Source: Mycobacterium sp.
GTDB taxonomy: Bacteria; Actinomycetota; Actinomycetes; Mycobacteriales; Mycobacteriaceae
Reading direction: 5' to 3'
Length of the DNA stretch: 64,000 bases
Assembly: GCA_020438865.1 (NCBI GenBank)
Contig: JAGQTU010000002.1
Coordinates: 184,873-248,872 of the forward strand
The position numbers and the translations under genes are program-made. The notes beneath the pieces were generated by a model. That model had not been told where the DNA came from. It did not search any database and was given only the letters and a program-made list of their open reading frames with translations. How positions within the stretch are numbered: position 1 is the first letter of the stretch; the number at the start of each line of letters is the position of its first letter. This document shows positions 1 to 64,000 of the stretch, in pieces.

Positions 1-647
1 TCAAGGCCAGCGACATCGTCTCGGCGAAGGCGCAGTACCCGACCACCCGTACCTATTACGAGCGCATCGAGCCGGTGGCCGAGTCGTTCCCGGACAACCT
101 CGACCCGCGAATCGACCTGCGCGAGGCCGATCTCGAGCCGGGGCAGCGCTGGACCGGCTTCCACCGCCTCGAGAAGGACCTGTGGGTGACCGGGCCGCAA
201 CCGGACACGAATGCCATCGCCGACCAGTTGCTGGCCGACATCAAGGAACTGAACCAGAAGGTCAAGTCCCCGGAGTACGCCATCGACTCCACCCAGATCG
301 CCGGGGGCGCGCAGGGTCTGCTCGACGAGGTCGCGGCCAGCAAGATCACCGGCGAGGAGGACATCTTCAGCCACACCGACCTGTGGGACTTCTACGCGAA
401 CGTCGAGGGCTCCCGAACCGCGGTGACCTCCGTGCGGCCGATCCTCGACGAGCGCGACGCGGAGTTGGGCAAGCGGGTCGACCAGCGGTTCGAGGCGGTC
501 GACAGGATGCTGGACAAGTATCGCAAGGGTGACGGCTTCGTGTCATACGACACCGTGACGGAGCCGCAGCGCCAAGAGCTTTCGCGGGCGATCGACGCGC
601 TGGGCAAGGAAGTAAGTCAGGTTCAGGGTGCCATCGCTCCCCAGTGA
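1..647 (+). CDS. efeO: EfeO, iron uptake system secreted component (3' part; 5' end outside window)
   Basis: EfeO is the exported M75 (imelysin-like) component of the EfeUOB iron/haem-linked uptake system and acts outside the cytoplasmic membrane. The frame is open from the left edge, so only about the last 214 residues are seen. They contain the family segment YYERIEPVAESF and, about 40 residues later, the M75 HxxE motif as HRLE in GFHRLEKDLW, followed by a helical segment rich in acidic residues. The stop codon lies inside the start region of efeB (20-nt overlap), so the two genes are surely co-translated. efeU and any IdeR-controlled promoter would lie left of the window. Family assignment is secure; the N-terminal half cannot be judged. 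Confidence 0.9.
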   Translation, partial: KASDIVSAKAQYPTTRTYYERIEPVAESFPDNLDPRIDLREADLEPGQRWTGFHRLEKDLWVTGPQPDTNAIADQLLADIKELNQKVKSPEYAIDSTQIAGGAQGLLDEVAASKITGEEDIFSHTDLWDFYANVEGSRTAVTSVRPILDERDAELGKRVDQRFEAVDRMLDKYRKGDGFVSYDTVTEPQRQELSRAIDALGKEVSQVQGAIAPQ

Positions 648-1917
648 CACCGGGCAGCCCGCCGGGCTGTCCCGTCGCAAGCTGTTCGGTGCCGCCGGGG
701 TGACGGCCGCGGTGGTCGGGGCCGCGAGCGCCGGGGCCCTCGCCGGGCGGGCGTCGGCGGCCGACGCCACCCCGGGCGGCCTGGACAGGCCGGTGCCGTT
801 CCGCGGCGAGCGCCAGGCGGGCATCGTCACCCCGGCCCAGGACCGAATGCACTTCTGCGCGTTCGACGTGACGACCGACTCCAGGGCCGACGTGGTCGCG
901 ATGCTCAAGGAGTGGACCGGCATGGCCGAGCGGATGACCGCCGGCCACGAAGCGGTCCACGACGGCGCCGTCGGGCTGAATCCCTATGCGCCGCCGTCGG
1001 ATACCGGCGAGGCGCTCGGCCTCGCCGCCTCTCAGCTCACCCTGACGATCGGGTTCGGGCCGAGCTTCTTCGTCAAGGACGGCCGGGACCGCTTCGGCAT
1101 CGCGCGGCACAAACCCCACCTGCTGGCCAACCTGCCGAAGTTCCCGAACGAGACGCTCGACCAAGCCCGCTGCGGTGGCGACATCGTGGTCCAGGCCTGC
1201 GCCAACGACCCTCAGGTCGCGGTGCACGCCATCCGCAACCTGGCCCGGGTCGGCTTCGGCACGGTGGCCGTGCGCTACTCCCAACTGGGTTTCGGGCGCA
1301 CATCGTCGACCACCCGGGAGCAGAGCACGCCACGAAACCTGTTCGGCTTCAAGGACGGCACCAACAACATCCAGGCCGAAGACACCGGCACCCTCAACGA
1401 CCAGGTGTGGGTCGCCAAGGGTGACGGGCCGGACTGGATGACGGGTGGCACCTATCTGATCAGCCGCCGGATCCGGATGCGCATCGAAGCCTGGGACCGC
1501 ACCACGCTGCTCGAGCAGGAGCGGGTGATCGGACGGCAGAAGGGCACCGGTGCGCCCAACGGGCTCACCGAGGAGTTCGACGAGTTGAACCTCGACCTGG
1601 TGGACAACACGGACACCCCGCTGATCGACGTCGACGCCCACGTGCGGCTGGCGTCACACCAGCATCTGAACGGCATCCGAATCTTGCGGCGCGGCTACAA
1701 CTTCACCGACGGGTCGGACGGCTTCGGCCACCTCGACGCCGGGTTGTTCTTCATCGCGTTCGTGCGCAACCCGGTCACCCAGTTCATCCCGATGCAGGCC
1801 GAACTGGCCCGCAGTGACGCGCTCAACGAGTACATCACCCACACCGGCTCGGCGATGTTCGCCTGCCCGCCGGGTCTGCGCGACAGCGACTACTGGGGCT
1901 CGTCGCTGCTGGACTGA
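628..1917 (+). CDS. efeB: EfeB, Tat-exported DyP-type peroxidase / deferrochelatase
   Basis: Haem-dependent dye-decolourising peroxidase, the third component of EfeUOB, exported folded by the Tat system; proposed to oxidise Fe(II) or release iron from haem. It is 429 residues long. A twin-arginine signal (LSRRKLFGAAG, about residues 14-24) is followed by an Ala/Gly-rich hydrophobic stretch. The DyP signature GFKDGTNN sits near residue 240, with the distal Asp in it. The GTG at 628 is chosen because it places the RR motif near the N-terminus and overlaps the efeO stop. It is the last gene of the operon; the convergent mazG gene begins to end 75 bp downstream. Confidence 0.95.
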   Translation: MPSLPSDTGQPAGLSRRKLFGAAGVTAAVVGAASAGALAGRASAADATPGGLDRPVPFRGERQAGIVTPAQDRMHFCAFDVTTDSRADVVAMLKEWTGMAERMTAGHEAVHDGAVGLNPYAPPSDTGEALGLAASQLTLTIGFGPSFFVKDGRDRFGIARHKPHLLANLPKFPNETLDQARCGGDIVVQACANDPQVAVHAIRNLARVGFGTVAVRYSQLGFGRTSSTTREQSTPRNLFGFKDGTNNIQAEDTGTLNDQVWVAKGDGPDWMTGGTYLISRRIRMRIEAWDRTTLLEQERVIGRQKGTGAPNGLTEEFDELNLDLVDNTDTPLIDVDAHVRLASHQHLNGIRILRRGYNFTDGSDGFGHLDAGLFFIAFVRNPVTQFIPMQAELARSDALNEYITHTGSAMFACPPGLRDSDYWGSSLLD

Positions 1918-1932
1918 TCGTTGCTCGCCGAG

Positions 1933-1982
1933 TGTGGGACCTGTGCACAGTTTTCGGCCGAATATCGTGCACAGCACCCACA
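1933..1982. repeat. 50-bp near-perfect palindrome between convergent efeB and mazG
   Basis: The arms TGTGGG..CTGTGCAC (1933-1948) and GTGCACAG..CCCACA (1967-1982) are inverted copies. The centre contains a second perfect palindrome, TTCGGCCGAA (1953-1962). Read against its own reverse complement the block mismatches only at a few symmetric positions. It lies in the short gap between two convergent genes, so it could act as a bidirectional transcription terminator without a U-tract, or be one copy of a dispersed palindromic repeat. No second copy was found in this window. Confidence 0.6.
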
Positions 1983-1991
1983 GTCGCGGGT

Positions 1992-3062
1992 CTAGTTGTC
2001 CGCCCCCGGCTCGTCGATGCCGACATCCAGTTCGATGTCGTCCACCCGCTCGCCCAGGTCCAGTGGCTCGTCATCGGACACCACCACGGGCACCGCCGGG
2101 ATGTCGTCGAGCGGTTCGCGACCGCCGGGTATCGGCCAGTGCCTCCGCCACTCCTCCTCGCTGACGGCACCCAGTGGCGCGGCGACGTCCAGCTCGGCCG
2201 GCAGGTCGGTACCACGACGGGACGCCGCGATCGCCGACTCGGCACGGCGAACCGTGTCCATGAACTCCAGAACCGCTGTGCGCAAGTCGCTCTCGGCATC
2301 GTTGTGCACTGCGACCACCACCGTCGTGAGCTCCGACGGGATCAGATCGGCCGGCAGTCCCGCGCCCACCACCCGCGCGATGACCTTCTGCGCCAACGCC
2401 AATGCCGGCTGGCCGGTCGGGATGTCCTCCATGCAGGACATCCGCGCGGACTTCTCCGCAGTCTTGCGCTCCTCCCACTGCGCGATTTGATCCTCGAGCG
2501 TGATCGGCTCCCCCGCCAGCACGGCGGGCACCCGGTTGCCCAGCTTGCGGACCAGCGCGTCGGCGACGTCATCGATGCTGAACGGCTGATGCAACGCCTC
2601 CTCGGCGATGCGGGCGTGAAACAGCACCTGCAGCAGCACGTCGCCGAGTTCCTCGCGCAACTCGTCGGCGTTTCCGCCGCGCACCGCGTCGAACAGTTCG
2701 TAGGTCTCCTCGAGCAGGTACCGCCGCAGCGAGTCGTGAGTCTGCTCGCTCTCCCACGGCCCGGCCGTACGCAGCGTGTCCATGATCGCCACCGCGTCGA
2801 CCAGTCGTTCGCCGCGCTGCGGTTCCGGGACGGCGATCAACCGCTCGCCGGCCGCCAGGCGGGCACGCACCTCGGGATGGCGCCGATCGGAGGACAGCAG
2901 CACCGGGGCGTCCGCACCGGTGTACACCGGGCGCGCCGACGGCAGCGACCAGGGCACCCGGATGGGCATCTCCTCGGTGTACTGCAGGTCGCCGCCGAGC
3001 ATCGCGACCGCCTCGACGGGCACCAGGTAGGGCCGCCGCGGATCGACGAGGATGACCGTCAT
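1992..3062 (-). CDS. mazG: MazG, nucleoside triphosphate pyrophosphohydrolase
   Basis: Hydrolyses (d)NTPs, including damaged ones, to NMP and pyrophosphate; a house-cleaning enzyme. It is 356 residues. The catalytic EExxE...ExxD helices are visible as [10 protein letters not shown] (about 118-127) and [10 protein letters not shown] (about 136-145). A roughly 90-residue N-terminal extension precedes the MazG domain, and the C-terminal 70 residues are acidic. The start codon overlaps the mfd stop codon (ATGA type), so it is translated from the mfd transcript, the same order as Rv1020-Rv1021 of M. tuberculosis. Confidence 0.9.
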
Positions 3063-6000
3063 CGCCCGTCTCCCGTCCCGGCGCCCGTGGTGGCCGTGAA
3101 GGTGGTTATATCAGCCTCGGCTTGCGGCTTTCCGTCAAGCGCCAGAAGTAGGTCAGCCACCATCTGCACCAGCGCGAGATCGCGGATCCGCGGAGCGCCG
3201 ATACCACTGCCCTCGCGGGGGATCGGCACCTGCACCGTGGCGGTCGTCGCCCGATACCCCGCACCCGGATACACCCGCTTGAGCCGCAGCTGCGCCGAGT
3301 CGGGCAGCGCAAGCGGCGACACCCGGATGGTGGTGCCGGAACCGGTTCCGGTCGCCGCGACGTCGGTCACCCCGTACCGCCGACACAGCAAGCGCAGGCG
3401 GGCCACCGCCACCAGCCGCCGGGCCGGCTCGGGCAGCGGGCCGTAGCGGTCGGTCAACTCCTCGATGACCGCATTCACGGCCGCATCGTCGGCGGCCGCG
3501 GCCAGCCGCCGATACGCCTCCAACCGCAGCCGGTCACTGGCGATGTAGTCCGGCGGCAGATGCGCGTCCACCGGCAGATCGATGCGGACGTCCTTGGGCT
3601 CCTCGGGCGTGGTCACCGTCTTGCCGTCGGCGGCCGCCCGGTACGCCTCGACGGCCTCGCCGACCAGCCGCACGTACAGATCGAAGCCGACCCCGGCGAC
3701 GTGGCCGGACTGCTCGACCCCCAATACGTTGCCGGCCCCGCGAATCTCCAAGTCCTTCAACGCAACTGCCATGCCCGCACCCAGCTCGTTGTTCTGCGCG
3801 ATGGTGGCCAGCCGGTCGTAGGCGGTCTCGGTCAGCGGCATCTCCCGTGGGTACAGGAAGTAGGCGTAACCGCGTTCGCGGCTGCGACCCACCCGGCCGC
3901 GCAGCTGGTGCAGCTGGGACAGGCCGAAGGTGTCGGCGCGCTCCACGATCAGGGTGTTGGCGTTGGAGATGTCCAGACCGGTCTCGACGATGGTGGTGCA
4001 CACCAGGATGTCGAACTCCCGATTCCAGAACCCCTCGACGGTGCGTTCCAACTGCTCCTCGGGCATCTGGCCGTGCGCGACCACGACGCGGGCCTCCGGA
4101 ACCAGCTGCTTGACCCGAGCCGCCGCGGCATCGATGCTGCTCACCCGGTTGTGGATGTAGAACGCCTGCCCGTCCCGCAACAGTTCTCGGCGCAGCGCGG
4201 CCGCCACCTGCTTGTCGTCGTGCGGGCCGACATAGGTCAGCACCGGGTAGCGCTCCTCGGGCGGGGTGAGGATCGTCGACATCTCCCGGATCCCGGCCAG
4301 GCTCATCTCCAGGGTGCGCGGAATCGGGGTGGCGCTCATGGTCAGCACGTCGACGTGGGTGCGCAGGCTCTTGATGTGCTCCTTGTGCTCGACGCCGAAG
4401 CGCTGCTCCTCGTCGACCACGACCAGGCCCAGGTCCTTCCACCGCACCGCGGTCTGCAGCAGCCGGTGGGTGCCGATCACGATGTCCACCGACCCGTCGG
4501 CCATGCCCTCGAGCACCGCCTTCGACTCCCGGCCATCGGTGAAGCGGGACAGCCCCTTGACCGTCACCGGAAAGCCGGCCATCCGCTCGGTGAACGTCTG
4601 CAGATGCTGGTCGGCCAGGAGCGTCGTGGGCACCAGCACCGCGACCTGCTTGCCGTCCTGCACCGCCTTGAACGCCGCGCGCACCGCGATCTCGGTCTTG
4701 CCGTAACCGACGTCGCCGCAGATCACCCGGTCCATCGGGACCGGTTTTTCCATGTCGTTCTTGACCTCGGTGATCGCCGTGAGTTGATCGACGGTCTCGG
4801 TGAAGCCGAACGCGTCCTCCATCTCGGCCTGCCAGGGCGTGTCCGGGCCGAATGCGTGCCCGGGTGCGGCCTGCCGCTTGGCGTACAGGGCGACCAGCTC
4901 GCCGGCGATCTCCCGAACGGCCTTGCGCGCCTTGGTCTTCGTGTTCGCCCAGTCGCTGCCGCCGAGCCGGCTCAGGCTGGGCTCCTGGCCGCCGACATAG
5001 CGCGACAGCTGGTCCAGGGAGTCCATCGGCACGAACAGTTTGTCGGCCCCCTGGCCGCGTTTCGACGAGCCGTACTCCAGCACCAGGTACTCGCGCCGGG
5101 CGCCGCCGACGGTGCGCTCCACCATCTCGACGAACCGGCCGATGCCGTGCTGATCGTGGACCACCAGGTCACCGGCGGTCAACGCCAGCGGGTCGACGGT
5201 GTTGCGGCGCTTGGCGGCCAGCCGCTTGCCGTCGGTGGCGGTCACCCGGTTGCCGGTCAGATCGGTTTCGGTGATCACCACGAGATTCGCGCCGGGCACC
5301 GCGAGCCCGTTGTGCAACGGTCCCTTGAGCACTCCGACGACGCCGGGCCTGGGTGCCTCGCCCGGCGCCAGCATGGCCGCCGGGGTGTCCCGCTCGCCGA
5401 GTTGCTCGACGACCCGGTGCGCGGTGCCGGTGCCCGGGGTCACCACCGCGGCGAACCCGCCGGTGGCCACGTGGGCGCGCAGCATGGCGAAGATCTCGTC
5501 GACGTTGCTCTGCTGTCCGCGCGCCGAGGGCGCCGGGCGCACCTCGAGCTCCACCGCCGCCTCGTCGCCGAGCTGGCTCAGGGTCCACCACGGGTGGCCG
5601 CCGGCCTGCGCCGCGGTGTGGACCTCATCGAGTTCGCGGAAACCGGAGCCGCCGAGTTGGGCGATGTCGATGGGCGCGTCGCCGCCGATCGCGGCGACCG
5701 ACCACGACGCCTCGAGGAACTCCCGGCCGGTCTTGATCAGGTCGGCGGCGCGGGTGCGCACCTTCTCCGGGTCGCACACCAGCAGCGGGGTGCCCGCGGG
5801 CAGGTGGTCGATGAGCAGGGTCAGCTCGTCGGGGTTCAGCACCGGTTGCAGCGCCTCCATCCCGTCGACCGGGATGCCCTCGGCGAGTTTGGCCAGCATG
5901 TCGCCGACGCTGCCGGAGACCCGGTTCTCGTCGGCCACGCGGTCGGCCAGCAGCGCGCCCGCGCGGGCCCGGGCCGCGTCGGTCAGCAGGAACTCCCGGC

Positions 6001-6724
6001 ACGGCACGGCGACGACGGTGTCGACCGCGATCTCGGGAATGGAACGCTGATCGGCCACCGAGAACATCCGTATCTCGGTGATCTCGTCGCCCCAGAACTC
6101 GAACCGCACCGGATGTTCGGCCGTCGGCGGGAAGAGGTCGAGAATGCCACCGCGGACTGCGAATTCGCCGCGTTTGCCCACCATGTCGACGCGGGTGTAG
6201 GCCAGCTCGACGAGCCGGGCGATCAGGTCGTCGAAGTCGAACTCCGCTCCGGCGCGGAGGGTCACCGGCTCGATCTGGGCGATGTCGGCGGCCATCGGCT
6301 GCAGCAGCGAGCGCACGGTGGTCACCACCACCCGCAGTGGCGGGCCCAGCCCCGGGTCGTCGGGGTGGGCCAGCCGGCGCAGCAGCATCAGCCGCGCGCC
6401 CACGGTGTCAACCCCCGGGGACAGCCGCTCGTGCGGCAGCGTCTCCCAGGACGGGAACAGCGCCGCGGCATCGCCGAACACCCCACGCAGTTCGGCGGTG
6501 AGGTCGTCGGCCTCGCGACCGGTGGCGGTCACCACCAGCAGCGGGCCGCCGCGGGCCAGCGCGCAGGTCGCGTACAGCTGTGCACTGGCCGGGCCGACGA
6601 GGGCGAGTTCGGCGGGGCGCGCGGCGGCGCGCTGCGCGAGTTCTGCGAACACCGGCGCGGTGAGCGCCAGATCGACCAGCCCGGCTATCGGGGTCTGGGC
6701 AGACGGGTGCCCCGGCGAGGTCAT
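3059..6724 (-). CDS. mfd: Mfd, transcription-repair coupling factor
   Basis: ATP-dependent DNA translocase that removes RNA polymerase stalled at lesions and recruits UvrA for transcription-coupled repair. The 1221 residues match the family length. An N-terminal UvrB-homology region is followed by the RNA polymerase interaction domain (about 515-620) and a superfamily 2 helicase core with Walker [12 protein letters not shown] near residue 665 and a DEEQ box ([14 protein letters not shown]) near 770. A TRG-like translocation motif and C-terminal D7 domain follow. The ATG at 6724 has a purine-rich GGATGG upstream. First gene of an mfd-mazG operon; the tetR gene ends 60 bp before it on the same strand. 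Confidence 0.96.
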
Positions 6725-6784
6725 GGTGGTTCCATCCTAGGTGGCGTCACCGAAGCCGTTGCGGCTGGCCGCGTTTGACCGGTG

Positions 6785-7420
6785 TCAGTCGGCTTCCAGC
6801 TGAGGGTCGGCCTCGAGGTGCGTCAACCCGTTCCACATCAGGTTCACCAGGTGGGCCGCCACCACTTCCTTCTTCGGCTCGCGGGTGTCCAGCCACCACT
6901 GCGCCGTCATCGACACCGAGCCGACCAGGGCCTGCGCGTACAGCGGTGCCAGCTCCGGATCCAGGCCCCGGCGGGCGAAATCACCGGCCAGGATCGAGGC
7001 GACCTGGCTGACCGCGTCGTTGAGCAGGCTGGAGTAGGTGCCCGAGCTGATGGCCGCCGGGGAGTCACGGATCAGAATCCGGAAGCCGTCGGTGCGTTCC
7101 TCGACATAGGTCAGCAGCGCCAGGGCCACCCGCTCGACCCGCACCCGGGACCGGTTGTTGGTCAGTGACGAGGTGATGCCGTCCAGCAGCGCCGACATCT
7201 CCCGGTCGACCACGACGGCGTAGAGGCCCTCCTTGCCGCCGAAGTGTTCGTAGACGACCGGCTTGGAGACCCCGGCACGCTGGGCGATCTCCTCGATGGA
7301 GGTGCCCTCGTAGCCCCGCTCGGCGAACAGCGACCGGGCGATGTCGATCAGTTGATGACGACGCTCGGTGCCCGTCATCCGCGCGCGGGGTGCGCGCGGC
7401 TCCTTTTCCGGTGCTGCCAC
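6785..7420 (-). CDS. TetR/AcrR-family transcriptional regulator (Rv1019-like)
   Basis: One-component regulator with an N-terminal helix-turn-helix (TSIEEIAQRAGVSKPVVYEHFG, helix 3 ending in VYEHF) and a ligand-binding helical domain of unknown ligand. A GTG at 7420 gives 211 residues and is preferred over the more distal GTG at 7468 because a TAGGCT box (-10 type) lies 7 nt upstream, suggesting a leaderless mRNA. A GC-rich inverted repeat, CCCCGG-CCG-CCGGGG (7436-7450), lies just upstream of that box and is a possible autoregulatory operator. Conserved position next to mfd in mycobacteria. Confidence 0.88.
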   Translation of the reverse strand: MAAPEKEPRAPRARMTGTERRHQLIDIARSLFAERGYEGTSIEEIAQRAGVSKPVVYEHFGGKEGLYAVVVDREMSALLDGITSSLTNNRSRVRVERVALALLTYVEERTDGFRILIRDSPAAISSGTYSSLLNDAVSQVASILAGDFARRGLDPELAPLYAQALVGSVSMTAQWWLDTREPKKEVVAAHLVNLMWNGLTHLEADPQLEAD

Positions 7421-7496
7421 GGCTGCCAGCCTATTCCCCGGCCGCCGGGGGTCTTGCCGGCCTTGCACTAAAGTCTCAGGCGGACATTTCAGCCAG

Positions 7497-7568
7497 TCCG
7501 TCGTGGTGTAATCGGCAGCACCTCTGATTTTGGTTCAGATAGTTCAGGTTCGAGTCCTGGCGACGGAG
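7497..7568 (+). tRNA. tRNA-Gln (anticodon TTG)
   Basis: A 72-nt cloverleaf: acceptor arms TCCGTCG (7497-7503) and CGACGGA (7561-7567) pair perfectly with discriminator G at 7568. The anticodon stem TCTGA/TCAGA encloses a TTTTGGT loop with anticodon TTG, and the T arm carries GTTCGAGTC. The CCA end is not encoded. It sits between tetR (minus) and glmU (plus); a TAAAGT box about 22 nt upstream may be its -10 element. Confidence 0.95.
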
Positions 7569-7629
7569 CGAGTTCTTGGCGGGCGACAGACCGCGAAGAG
7601 CGAGCTCTTGGCGAGCGACAGAACGCGAC
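7566..7629 (+). repeat. Two tandem 32-bp imperfect repeats starting in the tRNA-Gln 3' end
   Basis: Copy 1 (7566-7597) and copy 2 (7598-7629) both start GAGCGAG and share TCTTGGCG and GCGACAGA blocks; they match at 28 of 32 positions. Copy 1 includes the last three bases of the tRNA. The repeats fill about half of the gap between the tRNA and glmU. Confidence 0.8.
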
Positions 7630-7691
7630 TGTGCAGTCTCATACGGTGTGAACGGCGTGGCGCGTACGAAACCGCACACTGGGGAGGTCCG

Positions 7692-9158
7692 GTGACCACA
7701 CACAGCGAGGCGGCGGTCCTGATACTGGCCGCGGGCGCCGGCACCCGGATGCGCTCCGACATTCCCAAGGTGCTGCACGGCCTCGGCGGACGCAGCATGA
7801 TCTCGCACGCCCTGCATGCCGTCGCGAAGGTCGCGCCCGCCCACCTTGTCGTGGTGCTCGGCAAGGACCGCGAACGCATCGGCCCGGTGGTCGGTGAGCT
7901 GGCCGAGCAGCTGGGCAGGCCCATCGAGCTGGCCGTGCAGGAGCAGCAGCTGGGCACCGGGCACGCCGCACTGTGCGGGCTGTCCGCGCTGCCGGACGAT
8001 TTCGCCGGCGTCGTCGTGGTGACCTCCGGCGACATCCCGCTGCTGGACGCCGACACGCTGGCCGCCCTGATCGAGGCGCACAGCGGTGAGCCGGCCGCGG
8101 TGACCGTGCTGACCACGACGCTGCCGGACGCGACGGGCTACGGCCGGATCCTGCGCACGCAGGACGGCGAGGTCATCGCGATCGTCGAGGAGGCCGACGC
8201 CACCCCGCAGCAGCGGGCCATCCGCGAGGTCAACGCGGGCATCTACGCCTTCGACATCGGCGCGCTGCGCTCCGCGCTGAGCCGGCTGTCGTCGGACAAC
8301 GCCCAACACGAGCTGTACCTGACCGACGTCATCGCGATCGTGCGGGCCGACGGCCAGGCCGTGCACGCCAAGCACGTCGACGACCACGCCCTGGTGGCCG
8401 GCGTCAACGACCGGGTCCAGCTGTCGGACCTGGCCCGCGAACTCAACCGCCGTATCGTCGCCGCCCACCAGCGGGCCGGCGTCACCGTCATCGACCCGGT
8501 GACCACCTGGATCGACGTCGACGTCGCGATCGGACGGGACACCGTCATCCATCCCGGCACCCAACTGCTGGGGCCTACCGAGATCGGCGCGAACTGCACC
8601 ATTGGCCCGGACACCACGCTGACCTCGATGGAGGTCGGCGACGGCGCCACCGTGGTCCGTACCCATGGCGAGCTGTCGGTGATCGGCGAGCGGGCGACGG
8701 TCGGACCGTTCAGCTATCTGCGGCCCGGCACGCAGCTGGGCGTCGAGGGCAAGATCGGCACCTTCGTCGAGACCAAGAACGCCACCATCGGCGCGGGCAC
8801 CAAGGTGCCGCACCTGACCTACGTCGGCGACGCCGACATCGGCGAGCACAGCAACATCGGCGCCTCCAGCGTGTTCGTCAACTACGACGGCGAGAACAAG
8901 AACCGCACCACCGTCGGCTCGCACGTGCGCACCGGCTCGGACACGATGTTCGTCGCCCCGCTGACCGTGGGCGACGGCGCGTACACCGGCGCGGGCACCG
9001 TGCTGCGTGAGGACGTGCCGCCCGGGGCGCTGGCGATCTCCGCAGGATCGCAGCGCAACATCGAAGACTGGGTGATCAACAAGCGTCCCGGCAGCCCGGC
9101 CGCCAAGGCCGCCGAGGCCGCGAAACGGGCCGAGCAGGCGGGCGACACCCCGAACTGA
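7692..9158 (+). CDS. glmU: GlmU, N-acetylglucosamine-1-phosphate uridyltransferase / glucosamine-1-phosphate acetyltransferase
   Basis: Bifunctional cytoplasmic enzyme making UDP-GlcNAc for peptidoglycan and arabinogalactan linker synthesis. The N-terminal pyrophosphorylase domain begins with [19 protein letters not shown] (residues 13-31); the C-terminal half is a left-handed beta-helix of hexapeptide repeats ending in a low-complexity Ala/Lys/Glu tail typical of mycobacteria. The GTG at 7692 (488 residues) is chosen because a strong GGGGAGG ribosome site ends 4 nt upstream and the domain starts right after it; the same frame is open further upstream but that part reads through the tRNA. prs follows after 101 bp. 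Confidence 0.95.
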
Positions 9159-9170
9159 ACGCGCGGTGAC

Positions 9171-9209
9171 CCGTCGCCAGTTGTTGCCTTTCTGGTAACC
9201 CGGCGACGG
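9171..9209 (+). terminator. Possible terminator hairpin after glmU
   Basis: CCGTCGCC (9171-9178) and GGCGACGG (9202-9209) form a perfect 8-bp GC stem with a 22-nt loop, 12 nt after the glmU stop codon. There is no T-tract, as is common for mycobacterial terminators, so the call is tentative. Confidence 0.4.
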
Positions 9210-9216
9210 CGCACCG

Positions 9217-9222
9217 TACGAT
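9217..9222 (+). promoter_or_regulatory. Candidate -10 box of the prs promoter
   Basis: TACGAT fits the mycobacterial TAnnnT -10 consensus. It lies 38 nt before the prs GTG, which would give a leader of about 30 nt that carries an AAGGGC ribosome site. No clear -35 hexamer is seen. Confidence 0.4.
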
Positions 9223-9259
9223 TGCCCCGTATCGATCCCCGACCGGCAAGGGCAACACA

Positions 9260-10240
9260 GTGGGCACGGACTGGACCGACAACCGCAAGAACCTGATGCT
9301 CTTCTCGGGCCGCGCGCACCCCGAACTCGCCGACCAGGTCGCCAAGGAACTCGACGTCGAGGTCACCGCGCAGACCGCACGGGACTTCGCCAACGGTGAG
9401 ATCTTCGTGCGTTTCGACGAGTCGGTGCGCGGCTGCGACGCCTTCGTCCTGCAGTCCCATCCGGCGCCGCTGAACAAGTGGCTGATGGAACAGCTGATCA
9501 TGATCGACGCCCTCAAGCGGGGTAGCGCCAAGCGGATCACCGCGATCCTGCCGTTCTATCCGTACGCCCGCCAGGACAAGAAGCACCGCGGCCGCGAGCC
9601 CATCTCGGCCCGGCTGGTTGCCGACCTGTTCAAGACCGCCGGCGCGGACCGCATCGTCTCGGTCGACCTGCACACCGACCAGATCCAGGGCTTCTTCGAC
9701 GGCCCGGTCGACCACATGCGGGCGCAGCCGCTGCTGACCGGCTACATCCGGGACAACTACAACTACGAGAACGTCGTGGTGGTCTCCCCCGACTCCGGCC
9801 GCGTCCGGGTGGCCGAGAAGTGGGCCGATGCCCTCGGCGGCACCCCGCTGGCCTTCATCCACAAGACCCGCGACCCGCGGGTGCCCAACCAGGTGGTGTC
9901 CAACCGGGTCGTCGGCGAGGTCGAGGGCAAGACCTGCGTGCTGACCGACGACATGATCGATACCGGCGGCACCATCGCCGGGGCGGTCAAACTGCTGCAC
10001 AACGATGGCGCGAAGGACGTGATCATCGCCGCCACCCACGGGGTGCTGTCCGAACCGGCCGCCGAGCGGCTGGCCGAGAGCGGCGCCCGCGAGGTGATCG
10101 TCACCAACACCCTGCCGATCGACGAATCCAAGCGCTTCCCCCAGCTGACCGTCCTGTCCATCGCCCCGCTGCTGGCCAGCACCATCCGTGCGGTCTTCGA
10201 AAACGGCTCGGTGACAGGACTTTTCGACGGAGATGCATGA
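9260..10240 (+). CDS. prs: Ribose-phosphate pyrophosphokinase (PRPP synthetase)
   Basis: Transfers pyrophosphate from ATP to ribose-5-phosphate, giving PRPP for purine, pyrimidine, His and Trp synthesis and for the decaprenyl-phosphoribose used in arabinan synthesis. It is 326 residues. The class I signatures are visible: DLHTDQIQGFFDGP (about 135-148) and the PRPP loop VLTDDMIDTGGTI (about 231-243). The gene overlaps the arsC-like gene by ATGA at its stop. The order glmU-prs-(arsC)-lpqT is the M. tuberculosis Rv1018c-Rv1016c order with one extra gene. Confidence 0.96.
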   Translation: MGTDWTDNRKNLMLFSGRAHPELADQVAKELDVEVTAQTARDFANGEIFVRFDESVRGCDAFVLQSHPAPLNKWLMEQLIMIDALKRGSAKRITAILPFYPYARQDKKHRGREPISARLVADLFKTAGADRIVSVDLHTDQIQGFFDGPVDHMRAQPLLTGYIRDNYNYENVVVVSPDSGRVRVAEKWADALGGTPLAFIHKTRDPRVPNQVVSNRVVGEVEGKTCVLTDDMIDTGGTIAGAVKLLHNDGAKDVIIAATHGVLSEPAAERLAESGAREVIVTNTLPIDESKRFPQLTVLSIAPLLASTIRAVFENGSVTGLFDGDA

Positions 10241-10581
10241 CCCGCTGCGTCATCTACCACAACCCGCGCTGCAGTACATCACGCAAGACCCTGGATCTGC
10301 TGCGCGAGCACGGCGTCGAGCCGGAGGTCGTCGAGTATCTCAAGACGCCGCCGTCCCGCGCCGAGATCGCCAGGCTGATCTCCGATGCCGGGATCGACGT
10401 CCGCACGGCGGTCCGCAAACGCGAATCCCTTTACAGCGAGCTGAATCTCGCCGACGCCAGTGACGACGAACTGCTCGATGCGATGGCCGCAAATCCGATC
10501 CTGATCGAGCGTCCGTTCGTGGTGACCGCCAAGGGCACCCGACTGGCCCGGCCGATCGACGCGGCACGCGAGATTCTGTGA
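10237..10581 (+). CDS. ArsC-family (glutaredoxin-type) arsenate reductase-like protein
   Basis: 114 residues of the ArsC/Spx thioredoxin-fold family. The N-terminal HNPRCSTSRKTLDLL carries the reactive Cys (C12) with the usual downstream Ser/Lys, and the C-terminal RPFVVTAKGTRLARP has the basic residue block used for oxyanion binding in ArsC. The ATG overlaps the prs stop codon and the stop overlaps the lpqT start, so it is translated within the prs operon. There is no arsenic-resistance context (no arsR or arsB), so a general thiol role is as likely as arsenate reduction. Confidence 0.85.
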   Translation: MTRCVIYHNPRCSTSRKTLDLLREHGVEPEVVEYLKTPPSRAEIARLISDAGIDVRTAVRKRESLYSELNLADASDDELLDAMAANPILIERPFVVTAKGTRLARPIDAAREIL

Positions 10582-11216
10582 AGGCGCGCGCCGCAGTCCT
10601 CTCCGTTGCGCTGGTGCTGGCCGCGTGCGGGAACTCGACGCCGGACTACTCGTCGGTCTACACCACCCCGAGCTCACCCACCACGACCACCACCGCCGCC
10701 ACCCCCACGCCGATCGCGCAATACCTCGACGGCGTGGGTGTCACCGGTGAGCAGGTCCCGCTGGACAAGCTCACCGACCTCACGGTGACGCTGCCCCGGC
10801 TGCCCGGCTGGACGAAGTACAACAACTCCAACTTCTCGCCGGGCACCGAGGTGATCGCCAAGAACAACACCTACCCGACGGCGATGGTGATGGTGTTTCG
10901 GCTCAACGGCAATTTCGATGTCCGAGAGGCGCTCAAGCACGCCAGCGCCGATGCCGAGATCTCGCAGAACTTCAAGAAGCTCAACTACTCCGACGCGGAT
11001 TTCGACGGCTTCCCGTCCTCGATGATCGAGGGCAGCTACGACCTCAACGGCAAGCGGCTGCACACGTACAACCGCGTGGTCATCCCGGTCACCCCGGCGC
11101 CGAGGTTCCAGCGCTACCTGGTGCAGTTCACCGTGACGACGCTGGCCGACCAGGCCGCGCCGCAGTCCGGTGACGTCGAGGCCGTCATCAAGGGCTTCAG
11201 CGTCGCGGTGAAGTAG
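10578..11216 (+). CDS. lpqT: LpqT-like lipoprotein (LpqN/LpqT family)
   Basis: Mycobacterial surface lipoprotein of unknown function. A signal peptide ends in the lipobox VLAAC (Cys17), followed by a Thr/Pro-rich linker (about 25-45) and a globular LpqN/LpqT domain of about 160 residues starting IAQYLDGVGVTGEQV. The GTG start overlaps the previous stop codon. Length 212 residues, close to M. tuberculosis LpqT, which also follows prsA. A divergent paralogue is present at 42722-43429. Confidence 0.88.
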   Translation: MKARAAVLSVALVLAACGNSTPDYSSVYTTPSSPTTTTTAATPTPIAQYLDGVGVTGEQVPLDKLTDLTVTLPRLPGWTKYNNSNFSPGTEVIAKNNTYPTAMVMVFRLNGNFDVREALKHASADAEISQNFKKLNYSDADFDGFPSSMIEGSYDLNGKRLHTYNRVVIPVTPAPRFQRYLVQFTVTTLADQAAPQSGDVEAVIKGFSVAVK

Positions 11217-11237
11217 CCGGTCGTTACAGTGGCGCCC

Positions 11238-12104
11238 ATGAGTTGGACCGCCGCAGACCTGCCCTCCTTCGCCGGCCGCTCCGTGATCGTCACGGGCGCC
11301 AACAGCGGGCTGGGGCTGGTGACCGCCAGAGAGCTGGCCCGGGTCGGCGCGCAGGTGGTGCTGGCCTGCCGCAATACCGACAAGGGTGCAGCCGCCGCGG
11401 CGACCATGCCCGGCGATGTCGAGGTGCGCCGGCTGGATCTGCAGGACCTGTCCTCGGTACGCGAGTTCGCCGACGGCGTGACCGGGGTCGACGTGCTGAT
11501 CAACAACGCCGGGATCATGGCGGTGCCCTACGCCCTGACCGCGGACGGCTTCGAGAGCCAGATCGGCACCAACCACCTCGGCCACTTCGCGCTGACCAAC
11601 CTGCTGCTGCCCAAGGTCACCGACCGGGTGGTCACGGTGTCGTCGTTCATGCACCTGCTCGGCAGGATCAGCCTCAAGGACCTGAACTGGAAGGCCCGGC
11701 CGTACTCGGCCTGGCTGGCCTACGGCCAATCGAAGCTGGCGAACCTGCTGTTCACCAGCGAGCTGCAGCGGCGCCTGGACGCCGCCGGCTCGACGCTGAC
11801 CTCCCAGGCCGCCCACCCCGGTTACTCCGCCACCAACCTGCAGGGCCACACCGGCAACCCGCTGGGCACCCGGTTCTGGGAGACCGGCAACAGCCTGTTC
11901 GCCACCAGCGCCGAATTCGGCGCCCGCCAGACGCTGTACGCGGCCTCGGCGGACCTGCCCGGCAACACGTTCATCGGGCCTCGCTTCGCGATGCGCGGGC
12001 CGACCGGCCCGTCACCGCGCAGCCCGCTGGCCCGCGACGCCGGCACCGCCAGGTCGCTGTGGGAGCTGTCTACGCAGCTCACCGGCACCGAATTTCCGCT
12101 CTGA
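11238..12104 (+). CDS. Short-chain dehydrogenase/reductase (retinol dehydrogenase-like)
   Basis: NAD(P)-dependent oxidoreductase of 288 residues. The Rossmann motif VTGANSGLG lies at about residues 18-26, the NNAG motif near 90, and the active site YGQSK near 155. This layout is that of the RDH/protochlorophyllide-reductase-like SDRs common in mycobacteria. The ATG at 11238 is preferred over a GTG 9 nt upstream, because TACAGT (11225-11230) lies 7 nt before it and suggests a leaderless transcript. The substrate cannot be predicted; not part of the Rv1015c-Rv1016c order of M. tuberculosis. Confidence 0.85.
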   Translation: MSWTAADLPSFAGRSVIVTGANSGLGLVTARELARVGAQVVLACRNTDKGAAAAATMPGDVEVRRLDLQDLSSVREFADGVTGVDVLINNAGIMAVPYALTADGFESQIGTNHLGHFALTNLLLPKVTDRVVTVSSFMHLLGRISLKDLNWKARPYSAWLAYGQSKLANLLFTSELQRRLDAAGSTLTSQAAHPGYSATNLQGHTGNPLGTRFWETGNSLFATSAEFGARQTLYAASADLPGNTFIGPRFAMRGPTGPSPRSPLARDAGTARSLWELSTQLTGTEFPL

Positions 12105-12242
12105 GGCGGCCATCGGCTACCCTTGGGGACGCGTCACGGCGAGGGTGGTCCGGCCACCGTTATCGACGAGGCCTCGCGTAAGCGATCTGGTGCCTGCCTT
12201 TGCCGTGCGGATTACCCACGACAGGCAACAAGGAGCACCACC

Positions 12243-12911
12243 ATGGCGAAGAACCCCGTCAACAAGCTCAGCGTCGACGTGCGCACGACGACCGGCAAGG
12301 GCGCCTCCCGGCGCGCGCGCCGCGAGGGACGGGTCCCAGTGGTCCTGTACGGCCACGGCAGCGACCCCCAGCACCTCGAACTCAACGCGCACGACTTCGC
12401 CGCGGTCCTGCGCAAGTCGGGCACCAACGCCGTGCTGACCCTCGACATCGAGGGCACGGAGCAGCTGGCGCTGACGAAGGCCATCGAGGTGCACCCGATC
12501 CGGCGCAACATTCAGCACGCCGACCTGCTGGTCGTCCGTCGCGGTGAGAAGGTCGTCGTCGAGGTGAACGTCCACCTCGAGGGTGATGCCGCGTCCGGCA
12601 CCCTGGTCACCCAGGACGCGACCAGCATCGAGATCGAGGCCGACGCGCTGTCGATCCCGCAGCAGCTGACCGTGTCGATCGAGGGCGCCGAGGAGGGCAC
12701 CCAGATCACCGCGGGCCAGGTCGAACTGCCGGACGGCGTCACCCTGATCAGCGATCCGGAGATGCTGGTCGTCAACATCGTCACCGCCCCGACCGCCGAG
12801 GACCTCGAGTCCGAGGGTGGCGGCGAGGAGACCGCCGCGGAGGCCGCCGAGGAGACCGAGGCCGGCGAGGCCACGGAGGGCGCCGAGGGCGAGTCGGCCG
12901 AGGCCGAGTAA
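12243..12911 (+). CDS. rplY: 50S ribosomal protein L25/general stress protein Ctc
   Basis: Long (Ctc/TL5-type) L25 that binds 5S rRNA: an N-terminal L25 beta-barrel (about 1-95), a second beta domain (about 100-185) and an acidic C-terminal tail made almost only of Glu, Ala, Gly and Thr. 222 residues. The ATG has a good AAGGAG ribosome site 6 nt upstream, in a 138-nt leader (12105-12242) in which no other gene was seen; TACCCT at 12118 is a possible -10 box. It is followed after 9 nt by pth, as in M. tuberculosis Rv1015c-Rv1014c. Confidence 0.95.
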
Positions 12912-12920
12912 GCGCCCGCC

Positions 12921-13496
12921 GTGGCCGAACCACTTCTGGTCGTCGGCCTGGGCAACCCCGGACCGCAGTACGCCAAAACCCGGCACAACCTGGGTTTCAT
13001 GGTCGCCGACCTACTCGCGGCGCGGATGGGCGCGACGTTCAAGGTGCACAAGCGCTCCGGCGCCGAGATCGCCACCGGGCGCCTCGCCCACCGGCCGGTG
13101 GTGCTGGCCAAGCCGCGCACGTACATGAACGAGTCCGGCCGCCAGGTCGGTCCGCTGGCCAAGTTCTACTCCGTGACACCCGCGGACGTCATCGTGATCC
13201 ACGACGAACTCGACATCGATTTCGGGCAGATCCGCCTCAAGCAGGGCGGCGGCGAGGGCGGCCACAACGGGCTGCGATCACTGGTGAACGCCCTGGGGAC
13301 AAAGGACTTTCACCGGGTCCGGATCGGCATCGGCCGGCCGCCGGGCCGCAAGGATCCGGCCGCCTTCGTGCTGGAGAACTTCTCGGCCACCGAACGCCCG
13401 CAGGTCCCGACGATCTGCGAGATGGCCGCCGATGCCACCGAACTCCTGGTCGAGGTGGGTCTGGAGCCCGCGCAGAATCAGGTGCACGCCTGGTAG
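12921..13496 (+). CDS. pth: Peptidyl-tRNA hydrolase
   Basis: Releases tRNA from peptidyl-tRNAs dropped by the ribosome. 191 residues; the catalytic region [18 protein letters not shown] (residues 10-27) has the conserved Asn and the catalytic His, and the conserved Asp is in IHDELDI (about 94). GTG start 9 nt after rplY, so both genes are co-transcribed. Confidence 0.96.
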
Positions 13497-13578
13497 GGCC
13501 CGTAAGGATGCCGTCAAGGCCCGTCAGGATTCCGTATGGATCACACGAACCGCCCGCGGCTAGGCGTAGACCCGAAGG

Positions 13579-14112
13579 GTGAAGAATTTCGGAAACCTGC
13601 TCGACCGCGGTCCCGCCTGGGGATCGTTCACCGTCTACCCGCCCCGTTTCGGCGTTACCCGCTACCGGCTGGTGGTGTTCCCGCCCGGTATCAGCGAAGG
13701 ACACCGCCGGGTGCTGAGGCTGTGGCGGGCCTGGCCGGCGTGGGGCGCGGCGCTGTGGGTGCTCCTGCAGATCGCCGGCGCGGCGGTCGGGATGCCCGAG
13801 ACGGCGTTGATCGGCGGCACGATGCTCGTGATTGCGACCGGCGCACTGACTTTCGCCTTCACCGATGAGATCCGATTCCAGGTTCGCACGATGTGGGCGG
13901 TGTCGATGGCGGGCTACCGCCATGACGACGTCGATCGGGGCTACGCCCTGCTGCGGGCGCTGGCGCGCACGCTTGACCGCTCCGACATGGACCTCGAGGA
14001 GGGCCGCATCTCGCCGGCCGAGCACGAGGCGCGCTGGTGGCTGGTCTACGACGCGATGGACAACGGTTCGGAGGCGGTGGTCACCCACCCGCGGGTAGCG
14101 TCGGATGTGTGA
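13579..14112 (+). CDS. Mycobacterial integral membrane protein (DUF6611-like)
   Basis: 177-residue protein of unknown function. Two adjacent hydrophobic segments (about 55-75 and 80-95) form a hairpin across the membrane, followed by a soluble C-terminal domain of about 75 residues with many charged residues and an EGRISPAEHEARWWL stretch. The GTG is preceded directly by GAAGG. Its stop overlaps the start of the methyltransferase gene. The DUF6611 name is from memory of related mycobacterial proteins and is unproven here. Confidence 0.7.
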   Translation: MKNFGNLLDRGPAWGSFTVYPPRFGVTRYRLVVFPPGISEGHRRVLRLWRAWPAWGAALWVLLQIAGAAVGMPETALIGGTMLVIATGALTFAFTDEIRFQVRTMWAVSMAGYRHDDVDRGYALLRALARTLDRSDMDLEEGRISPAEHEARWWLVYDAMDNGSEAVVTHPRVASDV

Positions 14113-14759
14113 ACACGCTGCGTGAGCCGAGGGTGGTGGCCGCCATCGACCGCATGTACGCCGAGACGGTCGACCAGATGGCGCGGCTGGGCGATTTCGA
14201 CTGGCAGCGGCTGGCCAAGGCCAGCCCGCAGGAGCGGGCCGACATCTTCAGCGAGTTCTACTTGCCGGTGACACCGGAGTCCGGCCGGCTGCTCTACACC
14301 CTGGTGCGCGCCGCCCGCCCCGCCACCGTCGTCGAGTTCGGAATGTCGTTGGGGCTCTCCGCGATTCACCTCGCCAGCGCGGTGCGCGACAACGGCGCAG
14401 GCCGGGTCGTGACGACCGAGTTGAGCGCGGCCAAGGTCACCGCCGCCACGGCGACGTTCGCCGAGGTAGGTCTGGCAGACGTCATCACCGTGCTGGCGGG
14501 CGACGCGCTACAGACCCTGGCCGACCTCGATGCACCCGTCGACTTCGTGCTGCTCGACGGGTGGAAGGAGTTGTACCTGCCGGTGCTGCGACTGCTGGAG
14601 CCGAAGTTGAGCCCGGGCGCACTCGTGGTGGCCGACAACACCGGCCTGCCGGACACCCAGCCGTATGTCGACCACGTGCGCGACCCGGCGAACGGCTATG
14701 TGAGCGTGGCGTTCCCGGTCCGCGAGTCCGACGCGATGGAGATCAGCTGCCGCGCCTGA
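14109..14759 (+). CDS. Class I SAM-dependent methyltransferase (O-methyltransferase-like)
   Basis: 216 residues with the SAM-binding motif VVEFGMSLGLSAIHLA (about 76-91), an acidic residue at the end of strand 2 (VTTELSAAK) and an FVLLDGWKELYLPVL motif IV-like strand. This arrangement is that of small caffeoyl-CoA-type O-methyltransferases. GTG start overlaps the previous stop by 3 nt. Substrate unknown. Convergent with the acyl-AMP ligase gene; a short GC hairpin (CGCGCC-TGAC-GGCGCG, 14751-14766) spans the stop codon. Confidence 0.8.
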   Translation: MNTLREPRVVAAIDRMYAETVDQMARLGDFDWQRLAKASPQERADIFSEFYLPVTPESGRLLYTLVRAARPATVVEFGMSLGLSAIHLASAVRDNGAGRVVTTELSAAKVTAATATFAEVGLADVITVLAGDALQTLADLDAPVDFVLLDGWKELYLPVLRLLEPKLSPGALVVADNTGLPDTQPYVDHVRDPANGYVSVAFPVRESDAMEISCRA

Positions 14760-14798
14760 CGGCGCGTCGAATGGCCGGCAGAGTCGGCGAAAGCTGGC

Positions 14799-16433
14799 CT
14801 AGGTGACGAGCGAGACCGAGTTGGCGCGCCGCAGCTTGCCCGACGGGGTCTTCGGGATGGTGCCCGGCCCAAGGACCACCACGTTGCGCGGCCGCATGTC
14901 GACCTCGCCGACCACCTCGTGGGCCACCTGGTGCTCGATGCGGCGTACCTCGGCCGGGTCCTGCCAGGCATTGGACTCGACGGCCACCGCGAAGGTCTCG
15001 CGGGAGTGCCCGGCGTCGAGGCGCACGGCCACGGCGCAGCCCGGGCGCACGCCCGGAACCCGCTGCGCGGCCCGCTCGATATCGGTCGGGTAGATGTTGC
15101 GGCCGGCCATGATGATGACGTCCTTGACGCGGCCGCAGACCACGACGTGCCCGTTCTCCATCAGGTAGCCGAGGTCACCGGTGTCGTACCAGCCGTTCTC
15201 GTCCTGCGCGGGCACGAAGCCGCCCATGGTGATGTAGCCCGGCGTCAGCGACTCGCCGCGCAGCTCGATGATGCCGACGCCGCGCGCGGGCAGCACGCTG
15301 CCGTCCTCGTCGACGATGCGCGCCTCGAGATCCTTGAGCAGCGGGCCCAGCGAGGCCAGCCGGCGGGTGTTGCCCTTGGTCGCCGGGACCGCGCGGCGCA
15401 GGGCGGCCAGCAGGTCGGTGTCGACCTCGTCGACCACCAGGCCCGCGCCGCACTCGGAGAACGACACCGCCAGCGTGGTCTCCGCCATGCCGTAGGCAGG
15501 CAGGATCGCCTCCGGCTTGAGCCCGAACGGCTTACCCGCCTCGAGCAGGTCTTCGACGTCGGCGGGTTCGACCGGTTCGGCACCGGAGAGCGCGAAGCGC
15601 AGGGTCGACAAGTCGAACTGACCCGGCTCGGCCTGGTTGCGCAGCCGCTTGGCGAACAGCGCGTAGGCAAAGTTGGGCGCCGCGGTCATGGTGCCCTTGT
15701 ACTTGTCGATGAGCTTGGCCCACAGCAGGGTGTCGCGCAGGAAGTCCATCGGCGTGACCTTGACCAGCTCGGCACCGAAGTACATCGGGATGGTGAGGAA
15801 GCCGACCATGCCCATGTCGTGGAAGCAGGGCAGCCAGCTGACCATGACGTCGTTGTCGATGTCGTACTTGGCGCCGATGAACATCGCCTCGGCGTTGGAG
15901 TGGATGTTGCGGTGGGTGATGATCACGGCCTTCGGGGACCCGGTCGAGCCGGACGTCAGCTGCATCAGCGCGACGTCGTCCTCACCGGTCTCCACCGGAT
16001 CGGTGGGCTCGTGGGTCAGCAGTTCCTCGACGGTGAGGACCTTTACGCCGCGCTCCTGCAGGACCGGGATGGCCACCAGGAACGGGTCGGAGACGATGAC
16101 GGCCTTGGCCTCGATCATGTCGATGACGTTGGCGGTGTCCTTGGCCCACAGCTCCAGGTCGGTGCGGGGGGTGGGCTGGTGCAGCATGGTCAGGCTGGCC
16201 CCGCGCATCCACAGCGCCTGCGCCGTCGGGGCGATCTCCACCGGAGCGCCGGCAAGCACACCGACCGCGTCGCCGAGGCCGACACCGGCGGCCTCGAGGC
16301 CACCGGCGATGCGCCGGGCACGCTCGTGCACCTCGCCCCAGGTGTGCCGAACCGGCTCGTGCGGCTCCCCGGTGACCATGCCCTTTGTGCTGATCCTGGC
16401 GTTGTGGAACATCTTGTCGGTGAAACGGCTCAC
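14799..16433 (-). CDS. Fatty-acyl-AMP ligase-like adenylate-forming enzyme (Pks16-like)
   Basis: Adenylate-forming enzyme of the FadD/FAAL family, 544 residues, matching the length of the M. tuberculosis protein annotated Pks16 (Rv1013). The P-loop motif [12 protein letters not shown] (about 160-171), the AYGMAETT motif (about 325), the YDTGDLG motif and a C-terminal [10 protein letters not shown] with the catalytic Lys are all present. The GTG at 16433 is chosen over a GTG at 16508 because GAGGAGG lies 5 nt upstream. The acyl substrate and acceptor are unknown; no PKS module is adjacent. Confidence 0.88.
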
Positions 16434-16808
16434 GACGACCTCCTCGGCATGCGGAGCTGGCTCAGCGGCGTCGGGGACGGCGCGCAGGTCCGGGATGTAA
16501 TGCTCCACCCGCCGGTGCGCCCCGCGGGGGAGGCACGCCAGTGGGAGTCAGGAGCGGTTCGGTCTCGAACAGGTGATGCACCGGCAACGTTGCCCAGATG
16601 GGTCGAACCGGGAGCTCGGCGGCATGGGCCGTCAACCGACCATCGCCCACCGTCGAGGCCGGTGGGCGATCCGCAAGCGTGCAGGTTCTGGCCGCTATTC
16701 ATCACCGCGGCCCATCTTAAACTTCCCTTAAGTTCTTACCAAACTTTCGCGAGTTTTGAGTGCCGCGTCACATTTGCTGACCCTGGCCAGGCCCGCGAAC
16801 TCAGCGGT
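16434..16808. other. 375-bp intergenic gap between ispE and the acyl-AMP ligase gene
   Basis: Contains no convincing gene. The right third is the only A+T-rich stretch for kilobases and holds the promoter described separately. The rest would be a leader of about 270 nt for the ligase mRNA. Short open frames across it lack ribosome sites and known domains. Confidence 0.6.
16714..16742 (-). promoter_or_regulatory. Candidate promoter of the acyl-AMP ligase gene with an operator-like spacer
   Basis: On the minus strand TTGGTA (-35, 16742-16737) and TAAGAT (-10, 16719-16714) are separated by exactly 17 nt. The spacer contains AACTT-AAGGG-AAGTT, an inverted repeat that a repressor could bind. Transcription would start near 16707. 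Confidence 0.6.
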
Positions 16809-17753
16809 CTACTCCGGCACCACCCGGGCGCCGTGCACCGGTCCGCTGGCCACCCGCACCGTCCGGCATACCCCGGCGCCGGCCAGTTCGATGCCGATGT
16901 CCACCGCCGCTGCGGCCGAGGCGCACAGGAACGCACATGTCGGACCGGACCCGGAAACGATGCCGGCCAGCGCTCCCGCCTCGGTGCCCGCCCGCAGCGT
17001 ACGGCGCAGGTCCGGGTCGAGACTCAGCGCTGCCGGCTGCAGATCATTGCCCAGCAGCGGCGCCAGTTCCCGCGGTTCCCCGCCCGCCAGGGCAGTCAGC
17101 AGCGGCTCCGGATCGGTGAGCTGCGAGGACGTGCCGGATTCGCGGAGCCGGTCCAGCTCGCCGTAGACCTTCGCGGTGGACAGGCCCGAGTTGCCGAACG
17201 CCAGCACCCAGTGGAAGGTGCTGCGGGCCAGCACGGTGGCCAGCTCCTCGCCGCGGCCGGTGCCGAGCGCGGTGCCACCGTGCAGCGCGAACGGAACGTC
17301 GCTGCCGAGTTCGGCGGCCAGCGCGTGCAGGTCGCGGCGGGGAACCCCCAACTCCCACAGGTTGTTCATCGCCACCAGAACCGCGGCGGCATCGGCGCTC
17401 CCGCCCGCCATGCCGCCGGCCACCGGGATGGACTTCTCGATGGTGATCTCCACATCGGGTCCGCGCCCGACGTGCTCGGCCATCAGCACCGCGGCCTGCC
17501 AAGCCAGGTTGCGCTCGTCGTCGGGCAACTCCTCAGCGCCCTCCCCGACCGTGCGCAGCGACAGCACGTCGGCGTGCCGGACGGTGACCTCGTCGACCAG
17601 GGAAACGGCATGGAAGACGGTGGTCAGTTCGTGATAGCCGTCGGGGCGCCGGTCCCCCACCCCGAGGAAGAGGTTGACCTTGCCGGGCACCCGCACCGTC
17701 ACCGACCCCGTCGGTACCCATTCGGGCGCGGTGTTGCCGTCGGACGGAGACAC
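16809..17753 (-). CDS. ispE: 4-diphosphocytidyl-2-C-methyl-D-erythritol kinase
   Basis: GHMP-family kinase of the MEP pathway, phosphorylating CDP-methylerythritol on the way to isoprenoid precursors. 314 residues; N-terminal [20 protein letters not shown] motif (about 23-42) and ATP loop [15 protein letters not shown] (about 109-123). The GTG start is preceded at 6 nt by TACTCT on the minus strand, a leaderless arrangement. In M. tuberculosis ispE directly follows ksgA in the rpfB-ksgA-ispE operon; here a kinase gene on the other strand separates them. Confidence 0.95.
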
Positions 17754-17821
17754 CGCACGAGAGTAACGTGCCGCGGCGCATTCACCCGATCCGCACGACC
17801 GGCGACTCTAATGTCGAAGGG

Positions 17822-18621
17822 GTGGTGCAACCGGGCGGGCAGGTCGACGGCTATCGGATCGAGGCACTGCTCGGGCGCGGCGGGGAGGCCGCCGTCTACC
17901 GGGCGCACCGCGCCGAGGGAACCGGGGTGGTGGCGCTGAAGGTGCTCGACGAGGAGCACCGCGATCGGCACAGCACCGCGCGGCTGGCCCGGGAGTTCCG
18001 GATCGTGGAGCAATTGACCCATCCGCATGTGGTGCGGGTGTACGACCATGGCGCTTACTGGCTGGCGATGCAGTACGTCGACGGCGGCAACGCCGCACAC
18101 CTCCCGTCGTTGGAGATTCGGCTGCAGGCGCTGGCCCAGGTCGCCGAGGCGCTCGATGACGCGCACCGCCGCGGCATCGTCCACAGCGACGTTAAACCGA
18201 CGAATATCCTTGTGCACCAAGATTTCTCGCGTGGCGGCGCCGTCCTGATCGACTTCGGCGCGGCCTACGTGCTGGCCGAGGACGTCTGGCACCGGCCCAC
18301 CCGTGTGCTGGCCTCGCTACCGTACGCGGCACCGGAGTTGTTGCAGGGCAGGCTCCCCCAGGCGGCCACCGACGAGTATGCGCTGGCATGCACGGCATTG
18401 GAAGTGCTCACCGGGCACACGCCGTTTCCGGCCGACAACGCGACCGCACTGATCGATGCCCACCTCAACTCGCCGCCGCCAGAGATCTCACACCGAATTC
18501 CCGGCTACTCCAAGGCTTTCGACCTGGCGCTGGCGCGGGCGATCGCCAAGGACCCGGACCGGCGCTACGGGTCGTGCACCGATATGGTGCAGCACCTCGC
18601 GGACGCCGTTCGGCGCAGCGC

Positions 18622-18634
<13 letters not shown>
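17822..18634 (+). CDS. Soluble eukaryotic-type Ser/Thr protein kinase
   Basis: About 270 residues made up of a kinase domain only: glycine loop [16 protein letters not shown]-binding Lys in VALKVL, catalytic loop [17 protein letters not shown] as LIDFGAAYV, and an APE motif in LPYAAPELL. The usual HRD is HSD, so this is a non-RD kinase. No transmembrane or PASTA segment follows, unlike PknA/PknB. The GTG at 17822 is preferred over a GTG at 17768 because TAATGT (17809-17814) lies 7 nt upstream (leaderless). The last 13 bp overlap the 3' end of ksgA on the other strand. Confidence 0.9.
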
Positions 18635-20784
<2,150 letters not shown>

Positions 20785-21636
20785 TTAGAGAGCATTAGTT
20801 TGCTGGTCAGCCAGTCCGTACACCCGCCGGGCCGTCGCCGCGGACTGGGCCGCCACCAGGTCGGCGGGACGGTCCACGACCTCGGCGAGGGCCCGCACCG
20901 TGTACGGCAGGCAGTACGGCTCGTTGGGCGCACCGCGGTAGGGGTGCGGGGTCAGAAACGGCGCGTCGGTCTCCACCAGCAGCTGGTCGGGAGGGACCAG
21001 CGCGGCGGCCGCCCGCAGGTCATGGGCGTTGCGGAAGCTCACGGTGCCGGACAGGCTCAGCACCCAGCCGGCGTCCACGCAGGTGCGCGCCATCTCCGGG
21101 CCCGACGAGAAACAGTGGAAGATGACCGTCTCCGGGGCGCCCTCGGCGGCCAGGACGTCGAGCACCTCGGCGTCGGCGTCGCGGTTGTGGATCATCAGCG
21201 GTTTGCCCGTGCGTTTGGCCAGCTCGATGTGCCAGGCGAAGGACTCGCGTTGCTGCGCCGGCCGGGCGCAGCCGTCGAGCCGGCCGGGCCAGTACAGGTC
21301 CATGCCGGTCTCGCCGATGGCGACCACCCGCGGGTGCGCGGCGAGCGCCTCGATCTCGGCGCGCGCGGCGTCGGTCAGCGCGTGAGCCCGGGTCGGGTGC
21401 AGCGCCACCGCGGCGTACACCCGCGGATCCCAGTCGGCGGCCTGCACGGCCCAGCGGGCCGCATCGAGGTCGTCGGCGATCGTCACGGCCGCGAGCACCC
21501 CGACGGCCTCGGCCCGGTCCAGCATGGCCCGCACGTCAACGGCATCCCGGGCCCCGCAGGCGTCCAGGTGGGTGTGCGCATCGATCAACGGGGTCAACGG
21601 CTCTGGTGGCGGCGGTGCCGGACGCTGTGAACCCAC
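20785..21636 (-). CDS. tatD: TatD-family metal-dependent DNase
   Basis: TIM-barrel metallohydrolase (3'-5' DNase/RNase family). 283 residues; metal ligands are visible in DAHTHLD (about 19-25), GETGMDLYW (about 110), the HNR of [15 protein letters not shown] and ETDAPFL near residue 222. GTG start with TATGGT 6 nt upstream, so probably leaderless. It diverges from metG with 26 bp between the starts. Confidence 0.92.
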
Positions 21637-21662
21637 CGCAACACCATAAGGTGATTTCCGAG

Positions 21663-23216
21663 ATGAGCCAGAAGACGCCGTTCTACATCACCACCGCGAT
21701 CGCCTACCCCAACGGCGCGCCGCACATCGGGCACGCCTACGAATACATCGCCACCGACGCCATCGCGCGCTTCAAGCGGCTCGACGGCTTCGACGTGCGC
21801 TACCTCACCGGTACCGACGAACACGGGCTGAAGATGGCGCAGACCGCGGCCGCCGAGGGCCTGCCCACCGCCGAGCTGGCGCGGCGCAACTCCGACGCCT
21901 TCCAGGCCATGCAGGAGAAGCTGGGCGCGTCGTTCGACCGCTTCATCCGCACCACCGACGCCGACCACGTCGACGCGTCGATCGAGATCTGGAAGCGGAT
22001 GGACGCCGCGGGCGACATCTACCTCGACTCGTACTCGGGCTGGTACTCGGTGCGCGACGAACGCTTCTTCACCGAGGACGAACTCGAGACACGCGCCGAC
22101 GGCAACAGGTACTCGGTGGAGACCGGCACCCCGGTCACGTGGACCGAGGAACAGACCTACTTCTTCCGGCTGTCGGCGTACGCCGAGCGGCTGCTGGCCC
22201 ACTACGAGGCGCATCCCGAGTTCATCGGTCCCGACGTCCGCCGCAACGAGATGGTCAGCTTCGTCTCCGGTGGCCTGCGCGACCTGTCGATCTCGCGGAC
22301 CACCTTCGACTGGGGCGTGCCGGTGCCGGGCCACCCCGACCACGTCATGTACGTCTGGGTGGATGCGCTGACGAACTACCTGACCGGCGCCGGCTTCCCG
22401 GACACGGACTCCGAGTCGTTCCGCAAGTACTGGCCCGCCGATCTGCACATGATCGGCAAGGACATCATCCGGTTCCACACCGTGTACTGGCCGGCGTTCT
22501 TGATGTCGGCCGGAATCGAGCTGCCCCGAAGGGTTTTCGTGCACGGCTTCCTGCTCAACAGCGGCGAGAAGATGAGCAAGTCGGTAGGTAATGTGGTGGA
22601 CCCGTTCGCGCTGATCGATGCGTTCGGCCTCGACCAGGTGCGCTACTTCCTGCTCCGCGAGGTGCCGTTCGGCCAGGACGGCAGCTACAGCGAGGACGCC
22701 ATCATCGGCCGGATCAACGCCGACCTCGCCAACGAGTTCGGCAACCTGGCCCAGCGCTCACTGTCGATGGTCAACAAGAATCTCGACGCCCGGGTTCCGG
22801 AGCCGGCCGGCTTCACCGACGCCGACCGCGAGTTGCTCGCGCTGGCCGACGAACTGCTGGCCAAGGTGCGCGCGCATTTCGACGTCCCCGCCATGCACCT
22901 GGCCCTGGAGGCGATCTGGTCGATGCTCGGGGCGGCCAACCGATACTTCTCCGCGCAGGAGCCGTGGGTGCTGCGCAAGTCCGGGGCGGCCGCCGACCAG
23001 GACCGCTTCCGCACGGTGCTGTACGTGACGCTCGAGGTGGTGCGCATCGCGGCGCTGCTGGTGCAGCCAGTGATGCCCGCGGCGGCGGCCAAGCTGCTCG
23101 ACCTGCTCGGCCAGGACGAGGCGCGGCGCGACTTCACCGCCGTCGGCGTCCGCATCGCGCCGGGCACACCGCTGCCCGCGCCCGCCGGTGTCTTCCCGCG
23201 CCATCAGGTCGAGTGA
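21663..23216 (+). CDS. metG: Methionyl-tRNA synthetase
   Basis: Class I synthetase charging tRNA-Met; also known as metS in mycobacteria. 517 residues with [11 protein letters not shown] (HIGH motif, about 14-24) and [10 protein letters not shown] (KMSKS motif, about 300-309), followed by the helical anticodon-binding domain. No C-terminal tRNA-binding (EMAP-like) extension. The ATG at 21663 has AAGGTGA upstream; the frame is open further left but starts inside tatD. Confidence 0.96.
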
Positions 23217-23230
23217 CCTGCATCACGTAG

Positions 23231-23257
23231 AGTCACATTCAGAGCATCTGGGGTGTC
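23231..23257 (+). promoter_or_regulatory. ECF41-type sigma factor promoter
   Basis: AGTCACA (23231-23237), 16 nt, then TGTC (23254-23257). The published ECF41 consensus is TGTCACA-N16-CGTC, so 6 of 7 and 3 of 4 bases match with exact spacing. It lies 41 bp before the oxidoreductase start, in the operon that encodes an ECF41 sigma factor, so autoregulation is the natural reading. Confidence 0.75.
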
Positions 23258-23298
23258 TCGAGGTCGAACGGCTCAACCGACCTCAAAGGAGAGATGTG

Positions 23299-24468
23299 AT
23301 GAGTGAGCACAGGACCCGCGTCGTGGTCATCGGTGGTGGATACGCCGGCGTGATAGCGGCCAACCATCTGCGGCTGCGACCCGACGTCGACATCACCCTG
23401 GTGAATCCCCGCCCGGACTTCGTCGAGCGGATCCGGCTGCACCAGCGGGTCACCGGCTCGGACGACGCGCTGGTCTCCTACGCCGAGATCCTGGGTCCCG
23501 GCATCGAACTCGTCGTCGACGCCGCCACCCGCATCGACCCCGCGGACCGGCGGGTGTTGCTGTTCGACGGCGCGCCGCTGCACTACGACTATCTGATCTA
23601 CGCCGTGGGCAGCGGATCGGCACAGTCCGCCATCCCGGGCGTCGACGAATTCGCTTATCCGATAGCCGAATTGGAGCAGGCGCAACGGCTGGGCGCCGCT
23701 CTGGACGACCTGCACCACGGCGCACCGGTGTGCGTGGTGGGCGCGGGTCCCACCGGCATCGAGACCGCGGCCGAACTCGCCGAGCAGGGCCGCATCGTCA
23801 CCCTGGTGTGCGGATCGGTGCTCGGGCCGTACCTGTCCACCGGCGGTCGCCGCTCGGTGGCCCGGCGGTTGCGCAGGCTCGGCGTCGAGATCGTCGACGG
23901 GCCGGGCGCGACGGTCACCGCCGTCGCCGCCGACGCGGTGACCCTGCAGGACGGCAGGCGGCTGCCGAGCTTCGTGACGATCTGGACCGCCGGGTTCGGC
24001 GTTCCTGACCTGGCCGCCCGGTCCGGACTGCGCACCGACGCGGTCGGCAGGCTGCTCACCGACGAGACGCTGACCAGCGTCGACGACGAGCGCATCGTGG
24101 CGGCCGGGGATGCCGCGGCCCCGTCGGATGAACCGCTGCGGATGAGCTGCCAGGCCGCGATCCCGCTTGGCGCCCAGGCCGCCAACACCGTGCTGGCCCG
24201 GATTGCCGGCGACCGGCCCTCCCCGATCGACCAGGCCTTCACCGGCCAGTGCATCAGCCTCGGCCGCGGCGCGGGCATCATCCAGCTGGCGCACAAGAAC
24301 GACACCGCGATGCCGCTCTACATCAGCGGCCGGGCCGCAGCGCAGTTGAAGGAGGCGGTGTGCAAGGGCACGGTTGCCGGGATGCGCCGGGAGGCCCGCA
24401 AGCCGGGCTCGGCGTTCTGGTTCAAGGGCGGCCGGCGGGTGGCCGGCGAGGCGGTGCGCACCTCGTGA
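23299..24468 (+). CDS. FAD-dependent pyridine nucleotide-disulfide oxidoreductase (NDH-2-like)
   Basis: 389 residues with an N-terminal FAD motif VVVIGGGYAGVIAA (about 8-21), a second NAD(P) Rossmann motif VVGAGPTGIETAAELAE (about 149-165), and a C-terminal FAD contact VAAGDAAAP. It lacks the CxxxxC disulfide and resembles type II NADH dehydrogenase/AIF-like proteins, but no membrane anchor is evident. AAAGGAGA ribosome site 7 nt before the ATG. Its stop overlaps the GTG of the sigma factor gene; oxidoreductases are classic partners and targets of ECF41 sigma factors. Confidence 0.88.
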   Translation: MSEHRTRVVVIGGGYAGVIAANHLRLRPDVDITLVNPRPDFVERIRLHQRVTGSDDALVSYAEILGPGIELVVDAATRIDPADRRVLLFDGAPLHYDYLIYAVGSGSAQSAIPGVDEFAYPIAELEQAQRLGAALDDLHHGAPVCVVGAGPTGIETAAELAEQGRIVTLVCGSVLGPYLSTGGRRSVARRLRRLGVEIVDGPGATVTAVAADAVTLQDGRRLPSFVTIWTAGFGVPDLAARSGLRTDAVGRLLTDETLTSVDDERIVAAGDAAAPSDEPLRMSCQAAIPLGAQAANTVLARIAGDRPSPIDQAFTGQCISLGRGAGIIQLAHKNDTAMPLYISGRAAAQLKEAVCKGTVAGMRREARKPGSAFWFKGGRRVAGEAVRTS

Positions 24469-25370
24469 ATCACCCGGATCCGCACGCCGACGAGCACGCC
24501 GACCGGTTCACCCTGCTGCGGCCGCTGCTGTTCACGATCGCCTACGAAATCCTCGGCTCGGCGACCGAGGCCGACGACGTACTGCAGGACAGCTATCTGC
24601 GTTGGGCCACCGTCGATCTGGACGGGGTACGCGACACCAAGGCGTACCTCGCCCAGCTCGTCACCCGGCAGGCGCTGAACACGCTGCGTGCCGAGGCCCG
24701 CCGGCGCGAGCAGTACGTCGGACCGTGGCTGCCGGAGCCGCTGCTGCTCGACGACCGGGACGCCTCGGCCGACGTGGTGCTGGCCGAATCGGTGTCGATG
24801 GCGATGCTGGTGGTGCTGGAGACCCTGAGCCCGGACGAACGCGCGGTGTTCGTGCTGCGCGAGGTGTTCGGCTTCAGCCACGACGAGATCGCCGACGCGG
24901 TCGGCAAGTCGACGGCGGCGGTGCGTCAGATGGCGCACCGGGCCCGCGAGCACGTGCAGTCCCGGCGCAAGCGCTTCGAGCCCGTCGACGCCCGGCAGTC
25001 CGAACAGATCACGGTGCGCTTCCTGACCGCCGCGGCCACCGGGGACATCGAGGGCCTGATGGCGATGCTGGCGCCCGACGTGGTGTTCACCTCCGACAGC
25101 GACGGCAAGGCCAAGGCGGCCCGGCGGCCGGTGCTCGGTTCTGCGAAGGTGGCCAGGCTGCTGATCGGGCTGTTCAGCCGGGCCGGCGCCGAGTACCGGA
25201 TTCAGGCGGCCACCTACAACAGCTCACCGGCCGTGATCGTGTACCGCGATGAGCGGCCGGACAGCGTGTTCACCATCGAGGTGATCGAGGGCAAGATCGC
25301 CAATTTCTACGCGATGCGCAATCCGGAGAAACTCGCCTCGGTCACCGTCCGCCGGGAGATCAGCCGCTGA
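24465..25370 (+). CDS. ECF41-family (SigJ-like) RNA polymerase sigma factor with SnoaL-like C-terminal domain
   Basis: 301 residues. Sigma region 2 (about 20-85, with ADDVLQDSYLRW) and region 4 (about 125-175, with HDEIADAVGKSTAAVRQMAH) are followed by a SnoaL-like domain (about 190-300) that carries the ECF41 signatures DSDGK (DGGGK-like) and NPEKL (NPDKL-like). This fused domain replaces an anti-sigma factor and controls activity. GTGA overlap with the oxidoreductase gene shows translational coupling. No separate anti-sigma gene is present. Confidence 0.9.
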   Translation: MNHPDPHADEHADRFTLLRPLLFTIAYEILGSATEADDVLQDSYLRWATVDLDGVRDTKAYLAQLVTRQALNTLRAEARRREQYVGPWLPEPLLLDDRDASADVVLAESVSMAMLVVLETLSPDERAVFVLREVFGFSHDEIADAVGKSTAAVRQMAHRAREHVQSRRKRFEPVDARQSEQITVRFLTAAATGDIEGLMAMLAPDVVFTSDSDGKAKAARRPVLGSAKVARLLIGLFSRAGAEYRIQAATYNSSPAVIVYRDERPDSVFTIEVIEGKIANFYAMRNPEKLASVTVRREISR

Positions 25371-25371
25371 G

Positions 25372-25393
25372 CCCTTTGCGTTCCCTTTGCGTT
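25372..25393 (+). repeat. Perfect tandem 11-bp repeat
   Basis: CCCTTTGCGTT occurs twice in a row directly after the sigma factor stop codon, 30 bp before pabB. A related CCCTTGCGTTAG lies just after the pmt stop codon (29042). Function unknown. Confidence 0.6.
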
Positions 25394-25422
25394 ATGCCCG
25401 CGCCACCCGTCAGGCTAGGGCG

Positions 25423-26661
25423 ATGCGCATCGAGCGGCTCGGGGCCGTCGGCACCGTAGCCGACGTGCTGCGCGCCGTGGCTGCGGCGACGCGCGACCGC
25501 GAGCTGCCGCCCCCGGCCGCGCTGACGGGCGACTGGTTCGGCTCCGCCGCGGTGATCGCCCCGAGCGTCGCGGTGCGGCCGGTCGATCCCGCCGAGGTGT
25601 TCGACGCGGTACCCGGTGGGCGCCGAGACGCGGTGGGCGGCGGGTGGATCGGCTACCTGTCCTATCCCGACGCCGACGCGGACGGACACCCGCCGCGGGT
25701 GCCCGAGGCCGCCGGCGGCTGGACCGACTGCGTGCTGCGCCTCGACCACGAAGGCTGTTGGTGGTACGAGAGCCTCACCGGCGCAATGCTTCCCGGCTGG
25801 ATCACCGCAGCGCTGGTCGCCGCCCCGCCCCGGTTGGAGTGGGAAATCGACTGGGCTGAGCCGGATTACGATCAGCACCAGTACGGGGTGCGGTCCTGCC
25901 TGGAGGCGATCGGCGCCGGGGAGATCTACCAGGCCTGCGTGTGCACCCAGTTCACCGGCACGGTGGACGGCTCGACGCTGGACTTCTTCGCCGACGCGGC
26001 GGCCCGCACCGCACCGGCGCGCGGGGCCTACCTGGCCGGCGACTGGGGCGCGGTGGCGTCGCTGTCACCGGAGTTGTTCCTGCGGCGCCGCGGTGACGAC
26101 GTGGTGTCCAGCCCGATCAAGGGGACCGCGCCGTTGCACACCGCGCCGGCCGACCTGCGCGCCTCGGTCAAGGATGTCGCGGAGAACATCATGATCGTCG
26201 ACCTGGTGCGCAACGACCTGGGCCGCATCGCCGACGTCGGCACCGTCACCGTTGCCGAACTGCTGACCGTGCGGCCCGCGCCCGGGGTGTGGCATCTGGT
26301 GTCGACGGTGGGCGCCCGGGTGCCCGCCTCGGTACCGAACTCATCGGTGCTGGCCGCGTCGTTCCCACCCGCGTCGGTCACCGGAACACCGAAGATCCGT
26401 GCCCGGCAGCTCCTTTCGCGATGGGAACCACGACGGCGCGGGGTGTACTGCGGCACCATCGGGCTGGCCTCGCCGATCGCCGGCACCGAACTCAACGTCG
26501 CGATCCGCACGGTCGAGTTCGATGCGCACGGCGGCGCGGTCCTGGGCGTCGGCGGCGGGATCACCGCCGACTCCGATCCGGCCGCGGAGTGGCAGGAATG
26601 CCTGCACAAGGCGGCGCCGATCGTCGGCTACGTATCCCGCGAGCGCAGCACCGCGTCGTAG
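25423..26661 (+). CDS. pabB: Aminodeoxychorismate synthase component I (PabB-like)
   Basis: Chorismate-using enzyme making 4-amino-4-deoxychorismate for folate, with a PabA-type glutaminase partner elsewhere. 412 residues; SPELFLRR, SSPIKGT (catalytic Lys), DLVRNDLGRI and FPPASVTGTPKIRA motifs of the chorismate-binding fold lie between residues 205 and 330. The anthranilate synthase TrpE is a related alternative, but the order next to rsmI and pmt equals Rv1005c. The last 34 bp overlap the end of rsmI on the other strand. Confidence 0.9.
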   Translation: MRIERLGAVGTVADVLRAVAAATRDRELPPPAALTGDWFGSAAVIAPSVAVRPVDPAEVFDAVPGGRRDAVGGGWIGYLSYPDADADGHPPRVPEAAGGWTDCVLRLDHEGCWWYESLTGAMLPGWITAALVAAPPRLEWEIDWAEPDYDQHQYGVRSCLEAIGAGEIYQACVCTQFTGTVDGSTLDFFADAAARTAPARGAYLAGDWGAVASLSPELFLRRRGDDVVSSPIKGTAPLHTAPADLRASVKDVAENIMIVDLVRNDLGRIADVGTVTVAELLTVRPAPGVWHLVSTVGARVPASVPNSSVLAASFPPASVTGTPKIRARQLLSRWEPRRRGVYCGTIGLASPIAGTELNVAIRTVEFDAHGGAVLGVGGGITADSDPAAEWQECLHKAAPIVGYVSRERSTAS

Positions 26662-27467
26662 AGCTCCCGCCGCGACGGTGCGCCGGGATGCGCGTCGACC
26701 ACCCGGGCGCAGGCGTCCTTGACCCGCATGCCGCCGCCGACCAACTCGTCGACCGCGGCGACCAGCGTGGGCAGGTCCGCGCTCGGCCGGGCACCGGCCA
26801 GCACCACGGTGATCTCACCCAGCACCCCCTCGGCCGCCCAGTCCGCCAGTTCGGCCAGCGACCCGCGCCGCACCTCCTCGTGCACCTTGGTCAGTTCGCG
26901 GCACACCACGGCGTGGCGGTCGTCGCCGAGTTCGGCGACCGCGTCGCGCAGACACTCCCCCAGCCGGCGCGGCGACTCGAAGAACACCGCGGTTCTCGGT
27001 TCGCCCGCCAGGCCGGCGAGCCACGCCCGCCGGGCGGACCGCTTGCGGGGCGCGAAACCCTCGAAGCAGAACCGGTCCGACGGCAGCCCGGAGACCGCCA
27101 GCGCGGTGGTCACCGCCGACGGGCCCGGCAGACAGGAGACCGGCAGCCCCGCCGCGACGCAGGCCGTCACCAACCGGTAACCCGGGTCGTTGATCAGCGG
27201 CATCCCGGCGTCGCTGACCACCAGCACGGTGGCGCCGGCCTTGACCTCGTCGACCAGGACGGGTGCCCGGGCCGCCTCGTTCTGGTCGAACAGGCTGACC
27301 ACCCGCCCGGCGATCTTCACTCCCAGCGACTGCGCCAGGGTGCGCGCCCGCCGGGTGTCCTCGGCGGCCACCACATCGGCGCTGGCCAGCGCGTCGACCA
27401 GCCGTTTCGATGCGTCGGCGGGTTGACCGAGCGGGGTGGCGCCCAGGATCAGCCGCCCGGTTGTCAT
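26628..27467 (-). CDS. rsmI: 16S rRNA (cytidine1402-2'-O)-methyltransferase
   Basis: Tetrapyrrole-methylase-fold enzyme that 2'-O-methylates C1402 in the ribosomal P site. 279 residues: ILGATPLGQPADASKRL (about 5-21, normally GTPIGN), AEDTRRA, VSDAGMPLINDPG (about 86-98) and FFESPRRL (about 160) are all present. The ATG at 27467 is chosen from the domain start; the upstream open frame reads into the divergent pmt. Divergent from pmt with 25 bp between starts. Confidence 0.93.
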   Translation of the reverse strand: MTTGRLILGATPLGQPADASKRLVDALASADVVAAEDTRRARTLAQSLGVKIAGRVVSLFDQNEAARAPVLVDEVKAGATVLVVSDAGMPLINDPGYRLVTACVAAGLPVSCLPGPSAVTTALAVSGLPSDRFCFEGFAPRKRSARRAWLAGLAGEPRTAVFFESPRRLGECLRDAVAELGDDRHAVVCRELTKVHEEVRRGSLAELADWAAEGVLGEITVVLAGARPSADLPTLVAAVDELVGGGMRVKDACARVVDAHPGAPSRRELYDAVLRSRDT

Positions 27468-27492
27468 GACCGACAGCCTACGATCGCTTTCG

Positions 27493-29040
27493 ATGACCAC
27501 AATCGCTGATGACGTCGCTCCGCAGCGCCACGTCCCCGTCATCAGCCCGGGTCCGCTGGTGCCGGTCGCCGACTTCGGGCCGGTGGACCGGCTGGAGGGC
27601 TGGGCGGCGACCGCGATCATCACCGCGCTGGCCGCCCTGACCCGCTTCGCCAACCTCGGCTCGCCGACCGATGCCGGCACACCGATCTTCGACGAGAAGC
27701 ACTACGCGCCGCAGGCCTGGCAGTTGCTGCGCAACTACGGCGTCGAGGACAACCCGGGTTTCGGCCTGGTGGTTCACCCGCCACTGGGCAAGCAGTTGAT
27801 CGCGGCGGGTGAGTTGCTGTTCGGCTACACCGGGGTGGGCTGGCGGTTCACCAGCGCGCTGTTCGGCGTGATCCTGGTGGCCCTGGTCGTGCGCATCGTG
27901 CGCCGGATCAGCCGCTCGACCCTGATCGGCGCGACCGCCGGACTGCTGCTGGTGGCCGACGGCGTCAGCTTCGTCGCCGCCCGCACCGCTCTGCTGGACA
28001 ACTTCCTCACCGTCTTCGTGGTCGCGGCGTTCGGCGCGCTGATCGTCGACCGCGACCAGGTCCGGGAGCGGATGCACATCGCACTGTTGGAGGGGCGCAT
28101 CGCCGAGACGCCGTGGGGGCCGCGGCTCGGGGTGCGGTGGTGGCGCTTCGGCGCCGGGGTGCTGCTGGGCCTGGCCTTCGCCACCAAGTGGTCGGGGTTG
28201 TACTACATCGCGTTCTTCGGCCTGATGTCGCTGGCGTTCGACGTCGCGGCCCGCCGCGCCTACCGGGTGCCCCGGCCGTGGTTCGGGGTGATCCGCCGCG
28301 ACCTCGGGCCCAGCGCGTACGTGTTCGGGCTGATCCCGCTGGCGATCTACCTGGCGTCGTATGCGCCGTGGTTCGCCTCGGAGACCGCGGTCAACCGCTA
28401 CGAGGTCGGGGACGCGATCGGCGAGCGGCAGTGGTTCCAGCCGCCGGACGCGATCCGCTCGCTGTGGCACTACACCTACAAGGCGTATCACTTCCACTCC
28501 ACGCTGACGAACTCCGCGGGCAATCACCACCCGTGGGAGTCCAAGCCGTGGACGTGGCCGATGTCGCTGCGGCCGGTGCTGTACGCGATCGACAACCAGA
28601 ACGTTCCCGGCTGCGGGGCGGCGTCGTGCGTCAAGGCCGTGATGCTGGTCGGGACCCCGGCGATGTGGTGGCTGGCGGTGCCGGTGCTGCTGTATGCGGC
28701 CTGGCGGGCGTTCGTCCGCCGGGACTGGCGCTACGCGGTCGTGCTGGTCGGCTACTGCGCGGGCTTCCTGCCCTGGTTCGCCGACATCGACCGGCAGATG
28801 TACTTCTTCTACGCGGTGCCGATGGCCCCGTTCCTGATCATGGCGATCGCGCTGATCCTCGGCGACATCCTCTACCAGCCGACCCGCAACCCCGAGCGCA
28901 GGACGCTGGGAATGGTCGCGGTGAGTTGCTATGTCGCGCTGGTGATCACCAACTTCGCCTGGCTCTACCCGGTGCTGACCGGGATCCCGATCTCACAGTC
29001 GACGTGGACCATGGAGATCTGGCTGCCCAGTTGGCGCTAG
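27493..29040 (+). CDS. pmt: Polyprenol-phosphate-mannose:protein O-mannosyltransferase
   Basis: Integral membrane GT39 enzyme that transfers mannose from polyprenyl-phosphate-mannose to Ser/Thr of exported proteins. 515 residues with about ten hydrophobic segments; the catalytic Asp-Glu pair is in TPIFDEKHYAPQAW (about 72-85) of the first extracytoplasmic loop, and a GNHHPWESKPWTWP loop lies near residue 345. Rsm/Sec-exported lipoproteins of this window are plausible substrates. Start ATG 27493 is the first one after the divergent rsmI start. Confidence 0.95.
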   Translation: MTTIADDVAPQRHVPVISPGPLVPVADFGPVDRLEGWAATAIITALAALTRFANLGSPTDAGTPIFDEKHYAPQAWQLLRNYGVEDNPGFGLVVHPPLGKQLIAAGELLFGYTGVGWRFTSALFGVILVALVVRIVRRISRSTLIGATAGLLLVADGVSFVAARTALLDNFLTVFVVAAFGALIVDRDQVRERMHIALLEGRIAETPWGPRLGVRWWRFGAGVLLGLAFATKWSGLYYIAFFGLMSLAFDVAARRAYRVPRPWFGVIRRDLGPSAYVFGLIPLAIYLASYAPWFASETAVNRYEVGDAIGERQWFQPPDAIRSLWHYTYKAYHFHSTLTNSAGNHHPWESKPWTWPMSLRPVLYAIDNQNVPGCGAASCVKAVMLVGTPAMWWLAVPVLLYAAWRAFVRRDWRYAVVLVGYCAGFLPWFADIDRQMYFFYAVPMAPFLIMAIALILGDILYQPTRNPERRTLGMVAVSCYVALVITNFAWLYPVLTGIPISQSTWTMEIWLPSWR

Positions 29041-29182
29041 CCCCCTTGCGTTAGCCTCGGTCGCCGCCGACGACTGCCGCGAGATCGTCACCAGGGTCGT
29101 GATTCGCACAATTCCACAGCCCTGAGAGCGATTTGGGGACGACGACCGCTGTTCTGTCGGACTGCCCCATCAGCATTCGGTC

Positions 29183-30034
29183 ATGTCCTCACCGTTTCGG
29201 GGAAGCGAGGCCATCGCCGGCGGACTCCTCAGCCGCGGCCGGCTGCGCTGGAACTACACCGCGCTGCATCCCGACGTCTACGTCGCCAACGGCGCCTTGC
29301 GCACGCTCGCGGTGAAAACCCACGCCGCAGCGCTCTGGGTACCGGGGAGCATCGTCGCCGGCCGGGCCGCAGCCGGCCTGCACGGGGTGAGCTGGGTCGA
29401 CGAGAACACCCCGGTGGAACTGATCGGAACCAGTCGTCGGCCGCGCAAAGGGGTCGTCGTCCGCCAGGAACGCATCGACCCCGATGAGATCGTGCGAATC
29501 GGCGAACTTGCTGTGACCTCTCCCGAGCGCACCGCCCTCGATCTCGCGCGGCACCTGGCGCGCGTCCAAGCCGTCGCGTACCTCGACGCTCTCATCGCTT
29601 CGACGGGCGTTCGCACCCCAGACGTGCTCGAACTCGCTGCGCGCTACTACGGGGCTCGTGGGGTTCGCCGTGCCCGGGCGACGCTGCCGCTTGCCGATGC
29701 GGGCGCCCAGTCGCCACGCGAATCGTGGCTTCGAATGCTGGTCGTCGATGCGGGACTTCCGCGCCCGAGGACCCAGATTCCGGTAACGGATGGGTACCGG
29801 ACCGCCTTCGTCGACCTGGGCTGGGACGAGCCCAAAATCGGCCTTGAGTACGACGGAGACCAGCACCGCGCAGATCGCCGGCAGTTCGTCCGCGACATCG
29901 GCCGCCACGAGATGCTCGCTCAGTTGAACTGGCTGGTCATCCGGGTGGTCAAGGAACACGGCAGGGGCTTCATTCTTCGGCGAGTACACGATGCGTTCAC
30001 GGCTCGGGGCCTACCGCTACCGAGATCTGCATGA
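29183..30034 (+). CDS. DUF559-like nuclease-fold protein with AbiEi-like N-terminus
   Basis: 283 residues. The N-terminal half (SRGRLRWNYTALHPDVYVAN; VTSPERTALDLAR) resembles the AbiEi-type antitoxin/winged domain family; the C-terminal part has the DUF559 pattern of a Vsr/PD-(D/E)XK-like fold: FVDLGWDEPKIGLEYDGDQH, then a helix and LNWLVIRVVKE. Such proteins are common single genes in mycobacteria and have no proven function. No toxin partner lies next to it. It occupies the left end of the accessory block between pmt and arcA. The 142-bp gap before it shows no clear promoter. Confidence 0.75.
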   Translation: MSSPFRGSEAIAGGLLSRGRLRWNYTALHPDVYVANGALRTLAVKTHAAALWVPGSIVAGRAAAGLHGVSWVDENTPVELIGTSRRPRKGVVVRQERIDPDEIVRIGELAVTSPERTALDLARHLARVQAVAYLDALIASTGVRTPDVLELAARYYGARGVRRARATLPLADAGAQSPRESWLRMLVVDAGLPRPRTQIPVTDGYRTAFVDLGWDEPKIGLEYDGDQHRADRRQFVRDIGRHEMLAQLNWLVIRVVKEHGRGFILRRVHDAFTARGLPLPRSA

Positions 30035-30035
30035 G

Positions 30036-30062
30036 GGCTGCGATCCGGGAGGATTCGCAGCC
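30036..30062 (+). terminator. Strong hairpin after the DUF559-like gene
   Basis: GGCTGCGATCC (30036-30046) and GGATTCGCAGCC (30051-30062) pair over 11 bp with one bulged base and a GGGA loop, 1 nt after the stop codon. No T-tract follows, so it is a U-less terminator candidate. Confidence 0.5.
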
Positions 30063-30106
30063 ATGGTGTCGATCTCGGCGAGCGGGCACCCGTAATGTCG
30101 TCACCC

Positions 30107-31246
30107 ATGAGGAGCCGCGCCGCCATCGTCCGCGAGGTCGGCGGCGACTGGTCGGTCGAGGAGTTCGAACTCGACCCGCCGCGGGCGGGCGAGGTGCTCG
30201 TCGCCATGGCCGCCGCCGGGCTCTGCCACTCCGACGACCACATCCGCAACGGATTCATGGCGTCGCCCACCGCCCAGAAGTCCAGGCCGCCGACGATCGG
30301 CGGCCACGAGGGGTCGGGGGTGGTGCTCGAGGTCGGTGAGGCGGTGACCGGGCTGGCTCCCGGCGATCACGTGGTGACGTCGTTCATCGCGGTGTGCGGG
30401 CACTGCCGATGGTGCTCCTCCGGAATGGAGTACCTGTGCGACCGGGGCGCCGGCGTGCTGACCCCCGGAATGCCGACCGACGGCACCTTCCGTCACCACA
30501 CCGTCGACGGCCAGGACCTGGGCCACACCTCCAAGATCGGCGCGTTCGCCGAACACACCGTGGTCGCCGCGGATTCGCTGGTGATGATCGACCCCGACAT
30601 CCCGCTGGTTCCGGCAGCGCTGCTGTCCTGTGCGGTCCCCACCGGCTACGGCTCGGCGGCCCGCCGGGCGAACGTGCGGGGCGGTGACACGGTGGTCGTC
30701 ATCGGGACCGGCGGTATCGGGACCGCCGCCATCCAGGGCGCTGTCATCAACGGGGCGCCGGTGGTCGTCGCCGTGGATCCGGTTGCGGCCAAACGGGAAT
30801 CGGCACTGTCCTTCGGCGCCACCCACACCGCCGCGGGCGCCGACGAGGCGGTCGAGTTGGTGCGCGGGCTCACCCGCGGGGTAATGGCCGACGCGGTGGT
30901 GCTCGCGCCGTCGGAGATCACCGGTGTCGACATCGGCGCCGCGCTGGCCCTGACCCGCAAGGGTGGCAGCTGCGTGCTGACCGGGATGGCCGCCGCCGGT
31001 CCCCAGCCGGTGTCGCTGGACATCCAGGACCTGGTCCTGATGAACAAGAACCTGTGCGGGACGGTATTCGGCTCCTGCAACCCGCGCTCGGAGATCCCAC
31101 TGCTCGCTGCGATGTACACCTCGGGTCAGCTGATGCTCGACGAGATGATCACCCGGCGTTACCGCCTCGACGACATCAACGCCGGGTTCGCCGACCTGCT
31201 CTCAGGTGAACTGATCCGCGGCGTGATCGACTTCGGAATCGGCTGA
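30107..31246 (+). CDS. NDMA-type zinc-dependent alcohol dehydrogenase
   Basis: Medium-chain dehydrogenase, 379 residues. The catalytic zinc ligands are in GLCHSDDH and GGHEGSG, the structural zinc cysteines in CGHCRWCSSGMEYLC (about 90-104), and the NAD motif is VVIGTGGIGTAAIQGA (about 195-210). This set is that of nicotinoprotein-like NDMA-dependent enzymes frequent in actinobacteria. The ATG at 30107 is preferred over one 12 nt upstream because TAATGT lies 8 nt before it and the homologous N-terminus starts there. Followed after 5 nt by the CoA-transferase gene. Confidence 0.87.
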   Translation: MRSRAAIVREVGGDWSVEEFELDPPRAGEVLVAMAAAGLCHSDDHIRNGFMASPTAQKSRPPTIGGHEGSGVVLEVGEAVTGLAPGDHVVTSFIAVCGHCRWCSSGMEYLCDRGAGVLTPGMPTDGTFRHHTVDGQDLGHTSKIGAFAEHTVVAADSLVMIDPDIPLVPAALLSCAVPTGYGSAARRANVRGGDTVVVIGTGGIGTAAIQGAVINGAPVVVAVDPVAAKRESALSFGATHTAAGADEAVELVRGLTRGVMADAVVLAPSEITGVDIGAALALTRKGGSCVLTGMAAAGPQPVSLDIQDLVLMNKNLCGTVFGSCNPRSEIPLLAAMYTSGQLMLDEMITRRYRLDDINAGFADLLSGELIRGVIDFGIG

Positions 31247-31251
31247 GCGGC

Positions 31252-33534
31252 ATGCCCACTCCGCTGTCCGGTCTGCGCGTGGTCGAGATCGGCGACCGGC
31301 TGGCCACTGCCTACGCCGGCAAGTTGCTGCGCGACGCCGGCGCCGACGTGGTGATGGTCGAGCCGCCGGATGGCCACCGGCTGCGTCACTACCGACCCGT
31401 CGGTGTCCCGCCGCGAGAGGCCGAAAGCCCGTTCTTCGCGTTCCTGGCCGGCGGCAAGCGCAGTGTCGCCACCGCGACGGTGCCGGCCGGATTGCTCGCG
31501 GCGGCAGACATCGTGATCGTGGGTGCAACGCCCGACGGTGCAGAAGAACTCGGTGTGGACGTCGACGCGCTGCGCACCGTGGTCACGCTGTCCGACTTCG
31601 GCTGGGCCGGGCCGTGGACCGAGCGCCCTGCCACCGAATTCACGCTGCAGGCCTGGTGCGGGTCGACGGCATCACGCGGTGAGCCCGAGCGTCCCCCCAT
31701 CGCGGTGGGTGGTGACCTGGGCGAGTTCGTCGCGGGCAGTTACGCGGCCGCGATCGGGCTGGCCTCCCATCACGGTGGTGGTGGCCGGTCCGATCTGTCT
31801 GTGCTGGAGGCCATGACCACTTCGATGCAGGTGTTCTCCTGGCTGCGTAAGGAATTGATGCTGCTCGAGGTCGTCGGTCGGTCCACCGAGGTGCCGTCGG
31901 TCGAGCGCGCCAAGGACGGCTACGTCGGCGTCTCGATGGCGACCGGCCAGCAGTGGCAGGACTTCTGCGCCATGGTCGAGTGCCCGGATCTCGCCGACGT
32001 GCCCGAACTCCGCTTCCAGGTCGGGCGCTGGGAGCAGCGCGACCTGGTTCGCGCGCGCACCGCCGACTGGTTCGCCGCACACACCGTCGAGGAGATCGTG
32101 GAGCTGGCGGCGTTGTTCCGCATCCCGATGACCGCGATAGGGAATGGCGAAACGTTGCGCACCATGGATCATTTCGTGGTCCGCGGCTCGTTCGTGGACC
32201 ATCCATCCGGGTTCCGCGCACCCGGACCGCCCTGGCGGATGAGCGAGACTCCACCACTACCGGCCGCCCTGCCGCCCCGGCTCGGGGACGAAGCACCCAC
32301 GTGGCCAAACCGCGAACCACATAGCGGTGCTGCGGGTCTGCCACTGGCGGGTGTCACGATCGTCGACCTGACCGCGTTCTGGGCCGGTCCGGCGGCCACC
32401 CACCTGCTGGCCATGCTCGGCGCCGATGTGATCAAGATCGAGTCGGTGCAACGTCCCGACGGGATGCGCTTCGCGGGCGGCTTCCGCGCCGACGTCGAGC
32501 GCTGGTGGGAGTACAGCTGGGTGTTCCACGGCGTCAACTCCGGCAAGGAGTCGATCACCCTGGATCTCGAGTCCGACTCCGGCCGAGAACTTCTCGGCCG
32601 TCTGGTGGCCGATGCCGACGTGGTGGTGGAGAACTTCACCCCCCGCGTCATGGAGAACTTCGGGCTCGGTTACGACGTGCTCAAGGGGTTCAACGAGAAG
32701 ATCATCGAGGTCCGCATGCCCGGATTCGGGCTGGACGGCCCATGGCGCGACCGCGTCGGCTTCGCGATGACCATGGAGCAACTCGCCGGGCTGGCCTGGA
32801 TCACCGGCTACCCCGACGGCCTGCCGACCGCTCCGCGCGGTGCTTGTGATCCGCTGGCCGGTGTGCACGCAGCCTTTCTCACCGTCGCGGCACTCGAACA
32901 TCGGGGCCGCACCGGGCTTGGTCAGCTCGTCGAGGTGCCGATGATCGATGTTGTGCTCAACGCCAGCGCACTGCAGGTTATCGAGCGTGACGTCGCCGGC
33001 ATCACCTTGACCCGCCGCGGCAACCGCGGCCACGAGTTCGCCGTACAGAACGTCTACGCCTGCGCCGGCGAGGAACAGTGGATCGCCGTCAGCGTTCGCC
33101 ACAACGACGACTGGCAGGCACTCAAGACCGTTTTGGGGCAGCCGAATTGGGCTGCGGCCCTGGACTACTCGACAGAGTCCGCGGACACCATCGACACCCA
33201 TCTCGCCCAGTGTTTCGCCGGCCGGCCGCTGAACGAAACCGTCGAAACCCTCCTGGCCGCCGGAATTCCCGCTGCCCCGGTGGTGCAACCGCCGGACGTC
33301 ATCGACAACCCCGCGCTGCGGGCCCGCGGCTTCTTCCAGACCGTCGAACACCCGCTGTGCGGGCCGCTGCCCTACCCCCGGCCGCCGATGACCGGCGATT
33401 TCGTTCGCAGTCCGGCTCCGCTGCTGGGGCAGCACAACGGCGAGATCCTCGGCGGCGCTATGGGTTTGAACGCTCAGGAGCTCGAGCGCCTGGAGTCCGA
33501 GGCGGTCATCGGGACCTGGCCGTCGGGCCTGTAG
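31252..33534 (+). CDS. Two-domain class III (CaiB/BaiF) acyl-CoA transferase
   Basis: 760 residues made of two family III CoA-transferase units, about 1-345 and 360-760; the usual protein is a single unit of about 400. The first begins GLRVVEIGDRLATAYAGKLL and the second GVTIVDLTAFWAGPAATHLL. Each has the catalytic Asp region (GGDLGEFVAG and CDPLAGVHA). Fused pairs of this kind occur in actinobacterial terpene, steroid or carnitine-type catabolism, moving CoA onto acids made by the neighbouring oxidoreductases. The last 61 bp overlap the 3' end of the first monooxygenase gene on the other strand. Confidence 0.9.
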   Translation: MPTPLSGLRVVEIGDRLATAYAGKLLRDAGADVVMVEPPDGHRLRHYRPVGVPPREAESPFFAFLAGGKRSVATATVPAGLLAAADIVIVGATPDGAEELGVDVDALRTVVTLSDFGWAGPWTERPATEFTLQAWCGSTASRGEPERPPIAVGGDLGEFVAGSYAAAIGLASHHGGGGRSDLSVLEAMTTSMQVFSWLRKELMLLEVVGRSTEVPSVERAKDGYVGVSMATGQQWQDFCAMVECPDLADVPELRFQVGRWEQRDLVRARTADWFAAHTVEEIVELAALFRIPMTAIGNGETLRTMDHFVVRGSFVDHPSGFRAPGPPWRMSETPPLPAALPPRLGDEAPTWPNREPHSGAAGLPLAGVTIVDLTAFWAGPAATHLLAMLGADVIKIESVQRPDGMRFAGGFRADVERWWEYSWVFHGVNSGKESITLDLESDSGRELLGRLVADADVVVENFTPRVMENFGLGYDVLKGFNEKIIEVRMPGFGLDGPWRDRVGFAMTMEQLAGLAWITGYPDGLPTAPRGACDPLAGVHAAFLTVAALEHRGRTGLGQLVEVPMIDVVLNASALQVIERDVAGITLTRRGNRGHEFAVQNVYACAGEEQWIAVSVRHNDDWQALKTVLGQPNWAAALDYSTESADTIDTHLAQCFAGRPLNETVETLLAAGIPAAPVVQPPDVIDNPALRARGFFQTVEHPLCGPLPYPRPPMTGDFVRSPAPLLGQHNGEILGGAMGLNAQELERLESEAVIGTWPSGL

Positions 33535-35036
33535 TCGTCGTGCGTCCAGTCCCGGGACCGGAGCCGCCAGGTGCGCCGGGCGTACTCCAGCTCCTTGTAC
33601 GGCCACTGGGTGACGATCCGTCCGCTCGGTGAGCGAAAGTAGCTGCCGCACCGGGTCCATACCGTGTGTTCGAGTTCGGCGCCGATCTCGTCGTTGAACC
33701 GGCGCTCGGCCTCCGGACGCACCTGAAGGCTCCCGCCCGTGCGGGCGAGCCGGGCGACGGCGTCGGCCACCAGGCGGGCGCCCGCCTCGAGGATATAGAC
33801 GATCGAGTTCCCGCCCTGGTTGGTGTTGGGCCCGTAGAGCATGAAGAAGTTGGGGAACCCGCTGACCGCCACCCCGAGATAGGCGCTGGGGTCCTCGCCC
33901 CAGCGTTCGTGCAGGGACTGGCCGTCGGCGCCGATCACCTCGATGCCGGCCAGGTAGTGGTTGGTCTGGAATCCGGTGGCGAGCACGACGGCGTCGACGT
34001 CGGTCACCCGCGAGCCGGCGACGACGGCCGATTCGGTGATCTCAACGATCGGTTCGGTGACCAGATCGGTGTTGTCGCGTTGCAGGGCGGCGTAATAGTC
34101 CGAGCCGAGCAGCACCCGCTTGCAGCGGAAGGGGTAGTCCGGGGTGAGCGCGGCCCGCAGCGCCGGGTCGGAGACCTTGCGTTGCAGGAAGTCCTCGGCG
34201 ATGCCCTGGCGCCCGGCGACCAGCGGATCGTCGACGCGCAACGCGGTGAAGTCGTGCTGCTCCTTCCACAGCCGCCACCGCTCCCGCTTCGAAGCCCACC
34301 GGCTGCGGCGGAATCTGGCCAGTTCGGCCGCGGTGAACGGGCGGTCGTCCTTGGGCACCATCCACGGCGGAGTGCGCTGGAACACCGTCACGTGCGCCGC
34401 GATCTTCGCCAGTTCGGGCACCACTTGGACCGCGCTGGCCCCGGTGCCGATAACCGCGACCCGGCTGCCGGTCAGATCGACGCCGGCATCCCAGCGCGAT
34501 GTGTGCATCACCGGGCCGGCGAAGCCGGAAACACCGGCGATGTCCGGTAGTTTGGGCTCCCCGAACAACCCGACCGCGCTGACCACGACATCGGCGGCGA
34601 AGCCGAAACCGCTTCCGCTGGAGACCGATTCGAGGTCCAGGCTCCACTGCTGGATCTTCGGGTTCCAGCGGATGCTGCGCACCCGGGTTCCGGTCAGCAG
34701 GTGCCGGTTCAGGTCGAACTCGTCGGCGACCGACTCCAGGTAGGCCAGGATCTCGGGCTGGTGGGCGTAGGTCCGGGTCCAATCCCGGTTGGGGGCGAAG
34801 GAGAACGAGTACAGATGGCTCTGGATGTCGCATGCGGCGCCGGGGTAGGTGTTCAACCGCCAGGTGCCCCCGACGCCGTCGCTGCGTTCGATGATGAAGA
34901 TGTCGTCGACGCCGATCCGGCGCAATGCCACCGCCGCGGCGAGTCCGCCGAAGCCGGCCCCGATGATCGCCACCCGCGGCCGGCGCCCGCGGCGCAGGGC
35001 GGCCCGGACCCGGCCGAGCGGGTAGTGCCGGGTCAC
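33474..35036 (-). CDS. Baeyer-Villiger-type flavin monooxygenase 1
   Basis: 520 residues. FAD motif VAIIGAGFGGLAAAVALR (about 23-40), the Baeyer-Villiger fingerprint FAGPVMHTSRW (about 165-175) and the second Rossmann motif VAVIGTGASAVQVVPEL are all intact. It would insert oxygen next to a ketone or aldehyde carbonyl with NADPH and O2. Its start overlaps the stop of the second monooxygenase gene, so the pair is co-translated. Unusual for its long overlap with the convergent CoA-transferase gene. Confidence 0.9.
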   Translation of the reverse strand: MTRHYPLGRVRAALRRGRRPRVAIIGAGFGGLAAAVALRRIGVDDIFIIERSDGVGGTWRLNTYPGAACDIQSHLYSFSFAPNRDWTRTYAHQPEILAYLESVADEFDLNRHLLTGTRVRSIRWNPKIQQWSLDLESVSSGSGFGFAADVVVSAVGLFGEPKLPDIAGVSGFAGPVMHTSRWDAGVDLTGSRVAVIGTGASAVQVVPELAKIAAHVTVFQRTPPWMVPKDDRPFTAAELARFRRSRWASKRERWRLWKEQHDFTALRVDDPLVAGRQGIAEDFLQRKVSDPALRAALTPDYPFRCKRVLLGSDYYAALQRDNTDLVTEPIVEITESAVVAGSRVTDVDAVVLATGFQTNHYLAGIEVIGADGQSLHERWGEDPSAYLGVAVSGFPNFFMLYGPNTNQGGNSIVYILEAGARLVADAVARLARTGGSLQVRPEAERRFNDEIGAELEHTVWTRCGSYFRSPSGRIVTQWPYKELEYARRTWRLRSRDWTHDDYRPDGQVPMTASDSRRSSS

Positions 35037-36778
35037 CGGCTACCGCCGCGGACGTCGAGGCCGTCGAGCCCGCCGTCGTCCCGCCACGCCTGCAGTATCT
35101 CGGCGTATTCGGTTGGGCCGCCGAGGAAGAAACTGCCCTGGCGGGTGGTGGCGGTGGCGTGGCCCTCCCGGTTGTAATAGCCCGGGGTGCAGTTGCGGGC
35201 CCGCTCGACGCTGCCCGTGGAACGGGCCAGCACGGCGTCGACCCAACCGGCCTCCGCCTCGGTGGTGGCCTCGACCTCGGTGGCGCCATGGGTCAACGCC
35301 CAGTTGATGATCCAGGCCACCTGGGTGGCCTGGACGTCGAGCAGGTACGGGAAGTTCACCGTGAACCCCGACTGGGCGATGCTCTCCACGAACAGATTCG
35401 GGAAACCGTGCACGTACAGACCGTGCAGTGTGCGCACCCCGCCGCGCCACGCGTCGGTCAGGGTCAGCCCGTCGCGGCCCACCACCTCGAAGCCGGTCCG
35501 ACGGGCATAGTCGGTGCCCACCTCGAAGCCGGTCGCGAAGATCAGGCAGTCCAGTTCGTGCTCGACACCGTCGACGACGACCCCGCGCTCGGTGATCCGC
35601 TGCACGCCGCGGCCGCCGGTGTCCACCAGGGTCACGTTGTCGCGGTTGAAGGTGGCCAGGTAGTCGTCGTGGAAGCAGGGCCGCTTGCAGAAGTAGCCGT
35701 ACCAGGGTTTGAGCGCCTCCGCGGTGGCCGGGTCGGCCACGACGGCCTCGACCCGCGCCCGAACCTCCTCCATCTTGGCGAAGTCGGCCAACTCGCCGTC
35801 CCGCATCACCAGCAGCGTTTTCACGATGCTGGTCCACGCGTCGGCCACCAGGTCCTCCTCGGCGTCACCGCCGGCGGTTAGCTGCTGGAAGTTCTCGATG
35901 CGGCGGCGCTGCCAGCCCGGTGCCAGCTCGGCTGCCCATTGCGCGTCGGTGGGCCGGTTGTTGCGCACGTCGATCGTCGACGGGGTGCGCTGGAAGACGT
36001 ACAGCTGCCGCGCCGCGGAAGCCAGGTGCGGCACGCACTGCACGGCGGTGGCGCCGGTGCCGATGATGCCGACCCGCTTGTCGGCCAGGTGCTCCAGGTT
36101 GGCACCGGTGTATGCGTAGTCCCACCGGCTGGTGTGGAAGGCGTGCCCGCGGAACGACGAGATCCCCTCGATGCCGGGCAGTTTGGGCTTCTGCAGATAC
36201 CCGTTGGCCATCGAAACGAACCGGGCACGCATCGCGTCACCGCGATCGGTGGTGATGATCCAGCGAGATTGTGTTGCATCCCAACGGATTTCCCGCACCT
36301 CGGTCTGCAGGCAGGCGTCGCGGTACAGGTCGTAGTGCTCGGCGATCCGCCGGCAGTGCGCGAAGATCTCCGCACCCTTGGCGTATTTCTCGGTCGGCAG
36401 GTAGCCGACCTCCTCAAGCAACGGCAGGTACACGTAGGACTCGACGTCGCAGGCGATGCCCGGATACCGGTTCCAATACCAGGTGCCGCCCACGTCGGCC
36501 GCCTTGTCGATCAGCCGGATGCCGGCGACGCCGAGTTCGCGCAGCCGGGCGCCGGTCAGCAGGCCGCCGAATCCGGCGCCGATCACCGCCACGTCGACCT
36601 CATCGGTCAGCGGAGCCCGGGCGGCAGGGGCGCCGGCCCACGGGTCCGCCGCGAAACCGGCGAACTCGCCCGCGATCTCGACGTACTGCGCGATGCCGTC
36701 CGGACGCAGCCTGCGTTCGCGCTCGCGGGCGTACCTCGCCCGCAGCGCGTCGGCGTCGAAGGCGCGGCCGCCGGTCAT
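35033..36778 (-). CDS. Baeyer-Villiger-type flavin monooxygenase 2
   Basis: 581 residues with an N-terminal extension of about 60 residues typical of cyclopentadecanone/steroid-type enzymes. FAD motif VAVIGAGFGGLLTGARL (about 63-79), fingerprint FRGHAFHTSRWDY (about 206-218) and NADP motif VGIIGTGATAVQCVPHL are present. Only about a third of residues look shared with the neighbour, so this is an old pair, not a recent duplication. It lies 22 bp downstream of where the aldehyde dehydrogenase gene ends, on the same strand. Confidence 0.9.
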   Translation of the reverse strand: MTGGRAFDADALRARYARERERRLRPDGIAQYVEIAGEFAGFAADPWAGAPAARAPLTDEVDVAVIGAGFGGLLTGARLRELGVAGIRLIDKAADVGGTWYWNRYPGIACDVESYVYLPLLEEVGYLPTEKYAKGAEIFAHCRRIAEHYDLYRDACLQTEVREIRWDATQSRWIITTDRGDAMRARFVSMANGYLQKPKLPGIEGISSFRGHAFHTSRWDYAYTGANLEHLADKRVGIIGTGATAVQCVPHLASAARQLYVFQRTPSTIDVRNNRPTDAQWAAELAPGWQRRRIENFQQLTAGGDAEEDLVADAWTSIVKTLLVMRDGELADFAKMEEVRARVEAVVADPATAEALKPWYGYFCKRPCFHDDYLATFNRDNVTLVDTGGRGVQRITERGVVVDGVEHELDCLIFATGFEVGTDYARRTGFEVVGRDGLTLTDAWRGGVRTLHGLYVHGFPNLFVESIAQSGFTVNFPYLLDVQATQVAWIINWALTHGATEVEATTEAEAGWVDAVLARSTGSVERARNCTPGYYNREGHATATTRQGSFFLGGPTEYAEILQAWRDDGGLDGLDVRGGSR

Positions 36779-36799
36779 CAGCGCACTATAAATGCCGCA

Positions 36800-38251
36800 T
36801 CAGGCGTTCACGGCCGTCGCGACGAGTTTGGTCTCGAGGTACTCCTCGAAGCCGGCCAGCCCCATCTCACGGCCGACCCCCGACTGCTTGTAGCCGCCGA
36901 ACGGCGCGTCCGCGCTGTACCAGACCCCACCGTTGACGTTGACCGTTCCGGCTCGCAGCCGCGCGACCACCCGGTCCACCCGGTCCGGATCGGCGCCCCA
37001 CACGGTGGCCGACAGGCCGTACGGGGAGTCGTTGGCGATGCGCACCGCGTCATCGTCGCCGTCGTGGGCCAGCACCACCAGCACCGGTCCGAAGATCTCC
37101 TCGCGGGCCACCCGGGCGGCGTTGGTGAGCCCACGGATGACCGTGGGTTCGATGAAGTACCCGCGCGCCAGGCCCGGCGGCCGCCGTCCGCCGCAGGCGA
37201 ACGAACCGCCCTCGGCCACTGCCAGATCCAGATAGCCCTGCACCCGGTCGCGCTGCCTCGCCGAGATCAACGGGCCGCACACGGTGGCCGGATCGGCGGG
37301 GTCACCGGCGGGGATGGCCCGCATCGCCTCGGCCGCGGCCGCGACGGCCTCGTCGTAGCGTCCCCGCGGGACCAGCAACCGGGTGGTGAAGGCGCAGCCC
37401 TGGCCGGCGTGCCGGGACACCGCGACGGCCGCGGCTGCGGCCGCCCGGCCCAGATCGGCGTCGTCGAGCACGAGGAAGGCCGATTTGCCGCCGAGTTCGA
37501 GGAACACCTTCTTGATGGTCGCGGCCGCCGCCGTCATCACCGCCCGGCCGGTGGCGGTCGATCCGGTGAACGACACCATGTCGACGCGCGGGTCCGAGCT
37601 GAGTTGGGCGCCCAGTCGCGGATCACCGGACGTGACGATGTTGACCACGCCGGGCGGAAAGTCGGTCCGCTCGACGATGATCCGCCCGATGTGCGCCGCG
37701 CACCACGGCGTCTCCGGCGCCGGCTTGAGCACCACGGTGTTGCCGGCGGCCAGCGCGGGGCCGAGCTTGGCGAGGTTGATCTGGTGCGGGAAGTTGAACG
37801 GGGTCACCGCGCCCACCACACCGAACGGTTCGCGGAGCAGCGTTCGGCGGGAGGAGACACCCATCGGCGTCGCGACACCGAGATCGGTTCGCCACGAGTA
37901 CCTTTCGGCCGTGTCGGCGGGGTACACGAGATCGTCGACCGGGCCCTCCAGGTGCGGTCCGTGGGTGAACGTCACCGGGGCGCCCACTTCGGCGACCGTG
38001 ATCTCCCGCAGCCCCGCGATCTCAGCCTTCAGGGCGTCGCGCAGCTGACGCAGGCAGTGCACCCGCAGCGCTGGGTCGCGGGACCAGTCGGTGCCGTCGA
38101 ACGCCGCGCGCGCCGCGCCGATCGCCCTCTCCATGTCGGCGCCGTCGGCGTCGGCAGCCGTGCCCAACGGCTCCTCGGTGGCCGGGTTGACGGTGGGAAA
38201 GCTACCGGCGCCACCGCCGACGAGTTCTCCGCCGATCAACAGCTCGGTCAA
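36800..38251 (-). CDS. Aldehyde dehydrogenase family protein
   Basis: NAD(P)-dependent ALDH of 483 residues. The catalytic Glu is in [17 protein letters not shown] (about 245) and the catalytic Cys in [15 protein letters not shown] (about 280); the N-terminal [21 protein letters not shown] substrate loop is intact. The start is TTG 38251, which overlaps the arcA stop (TTGA); a GTG at 38275 inside arcA is an alternative. It would be read on from arcA and continues into the two monooxygenases, fitting oxidation of aldehydes made in the pathway. Confidence 0.88.
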
Positions 38252-39450
38252 AGCGGATCCCGGGCCACCGGGCACGACATGCACCGCGGGCCACCGCGTC
38301 CGGTGCCGAGTTCGGACGCCGCGATGGGCAGCACCTCGATACCCGAATCGGCAAGGCGCGCATTGGTTTCGCTGTTGCGCTCGTAGGCCACGACGACGCC
38401 GGGCGCCAGCGCCAGCGTGTTGTTGCCGTCGTCCCACTGCTCGCGCTCGGCGGTGATCGGGTCCAGGCCGGTGTCGATGACCCGTAGCCGGTCGATACCC
38501 ATCGCGTCGGCGGCGGCCGTCACGAACGGCTCCTCGTCGCCGATCCGGATGCCATCGGCGACCCGGGTGATGGTGAACGCCGACAACGAGTCGCTGATCG
38601 CCGGGTACATCACCACCGCGTCGGTGTCCACCATCGTGCAGACCGTGTCCAGGTGCATCTGCGCGCGCTCCTGCGCGATCGGCACCGCCAGCACCGTGTG
38701 CGCCAGGTCGTCGTCGAACAGGCTGCGCGCCAACGCTTCCGCGCCCGCCGGCGTGGTGCGCTCCCCTACCCCGACCGCCACCACGCCCGGCGACAACAGC
38801 AGCACGTCGCCACCCTCCACGGGCGCCGAACGCGACTCGTAGGCCCGCCGCACACCCAGGAACCTCGGATGGTGGGCGTAGATGAGATCGGTCAGCGAGG
38901 TCTCGCGCATCCGGGCCGGAAGGGCCAGCGACGGGATCGCCACCCGCGGGCCTATCCAGAACGAGGAGTCGCGGGTGAACAGCAGATTGGGCAGCGGTTC
39001 GATGACGAAGTCGGCGCCGTGGTGCATCCGCCGCACCAGCGACAGCTCGCTGCCGGCGATCGGCAATTCGGTGAACGTCATGCCCGCGGTCAGCACGTAG
39101 CCGAGATCGGCGGGCTCCAGGGTGCGCAGATACGCCGACAACTCCTGGGCCAGCGGCAGTCCCAGCCGACGGGCGTCGACCGCGGCGGCGATGCCCTGCA
39201 TTCGCGCGGCCCCGCTCCCCAGGGCCTCGGTCAGCAGGTCGGACATCAGCAGCACTTCGACCCCGCGGGAGCGCAGCAGGTCGGCGAACGCGTCGTGCTC
39301 CTCCTGGGCCCGGGCCACCCACGGCAGCCCGTCGAAGAGCAGCTTGTCGTTGTTGCGGGGGGTGAGCCGCTGAAGCTCGGCGCCGGGCCGGTGCAGGATG
39401 ACCACGCGCAGCGTGCCCACCTCGGAGTTGGAGCCCAGCGTGACCGTCAC
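38248..39450 (-). CDS. arcA: Arginine deiminase
   Basis: Converts arginine to citrulline and ammonia. 400 residues; [17 protein letters not shown] at the N-terminus, [10 protein letters not shown] (about 165), [11 protein letters not shown] (about 213), [10 protein letters not shown] (about 268) and the catalytic Cys in GPRCMSCP near the C-terminus are as in Rv1001. GTG start; TACGGT lies 7 nt upstream on the minus strand, so the mRNA is probably leaderless. No arcB, arcC or antiporter is nearby. Divergent from soxR. Confidence 0.95.
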
Positions 39451-39506
39451 ACAGAGCACCGTATCGCCTGGCTCCGCCCGGCGAACCGCACGGGACCGCA
39501 GCCTCA

Positions 39507-39524
39507 CCTGAACTATTGTTGAGG
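39507..39524. promoter_or_regulatory. SoxR-box-like dyad between arcA and soxR
   Basis: CCTGAACTATTGTTGAGG matches its reverse complement at 14 of 18 positions, with the CCT..AAC and GTT..AGG arms of the soxbox. It overlaps a TATTGT -10 box (39514-39519) that lies 6 nt before the soxR ATG, so binding would control soxR itself, probably from a leaderless mRNA. Confidence 0.65.
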
Positions 39525-39525
39525 T

Positions 39526-39957
39526 ATGACCGAGCACGAGCTGACCCCCGGCGAGCTCGCCGAGCGCGCCGGGGTGGCGATTTCGGCGCTGCACTTCTAC
39601 GAACGCGGGGGCCTGATCACCAGCCGCCGCACGGCGGGCAACCAGCGCCGGTATGCCCGCGACACGCTGCGCCGGGTGGCGTTCATCCGGATGTCGCAGC
39701 GGGTGGGGATCCCGCTGGCCCGGGTGCGCGAGGCGCTGGCGACGCTGCCCGTCGACCGGGTCCCGACCAGCCGGGACTGGGCGCGGCTGTCGGCCGGCTG
39801 GCGCGACGACCTCGAGGAGCGGATCCTGCACCTGCAGCGGCTGCGCGACAACCTGGCCGACTGCATCGGCTGCGGCTGCCTGAGCCTGCGTAGCTGCGCG
39901 CTGTCCAATCCGGCCGACGTGCTGGCCGGCCAGGGGCCGGGACCGGTCCGACTTTGA
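39526..39957 (+). CDS. soxR: SoxR, redox-sensing MerR-family regulator
   Basis: 143 residues. N-terminal MerR helix-turn-helix ([21 protein letters not shown], residues 6-26), a dimerisation coiled coil, and the [2Fe-2S] cluster site [12 protein letters not shown] (about 120-131), which has the exact CX2CXCX5C spacing. Its oxidation by redox-cycling compounds switches target promoters on. Targets in the window may be soxR itself and possibly arcA and the downstream oxidative genes on the minus strand. Confidence 0.93.
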
Positions 39958-39972
39958 CCGACACCCATATAT

Positions 39973-39988
39973 TCGAACGCACGTGCGA
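39973..39988 (+). promoter_or_regulatory. LexA (SOS) box-like site before the alkB-like gene
   Basis: TCGAAC-GCAC-GTGCGA differs from the mycobacterial LexA consensus TCGAAC-N4-GTTCGA at one position. It directly abuts a TAGCCT -10 box (39989-39994) that lies 6 nt before the GTG, so a bound repressor would block a leaderless transcript. Confidence 0.65.
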
Positions 39989-40000
39989 TAGCCTGGGTGG

Positions 40001-40597
40001 GTGTCTGTGTCGGTCCAGGGCGCACTCTTCGACCACAGCGAGCGCCGCAGCCTCGGCGCCGGGGCGTGGATCGAGCTGCGGTCCGGTTGGGTCGACGACG
40101 CCGACACCCTGTTCGACGAACTGATCTCGGCCGTGCCCTGGCGCGCCGAACGCCGCCAGATGTACGACCGGGTGCTCGACGTGCCGCGGCTTGTCAGCTT
40201 CCACGACCTCACCGCCGAACCGGCGCCGCACCCGGCGATCACCCGACTGCGCCGGCGGCTCAACGACGTCTACGCCGGTGAACTCGGGGAACCGTTCACC
40301 ACCGCGGGAATGTGTCTGTACCGCGACGGCTCCGACAGCGTGGCCTGGCACGGCGACACCATCGGCCGCAGCAGTTCGCAGGACACCATGGTCGCGATCG
40401 TCAGCCTGGGGGCTACGCGGGTCTTCGCGATGCGTCCCCGCGGCGGCGGCCCGTCGCTGCGGCTCCCGCAGGGCCACGGCGACCTGCTCGTGATGGGCGG
40501 TTCCTGTCAACGCACCTGGGAACACGCGGTGCCGAAGACGAGCGCCCCGAAGGGCCCGCGGATCAGCATCCAGTTCCGGCCGCGCGACGTCCGCTGA
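40001..40597 (+). CDS. AlkB-family 2-oxoglutarate/Fe(II)-dependent dioxygenase
   Basis: 198 residues of the 2OG-Fe(II) oxygenase fold, AlkB branch, which repairs alkylated bases by oxidative demethylation (Rv1000c-like). The iron ligands are HGD (WHGDTIG, about 124-130) and a distal His in WEHAVPK (about 175); the 2OG-binding Arg is in PRISIQFR near the C-terminus. GTG at 40001 is supported by the TAGCCT box; GTG 40007 is possible. The stop lies 1 nt from the convergent lipoprotein stop. Confidence 0.9.
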
Positions 40598-40598
40598 A

Positions 40599-41258
40599 TC
40601 AACTGCGAATCGCGCGGACGCCGGCGGCCAGCAGAGTGCGGGCCCGTTCGGTGTCCACCTTCTGCACGGGCTTGTCGGGCAGCACGAGGGGATTCGCCGT
40701 CACGATCACCTGGTAGGGGCCGAAGTGTGCGGAGTAGTTGTAGACCTCACCGGAGCGCGGCGCGCCGTTGATGACGGTCTGCAGCACCCGGTGCACACCG
40801 AGGGTCTTTGCGCCGTCGATCGGCGGCGCGTCGATGACCTCGACCAGACCACGCACCGCGCCGCCGCTGAAGGCCACCTTCTGGCAGTCGGGTCCGGGCT
40901 CGGTCACCGGCACCGGCTCGTTGGTCTCGACCGCGATCACGATGAACCGGTTGCCCTGCCCCTCGGCCGACAGCGCCGCCATGTTGCCCTGGGTGCCCGC
41001 CGGAACGAGTTGTCCGGTAGCGAATTTCGCGCATCCCGGCGGGTCGAACTTCAGCGAGTCGGGCAGCTTCTGCCCGGCGAGCAGTTTCGGGTCGATCCCC
41101 GTCGGCGCCACCTCGGCGATCTTGAAGTCCGGGCCGAAGCTCGATTTCAGCGTCGACACCTTGCCGATATCGGCCTTGGGGGCGGGAGATTCGGCCTTGC
41201 CGCAGGCCGCCACCAGACCGACGCACAGCAGTGCGGCGAGCACCCTCGGGTTCGACAT
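40599..41258 (-). CDS. Mycobacterial lipoprotein B (DUF5642-like)
   Basis: 219 residues. Lipobox LVAAC (Cys19) ends a signal peptide; the mature part has a K-rich linker and one globular domain with conserved Cys residues (PPGCAKF, GPDCQKV). It shares the layout and several motifs (ID/APPIDGA, YxxH...V) with the lipoprotein encoded 30 bp upstream, so the two are paralogues. Function unknown; the DUF5642 name is tentative. Confidence 0.78.
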   Translation of the reverse strand: MSNPRVLAALLCVGLVAACGKAESPAPKADIGKVSTLKSSFGPDFKIAEVAPTGIDPKLLAGQKLPDSLKFDPPGCAKFATGQLVPAGTQGNMAALSAEGQGNRFIVIAVETNEPVPVTEPGPDCQKVAFSGGAVRGLVEVIDAPPIDGAKTLGVHRVLQTVINGAPRSGEVYNYSAHFGPYQVIVTANPLVLPDKPVQKVDTERARTLLAAGVRAIRS

Positions 41259-41287
41259 CTGCGCCAATGTACCCAACGACCGCGGCA

Positions 41288-41944
41288 TCAGCCGCGCACC
41301 GCCGCGACGGCCTTGCCGAGAAGATCGGCGACATAGCCGCCGTCCAGCGGTGGATGGGCCGATCCGGGCTCGGTCACCAGGGTGACGACGGCGACGTGGC
41401 CGTCGAGATACGCCTGGGCGGTGTTGGCCTGCCCGCGGGTCTGGGTGCCGGACTCGACCACCGTTCGGGTGGCGACCGTCATGGCGACGGTCTGGGCGCC
41501 GTCGATGTGCGGGGCCTCGACCAGGTTGGCCGTCCCGCTGGTGTGGGCGAAGTCCATCGTCCACTGCCCGCACTGATCGGCCAGTGCGGTGACGTCCGGC
41601 TTTGCAGAGCCAACCACCACGTACACCGTTCCGCCCGGCCCGGACGCCGACAACCCCCGGGCCCCGGCATCGGTGGGCGCGGGGTCCGCCAGCGCCGCGC
41701 ACTGCGGCGGTGCCGCAGTCCAACCGGGACCGAAACCCCACAGGCCCGCGGCGCTGACCGGGCCGGCCAGCTCGGCGACCTCATACCCGGCCGGCAGCGC
41801 CGGGCGGATCCGTTTGACGTTGGCCGGGTTGACCGTTGGCGCGGCGGGGCCGGTGGAGGGGGCGGCGGGGGTCGCCGGGCCGGGCTGTGACCCGCAGGCG
41901 GTCAGCACCACCGGCACCGTCAGGCAGATCACCCACCGCCGCAC
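41288..41944 (-). CDS. Mycobacterial lipoprotein A (paralogue of the next)
   Basis: 218 residues with lipobox VLTAC (Cys17), a Pro/Ala/Thr-rich linker (about 19-42) and a domain with two Cys (PPQCAAL and ADQCGQW) and APHIDGAQT matching the APPIDGAKT of its neighbour. GTG start 20 nt after tspO. Surface-exposed lipid-anchored protein of unknown function. Confidence 0.78.
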   Translation of the reverse strand: MRRWVICLTVPVVLTACGSQPGPATPAAPSTGPAAPTVNPANVKRIRPALPAGYEVAELAGPVSAAGLWGFGPGWTAAPPQCAALADPAPTDAGARGLSASGPGGTVYVVVGSAKPDVTALADQCGQWTMDFAHTSGTANLVEAPHIDGAQTVAMTVATRTVVESGTQTRGQANTAQAYLDGHVAVVTLVTEPGSAHPPLDGGYVADLLGKAVAAVRG

Positions 41945-41964
41945 GCGGGATACCGCTCAGGCGG

Positions 41965-42441
41965 TCAGCGGTTGAGGCGCCAGATCGCGGTGGACAGCAG
42001 CGTCGCGAACGAACACCACAGCGGATACGGGACCAGCGCGACGCCCAGCTTCGGGTCCGCCTCGCCGGCCCGGCGGGCCAGGTCGGCGCTGCTGGCCGCC
42101 AGCGCGCCGGCCGCCACCGCCGACAGCCCCAGCTTGTGCGCCTTGAAGAACAGCCAACTCCAGCCGGCGTTGAGCACGAGGTTGGAGCCCAGCGCCGCGG
42201 TGTAGGCCCGCGCCTTCGCGTCATCACCGTCGGCGCGGAACCGGTTGATGGCCGAGGCCGACGTCACCGCGATGTCGGCGTACAGGGTCGTCCACGCGAT
42301 CGGGAACGCCGCATTGGGCGGATTGAAACTCGGCTTGCGCAGCGTGGGGTACCAGTTCTGCACACCCTCACGGCTGGCCACGCTTCCGACGACCGCGGCT
42401 GCCGCGGTGGCCAATGCTGTTCCGACGATCGCCTTACCCAT
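41965..42441 (-). CDS. TspO/MBR family membrane protein
   Basis: 158 residues, five hydrophobic helices. The family signatures WYPTLRKPSFNPP (about 30-42), IAWTTLYADIAV and NAGWSWLFF (about 92-100) are present. TspO proteins bind tetrapyrroles and sterols and are linked to oxidative stress. TAGGTT lies 6 nt before the ATG on the minus strand (leaderless). First gene of a three-gene unit with the two lipoproteins. Confidence 0.9.
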   Translation of the reverse strand: MGKAIVGTALATAAAAVVGSVASREGVQNWYPTLRKPSFNPPNAAFPIAWTTLYADIAVTSASAINRFRADGDDAKARAYTAALGSNLVLNAGWSWLFFKAHKLGLSAVAAGALAASSADLARRAGEADPKLGVALVPYPLWCSFATLLSTAIWRLNR

Positions 42442-42721
42442 GCCGCCAACCTACCCGAGGCCGATCCGCCGCCGGGCGGTGCGCGCTTCGGCCATTCGAC
42501 GCCACGAATTCGGCGGGCATTTCGACGGGCAACCTGCGGCGCGTCGTTTCGTCGGAGTCAGGCTTGCGCGCGTTCGAATTCTGCGGCATTTCGCCTGCCT
42601 GAGGGGTCGGACGGGTTGCCGGATTTCGGCCCGATGTCTGTGCGAAGCGCACTAAGCTCCTCATTGGAATTGGGTCGAAGGCAACAAGCCGCGTCCCCAA
42701 ACGGCAAGGAGAGCCAAGGCG

Positions 42722-43429
42722 ATGAAGAAGATCACGGCGGTATCGACGGCGGCCCTCGCCGCCGTCGCATTGAGTGTCGCGCTCGTCGGGTGCGGCACCA
42801 AGACCGAGACCAAGACCTCGACGTCGACCTCGACGTCGACGTCCACCTCGACCGCCACGTCCACGTCGACCAAGGCGGAGTCCACGAGCCCGACCGAGGC
42901 CGCCGGACCCAACAAGACGATCCAGGACTACCTGAAGGAAAACCAGATCACCGAAACCCAGGTGAAGCGGGGCGATCCCGGCGCACCGACGATCGACCTG
43001 CCCACCCCGCCCGACTGGTCCGATGCGGGGGCGAAGACGCCGGAGTGGGCGTACGGGGCGATCCTCTATGACAAGGCCGAGGTTCCCGACGATCCGCCGA
43101 GCATCATCGCGATCGTCTCGAAGCTGACCGGCAATGTGGATCCGGCGAAGATCCTCGAGTACGCCCCCGGCGAGCTGAAGAACCTCCCCGGCTGGGAGGC
43201 GTTGGGTGACGGCAGCAAGAGCACCCTGGGTGGCTTCGACGCCTTCCAGATGGGTGGCAACTACACGCGGGACGGCAAGAAGCGCATCATCGCCCAGAAG
43301 ACCGTCGTCATCCCCGGCCAGGACGGCGTCTACGTGCTGCAGATGAACGCCGACGCCCTCGACGGCCAGGAAGGCCCGCTGATGGACGCCACCAGCATCA
43401 TCGACGACAAGACGACCATCACCCCCTGA
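42722..43429 (+). CDS. LpqN/LpqT-family lipoprotein with Thr-Ser repeat linker
   Basis: 235 residues. Signal peptide with lipobox ALVGC (about 20-24), then a linker of repeated Thr-Ser pairs (about 32-52), which are good O-mannosylation sites, then an LpqN/T domain starting IQDYLKENQITETQV. Paralogue of lpqT at 10578. The 280-bp gap before it (42442-42721) contains a TAAGCT box and a GGAGAG ribosome site but no other gene. A downstream two-TM protein gene follows after 60 bp. Confidence 0.85.
   Translation: MKKITAVSTAALAAVALSVALVGCGTKTETKTSTSTSTSTSTSTATSTSTKAESTSPTEAAGPNKTIQDYLKENQITETQVKRGDPGAPTIDLPTPPDWSDAGAKTPEWAYGAILYDKAEVPDDPPSIIAIVSKLTGNVDPAKILEYAPGELKNLPGWEALGDGSKSTLGGFDAFQMGGNYTRDGKKRIIAQKTVVIPGQDGVYVLQMNADALDGQEGPLMDATSIIDDKTTITP
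42815..42871 (+). repeat. Hexanucleotide-type repeat coding a Thr-Ser tract
   Basis: Nine to ten units related to ACGTCG or ACCTCG code for alternating Thr and Ser inside the lipoprotein. Six-base units keep the frame if the number of copies changes. Confidence 0.75.
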
Positions 43430-43489
43430 CGATTCGTCGCGGGACCGGCGTGGGGGACCACGCGCGCCGGTCCGGGCGAGGAGGCACCG

Positions 43490-43861
43490 ATGACCGCTGC
43501 GCAACCGCCCCTCCCGGACGAACCGCCACCGCCGGCACGGGGACTGACCCGCGAGGAACTGGGCCGTGACGTCAGTCCGGCGCAAGCCGATCTGGAGGCC
43601 CAGACTTCGACCGGCAAGCGGATTCTCAAGGCGATGGATCCCCGCTTCCTGCTCTCGATGGCCGAGGGCTACCCGGCGGGGCTCAAGCAGTTCATCCAGT
43701 TCTGCTTGATCCTCATCTATCCGGCGTGGCTGTTCTTCGTCCTGGCCGCCGCGGCCGTCTACTACCCCGTCTACGGCCTGTTCTGGCTGCTGTTCGCGCC
43801 GGTTCGGTTGTGGATGAAGAAGAATCGGCCCGAGGACTACGCGGCCAGCCAGAGCAAGTAG
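43490..43861 (+). CDS. Small membrane protein of unknown function
   Basis: 123 residues. A Pro-rich soluble N-terminus (about 1-25) is followed by a polar segment and two close hydrophobic segments (about 70-90 and 92-107) ending in a basic RLWMKKNRPED tail. No domain recognised. Its TAG stop overlaps the GTG of the next gene by one base, so the two genes are probably a unit. Confidence 0.7.
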   Translation: MTAAQPPLPDEPPPPARGLTREELGRDVSPAQADLEAQTSTGKRILKAMDPRFLLSMAEGYPAGLKQFIQFCLILIYPAWLFFVLAAAAVYYPVYGLFWLLFAPVRLWMKKNRPEDYAASQSK

Positions 43862-44760
43862 TGGGCCTGCTACGCCGATCGCCCACGGCGAGTCTGACGG
43901 TGACCCCGACGACCCTCTCGCCCCGCGAGACCGTGACCGCCACCGTCACCACCACCGGCGCGATCGACAAGGTCACGACCGCGACCCTGGATTGGGGATA
44001 CACCAACTTCTACCGGTACCACTGGGCCGGGCGGTTGGATTCGGCGGGCAACGCCAGCGATGACCTGTTGATGCTCGGCGAGCCGGGTACCAACTACGGC
44101 GGCGACCGCAACGCCGACGACTGGGTGAGCGTCACCACCGTCGACCTTCCCATCGCGACGAGCGAATTCACCGGCGGCTCAGCGCAATTCCGCATTCCCT
44201 CCTGGGCGCCGGCGACTTCGGCGGATATCGCCCGGTGGTCGTGCCGACTGGCGATCCGGCGCGACGGCCGGGATGTCGATGCGGCAGGCGACTTCACGGT
44301 GCTGGTGCGGGCCGGCGATGTCGAGGCCGAGCCAGAGCCTGTCGTGCACTACGACGGCACCCACGACACCGCCGTCGACATCGACCTGCCCGCAGCGGTG
44401 TTCGCGGCCGGTGCGGTGATCCGCGGACACATCTCGCTGCACCCCGGCTCGGATCTGCCGGACGGTGATCTGCGGGTGTTCTGGCAGCGTCATCGCGAAT
44501 CGCATCCCCTGCGGCGACGGCCATGCGAGACGGCTCCGGTGAACGGACCGGTGCTGAAGTTGGGCAACCACATCCCACTGCGGGCCGGCTGCCCGATGAC
44601 GATTCCCTTCGAACTCCCGTTGCCCGCCGACGCCGCGCCGACAGCGTCCGCGGTGCATTCATCGATGTCGTGGTTCGTCGCGGCGGAACTGTTCTACGCC
44701 GGATTCACCGGTCATCTGACGGAGCGGGTGCGTCGCCCCATCGTCGTGGTGAACGCCTGA
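43861..44760 (+). CDS. Arrestin-like beta-sandwich protein (predicted)
   Basis: 299 residues, almost all predicted beta strand, no signal peptide. The second half (about 160-299) has the arrestin/Vps26/Spo0M-like pattern: AAGAVIRGHISLHPG, then HIPLRAGCPMTIPFELPLP and SSMSWFVAAELFY. The first half resembles another such sandwich (LTVTPTTLSPRETVTATV). Sequence similarity is weak and I infer the fold from these patterns only. GTG start overlaps the stop of the small membrane protein gene, suggesting a joint role at the membrane. Confidence 0.6.
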   Translation: MGLLRRSPTASLTVTPTTLSPRETVTATVTTTGAIDKVTTATLDWGYTNFYRYHWAGRLDSAGNASDDLLMLGEPGTNYGGDRNADDWVSVTTVDLPIATSEFTGGSAQFRIPSWAPATSADIARWSCRLAIRRDGRDVDAAGDFTVLVRAGDVEAEPEPVVHYDGTHDTAVDIDLPAAVFAAGAVIRGHISLHPGSDLPDGDLRVFWQRHRESHPLRRRPCETAPVNGPVLKLGNHIPLRAGCPMTIPFELPLPADAAPTASAVHSSMSWFVAAELFYAGFTGHLTERVRRPIVVVNA

Positions 44761-44789
44761 CGAGCTGAATCTCGTTCGGCCCATCGACC

Positions 44790-45611
44790 TCATGCGCGGC
44801 TGAACGCCGACGCGGCCGCGACCTGTTCGGGCGTCGGACGAACGCCGGTGTAGCGCCAGAACTGCTCGGCGGCCTGCAGGGCGATCACCTCCGCACCCGT
44901 GATGACCCGCTTGCCGGCCTGCCGCGCGGCGGTGACAAGCGGGGTCTCCGAGGGAAACGCAACCACGTCGAAGACCGTCTCGGCGGCGGCGATCGCATCC
45001 TCGCCGAAGGCCCGTTCCCCTTCGCCGGGGCCGTCGGCCATCCCGATCGGCGTGACGTTCACGATCACGGCGGCGTCGATGTTCCCGACATCGGGACGCC
45101 ACTGGTAGCCGAGCCGCCGGGCCAGTTCGGGCCCGGCCTCGCTGTTGCGGGCCACGATCGTTCCGGCGCGGAACCCGTTGTCGCGGAAAGCCGTTGCGAC
45201 CGCACTCGCCATGCCGCCGCTGCCACGGATGAGCACGCTGCGGCCCGGGTCCAGCCCGTGCTCGGCGATCAACTGCTGCACGGCGATGTAATCGGTGTTG
45301 GCCGCGCTGAGCACACCGTCGTCGTTGACGATCGTGTTCACCGCGCGGATGGCACGAGCGGAGTCCTCGACGTGGTCGACGAGCGGGATGACGTCCTGCT
45401 TGAACGGCATCGACACCGAGCAGCCGCGGATGCCCAGAGCGCGCACCCCACCGATCGCGGCGCCGATGTCGGTGGTGGTGCAGGCCTTGTAGATGAAATC
45501 CAGGTCGAGTTGCTCGTAGAGGTAGTTGTGGAACCGGGTGCCGATATTGCTCGGGCGGGCGGCCAGCGAGATGCACAGTCGGGTGTCCTTGTTCAGCGCC
45601 GGCCTGCCCAT
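44790..45611 (-). CDS. Shikimate 5-dehydrogenase-like protein (AroE family)
   Basis: 273 residues with the AroE layout: substrate Lys in SVSMPFKQDVIPL (about 66-78), catalytic Asp in NTDYIAVQQ (about 105-113) and NADP loop IRGSGGMASAVATAF (about 130-144). The N-terminus (SLAARPSNIGTRFHNYLY) differs from classic AroE and is typical of a paralogous group, so it may act on another substrate. The ATG starts one base after the acetyltransferase stop (TGAGATG), so both are translated together. Confidence 0.85.
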   Translation of the reverse strand: MGRPALNKDTRLCISLAARPSNIGTRFHNYLYEQLDLDFIYKACTTTDIGAAIGGVRALGIRGCSVSMPFKQDVIPLVDHVEDSARAIRAVNTIVNDDGVLSAANTDYIAVQQLIAEHGLDPGRSVLIRGSGGMASAVATAFRDNGFRAGTIVARNSEAGPELARRLGYQWRPDVGNIDAAVIVNVTPIGMADGPGEGERAFGEDAIAAAETVFDVVAFPSETPLVTAARQAGKRVITGAEVIALQAAEQFWRYTGVRPTPEQVAAASAFSRA

Positions 45612-45612
45612 C

Positions 45613-46689
<1,077 letters not shown>

Positions 46690-46738
46690 TTACCGACGAC
46701 CGATGAACGGCCGCGACGAATCGCGGACCCGGGGTTCG

Positions 46739-47608
46739 TCAGAGGTGGCGGGACCGGTTGACGAAGCGACCGGCCCGTGGCGAGAACATCCACCCGCCGC
46801 CGGCCCTGGTCCCGCCGTCGACCGGGATGTTGTGTCCGGTGACGAATGCCGACTGGTCGGAGGCCAGGAAGAGGGCAACCCGGGCCTGGTCCTCGGGCCA
46901 GCCGACCCGGCCCACCGGCGCCCACGACCGCCACAACTCCTCGACGTCCTCGTACCCGGTGAGGTAGTCGACCTGTGGCGTCTGGGTGAGGTCGGTTCCG
47001 ATGCCGTTCACCCTGATTCCATGCCGTCCGACGTCGACCGCGAGACATGTGGTGAAGTGCGCCACAGCGGCTTTCATGGCGCCGTACACCGGGTCGCGGG
47101 GAAATCCACGCATCCCCTCGACGGAGTGGACGTTGACGATGCTCCCCGTACCGGCCTCGATCATCGCGGGGAGGAACGCGCGGGTCACGGCGAAGACGTG
47201 CCGCAGATTGATGTCGTACATCCGTTGCCAGGTGTCGGCGGAGGATTCCTCGAAGGCCACCATCGGGCGGTAGTCGCCGACGTTGTTGACCAGCACGTCG
47301 ACCCGGCCGTGGCGGCCGAGCACCGCCTCGGCGAACCGCGCGACGTCGGCGTCGGCGGTGACGTCGACGACGTGGGCGTTGATCCTGCCGCCGGCCGCGG
47401 CGACGTCGGATGTGATGCGTTCGGCGCGTTCGGCGTCGATCTCGGCCACCTCGACGTGGGCGCCGTGCGCGGTGAACAGCGCCGAGATCGCCCCGCCGAT
47501 GCCGGCCCCGCCGCCGGTGACGACGGCCACGCGGCCGTCCAGCAGGCGATTCCAGTCACCGATCTGCGGCACCTCGCGGGCCTGTCGTGCGGATAGCTCG
47601 TCGCTCAT
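46739..47608 (-). CDS. Short-chain dehydrogenase/reductase
   Basis: 289 residues with VVTGGGAGIGGAISALF (about 29-45), NNVGDYRP, and the Ser-Tyr-Lys triad in VHSVEGMRGFPRDPVYGAMK (about 160-179). The C-terminus (INPVDGG-type, TGHNIPVDGGTRAGGGW) is that of classical NAD(P) SDRs. It follows the polyketide cluster by 80 bp on the same strand and could take part in it, or be an independent gene. Substrate unknown. Confidence 0.85.
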   Translation of the reverse strand: MSDELSARQAREVPQIGDWNRLLDGRVAVVTGGGAGIGGAISALFTAHGAHVEVAEIDAERAERITSDVAAAGGRINAHVVDVTADADVARFAEAVLGRHGRVDVLVNNVGDYRPMVAFEESSADTWQRMYDINLRHVFAVTRAFLPAMIEAGTGSIVNVHSVEGMRGFPRDPVYGAMKAAVAHFTTCLAVDVGRHGIRVNGIGTDLTQTPQVDYLTGYEDVEELWRSWAPVGRVGWPEDQARVALFLASDQSAFVTGHNIPVDGGTRAGGGWMFSPRAGRFVNRSRHL

Positions 47609-47688
47609 AGCGGCGGAGCCTACGCTCGGCGGCTACCGCCGCGACACCTCGAGGACGCCCGCCGCTGCGCGGGCGAGTCGGCGGCCCG

Positions 47689-48705
47689 CTAGGAGGCGAG
47701 CAGGTTGACCATTCCGGCGAACACAGCGGGCAGCGCGGCGGCGGCGGGCACCAACCGCGAACGCACCGGCTCGAAGCCGCTGGCCTCGAGTAACGCCGCG
47801 GTCAGCAGCCGGTAGCGGCGCGACATCTTCCGCCACTGCCGGTCGTAATCCTGCGGGGTGTCGGACACCACGCAGTTCACCAGCAGTTCGGCGCCGGCGA
47901 ACGCGATCCCCAGACCCTCGCCGGTCAGGGCGTCGACGTAACCGGCGGCGTCCCCGACCAGCAGCACGCGGTCGGCTGTACGGCTGCTGACGGGCTGCCG
48001 CAGCGGACCCGCCGCCCGGTCGGTCCCATGTGGCTGCCCGGCGAGATGGGCTGCGAGCAAAGGGAATTCGGTCAGGTGCCGGTCGAATCCGCCCTGGGTC
48101 GAGGTCAGGATCGCGACGCCGACGCAGTCGTCCGCAACCGGGGTCACGTACGCCTCGGCGCCCGGCGCCCAGTACACCTGCACCCGGTCGCTCCACGGCG
48201 CCGTCGCATAGTGCCTGCGAATCCCCCACCGTCGAACCCCCCGGCTGGGCCGGGCGAGGCCGAGCGAGCGACGGATCGGCGAGTGCAGGCCGTCCGCGGC
48301 GGCGAGGTAGCGGGCCCGGAACTCCCCACAGCGAACCGACGCGCCGTCCTGGGTAACGGGCCCGATGTCGTTGCGCACCAGGCGAACTCCGGCGGCCGTT
48401 GCCGCCTCCAGCAGCGCCGCGTGCAGTGCGGTGCGACGCACGCCCATTCCGACGCCGGCCCGGAACCCGGCATCGACCCGACGGGTCTCGTCGAGGTAGG
48501 TGATGCCGTGAAACGGCCTGCCGCGCAGCGGGATACCGAACTTCTCCAGTTGGGCCACGGTGTGCGGCATCAGGCCCTCGCCGCAGGCCTTGTCGATCGG
48601 CCCCTGCCTGCGGTCGGCGACGACGACGTCGAGTCCGGCCCGGGCGGCATGCAGGCCGGTGACCAGCCCGGCCGGTCCGCCACCCACGACGAGGAGATCG
48701 ATCAT
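47689..48705 (-). CDS. FAD-dependent oxidoreductase of the geranylgeranyl-reductase/monooxygenase family
   Basis: 338 residues. FAD motif LLVVGGGPAGLVTGLHAARAG at the N-terminus, a DG motif ADGLHSPIRRSLG (about 138-150) and a GDAAGYVDALTGEGLGIA motif (about 255-272). This set is found in aromatic-ring hydroxylases and geranylgeranyl reductases. The ATG overlaps the stop of the ICMT-like gene (ATGA). In the type III PKS cluster it would oxidise the polyketide ring, for instance to a quinone. Confidence 0.87.
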   Translation of the reverse strand: MIDLLVVGGGPAGLVTGLHAARAGLDVVVADRRQGPIDKACGEGLMPHTVAQLEKFGIPLRGRPFHGITYLDETRRVDAGFRAGVGMGVRRTALHAALLEAATAAGVRLVRNDIGPVTQDGASVRCGEFRARYLAAADGLHSPIRRSLGLARPSRGVRRWGIRRHYATAPWSDRVQVYWAPGAEAYVTPVADDCVGVAILTSTQGGFDRHLTEFPLLAAHLAGQPHGTDRAAGPLRQPVSSRTADRVLLVGDAAGYVDALTGEGLGIAFAGAELLVNCVVSDTPQDYDRQWRKMSRRYRLLTAALLEASGFEPVRSRLVPAAAALPAVFAGMVNLLAS

Positions 48706-49211
48706 GTCAGGCTCGCCAGCGCGCGGTTCTCGGTGCCGATCCGGGTGCGCAGCAGCATCGCGTTCGCCAGTGTGAACACCAGCGCGGTCAGCCAGGCGGT
48801 GTGCACCAGGGGCAGGGCCACTCCCTCGGCGATCACCGCGAGGTAGTTCGGGTGCGGCAGATAGCGATACGGGCCGCCGGTGACCCGCGGCGCGCCGGGA
48901 ACCACCACGACCCGGGTGTTCCACCGATGACCCAGGGTGGTGATGCACCACCACCGCAGCGCCTGGGCGCCGAGGACGATCGCCAGCATCGGCCAGCCCA
49001 GCGCGGGCAGGAACGGGCGGCCGAGCCAGGCGACCTCGGCCACACATCCGAGGAGGAAGCCGGTGTGCAGCACGACCATGACCGGGTAGTGCGCGGCGCC
49101 GAATTCGACGCCGCCGTGCGCTCGGCTCCAGGCCAGGTTTCGCCGGGCGACCACCAGCTCGGCCAGGCGCTCGACCGCCACCGCGGCGATCAGGAGCAGA
49201 TACCAACCCAT
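48702..49211 (-). CDS. Isoprenylcysteine carboxyl methyltransferase (ICMT)-like membrane methyltransferase
   Basis: 169 residues with four to five hydrophobic segments. The C-terminal SAM-binding region has RVTGGPYRYLPHPNYLAVI (about 108-126), the hallmark of ICMT/phospholipid-methyltransferase enzymes. It starts 7 nt after the type III PKS gene and overlaps the FAD enzyme gene. Together these three genes are the usual core of mycobacterial type III PKS loci; here it probably methylates a hydroxyl or carboxyl of the product. Confidence 0.87.
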   Translation of the reverse strand: MGWYLLLIAAVAVERLAELVVARRNLAWSRAHGGVEFGAAHYPVMVVLHTGFLLGCVAEVAWLGRPFLPALGWPMLAIVLGAQALRWWCITTLGHRWNTRVVVVPGAPRVTGGPYRYLPHPNYLAVIAEGVALPLVHTAWLTALVFTLANAMLLRTRIGTENRALASLT

Positions 49212-49218
49212 GGCTGCG

Positions 49219-50286
49219 TCAGTGCCAGTTGAGCAACAGCAACTCGGAGCAGAACCCCGGCCCCATCGCCATCATCAGCCCGCGGCCGCTGGGCGGCTGC
49301 TTGGCCATGGTGTCGCGCAGCACGTGCAGCACCGAGGCCGAGGAGATGTTGCCGATCTCGGCCAGTGAGCGCCAGGTGAGTTCCAGCGCGTCGTCGGGCA
49401 GGCCCAGGCTCGAGACGATCGCCTCGATGATCTTCGGGCCACCGGGGTGGCTGACGTAGACGCCGATGTCGTCGAGGCCGAGGTCGTGGGTCGCCAGGAA
49501 CTCCGTGACATCGGCCTGCAGGTAGCGCTCGATGACGTCCGGCAGGTCCGCGGACAGCACCAGCTGCAGCCCGGAGGAGTCGACGTCCCAGCCCATCGTG
49601 CGCAGCGAGTCCGGGTAGAGGTGGCTGCGCGAGTCGAGCACGTCCGGCCCGCCGGCGCCGATCCGCTCGGCGCGGCGTTCGCCGACCGCCACCACCGCCG
49701 CCGCGCCGTCGGCGAACAGCGCGCTGCCGACGAGCCCGCTGACCTCGGCCTTGAGGGCGGGAAAGGTCAGCGAGCACAACTCGACGGCGACCAGGACCGC
49801 GACGTCGTCGGGCGCGCCGCGCAGGTAGTCGTGCAGGCGCGCGACACCGGCCGCTCCCGCCACGCAACCGAGGCCGAACATCGGCACCCGCCGCACGTCG
49901 GGGCGCAGCCCCAGCCGGCCGGCGATCCGCGCGTCCAGCGACGGCACCGCGATCCCGGTGACGGTCGTCGAGATGATGACGTCGACGTCCTGCGGCGCCA
50001 GGCCGGCCTCTTCCAGAGCGCCGGACAGCGCGGCACACCCGAGTTCGACGGCGTGCTCGATGAACAGGTCGTTGGCCGCGCCGAAATCGGTCAGCTGCGG
50101 ATAGGCCTCGATGGGCAGCACCAGGTTGCGGTAGTCGACCTTGGCGTTGGCGTGCAGGCCCCGGACGAGCTTCTCGAAGCCCTGGAACGCGGGCAGTTCG
50201 ACGAACGCGTCGGTGATCTCGGCCTGGCTGTAGCGGTGCGGCGGTACTGCGCCGTGCACGCCGGCGATGACGCTGATGGGACTCAT
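49219..50286 (-). CDS. Type III polyketide synthase (Pks10/Pks11-like)
   Basis: Chalcone-synthase-fold homodimer, 355 residues; condenses a long acyl starter with malonyl/methylmalonyl-CoA. The triad Cys141 ([12 protein letters not shown]), His280 (YVSHPGGPK) and Asn313 ([11 protein letters not shown]) is complete. The ATG at 50286 matches the N-terminus of M. tuberculosis Pks11; a GTG at 50355, directly after the mmpL stop codon (TAAGTG), would add 23 residues. M. tuberculosis homologues make alkylpyrones; M. smegmatis ones make polyketide quinones. Confidence 0.93.
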
Positions 50287-50355
50287 GTTCTGGTCACGAG
50301 CAGCCGAAGGGTTTGGTTCAACCCGTCCCGGCCGCCGTGCGCTGCTGTTGGACAC

Positions 50356-52590
50356 TTAACCAGTATGCCGGTTGTTGCCGGATTCGCTAATCCCCAGCAA
50401 ACTGTGAACCTTCACCAGCGGCTTCGGTGCCCACCAGTTCCACCTGCCCATCACGTGCATGAACGCCGGCACCAGCACCATCCGGACCAGGGTCGCGTCC
50501 ATGAGCACAGCAAGGCTCAAACCGAGGCCGAACATCCGCATGAAGGCGACGTGGGCGGCGATCAGCGCGGCGAACGAGATCGCCATGATCAGCGCCGCCG
50601 CGGTGATCACCCGCCCGGTGTGCGCAACGCCCAGGGCGACGGACTCGTCGTTGTCGCCGGGGCCGCGGGGCGACTCGAGCCAGAACTCCCGGATCCGCGA
50701 GACCAGGAACACCTCGTAGTCCATGGACAACCCGAACGCGATGCAGAACAGCAGCACCGGAATGTTGGCGACCAGGGTGCCGGTCGGGGTCGTCCCCAGC
50801 CCGCCGAGATGGCCGTCCTGGAAGATCCACACCATCGCACCGAACGCCGCCGACAGCGAGAGGATGTTCAGCAGCACCGCCTTGACCGGAAGCACCACGC
50901 TGCCGGTCAGCAGGAACAGCAGGACCAGGGTGATCACCGCGATCAGTCCGAGCACCAGGGGCAGCCGCGAAGTGATCGCATGGACGCTGTCGCGGTTGGT
51001 CTGCGCCGTGCCGGCGAACTCGACCGCCCGGCCGCCGGGCGGGGCCATCGCGTGCAGGGAGTCCAGCTGGCGGTCCGAGCGGTCGGAGAACAGCGGCGCG
51101 ACGCTGTCGACGGTCAGCAGGGTGGTTCCGGACTGGGTGCCGGTGGCGGCGGACGGCGGCCCGACGAGCGCGCCGTTGACGTAGGTTCCGCCGGGCGCCG
51201 ACACCGCCGAGACGTCGGACACCCGGGACAGCCGTTCGGCGTACATCGAGATGGCCCGGTCGTCGAGTCCGGTCGAGTCGGGGATCAGGATCTGCGCGGC
51301 CGTCGCGGAGCTGTTGGTGAAGTCGCTGCGCAGCTGGTCACCCACCTGGTGCGCCGAGGCGGACTTCGGCAGCACCCGGTCGTCGGGGAATCCCGGACGC
51401 ACCCCGAAGAACGGCGCGCCGAGCACGATCAGCACCGCCACCCCGGCCAGACCGATCGGCAGCGCGCGGCGCATCACGAATCGTGTTGAGCGGTACCAGA
51501 ACTGCTGCTCGATCGGGCGGGGCTGCGGCTCCGGGCGGTGCAGCACCCGACGGATCAGCCTGCGCACGTCGAGCGCGTCGATGCGGTCGCCGAGCAGCGT
51601 GATCGCCGCCGGCGTGATCACGATGGCCGCCAGTGCCGCGAACGCGACGGTGGCCACCCCGGCATAGGCGAAGGACCGCAGGAAGTACATCGGGAACAGC
51701 GCCATCACGGCCATCGACAGGGCGACGGTGGTCGCCGAGAACAGCACCGTGCGACCGGCCGACACCATCATCGTCATCAGGGCGTCCGGACGCTCGGCGC
51801 CTTCGGCCAGTTCGTCGCGGTAGCGGCTGATCATGAGCAGCGTGTAGTCGATGGCCAATGCCAGGCCCATCGCGGTGGTGAGGTTGAGCGCGAAGATCGA
51901 CACGTCGGTGAAGAAGGTCGTGACCCGCAGTACCGCAAGGGATCCCAGGATCGCCATGATGCCGACGCCGACCGGCAGCGCGGCGGCGAACAGCCCGCCG
52001 AACACCCACAGCAGGACGATGAAGCTCAGCGGCACCACGATGGACTCCAGCAGCAGCAGGTCGCGCTGCGATTGCCGGGTGATCTGCAGGTTCACCATGG
52101 CGACCCCGCCGGAGCGCACCATGATGCCGTCGGTGTCCCTGGCGATCTGCTTGGTCAGCGACTCGGTGTACTCCAGCTGGGTGCTCTCCGAACCGGTGAT
52201 ACCGGCGACGATCAGACCGGACTTCTTGTCGCTGCTGACCAGATCGGAGCCGGCCCCGGGCGGTACGGTCCACGCCGAGGTGACGGAGGCGACGTGACCG
52301 GAACGCTGCAACTGGTCGACGATGTCGGTGGCCGTCGCCCGGGCCCTCGGGCTGTCGAAGCCGTCCTGCGCTGTGACGACGACCACCAGCTGCGCGTCAC
52401 CCTGGCCGAACTTGTCGGTCAGCAGTTTCGCTGCCCGCGCCGACTCGGCGTTCGGGTCCTGCAGCCCGCCGGACGACAGGTGCCCGGCGACCGGGACACC
52501 GAAGATCCCGACGGCGATCATCGCCAGCACGGCGACGACGAGGACGCGCCGCGGCGCGGCAATCGCCAGCAGCGCGATCCGGCGCAGCAT
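50356..52590 (-). CDS. MmpL-family RND lipid transporter
   Basis: 744 residues. Two hydrophobic halves, each with one membrane helix, a large extracytoplasmic loop (about 45-180 and 385-520) and five to six helices; the proton-relay region ALAIDYTLLMISRYRDEL (about 265-282) and its second-half equivalent SMDYEVFLVSRIREFW are intact. It is shorter than MmpL3 (no long C-terminal tail). Five bases after the preceding methyltransferase gene, with a GGTAGGGCGG ribosome site. It probably exports or inserts the polyketide product. Confidence 0.92.
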   Translation of the reverse strand: MLRRIALLAIAAPRRVLVVAVLAMIAVGIFGVPVAGHLSSGGLQDPNAESARAAKLLTDKFGQGDAQLVVVVTAQDGFDSPRARATATDIVDQLQRSGHVASVTSAWTVPPGAGSDLVSSDKKSGLIVAGITGSESTQLEYTESLTKQIARDTDGIMVRSGGVAMVNLQITRQSQRDLLLLESIVVPLSFIVLLWVFGGLFAAALPVGVGIMAILGSLAVLRVTTFFTDVSIFALNLTTAMGLALAIDYTLLMISRYRDELAEGAERPDALMTMMVSAGRTVLFSATTVALSMAVMALFPMYFLRSFAYAGVATVAFAALAAIVITPAAITLLGDRIDALDVRRLIRRVLHRPEPQPRPIEQQFWYRSTRFVMRRALPIGLAGVAVLIVLGAPFFGVRPGFPDDRVLPKSASAHQVGDQLRSDFTNSSATAAQILIPDSTGLDDRAISMYAERLSRVSDVSAVSAPGGTYVNGALVGPPSAATGTQSGTTLLTVDSVAPLFSDRSDRQLDSLHAMAPPGGRAVEFAGTAQTNRDSVHAITSRLPLVLGLIAVITLVLLFLLTGSVVLPVKAVLLNILSLSAAFGAMVWIFQDGHLGGLGTTPTGTLVANIPVLLFCIAFGLSMDYEVFLVSRIREFWLESPRGPGDNDESVALGVAHTGRVITAAALIMAISFAALIAAHVAFMRMFGLGLSLAVLMDATLVRMVLVPAFMHVMGRWNWWAPKPLVKVHSLLGISESGNNRHTG

Positions 52591-52595
52591 CCGCC

Positions 52596-53369
52596 CTACC
52601 CCGACTTCCGGGGCCAGGGCAGCCAGTACGGCACGGCGCCGGCGTAGCGGTCGAACGTCGAGCCGTGCACGCGCCGGAACCGGGCCTCCTTGAACAGGGG
52701 TCCGATCAGGCAGTACGCGGTCAGGGTGAGGGCGACGGCGAGTTGGTCCGGGGTCCAGGTCGGCACGGTCCACACGGTGAGCGCGAACGCCACGTAGATC
52801 GGCTGCCGGGTGAACCTAAATAGGCCTGTGCTGGGCATTTGCGGATACATCGGCTTGCTCCCGCGCAGCAGCGCGGTCCAGCCGATGCTGCCGGTGTGCA
52901 GGTTCAGTCCGGCGTCCAGGATGGCTTTGCCCAGCAGTAGCCAGGACGCGGCGTAGAGCAGATCCACGGCCGCCAGGCCGGCCGAGCGGGCATGCCACCA
53001 GATGGTCCCGCTCGGTGTCCACAGGGCGAACAGCGCGAACACCTGGGCCGAGGCGATGATCACGTATGTGGTGGTGCTGAGGGTGGCCCCGGTACCCGCC
53101 GGCGCCAAACGCGCCAGCACCGCGCGCCCCCGGGTGCTCAACAGAATCGAATGCAGCACCGGAAAGGCAAGCAGGAGAGCGGCATTCGCAACCCAGCCCC
53201 ACGGCTGCGGCACCCTGCCCAGTGACCGGCTCATGCCGAAGTACATGGCGACCATCATGCTCGCCAACGCCAGGACGAAGCCGGTGTGGCAGATGACGCC
53301 GTACCACACCGCGACGACCGCCCGCCGACCGCTGGTTTGCACGGTCGCGGTCGGAATCGACACCCCCAC
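52596..53369 (-). CDS. MddA-like membrane methyltransferase (NnrU/ICMT superfamily)
   Basis: 257 residues, six hydrophobic segments. The C-terminal TGLFRFTRQPIYVAF and KEARFRRVHGSTFDRYAG motifs are those of methanethiol S-methyltransferase MddA and related ICMT-fold enzymes. As the first gene of the five-gene polyketide unit it may O- or S-methylate a lipid intermediate rather than methanethiol. GTG start with GGAGGG 5 nt upstream. Confidence 0.83.
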   Translation of the reverse strand: MGVSIPTATVQTSGRRAVVAVWYGVICHTGFVLALASMMVAMYFGMSRSLGRVPQPWGWVANAALLLAFPVLHSILLSTRGRAVLARLAPAGTGATLSTTTYVIIASAQVFALFALWTPSGTIWWHARSAGLAAVDLLYAASWLLLGKAILDAGLNLHTGSIGWTALLRGSKPMYPQMPSTGLFRFTRQPIYVAFALTVWTVPTWTPDQLAVALTLTAYCLIGPLFKEARFRRVHGSTFDRYAGAVPYWLPWPRKSG

Positions 53370-53398
53370 TCACCCTCCGGTCGCTCGGTTTGCTGGAC

Positions 53399-53426
53399 AA
53401 CCTAGCGTGAGCGCACGGTTGTTCGC
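53399..53426 (-). promoter_or_regulatory. Candidate promoter of the polyketide operon
   Basis: On the minus strand TAGGTT (53404-53399) is a TAnnnT -10 box about 30 nt before the GTG. Overlapping it, GCGAAC (53426-53421) and GTTG are spaced 19 nt, one mismatch from a SigH-type promoter. Both readings are weak. Confidence 0.3.
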
Positions 53427-53502
53427 CAGAAAGCGAGGATAATGGGTGGTTCGGGGTGCCCCGGGCGGGCGTCGGTGGTGGTTGCCCGAGGGGTCGGCGC
53501 CG

Positions 53503-53724
53503 TTAGGACTTGCCGAAGAACGTCGCCTTGACGACCGGCCCCTGCATCACCGTGCTGGTCGCCACGACGTTCGTGCCGACGTCCGAGGACGGCAGCACCG
53601 TCGCGCCGGCGCCGCCGAACGTGTTCGCCTGGAGTTCGGCCGGCGCCCCCTGGGACACCAACGCCGCGGCAAGGACGCCGAGCGCTCCGAGCCCGGCTAC
53701 CGCACCGATTCGTTTGACGCTCAA
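53503..53724 (-). CDS. Small exported protein (73 aa), unknown function
   Basis: A TTG start with AGGGGG 5 nt upstream opens a 73-residue protein: a Lys-Arg then a hydrophobic helix (IGAVAGLGALGVLAAALV) form a signal peptide or anchor; a short Gly/Ala/Val-rich exported part ends in VVKATFFGKS. Codon use is like that of its neighbours and third positions are mostly G or C. It diverges from the ubiE-like gene with 162 bp between. The TTG start makes it easy to miss. Confidence 0.6.
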   Translation of the reverse strand: MSVKRIGAVAGLGALGVLAAALVSQGAPAELQANTFGGAGATVLPSSDVGTNVVATSTVMQGPVVKATFFGKS

Positions 53725-53886
53725 TGTGACCCCCTGGATCGTTGGTTGAGTGAGAAGCGTGCGGTTCGAGTATCTCCGCCCCACCCCACGGGTTCCGTCG
53801 GCTGCGCGTACAGGTCGCTGTGAAGCCGCTGCCGAACGGCTTGGGCGAAACTGTCGGTTGGCTGTGCGCGGCGGCGTGGCCTGCGA

Positions 53887-54645
53887 TTGAACTTTTCGGC
53901 GGCTCAGATCGTTGGCAACGGTGTGGTGACCCAGCGCTGGAACGAGTCGAACGAGGCCAAGAGCGGATACGTGAACGATCTGTTCTCCGCGTTGGCCGGC
54001 CGCTACAACGTGATGACCGACGTGTGGACGTTCGGGCTGCACCGGTTGTGGAAGCGCCAGGCCATGGAACTTCTCGCGCTGCGCCCCGGTGACCGGGTGC
54101 TCGACGTCGCGACCGGGACGGGCGACCTGGCGATGCTCGAGGCGGCGGCGGTGGGGCCCACCGGCCGGGTGGTGGGGGTGGACTCCTGCGTGCCGATGCT
54201 CGAGGTGGCCCGCCACCGCGACCACGGGTGCGTCGACTTCCAGGAGGGCGACGCCATGGACCTGCACTGGCCGGACGCCTCCTTCGACGTGGTGACGATC
54301 GGCTTCGGGTTGCGCAACGTCGCCGATCGCGCCCTGGCCCTGCGCGAGTTCGGCCGCGTGCTGCGGCCCGGCGGGCGGTTGATGGTGCTCGACTTCAGCA
54401 CCCCGACGTCGAAGCCGCTCAGGGCCGTGCACGACACCTTCTACTTCACCCTGATGCCCAGGGTGGGGTGGGCGGTGGCCTGGCATAACGACGCGCACCG
54501 CTACACCTCCGATTCGATCCGCACCTGGCTCTCCCGGGACGAACTCAGCGCGGCGATGACGGAGGCCGGGCTCGTCGATGCCCGCTACGTGTCGCTGAGC
54601 ACCGGCTTCGCCACCGTTCACCTCGCATCCCGCGCGACCGACTGA
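53887..54645 (+). CDS. UbiE/MenG-like quinone C-methyltransferase paralogue
   Basis: 252 residues. Family motif YNVMTDVWTFGLHRLWKRQA (about 40-59), SAM motif VLDVATGTGDLA (about 70-81), DAMDLHWPDASFDVVTIGFGLRN and GGRLMVLDFSTP. UbiE/MenG enzymes C-methylate a quinone ring, which fits the polyketide quinone hypothesis for the adjoining cluster. Start uncertain: TTG 53887 as given, or GTG 53923/53926; none has a good ribosome site. Divergent from the five-gene operon. Confidence 0.85.
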   Translation: MNFSAAQIVGNGVVTQRWNESNEAKSGYVNDLFSALAGRYNVMTDVWTFGLHRLWKRQAMELLALRPGDRVLDVATGTGDLAMLEAAAVGPTGRVVGVDSCVPMLEVARHRDHGCVDFQEGDAMDLHWPDASFDVVTIGFGLRNVADRALALREFGRVLRPGGRLMVLDFSTPTSKPLRAVHDTFYFTLMPRVGWAVAWHNDAHRYTSDSIRTWLSRDELSAAMTEAGLVDARYVSLSTGFATVHLASRATD

Positions 54646-54662
54646 TCCCGGCCGTAGATCCT

Positions 54663-54680
54663 CCGCCCGCGTGAGGGCGG
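54663..54680 (+). terminator. Hairpin after the ubiE-like gene
   Basis: CCGCCC-GCGTGA-GGGCGG followed by CAGTATTTTATT. The T-rich tail makes this a plausible terminator; its TATTTT is also the -10 box of the next gene. Confidence 0.45.
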
Positions 54681-54695
54681 CAGTATTTTATTGGG

Positions 54696-55370
54696 ATGCA
54701 ACTGCGGGTTCGGCGATCGCGGCGGCTCGCGGTCGCGACGGCCCTGGCCCTCGCGCTGCTCGCCACGGGACCCCCGCCCTCGGCGCCGGCGGATCCCCCC
54801 GGCGCGGCGACGGCCCAGCTGATCATCGTCAGCGTGCCCGCCGCCCGTTCCACCACGGGCACGCTCACCGCCTACGAGCGCGTCGGCCCGGACTGGCGAA
54901 CCGTGCTGGGTCCGACGCCCGCCGTTGTCGGCGAGCTCGGGGTCGGCGCGCCCGCGGACGACGTGTTCCGTACCCCGGTGGGCACCTTCCCGCTCGACCA
55001 GGCCTTCGGCCGCCGGCCCAACCCGGGCACGAAGATGCCGTACTTCCAGACCAGCGACCAGGATTGGTGGGACGAGGACCCCGACTCACCCACCTACAAC
55101 CTGCACACCCACGGGGCGTCGAGCCCGTCGTCGGACGCCGAGAACCTCTACGACTCGGGTTCGATCTACGACTACGCGGTCAACATCGCTGTCAACCCGC
55201 AGCGCGTGCCGGGGAACTCGTCCGGGATCTTCCTGCATGTCAGCGATGGTGACCCCACCTGGGGATGCGTGGCGATCGGCGTCGAGGAGATGCGCTCGGT
55301 GCTGCGGTGGCTCGACCCGGCGGCGTCGCCGCACATCACCATCGGCGTGGGGGCCACAGCACCGCGATGA
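54696..55370 (+). CDS. Exported L,D-transpeptidase-like (YkuD fold) protein
   Basis: 224 residues. Signal peptide (basic start, hydrophobic stretch about 11-25) and a YkuD-fold domain with the catalytic pattern FLHVSDGDPTWGCVAI (about 187-202): a His and the nucleophilic Cys, in a TxGC instead of the usual SHGC. The sequence GTFPLDQAFGRRPNPG is typical of short actinobacterial members. It may form 3-3 cross-links or have lost this role. TATTTT (54684-54689) lies 6 nt before the ATG: leaderless. The stop overlaps the next start (ATGA). Confidence 0.85.
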   Translation: MQLRVRRSRRLAVATALALALLATGPPPSAPADPPGAATAQLIIVSVPAARSTTGTLTAYERVGPDWRTVLGPTPAVVGELGVGAPADDVFRTPVGTFPLDQAFGRRPNPGTKMPYFQTSDQDWWDEDPDSPTYNLHTHGASSPSSDAENLYDSGSIYDYAVNIAVNPQRVPGNSSGIFLHVSDGDPTWGCVAIGVEEMRSVLRWLDPAASPHITIGVGATAPR

Positions 55371-56239
55371 CCTGTCCGTACTGCGGCGGCGAGGTCGGCG
55401 ACACCGGCATCTGCCCCAGATGTGGCCCCCCGGACGGCACCGCGATGACGGGGTGGCGACCCGACCCGACGGCGCGCCACGAGGGCCGCTACTACGTGGC
55501 CGGCCGCCCCACCGACCGGGTGCGCGACGGCAAGAAGCAGGCCGGTGACCCCGACGGCGGTCGGCTGCTCCCGGGCTACGTCGCGCTGCCGGCCCGGAGC
55601 AGGACCAGCATCCGGTCGACGTGGCTGGCCACCGGGGCCGCCACGGTCGTCATCGTGCTGCTGGGCGCCGTGCTCTGGGGCCTGCTGCTGCACCGGCACC
55701 GGCAGCCCACGCCCGACGCCGAGTACCTGTCGGCGCTCAAGAACGCCGGGGTGGAAGGTCAGTTCACCTCGGACGCCAATGCGCTCGCCCACGGCAGGCA
55801 GGTCTGCAGGCAACTCGACGAGGGTGGCCCGCAGCAGGGTCCCGCGGCGGACAAGATCGCCGTCGACGTGTTCTGCCGAGAGTTCTCCAAGGGGTTCCAC
55901 ATCCTCGAGACCGTCACGGTGTCAGGGACTTTCGTGCTGACCGACGCAGCGGGCTTCGGCGCCATCGCCGCGGACGACGCGTCGTGCTCGGGAGCGAACG
56001 GTTACTCCGACATCGGCCCGCACACCCAGGTCACCGTCACCAACGGCAAGCGCGAGATCCTGGCCACCACCGCGCTCGGCCAGGGCCACGGCGACAGCGC
56101 GACCTGTACATTCACCTTCGGCTTCCCGATCACCGAGGGTCAGGATCGCTACGTGGTCTCGGTGGGGCACCGCGGCGAGTTCAGCTACACCTTCGCCCAA
56201 CTGCAGAACAACGGCATCGCGATCCAGCTGGGCCACTGA
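55367..56239 (+). CDS. Zinc-ribbon membrane protein with DUF732-like exported domain
   Basis: 290 residues. An N-terminal zinc ribbon (CPYCGG...CPRCG, residues 3-20) lies in the cytoplasm, a membrane helix follows (about 86-106), then a DUF732-like segment (FTSDANALAHGRQVCRQLDEG, about 125-145) and a beta-rich exported domain with paired Cys. Coupled by ATGA overlap to the L,D-transpeptidase gene, so a role in wall maintenance or in sensing it is reasonable. No enzymatic motif seen. Confidence 0.72.
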   Translation: MTCPYCGGEVGDTGICPRCGPPDGTAMTGWRPDPTARHEGRYYVAGRPTDRVRDGKKQAGDPDGGRLLPGYVALPARSRTSIRSTWLATGAATVVIVLLGAVLWGLLLHRHRQPTPDAEYLSALKNAGVEGQFTSDANALAHGRQVCRQLDEGGPQQGPAADKIAVDVFCREFSKGFHILETVTVSGTFVLTDAAGFGAIAADDASCSGANGYSDIGPHTQVTVTNGKREILATTALGQGHGDSATCTFTFGFPITEGQDRYVVSVGHRGEFSYTFAQLQNNGIAIQLGH

Positions 56240-56263
56240 CCGGCCGTTCGGGAGAGCGCGACA

Positions 56264-57544
56264 TCACTGCGGTGCCCGCACGACCACCGATTCGATGATC
56301 GCAGGCAGCTGTGCGTGGCCGACCCGAGCGAGGACCTCGTAGAACTTCTCCGGGTTCGCCCAATCCTCGGGCGCCAGTAAGCCCGAGCGCTGACCGATCT
56401 CTTCGAGGGCCAGCACCATGAACGCTGCGGTCGCCGCGCCGGTGGCGGCCGCCATGCTGGCGAGATTCGTCCCGGGGCCGCTGACGGGTACTCGCCGGAT
56501 CGACACGACCTGCTCGCCGTTTCGCTTCCCGGTAACCCGCACGTAAGTGATTCCGCGATAGTCGGGGTGTTTGCGAAGTGCCGCTGCCGCAAGATACTTC
56601 AGCACCTCGCCCGCGCCGATCTCGCGACGACGGATCATGCCCCAGAGTCCCGACAGGGCGTGCCGCCAGACGGCTGGCGATCCGGTCTTGTCGGTCATGA
56701 CGTCATTGACGAAGTCGATGGCCTGGTCCATCGATATCTGGCCGCTCTGCACAGCCAGGGCGACGCCCCGCATGACACCGTTGACCGGCGGCGGGTCGAT
56801 AGCCCCGAGAACACGGATCCGGTCTGCCTGCGGCCAGCGTCGGGGCATCGTCACGGCTTCCGGATGCGCACACTCATACAGCCGGTAGGCGGCACCGAAC
56901 GAGTCGCCCAGCGCGAACACGTCGGTTTCCACGAAGGTCTGATGGGTTGCGGGGCGGCCGTGCTCCCAGGTCTGGCACTGGCCGGCGAACCCACGAATGG
57001 CATGATCGAGCACCGCACGCCCGAACGGGACCGCTCCCTCGTCGCCGGTCACCCAACAGACGTCGATACGGTCCACGGAGTCCATGTCGCGCGCCGCGTC
57101 GACGGCCATCACGTTGGTCAGCCCGGGCGACGCGCCACACCCGACGAAGATCGGCACTTCGGCTGCCCTGGCGGCAGCGTCGAGCACCAGTGCCGCGCGC
57201 GTGCTGGCCTCATCGTCGTCGAGGTCCAGGTAGGCCACCTTGTTGTCGATGCATGCCGCCCGGACCGGCTCCGCTGTGCGGATGTAGGGCCCAGCGCCCA
57301 GCACGACGAGTGCGGCACCCTCGATCGCCGAACTCAGCGCGACACCATCGAAGAGGTCGAACGAGCCGACGGACACCGAACCGCTCGGCAGCAACTCCAC
57401 CAAGTCGTCAAGCACTTCCGGGCGGATGTCGTAGAGCTCCAGCTTCCAGTCCGCGCCCTCGACCGCCTCGGCGAAACGTTGGATCGCCACCCGGCACATC
57501 TCGCCGGCCGCCCCGATGAAGACGATCCTCTTGGCCGTTGACAT
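56264..57544 (-). CDS. Saccharopine dehydrogenase-like NAD(P)-binding protein
   Basis: 426 residues. N-terminal Rossmann motif VFIGAAGEMCRVAI (about 8-21), then ALVVLGAGPYIRTAEPV and VGCGASPGLTNVMAVDAAR, the pattern of saccharopine dehydrogenase/homospermidine synthase-like proteins. The true substrate of most mycobacterial members is unknown. TAGACT lies 6 nt before the ATG (leaderless). Convergent with the DUF732-like gene (24 bp apart). Confidence 0.85.
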   Translation of the reverse strand: MSTAKRIVFIGAAGEMCRVAIQRFAEAVEGADWKLELYDIRPEVLDDLVELLPSGSVSVGSFDLFDGVALSSAIEGAALVVLGAGPYIRTAEPVRAACIDNKVAYLDLDDDEASTRAALVLDAAARAAEVPIFVGCGASPGLTNVMAVDAARDMDSVDRIDVCWVTGDEGAVPFGRAVLDHAIRGFAGQCQTWEHGRPATHQTFVETDVFALGDSFGAAYRLYECAHPEAVTMPRRWPQADRIRVLGAIDPPPVNGVMRGVALAVQSGQISMDQAIDFVNDVMTDKTGSPAVWRHALSGLWGMIRRREIGAGEVLKYLAAAALRKHPDYRGITYVRVTGKRNGEQVVSIRRVPVSGPGTNLASMAAATGAATAAFMVLALEEIGQRSGLLAPEDWANPEKFYEVLARVGHAQLPAIIESVVVRAPQ

Positions 57545-57730
57545 GGCGGGAGTCTAGAGACGAATCGGCACCGGCGCCGGGCGCCCAATCAGATATCCCT
57601 GAATTCGATCGACCCCGAGATGTCCTCGACACCCTCTGCGGTGGTGAGCAAACCGAACTCCCCCGCGATCGCGGTCGACATACGCGGACGGATGTTCCCA
57701 TTCAATGCGGTCCGTCTAGCTGCGTTTCCC

Positions 57731-57806
57731 TGGTGGAGCTAAGGGGAATCGAACCCCTGACCTACTCGATGCGAACGAGTCGCGCTACCAACTGCGCCAT
57801 AGCCCC
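57731..57806 (-). tRNA. tRNA-Ala (anticodon CGC)
   Basis: Minus-strand cloverleaf: GGGGCTA 5' acceptor arm (57806-57800), D arm with AGTTGGTAGCGC, anticodon stem ACTCG/CGAGT around TTCGCAT (anticodon CGC, reads GCG), T arm with GGTTCGATTCCC, acceptor 3' arm TAGCTCC, discriminator A, and an encoded CCA (57733-57731). The 190-bp gap between it and the start of the saccharopine dehydrogenase-like gene (57545-57730) shows nothing convincing. Confidence 0.95.
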
Positions 57807-57855
57807 TTGATCGCTAGCAGGCTACCAGTTTCGGCGGGTCCGAAAAAACGGCCGG

Positions 57856-58995
57856 CTACTGACCGGCCGCGCGCGGCAGGTCGTAGTGCCGCGCGAACGG
57901 AACCTCGTCGAGGTGCTCGAAGATCGGGTCCTCGTCGTCGATGTCGAGTACCGCGGCCCCCGGTCGGCGCAGCCGGGCCGGCACCAGGTCGAAGTCGCGG
58001 TCCTCGGTGTTCTCCACCCCGAGGCGCGAGCGCGCCATCCGCTGCTGGCGGCGCCTGCGGACCTGCGCCTCGATGCGGGTCTGGCGGCGCAGGTAGCCCA
58101 GGTACAGGACGGTGACGCCCGCAGAGGCGCCGAAGAGCCACCACAGTTCCGAGTTCACCGTGAAGGACAGCGCCGCGGTGGCCACCATCAGCGCCGACAT
58201 CACCATCAGCACCCGCTTGCGGAAGCGGTACTTGCGGGCGCTGACGGCGGCGGCGGTGGTCGAATCGAGGCGGCGGGACCGGCCGACGCGCGGCGTCATC
58301 GTGGTGGCGGGCTCGTCCTCCGCCTCCAAACCCGATGTGTCCTCGACGTATTCGTATTCGTCGGCCGTGCCGTCCTGCGGGTCGTCGTCGAATCCGGATG
58401 TCGCCGGCCCAGCGTCGTCGACGGCGGATGCCGCCGGCCCAGCGGCTCCGACGATGGCCTCGAACTGATCGGTGGCATCGCCCTCGGCGATCGTTTCGGC
58501 CTCGTCGAGTTCCTCGTCCTCGACCGGGGCCTCGGGCTCGGCCGCTTCAATGGGCTCGACCGTCTCGTCGAACAGGGTGGGCTGAACGTTCTGCGCCTTC
58601 TGCGCGCGGGCGGCGCCACCGCCGACCGGCAGGGCACCGGAGTCCTCGTCGACCACGTCGACGTCGAGGTAGTCCGGCTCGGTCTCCTCGGCCACGGCGG
58701 CGATGACGACCACGGACCGGGTGCGGCTGCGGGTGGGGGGAACCGGGTCGGCCTCGTCGATGTCGTCGAACTCGTCGGCCTCGGGCTGCCAGTCCGGATC
58801 GTGGCGGTGCCCGGTCGCCGGGCCACCGCGCTTGATCAGGCGCGACTTGGCACCGCTGTTGAGGACCCGGGTCGCCAAGGCGACGTCACTGGTCCGCCGG
58901 ACGGTGTCGCGCTTGCTGATGAGCATGGGCACCAGAACGAACAGCCAGAGCACCACGAGCGAGATCCAGAGCAATGACTGGGGGATGCTTGGCAT
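57856..58995 (-). CDS. sepX: SepX/GlpR-like divisome membrane protein
   Basis: 379 residues: N-terminal membrane helix (SLLWISLVVLWLFVLVPMLI, about 7-26), a long acidic, disordered region rich in Glu/Asp/Pro (about 60-240), two membrane helices (about 265-310) and a cytoplasmic basic C-terminus. This is the layout of SepX (Streptomyces) and GlpR (Corynebacterium), the membrane receptor for the MoeA-like protein Glp at the septum. The ATG at 58995 has GAAAGGAG upstream. A direct repeat (GGCCCAGCG boxes, about 58408-58445) lies in the disordered region. moeA/glp lies two genes upstream. Confidence 0.85.
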   Translation of the reverse strand: MPSIPQSLLWISLVVLWLFVLVPMLISKRDTVRRTSDVALATRVLNSGAKSRLIKRGGPATGHRHDPDWQPEADEFDDIDEADPVPPTRSRTRSVVVIAAVAEETEPDYLDVDVVDEDSGALPVGGGAARAQKAQNVQPTLFDETVEPIEAAEPEAPVEDEELDEAETIAEGDATDQFEAIVGAAGPAASAVDDAGPATSGFDDDPQDGTADEYEYVEDTSGLEAEDEPATTMTPRVGRSRRLDSTTAAAVSARKYRFRKRVLMVMSALMVATAALSFTVNSELWWLFGASAGVTVLYLGYLRRQTRIEAQVRRRRQQRMARSRLGVENTEDRDFDLVPARLRRPGAAVLDIDDEDPIFEHLDEVPFARHYDLPRAAGQ

Positions 58996-59063
58996 GTGGC
59001 CTGCTCCTTTCCCGTCCAGGCTAGGTCCGTGACCTACGCAACCTGGGACGGCGCGCCGCACTC

Positions 59064-59081
59064 AATTACACACTTGTAATT
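59064..59081 (-). promoter_or_regulatory. Perfect operator-like palindrome in the sepX promoter
   Basis: AATTACA-CACT-TGTAATT is a perfect 7-bp inverted repeat with a 4-nt centre. On the minus strand it overlaps a possible promoter (TTGTGT, 17 nt, TGTAAT) that would start transcription about 70 nt before sepX. It is the most A+T-rich site nearby. Confidence 0.55.
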
Positions 59082-59111
59082 CGACCCACACAAGCACCAA
59101 CAGCAACAAAT

Positions 59112-59129
59112 GTCACAGCAGTAACACGG
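59112..59129 (+). promoter_or_regulatory. MtrA-box-like direct repeat upstream of sepX
   Basis: GTCACAGCA and GTAACACGG are two 9-bp direct repeats in tandem, like the known MtrA response-regulator motif (GTCACA-type and GTAACA-type half sites). MtrA controls cell-division and wall genes in mycobacteria. It lies just upstream of the palindrome-bearing promoter of sepX. Confidence 0.5.
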
Positions 59130-59150
59130 CGTGTCCCGATCGACCCCGAA

Positions 59151-59804
59151 TCAGGCCCAGCGGGCAAGCCCCCGTTGCACGAGTCCGCCGGTCACCGAGC
59201 CCTCGATCTCCTCCACCGTCAGCGCCACCAGCAGGTGGTCGCGCCACGCCCCGTCGACGTCGAGATAACGGCGCAGCAGGCCCTCCTCGCGGAATCCGAC
59301 CTTGGCCAACACCGCGCGGCTGGCGGCGTTCTCCGGCCGGACGGTGGCCTCCACCCGGTGCAGTGTCACCGGCCCGAAGCAGTGGTCTAGGCCGAGGGCC
59401 AGCGCACCGGTCGCCACGCCGCCCCCGGTCACATCGCTGGCGACCCAGTAGCCGATCCACGCCGAGCGCAGCGCACCGTGGGTGACGTTCCCGATGGTCA
59501 GCTGGCCCCGGAACTGGCCGTCGACCTCGATGACGTAGGGCAGCATCCGGCCCCTGCGGGCCTCGGAGCGCAGCCCGGAACACACCGCCGGCCACGACGA
59601 GACCGCATGCCGCACACCCCAATCCACCTCGGCGGTCGGCTCCCACGGCTCCAGCAACGAGCGGTCGGCCAGCCGGATCCGGCTCCACTGCGCGGCGTCG
59701 CGCATCCGCACCGGGCGCAACCGGATCACACCGGCGGCCACCCGCAGCGGGCCCACCGGGCTCGGCCAGCCCGGATGAACGGAGCTGTTCCGCCACAGGT
59801 TCAC
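59151..59804 (-). CDS. rimJ: RimJ-like GNAT N-acetyltransferase
   Basis: 217 residues, GNAT fold: VIRLRPVRMRDAAQWSRIR at the N-terminus, YWVASDVTGGGVATGALAL (acetyl-CoA loop, about 120-138) and RPENAASRAVLAKVGF motif. RimJ-type enzymes acetylate protein N-termini such as ribosomal S5. It lies 8 bp after moeA and upstream of sepX, in the order of Rv0994-Rv0995-Rv0996. GTG start. Confidence 0.88.
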   Translation of the reverse strand: MNLWRNSSVHPGWPSPVGPLRVAAGVIRLRPVRMRDAAQWSRIRLADRSLLEPWEPTAEVDWGVRHAVSSWPAVCSGLRSEARRGRMLPYVIEVDGQFRGQLTIGNVTHGALRSAWIGYWVASDVTGGGVATGALALGLDHCFGPVTLHRVEATVRPENAASRAVLAKVGFREEGLLRRYLDVDGAWRDHLLVALTVEEIEGSVTGGLVQRGLARWA

Positions 59805-59812
59805 GCGGGTCG

Positions 59813-61066
59813 TCAGCCGCGCTGCGCCAGGAAGGCGACGTCGACGATCTCCCCGGTGCGCACCTGGTCGACCTCGGCGGGCACCACCACCAGGCAGTTC
59901 GCCTCCGCCAGCGTCGCGAGCAGGTGCGACGACGCGCCCGGCGCCCCGCCCAGCGCCTGCACCAGATACTCGCCGGTGTCCTGGTCCCGCATCAGCTGTC
60001 CGCGCAGGAAGCCGGTACGGCCCGGCACCGAGGTGATCGGCGACAGCGCGCGGGCCTGCACCACCCGGCGCATCGGCTGGCGCTTGCCCAGCGACAGCCG
60101 GATCAGCGGCCGCACCATCACCTCGAAGACGACCAGGGCGCTGACCGGGTTCGCGGGCAGCAGGAAGGTCGGAACGCCCTCGCGGCCCAGCTGGCCGAAG
60201 CCCTGCACCGAGCCCGGGTGCATGGCGATCCGCGCCACCTCCATCTCGCCGAGCTTGGAGAGCACCGAGCGCACGCTCTCGGCGGCGGCCCCGCCGACCG
60301 CACCCGCGATGACCACGACCTCGGCCCGATTCAGCTGACCCTCGACCACCTCGCGCAGTTCCTTGGGCTCGGTGCTGACGATCCCGAGCCGGTTCACCTC
60401 GGCGCCGGCGTCGCGAGCCGCCGCCGCCAGCGCGTAGGAGTTGACGTCATAGACCTGGCCGTTGCCCGGCGTCCGGGAGATGTCGACCAGCTCGCCACCG
60501 ACGCTCATCACGGTCAGCCGCGGCCGCGGGTGCACCAGCACCCGCTCCCGGCCCACCGCCGCCAGCAGGCCGACCTGCGCGGCGCCGATGATCGCCCCGG
60601 CCCGCACCGCGACGTCGCCCGGCTGCACGTCGTCGCCGGCCCGCCGGACGTAGGCGCCCGATCGCACTCCGCGCAGCACCCGCACCCGGGACTGGCCGCC
60701 GTCGGTCCAGCGCAGCGGCAGCACCGCATCGGCCAGCGTGGGCATCGGGGCGCCGGTCTGCACCCGGGCCGCCTGGCGCGGCTGCAATCGGCTCGGCGTG
60801 CGCGCGCCCGCCTCGATCACGCCCATCACCGGCAGGCTGATCTCGCCCTCGGCGTCCTCGCCGTCATCCCCGCCACCGCCCAGGACGTCGACGCTGCGCA
60901 CCGCGTAGCCGTCGATGGCGGCCTGATCGAAGCCCGGCAGGGGCTGTTCGTTGATGACCTCCTCGGCGCACATCAGACCCTGCGCCTCAGCGATCGCCAC
61001 CCGCACCGGCCTCGGCGCCACCGCGGCGGCCGTCACCCTGGCCTGCTGTTCCTCTACCGAACGCAC
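59813..61066 (-). CDS. MoeA-like protein, probable Glp (bacterial gephyrin-like division factor)
   Basis: 417 residues with the MoeA domain order. The usual catalytic motifs are changed: LPGFDQAAIDGYAV replaces the DxSAMDGYA site, VGGELVDI has Gly where GDEL has Asp, and the SGGVSVGD loop is AGAVGGAAAESV. Glp of Corynebacterium, the MoeA-like partner of FtsZ and GlpR, is a close relative in gene order (Rv0994 is annotated moeA1). The intact glpR/sepX gene nearby supports a division role; molybdenum cofactor synthesis is the alternative. GTG start. Confidence 0.87.
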   Translation of the reverse strand: MRSVEEQQARVTAAAVAPRPVRVAIAEAQGLMCAEEVINEQPLPGFDQAAIDGYAVRSVDVLGGGGDDGEDAEGEISLPVMGVIEAGARTPSRLQPRQAARVQTGAPMPTLADAVLPLRWTDGGQSRVRVLRGVRSGAYVRRAGDDVQPGDVAVRAGAIIGAAQVGLLAAVGRERVLVHPRPRLTVMSVGGELVDISRTPGNGQVYDVNSYALAAAARDAGAEVNRLGIVSTEPKELREVVEGQLNRAEVVVIAGAVGGAAAESVRSVLSKLGEMEVARIAMHPGSVQGFGQLGREGVPTFLLPANPVSALVVFEVMVRPLIRLSLGKRQPMRRVVQARALSPITSVPGRTGFLRGQLMRDQDTGEYLVQALGGAPGASSHLLATLAEANCLVVVPAEVDQVRTGEIVDVAFLAQRG

Positions 61067-61304
61067 CGCGCGCCTTTCTGCCTCGACCCGGGATCGGCGC
61101 GGGCCCGCCGCGGCCCCTACGGTTCGGTCAGGGGGTCAGGCCTGGTCGCGCCACCGACCATCGCCGCAAGTCGGGGCCATGGTCGTCACGATCCAACCCA
61201 AAGTCAACCGCAGCCCGGCGGTAGCCGCCGGGATTTCCCGAGCCGTGTCGAAGCCCAACCCGTTTGCCTTTCGGTATGGCGCGATCCAGCCACGCGCTGA
61301 CAAG

Positions 61305-61922
61305 GTGGACGACGTGCTCGCCGGTAGCAAAGCTCAGCGCAGGACCGCGGTGCTGGCCGCCCGGCGCGCCGTGCCGGAGGAAGTGCGCCGAGCCGAGGCG
61401 CTGCGGCTGTGCGACCACCTCGACTCTGTCCTCGGTCCCGCCGACATCGTGTGCGCATACCTGCCGGTCGGGGCCGAACCCGGCTCGCCCGCCCTGGTGG
61501 ACCGGTGCCTGCAGCGGTGCGGCCGGGTGTTGCTACCGATCACCCGCACCGGCGCGGACGGCACCCCCGAGGCCCTGTGGTGGGGGGAATACCGCCCCGG
61601 GGCGCTGCGCGAGGGCCGGTTCGGGCTGCTCGAACCGGCCGAACCGGGGCTGCCGCCGAGGACGATCGGCCAGGCCACCGTGATCCTGGTGCCCGCGCTG
61701 GCCGTCGACCGCAGCGGCGTCCGGCTCGGGCGCGGTGGCGGGTACTACGACCGTTCGCTACCGCTGCGGGCGCCGGGTGCCCGGCTGATCGCGGTGGTGC
61801 GCGACGACGAGCTGGTCGCGGAGCTGCCCGGCGAACCCCACGACGTGCGAATGACGCACGCCCTCACGCCCGGGAACGGCCTGGTGGTGCTGGGTGAGCC
61901 GCCAGCCGGGCGTCGGGAATGA
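61305..61922 (+). CDS. 5-formyltetrahydrofolate cyclo-ligase
   Basis: 205 residues; ATP-dependent conversion of 5-formyl-THF to 5,10-methenyl-THF. Basic N-terminus RRTAVLAARRAVPEEV with the phosphate-binding residues, VILVPALAVDRSGVRLGRGGGYYDR (about 130-155, conserved RLGxGGGYYD). The start at GTG 61305 gives the family length; the frame is open to the left but without similarity. The gap 61067-61304 to moeA holds no gene, whereas M. tuberculosis has galU (Rv0993) there. Confidence 0.9.
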   Translation: MDDVLAGSKAQRRTAVLAARRAVPEEVRRAEALRLCDHLDSVLGPADIVCAYLPVGAEPGSPALVDRCLQRCGRVLLPITRTGADGTPEALWWGEYRPGALREGRFGLLEPAEPGLPPRTIGQATVILVPALAVDRSGVRLGRGGGYYDRSLPLRAPGARLIAVVRDDELVAELPGEPHDVRMTHALTPGNGLVVLGEPPAGRRE

Positions 61923-61941
61923 TCTTCGACACATAGCCGTT

Positions 61942-61968
61942 CTGGCACTTGGCACGCTAGAGTGCTAA
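61942..61968 (+). promoter_or_regulatory. CIRCE-like element (HrcA operator)
   Basis: CTGGCACTT-N9-GAGTGCTAA matches the CIRCE consensus TTAGCACTC-N9-GAGTGCTAA at 15 of 18 positions, with the right half exact. It overlaps a TAGAGT -10 box (61958-61963) about 30 nt before the gene for a Ruc-type chaperone, so HrcA repression and heat induction are likely. Confidence 0.75.
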
Positions 61969-61994
61969 CAAGCCGAGTCCGTCCGGAGGTTCAT

Positions 61995-62342
61995 GTGCCG
62001 ACCTACAGCTACGCCTGCACCGAGTGCGACAACCGCTTCGATGCCGTGCAGGCGTTCACTGACGACGCGCTAACCAGCTGCCCGCAGTGCTCCGGCCGGC
62101 TGCGCAAGCTGTTCAACTCGGTCGGTGTGGTGTTCAAGGGCAGTGGTTTCTACCGGACCGACAGCCGGGAGTCGACCAAGAGCACGTCCGGCGCCAAGTC
62201 GGACTCCTCGACGGGGTCGGACAAGTCCAGTTCGGAAAAGTCCTCGAGTTCGGAGAAGTCCTCCGGTTCCACCGACAGCTCATCGAGCGCGTCGAGTTCG
62301 AAGGCGGCCACCCCGGCACCCGCCGCGGCCGCCACCAGCTAG
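61995..62342 (+). CDS. Ruc-like (FmdB-type) zinc-ribbon chaperone
   Basis: 115 residues. An N-terminal FmdB zinc ribbon (YACTECDNRFD and CPQCSGRLRK, Cys pairs at about residues 8, 11 and 29, 32) is followed by a disordered tail of almost only Ser, Lys, Thr and Ala (about 56-115). This is the layout of M. tuberculosis Rv0991c (Ruc), a redox-regulated chaperone whose tail is disordered. GTG start with GGAGG 5 nt upstream. The CIRCE-like element agrees with a heat-shock gene. Confidence 0.9.
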   Translation: MPTYSYACTECDNRFDAVQAFTDDALTSCPQCSGRLRKLFNSVGVVFKGSGFYRTDSRESTKSTSGAKSDSSTGSDKSSSEKSSSSEKSSGSTDSSSSASSSKAATPAPAAAATS

Positions 62343-62408
62343 CGGTCCATCCACAGGGCGCCCCCCACACGGCCGCCCCCGGGGCGGCGCGGCCCTAGCC
62401 TGACGGCC

Positions 62409-63062
62409 ATGGGCGAGTCGCTCGATCCATCCCTCGCCGAGCGGATCCGGCGCGCGTTGCGGCCGGACTTCACCCGCACCCTGGCGGCCCGCCGCATCGC
62501 CGCGGGCGTTCTGGTGCTGCTCGCCGCATTCGCCGCGCTGCGCCCGGACCCGGCCGACGAACACGCCGATGTGATGGTCGCCGCACACGATCTCAGCCCC
62601 GGCACCCCCTTGACGGTCGAGGATGTGCGCATCGAAAAGCGTTCGGCGACAACCCTTCCCGAGGGAGCACAATCAAGTCCGGGCTCCGTGGTCGGTGCGA
62701 CGCTGGCCGGGCCGGCCCGCCGCGGCGAGGTGCTGACCGACGCCCGCATCCTGGGACCACGCCTGGCCGGGCTGGCCGCCGGACCCGACGCCCGCATCGT
62801 GCCACTGCACCTGGCCGACGCCGCGGTCCTGGACCTGATCCGCAGCGGCGACGTCGTCGACGTGCTGGGCGCGCCGTCGGCAAGCAGCGACGCGGCACCA
62901 CGACTGCTGGCGGCCAACGCGATCGTCGTGCTGGTCTCCGCGAAGCCGAATACCGCCGGGGGCGGCAACGATCGGGTGGTTCTGGTGGCCCTGCCCGGTG
63001 CGGCCGCGAACGCCCTGGCCGGTGCCACACTGGTGCAGACCGTCACGCTCACGATCCACTGA
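62409..63062 (+). CDS. SAF-domain (CpaB-like) membrane protein
   Basis: 217 residues. A single membrane helix (RRIAAGVLVLLAAFAAL, about 28-44) anchors an exported SAF domain (HDLSPGTPLTVEDVRIEKR, about 60-78) as in the pilus protein CpaB/RcpC. No tad pilus genes are near, and the M. tuberculosis relative Rv0990c is likewise isolated. TAGCCT lies 7 nt before the ATG (leaderless). Confidence 0.83.
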   Translation: MGESLDPSLAERIRRALRPDFTRTLAARRIAAGVLVLLAAFAALRPDPADEHADVMVAAHDLSPGTPLTVEDVRIEKRSATTLPEGAQSSPGSVVGATLAGPARRGEVLTDARILGPRLAGLAAGPDARIVPLHLADAAVLDLIRSGDVVDVLGAPSASSDAAPRLLAANAIVVLVSAKPNTAGGGNDRVVLVALPGAAANALAGATLVQTVTLTIH

Positions 63063-63136
63063 GTCCGCCCCGCGCCCGGTAACGGGCTACGCTTCCACGC
63101 CGAACGCTTCAACACCTGGCAAGAAAGGCCATTCTC

Positions 63137-63562
63137 GTGCTCAAGGGCTTCAGGGAGTTCCTCTCCCGCGGCAACATCATCGATCTGTCGGTCGCGGTGG
63201 TCATCGGTACCGCCTTCACCGCGCTGGTCACCAAGTTCACCGACAGCGTCATCCAGCCGCTGATCAACCGGATCGGCGCGGGCAAGGACGCCGAGTACGG
63301 CATCCTGCGCATCGACATCGGCGGCGAGCAGACCATCGACCTCAACGTCGTGCTGTCCGCCGCGATCAACTTCGTGCTGGTCGCCGCCGTCGTCTACTTC
63401 CTGGTGGTGCTGCCTTACAACAAGCTGCGCAGCAAGGGCAAGGCCGAGGCTGCCGAGGACGCCCAGATCCGGCTACTCGAGGAGATCCGCGACGCCCTCG
63501 GCGGGAAGGACACCCTCCCGGGCCCGAAGTCGAGCCACTTCGAGGTCACCAGCGACGAATAG
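63137..63562 (+). CDS. mscL: Large-conductance mechanosensitive channel
   Basis: 141 residues: [23 protein letters not shown] (first helix, gating residues), a periplasmic loop, the second helix [19 protein letters not shown] (about 80-98) and a C-terminal amphipathic helical bundle. Opens under membrane tension to release solutes during hypo-osmotic shock. GTG start with AAGAAAGG upstream and TACGCT as a possible -10 box. Ends at a strong terminator shared with the porin gene. Confidence 0.96.
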
Positions 63563-63586
63563 CGGCTCTGCTGCTTCGGCAACGAG

Positions 63587-63618
63587 AAAGGCCCTCGGTG
63601 AGCTCCGAGGGCCTTTTT
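63587..63618. terminator. Bidirectional intrinsic terminator between mscL and the porin gene
   Basis: GGCCCTCGG (63590-63598) and CCGAGGGCC (63605-63613) form a perfect 9-bp stem with a TGAGCT loop, flanked by AAA on the left and TTTTT on the right, so it works for both strands. Best intrinsic terminator in the window. Confidence 0.9.
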
Positions 63619-63631
63619 CGTTGTCGTGCGG

Positions 63632-64000
63632 TTAGTTCATGTTCCAGGGTTCGCCGTAGGTGGTGACGCTGTCACCGGCCTTGGAGATCAGCCGGGCGAA
63701 GGGGCGCAGCAGCACACCGCCGGCCGCGCCGGTCACCGTGCCGTGGGCGTTGGCCACCGCCACCGAGCCGTTGGGGCCCGCGACGTCGACCGAGAAGGTG
63801 GCGACCTCCTGGATACCGGGACCGTTACCCAGATCGGCGCTGATCGAGAGCCCGGGCAGGATGTTCGGGGTGATGATCGAGTTGAACGGACCGATACCGT
63901 TGTTGGCCGACGGCGTGCCCGGGATGGCGTAGACCTGGGCGTCGTCGAACAGGAAGTTCGGGGTGGTGTAGCTGAAGTTGATGCCCACCCCCAGCGACCA
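63632..64000 (-). CDS. MspA-family porin (C-terminal part; 5' end outside window)
   Basis: 122 residues plus stop are visible and the frame runs off the right edge. MspA-family octameric porins are the main hydrophilic pathway through the mycobacterial outer membrane. The segments WSLGVGINFSYTTPN, VSADLGNGPGIQEVATF-type (here LSISADLGNGPGIQEVATF), NAHGTVTGAAGGVLLRPFA and TTYGEPWNMN at the C-terminus match MspA. The constriction Asp pair is kept (LFDDAQ), but MspA's Asp93 is Gln here and the following loop is about nine residues longer. Confidence 0.9.
   Translation of the reverse strand, partial: WSLGVGINFSYTTPNFLFDDAQVYAIPGTPSANNGIGPFNSIITPNILPGLSISADLGNGPGIQEVATFSVDVAGPNGSVAVANAHGTVTGAAGGVLLRPFARLISKAGDSVTTYGEPWNMN

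Follow-up and report, generated by a model that had tools for sequence, protein, structure and literature searches.

A Mycobacterium type III polyketide synthase locus with the gene order of polyketide-quinone operons, extended by an MmpL transporter gene and additional putative methyltransferase genes

The locus lies in a window (the whole stretch of DNA that was analysed) of 64,000 nucleotides from the assembly of an environmental Mycobacterium sp. A minus-strand run from position 47689 to 53369 comprises the genes for an MddA-like protein, an MmpL transporter, a type III polyketide synthase (PKS), an ICMT-family protein, and an FAD enzyme (Table 1). The first two genes are separated by 5 nt and the PKS and ICMT genes by 7 nt, the ICMT and FAD genes overlap by 4 nt, and the MmpL-PKS spacing is either 0 or 69 nt, according to the choice of the PKS start. 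The re-derived open reading frames, strands, and spacing bear out the tight packing given in a preliminary description (gaps of 7 nt or fewer, the PKS start excepted) and, together with the TIGR01934 match, the divergent UbiE/MenG-like gene beside the run. As judged from this arrangement, the five genes form one contiguous unit and are probably co-transcribed; the membership of the downstream SDR, cNMP-binding/GNAT, and shikimate-dehydrogenase-like genes in the operon is uncertain. The small exported protein proposed between the two strands corresponds to an open reading frame that is indeed there, but its coding support is weak, its signal was read by eye, it has no Pfam match, and the retrieved loci of other species lack it, so far as it was seen only in this one.

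Table 1. Features of the locus (positions in the window).
Feature	Position	Strand	Basis or remark
Shikimate-dehydrogenase-like protein	44790..45611	-	1 nt past the cNMP-binding/GNAT gene
cNMP-binding + GNAT acetyltransferase	45613..46677	-	Downstream neighbour
SDR oxidoreductase	46739..47608	-	80 nt downstream; neighbour kept in part of the clade
FAD-dependent oxidoreductase/hydroxylase, geranylgeranyl-reductase-like (pkqC position)	47689..48705	-	FAD_binding_3
ICMT-family membrane methyltransferase (pkqB position)	48702..49211	-	PF04140, 96 bits
Type III PKS	49219..50286 (ATG 50286; alternative GTG start 50355)	-	Chal_sti_synt N + C
MmpL, 744 aa, family found beside mcr	50356..52590	-	PF03176, 271 bits, two stretches
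MddA-like membrane protein, putative methyltransferase	52596..53369	-	MddA model, 65.6 bits (cut-off 270)
73-aa ORF, signal-like N-terminus (by eye)	53503..53724	-	Weak coding support, score 22
Divergent intergenic region	53725..53922	.	Spacing
UbiE/MenG-like methyltransferase paralogue	53923..54645 (GTG start inferred; ORF opens 53887)	+	TIGR01934

Genes were called with a simple codon-usage caller; because this missed genes that tblastn finds (e.g., at L042 and L064), counts were made by tblastn. A spread sample of 75 genomes (G001 and every fourth one from G004) yielded 107 ICMT rows in 69 genomes, of which 25 second copies were left out, and 80 regions cover the other 82. A further 80 named loci are best matches and not an even sample; several of their genomes also belong to the spread sample, and no M. 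smegmatis sequence is among them. Counts over 81 loci refer to distinct PKS sequences, after exclusion of those with no adjacent ICMT gene, less than 60% identity, or less than 3.8 kb of upstream sequence. The G032 region, a 3-kb locus, was excluded from the counts of FAD genes following PKS-ICMT pairs.

The PKS is the sole PF00195 match in the whole assembly, and its catalytic Cys, His, and Asn are all present (read by eye). The FAD enzyme scores 111 bits against a geranylgeranyl-reductase superfamily model, below the cut-off of 158.8. An FAD gene directly follows the PKS-ICMT pair in all 41 clade-A pairs of the spread genus sample and in all 68 pairs of the 80 best named loci, so the adjacency of the three genes is not due to chance. 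The three genes are neighbours on one strand and stand in the order of pkqABC, the operon of PKS, methyltransferase, and oxidoreductase genes described in M. smegmatis (MSMEG_0808 region) and, as a counterpart, in Streptomyces sp. MNU77 (as far as the accessible parts of PMC9927152 and PMC8730385 go). The likeness is one of gene order; by this measure the predicted PKS-ICMT-FAD core is the already known layout of the M. smegmatis polyketide-quinone operon, which supports the polyketide-quinone-type core proposed earlier and, since pkqABC has been described, means that the combination is not new. Streptomyces griseus has a comparable operon of PKS, methyltransferase, and hydroxylase genes (PMC9927152, in its accessible part), named srs in PMC5916927, and no MmpL or MddA-like gene is mentioned for it in the accessible parts of these sources.

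Upstream of the core, an MmpL gene on the same strand lies within 2.5 kb of the PKS gene in 58 of the 81 distinct clade-A Mycobacterium loci: in 45 it is no more than 200 nt away, in 12 an MddA-like gene stands between, and in one another gene does. The MmpL gene is absent at the PKS in 23 loci, and eight changes are needed when its presence is mapped on the PKS tree. The nearest kin of the window MmpL is the one beside the mcr racemase gene, the mcr-locus copies being 64-67% identical to it; we take this mcr-adjacent transporter to be MmpL13, only MCR having been matched to a named protein. The nearest solved structure is MmpL3 (327 bits), and MmpL13 and MmpL3 may belong to the same MmpL subgroup as the window protein. 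The name MmpL3 itself was rejected for the latter (380.6 bits against a model cut-off of 1400).

The MddA-like protein has no Pfam match at E 0.001, while 22 of its 25 aligned relatives have a weak PEMT match. As the curated equivalog score was not reached, the name MddA was rejected and the protein is labelled "MddA-like" only; because the score is far below the cut-off and the motif reads RQPIY, with Gln, where the window ICMT has PHPNY, with His (compared by eye), its methyltransferase activity is only putative. The gene occurs in 36 of 297 genomes of the genus, all in one clade; of 298 genomes from the order, four have it, and all four belong to the same genus. Every locus with the MddA-like gene also has the MmpL gene (31/31), and in 28 of the 31 comparable loci a divergent COMT-like gene lies beside it, a place where none is found in the 50 loci lacking the MddA-like gene. 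In these relatives the COMT-like gene matches PF01596 (60.1 bits against a cut-off of 22, for the L051 copy) and its product a solved catechol O-methyltransferase (126 bits). The family as such is common (255/297 genomes), and cluster specificity was rejected for it; what stands out is solely the position next to the MddA-like gene. By genome, with rows compared by hand, the two genes lie together in 31 of the 36; the others are the window's own genome, G267 (same species), G183 (where the MddA-like match begins only at residue 89), G032 (a short contig), and G166, the COMT row for the last two not being among the matches listed. Few independent events underlie the MddA/COMT association: with three pairs on starred branches, a sign test cannot reach 0.05, and the MddA-like and MmpL genes mostly do not vary jointly in such pairs. 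Environmental species such as M. rhodesiae (L059, L060) have the set with the COMT-like gene.

The proposal of a dedicated RND transporter has to be set against the reading in which the MmpL transports envelope lipids in general and only happens to sit in the operon, its linkage reflecting shared ancestry or synteny rather than a shared substrate. The family is matched in 290 of the 297 Mycobacterium genomes, including some without a PKS match (G125, G079, and G122), where it lies beside mcr, and there are the 23 clade-A loci without it; the PKS-linked copies are also largely one branch of the tree. On the other hand, linked and unlinked copies need three label changes on a 71-row FastTree tree, with the mcr-locus copies mostly apart, the linkage persists while the next gene upstream of the PKS-linked MmpL varies among six or more families, and a separate mcr-locus MmpL is retained as well in at least five genomes (the window's own, G283, G098, G160, and G204). 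We regard the general-transporter reading as possible but unlikely. The PKS-linked branch may be dedicated to the PKS pathway, whereas the family as a whole is not, given its near-universal distribution. A comparable question concerns the PKS itself, which might make alkylpyrones, the methyltransferases O-methylating pyrones or a pyrone/resorcinol mixture and the FAD enzyme acting on a side product. Its nearest solved structure is M. tuberculosis Pks11 (556 bits, 72% identity), named as an alpha-pyrone synthesis protein, and in the PKS tree the clade of the window lies nearer to the one containing Pks11 than to that of the mcr-locus PKSs (about 50% identity); the MGWDV stretch does not discriminate here, because it is common to the window PKS and Pks11. 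However, the retrieved Pks10/Pks11-type double type III PKS loci (PKSs 68-73% identical to that of the window) have other flanking genes and, unlike the window, no adjacent ICMT or FAD gene, with type I PKSs between the type III ones according to the accessible part of PMC5916927. The nine loci grouping with Pks11 (a 10-row clade including Pks11) all lack an adjacent ICMT gene, and the FAD gene is next in every clade-A PKS-ICMT pair counted, as in quinone operons. We consider an alkylpyrone product rather improbable.

The place of the UbiE/MenG-like gene in a quinone-type system is less secure. Its product belongs to the UbiE family (TIGR01934, 208.5 bits, above the cut-off of 158.35) and is 39% identical to MenG, with which it shares an FGLRNV motif; the role of housekeeping menaquinone methyltransferase was rejected for it, since a higher-scoring, canonical MenG (C324:72220, 239.4 bits) is encoded near MenJ (C324:75172) on another contig. 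At 70% identity or more, the paralogue occurs in 20 of 297 genomes, 18 of them from other species, whose 19 paralogue loci (up to about 10 kb on each side, some limited by contig ends) contain no PKS and no close MmpL, the L175 locus having one distant MmpL (30%); no neighbour recurs in more than 6 of the 19, frames overlapping the gene itself excepted. This rules out that the paralogue travels with the cluster as a rule, makes its membership uncertain, and restricts the linkage to the species of the window. It would fit a rearrangement in this species that brought the paralogue and the small ORF, both foreign to the system, beside the cluster, as would the COMT-family gene present in 16 of the 20 paralogue genomes, which excludes the paralogue as a general COMT-like substitute. 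Against this, the paralogue is a quinol-methylase-type protein that fills the divergent slot held by the COMT-like gene in relatives, and no close COMT-like copy exists in the window's own assembly, which is 91% complete (best 40% identity). On balance, we consider the rearrangement marginally probable. As a separate, post hoc observation on few genomes, among the members of the extended clade without the COMT-like gene, the paralogue (at least 70% identity) is present in G000, G267, G183, and G240 and not in G156. Of the three methyltransferases and transporter proposed as one unit, the MmpL and ICMT genes are thus conserved with the PKS, the MddA-like gene is so within one clade, and the MenG-like gene is linked only in the species of the window.

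We therefore lean, with modest confidence, towards reading the locus as an actinobacterial polyketide-quinone (PkQ) operon in an enlarged form, in which the ring would be methylated further and the MmpL would move the lipid. By analogy with the literature on the pkq and S. griseus operons, the type III PKS would convert an acyl-CoA starter into an alkylresorcinol-type ring, the ICMT-family enzyme would O-methylate the ring, and the FAD enzyme would hydroxylate and oxidise it to a methoxy-alkylbenzoquinone or its quinol. The MddA-like protein, in relatives also the COMT-like enzyme, would probably add a further methyl group and, from the gene linkage, the MmpL would transport either the lipid itself or a precursor, across the membrane or within it. 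In the species of the window, the MenG paralogue in the divergent slot may C-methylate the ring, the least certain step. The genus is known for menaquinone; a bolder and quite improbable version is a ubiquinone-like lipid, namely an alkylbenzoquinone with two O-methyl groups (from the ICMT and the MddA-like or COMT-like enzyme, after an FAD-made catechol) and a ring methyl, exported by the MmpL and serving as a redox lipid, either mobile or extracellular, the catechol methylase having been swapped for a quinol C-methylase paralogue in the species of the window.

Polyketide quinones, reportedly first described in a 2015 paper, are reported to serve mycobacteria as an alternative electron carrier when oxygen is low. 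In the accessible parts of PMC9927152 and PMC8730385, their synthesis is described as a three-gene process and a transporter is unmentioned, whereas the window adds the MmpL and MddA-like genes before the PKS and a divergent methyltransferase gene. Among the titles and abstract openings of the literature matches listed, subscription papers being outside this scope, none connected an MmpL to a quinone operon built on a type III PKS. What is new is this extension and not the PKS-ICMT-FAD core. Of the biosynthesis-and-transport system for a methylated polyketide quinone or pyrone that was proposed earlier, the core and the MmpL linkage hold, and the membership of the MenG-like gene and small ORF and the dedication of the MmpL family find less support or none. 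In terms of predicted functions, the Mycobacterium locus is the known three-gene type III PKS quinone-lipid kit joined by a lipid transporter and extra methyltransferases, and the added genes suggest a more decorated electron-carrying lipid, possibly exported. The recurrent linkage of this core to one MmpL branch provides a concrete substrate hypothesis for that group of transporters, and from the additional methyltransferases a particular alteration of the head group is predicted that can be checked.

The window lies on a contig of a Mycobacterium assembly (4.96 Mb; completeness rated at 90.9%) and carries the genes listed in the table. The preliminary description correctly reported a transporter together with three methyltransferase-like genes. 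The spacings along the MddA-like/MmpL/PKS/ICMT/FAD series are 5, 0 or 69, 7 and −4 nt. The PKS shares 99% identity with its counterpart in the MAG HKST-UBA43, and no other PF00195 match was found in the assembly. As regards the surroundings, the cNMP-binding domain fused to a GNAT acetyltransferase (45613-46677) recurs downstream of the extended cluster in relatives, and 22 of the clustered loci encode relatives (cluster c18) of a TspO/MBR protein located near the cluster at 41965-42441.

Table. Genes of the cluster and its flanks (window coordinates)
Gene	Position	Strand	Placement
MddA-like membrane protein	52596-53369	minus	first in transcription order
MmpL, 744 aa	50356-52590	minus	second
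Type III PKS	49219-50286 or 50355	minus	third
ICMT-family methyltransferase	48702-49211	minus	fourth
FAD enzyme	47689-48705	minus	fifth
SDR		minus	further downstream, 80 nt off
cNMP-binding acetyltransferase		minus	after SDR, 61 nt gap
Shikimate-dehydrogenase-like gene		minus	after acetyltransferase, 1 nt gap
UbiE/MenG-family gene	53923-54645	divergent from cluster	
Weak 73-aa ORF			between MddA-like and UbiE/MenG-family genes

The PKS-methyltransferase-oxidoreductase core is already known: the same gene order is found in M. smegmatis, as the pkqABC operon, and in a Streptomyces counterpart. The products are reported to be methylated alkylbenzoquinones/quinols serving respiration at low oxygen (PMC9927152; PMC8730385). 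A PKS relative was retrieved from 266 of the 297 genus genomes (E 1e-20), and an ICMT match from 69 of the 75 genomes of a spread sample of the genus. The 80 regions fetched from the latter (covering 82 of 107 ICMT rows) provided 79 new loci with 71 PKS+ICMT pairs, of which 41 belong to clade A (PKS at least 60% identical to that of the window) and 30 to clade B (less than 60%, mostly about 50%); the FAD gene comes next in 41/41 and 23/30 of them, respectively. The pair is also present in 68 of the 80 named loci that match best; each of these 68 belongs to clade A and harbors the FAD gene. One locus (L219) has a tandem duplicate of PKS-ICMT-FAD, and another (L218) one PKS-FAD set plus one PKS-ICMT-FAD set.

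The linkage of MmpL was counted on 81 distinct clade-A PKS loci, each with at least 3.8 kb upstream. A same-strand MmpL gene lies within 2.5 kb upstream of the PKS in 58 of them: within 200 nt in 45, with the MddA-like gene intervening in 12 and with another gene in one. At least six gene families are represented among the upstream neighbours of the linked MmpL; thus, the MmpL-PKS pair was kept together while its surroundings changed. However, MmpL is absent from that position in 23/81 loci, and its presence requires eight changes on the PKS tree, which counts against a dedicated role. The MmpL family was matched in 290/297 genus genomes. Of its copies lying outside the PKS cluster, 17 were examined with their surroundings, and 15 of these adjoin a racemase gene, whose product matches the solved MCR (701 bits); we take this to be the mcr-mmpL13 locus. 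The genome under study harbors three family copies, i.e., the mcr-locus copy (contig C363), the window copy and an orphan (contig C365, 463-2682) 71% identical to the latter; the 9 kb fetched around this orphan contain no PKS. A FastTree tree of 71 rows requires three label changes to account for PKS-linked versus other MmpLs. Eleven clade-B PKS loci also have the mcr-locus MmpL in their vicinity, at a distance of over 5 kb and on the opposite strand; many of the other fetched stretches stop short of that distance. Near mcr-type loci, six regions (L221, L243, L244, L246, L250 and L259) have ICMT and FAD genes with no PKS found by tblastn or gene calling, an arrangement resembling Rv1139c-Rv1138c of M. 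tuberculosis; ICMT and FAD without PKS also adjoin an MmpL in L260, and in L249 an MmpL is flanked on both sides by PKS-ICMT pairs.

The MddA-like gene is much more restricted, being present in 36/297 genus genomes and in 4 of the 298 genomes sampled from the order, all four of the same genus. In the 81-locus comparison, MmpL accompanies it in 31/31 loci and a divergent catechol-O-methyltransferase-family gene (PF01596; 126 bits to the solved COMT) adjoins it in 28/31, with no such gene in that position in the 50 loci lacking it. The three exceptions are the window, L040 from the same species and M. sphagni ATCC 33027, whose MddA-like gene looks N-terminally truncated (from G183, taken as the same genome). 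On the PKS tree, the loci with the MddA-like gene share a single branch (50 rows, support 96) with 15 loci without the gene. Two gene orders, MddA-MmpL-PKS and MmpL-MddA-PKS, indicate that the set survived a rearrangement. The MddA/COMT association is backed by few independent events, namely three pairs on starred branches, which is too few for significance; in pairs of this kind, variation in the MddA-like gene is mostly not matched by variation in MmpL. The COMT-like family is widespread at other places in the genomes of the genus (255/297); the window itself has a distant paralogue (about 14157-14687), 40% identical to the cluster COMT-like protein of relatives. The MddA-like protein is conserved (25-row alignment), scores below the MddA cut-off, matches PEMT weakly, displays no real similarity to the window ICMT by BLASTP and has, by eye, Gln at the position of an ICMT His; its motifs resemble the ICMT/PEMT superfamily, and it is a putative methyltransferase.

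The MenG-like protein retains the FGLRNV motif and scores above the family cut-off, and is 39% identical to a higher-scoring MenG encoded near MenJ on contig C324. Its relatives (at least 70%) occur in 20/297 genus genomes. In 19 fetched loci of 18 genomes outside the window's species, neither a PKS nor a constant neighbour was found, and a distant MmpL (30%) is near one of them; hence, the gene is a paralogue whose adjacency to the cluster is, as far as seen, limited to the window's species. There it occupies the slot held by the COMT-like gene in relatives, and no close copy of the latter was found in the same assembly (best 40%), which is no more than suggestive. The interpretation first proposed is partly supported. 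Compared across loci, linkage of MmpL to the PKS emerges as recurrent in clade A and the MddA/COMT pairing as characteristic of a single branch, whereas neither the MenG adjacency nor the small protein proves to be such a feature.

These data document genes, gene order and linkage in relatives; the chemistry can be outlined conditionally. For the core operon, the literature describes resorcinol formation, O-methylation and hydroxylation to quinol/quinone. The window PKS would yield a resorcinol and not a pyrone. Pks11, the closest relative with a solved structure at 72% identity, carries a name that refers to a pyrone. A further methyl would be added by the MddA-like or the COMT-like enzyme, and MmpL would move the product. 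A ubiquinone-like lipid, with two O-methyls and a ring methyl, exported by its own MmpL, appears improbable; we lean slightly towards the plainer possibility that the cluster makes a quinone with MmpL as its transporter.
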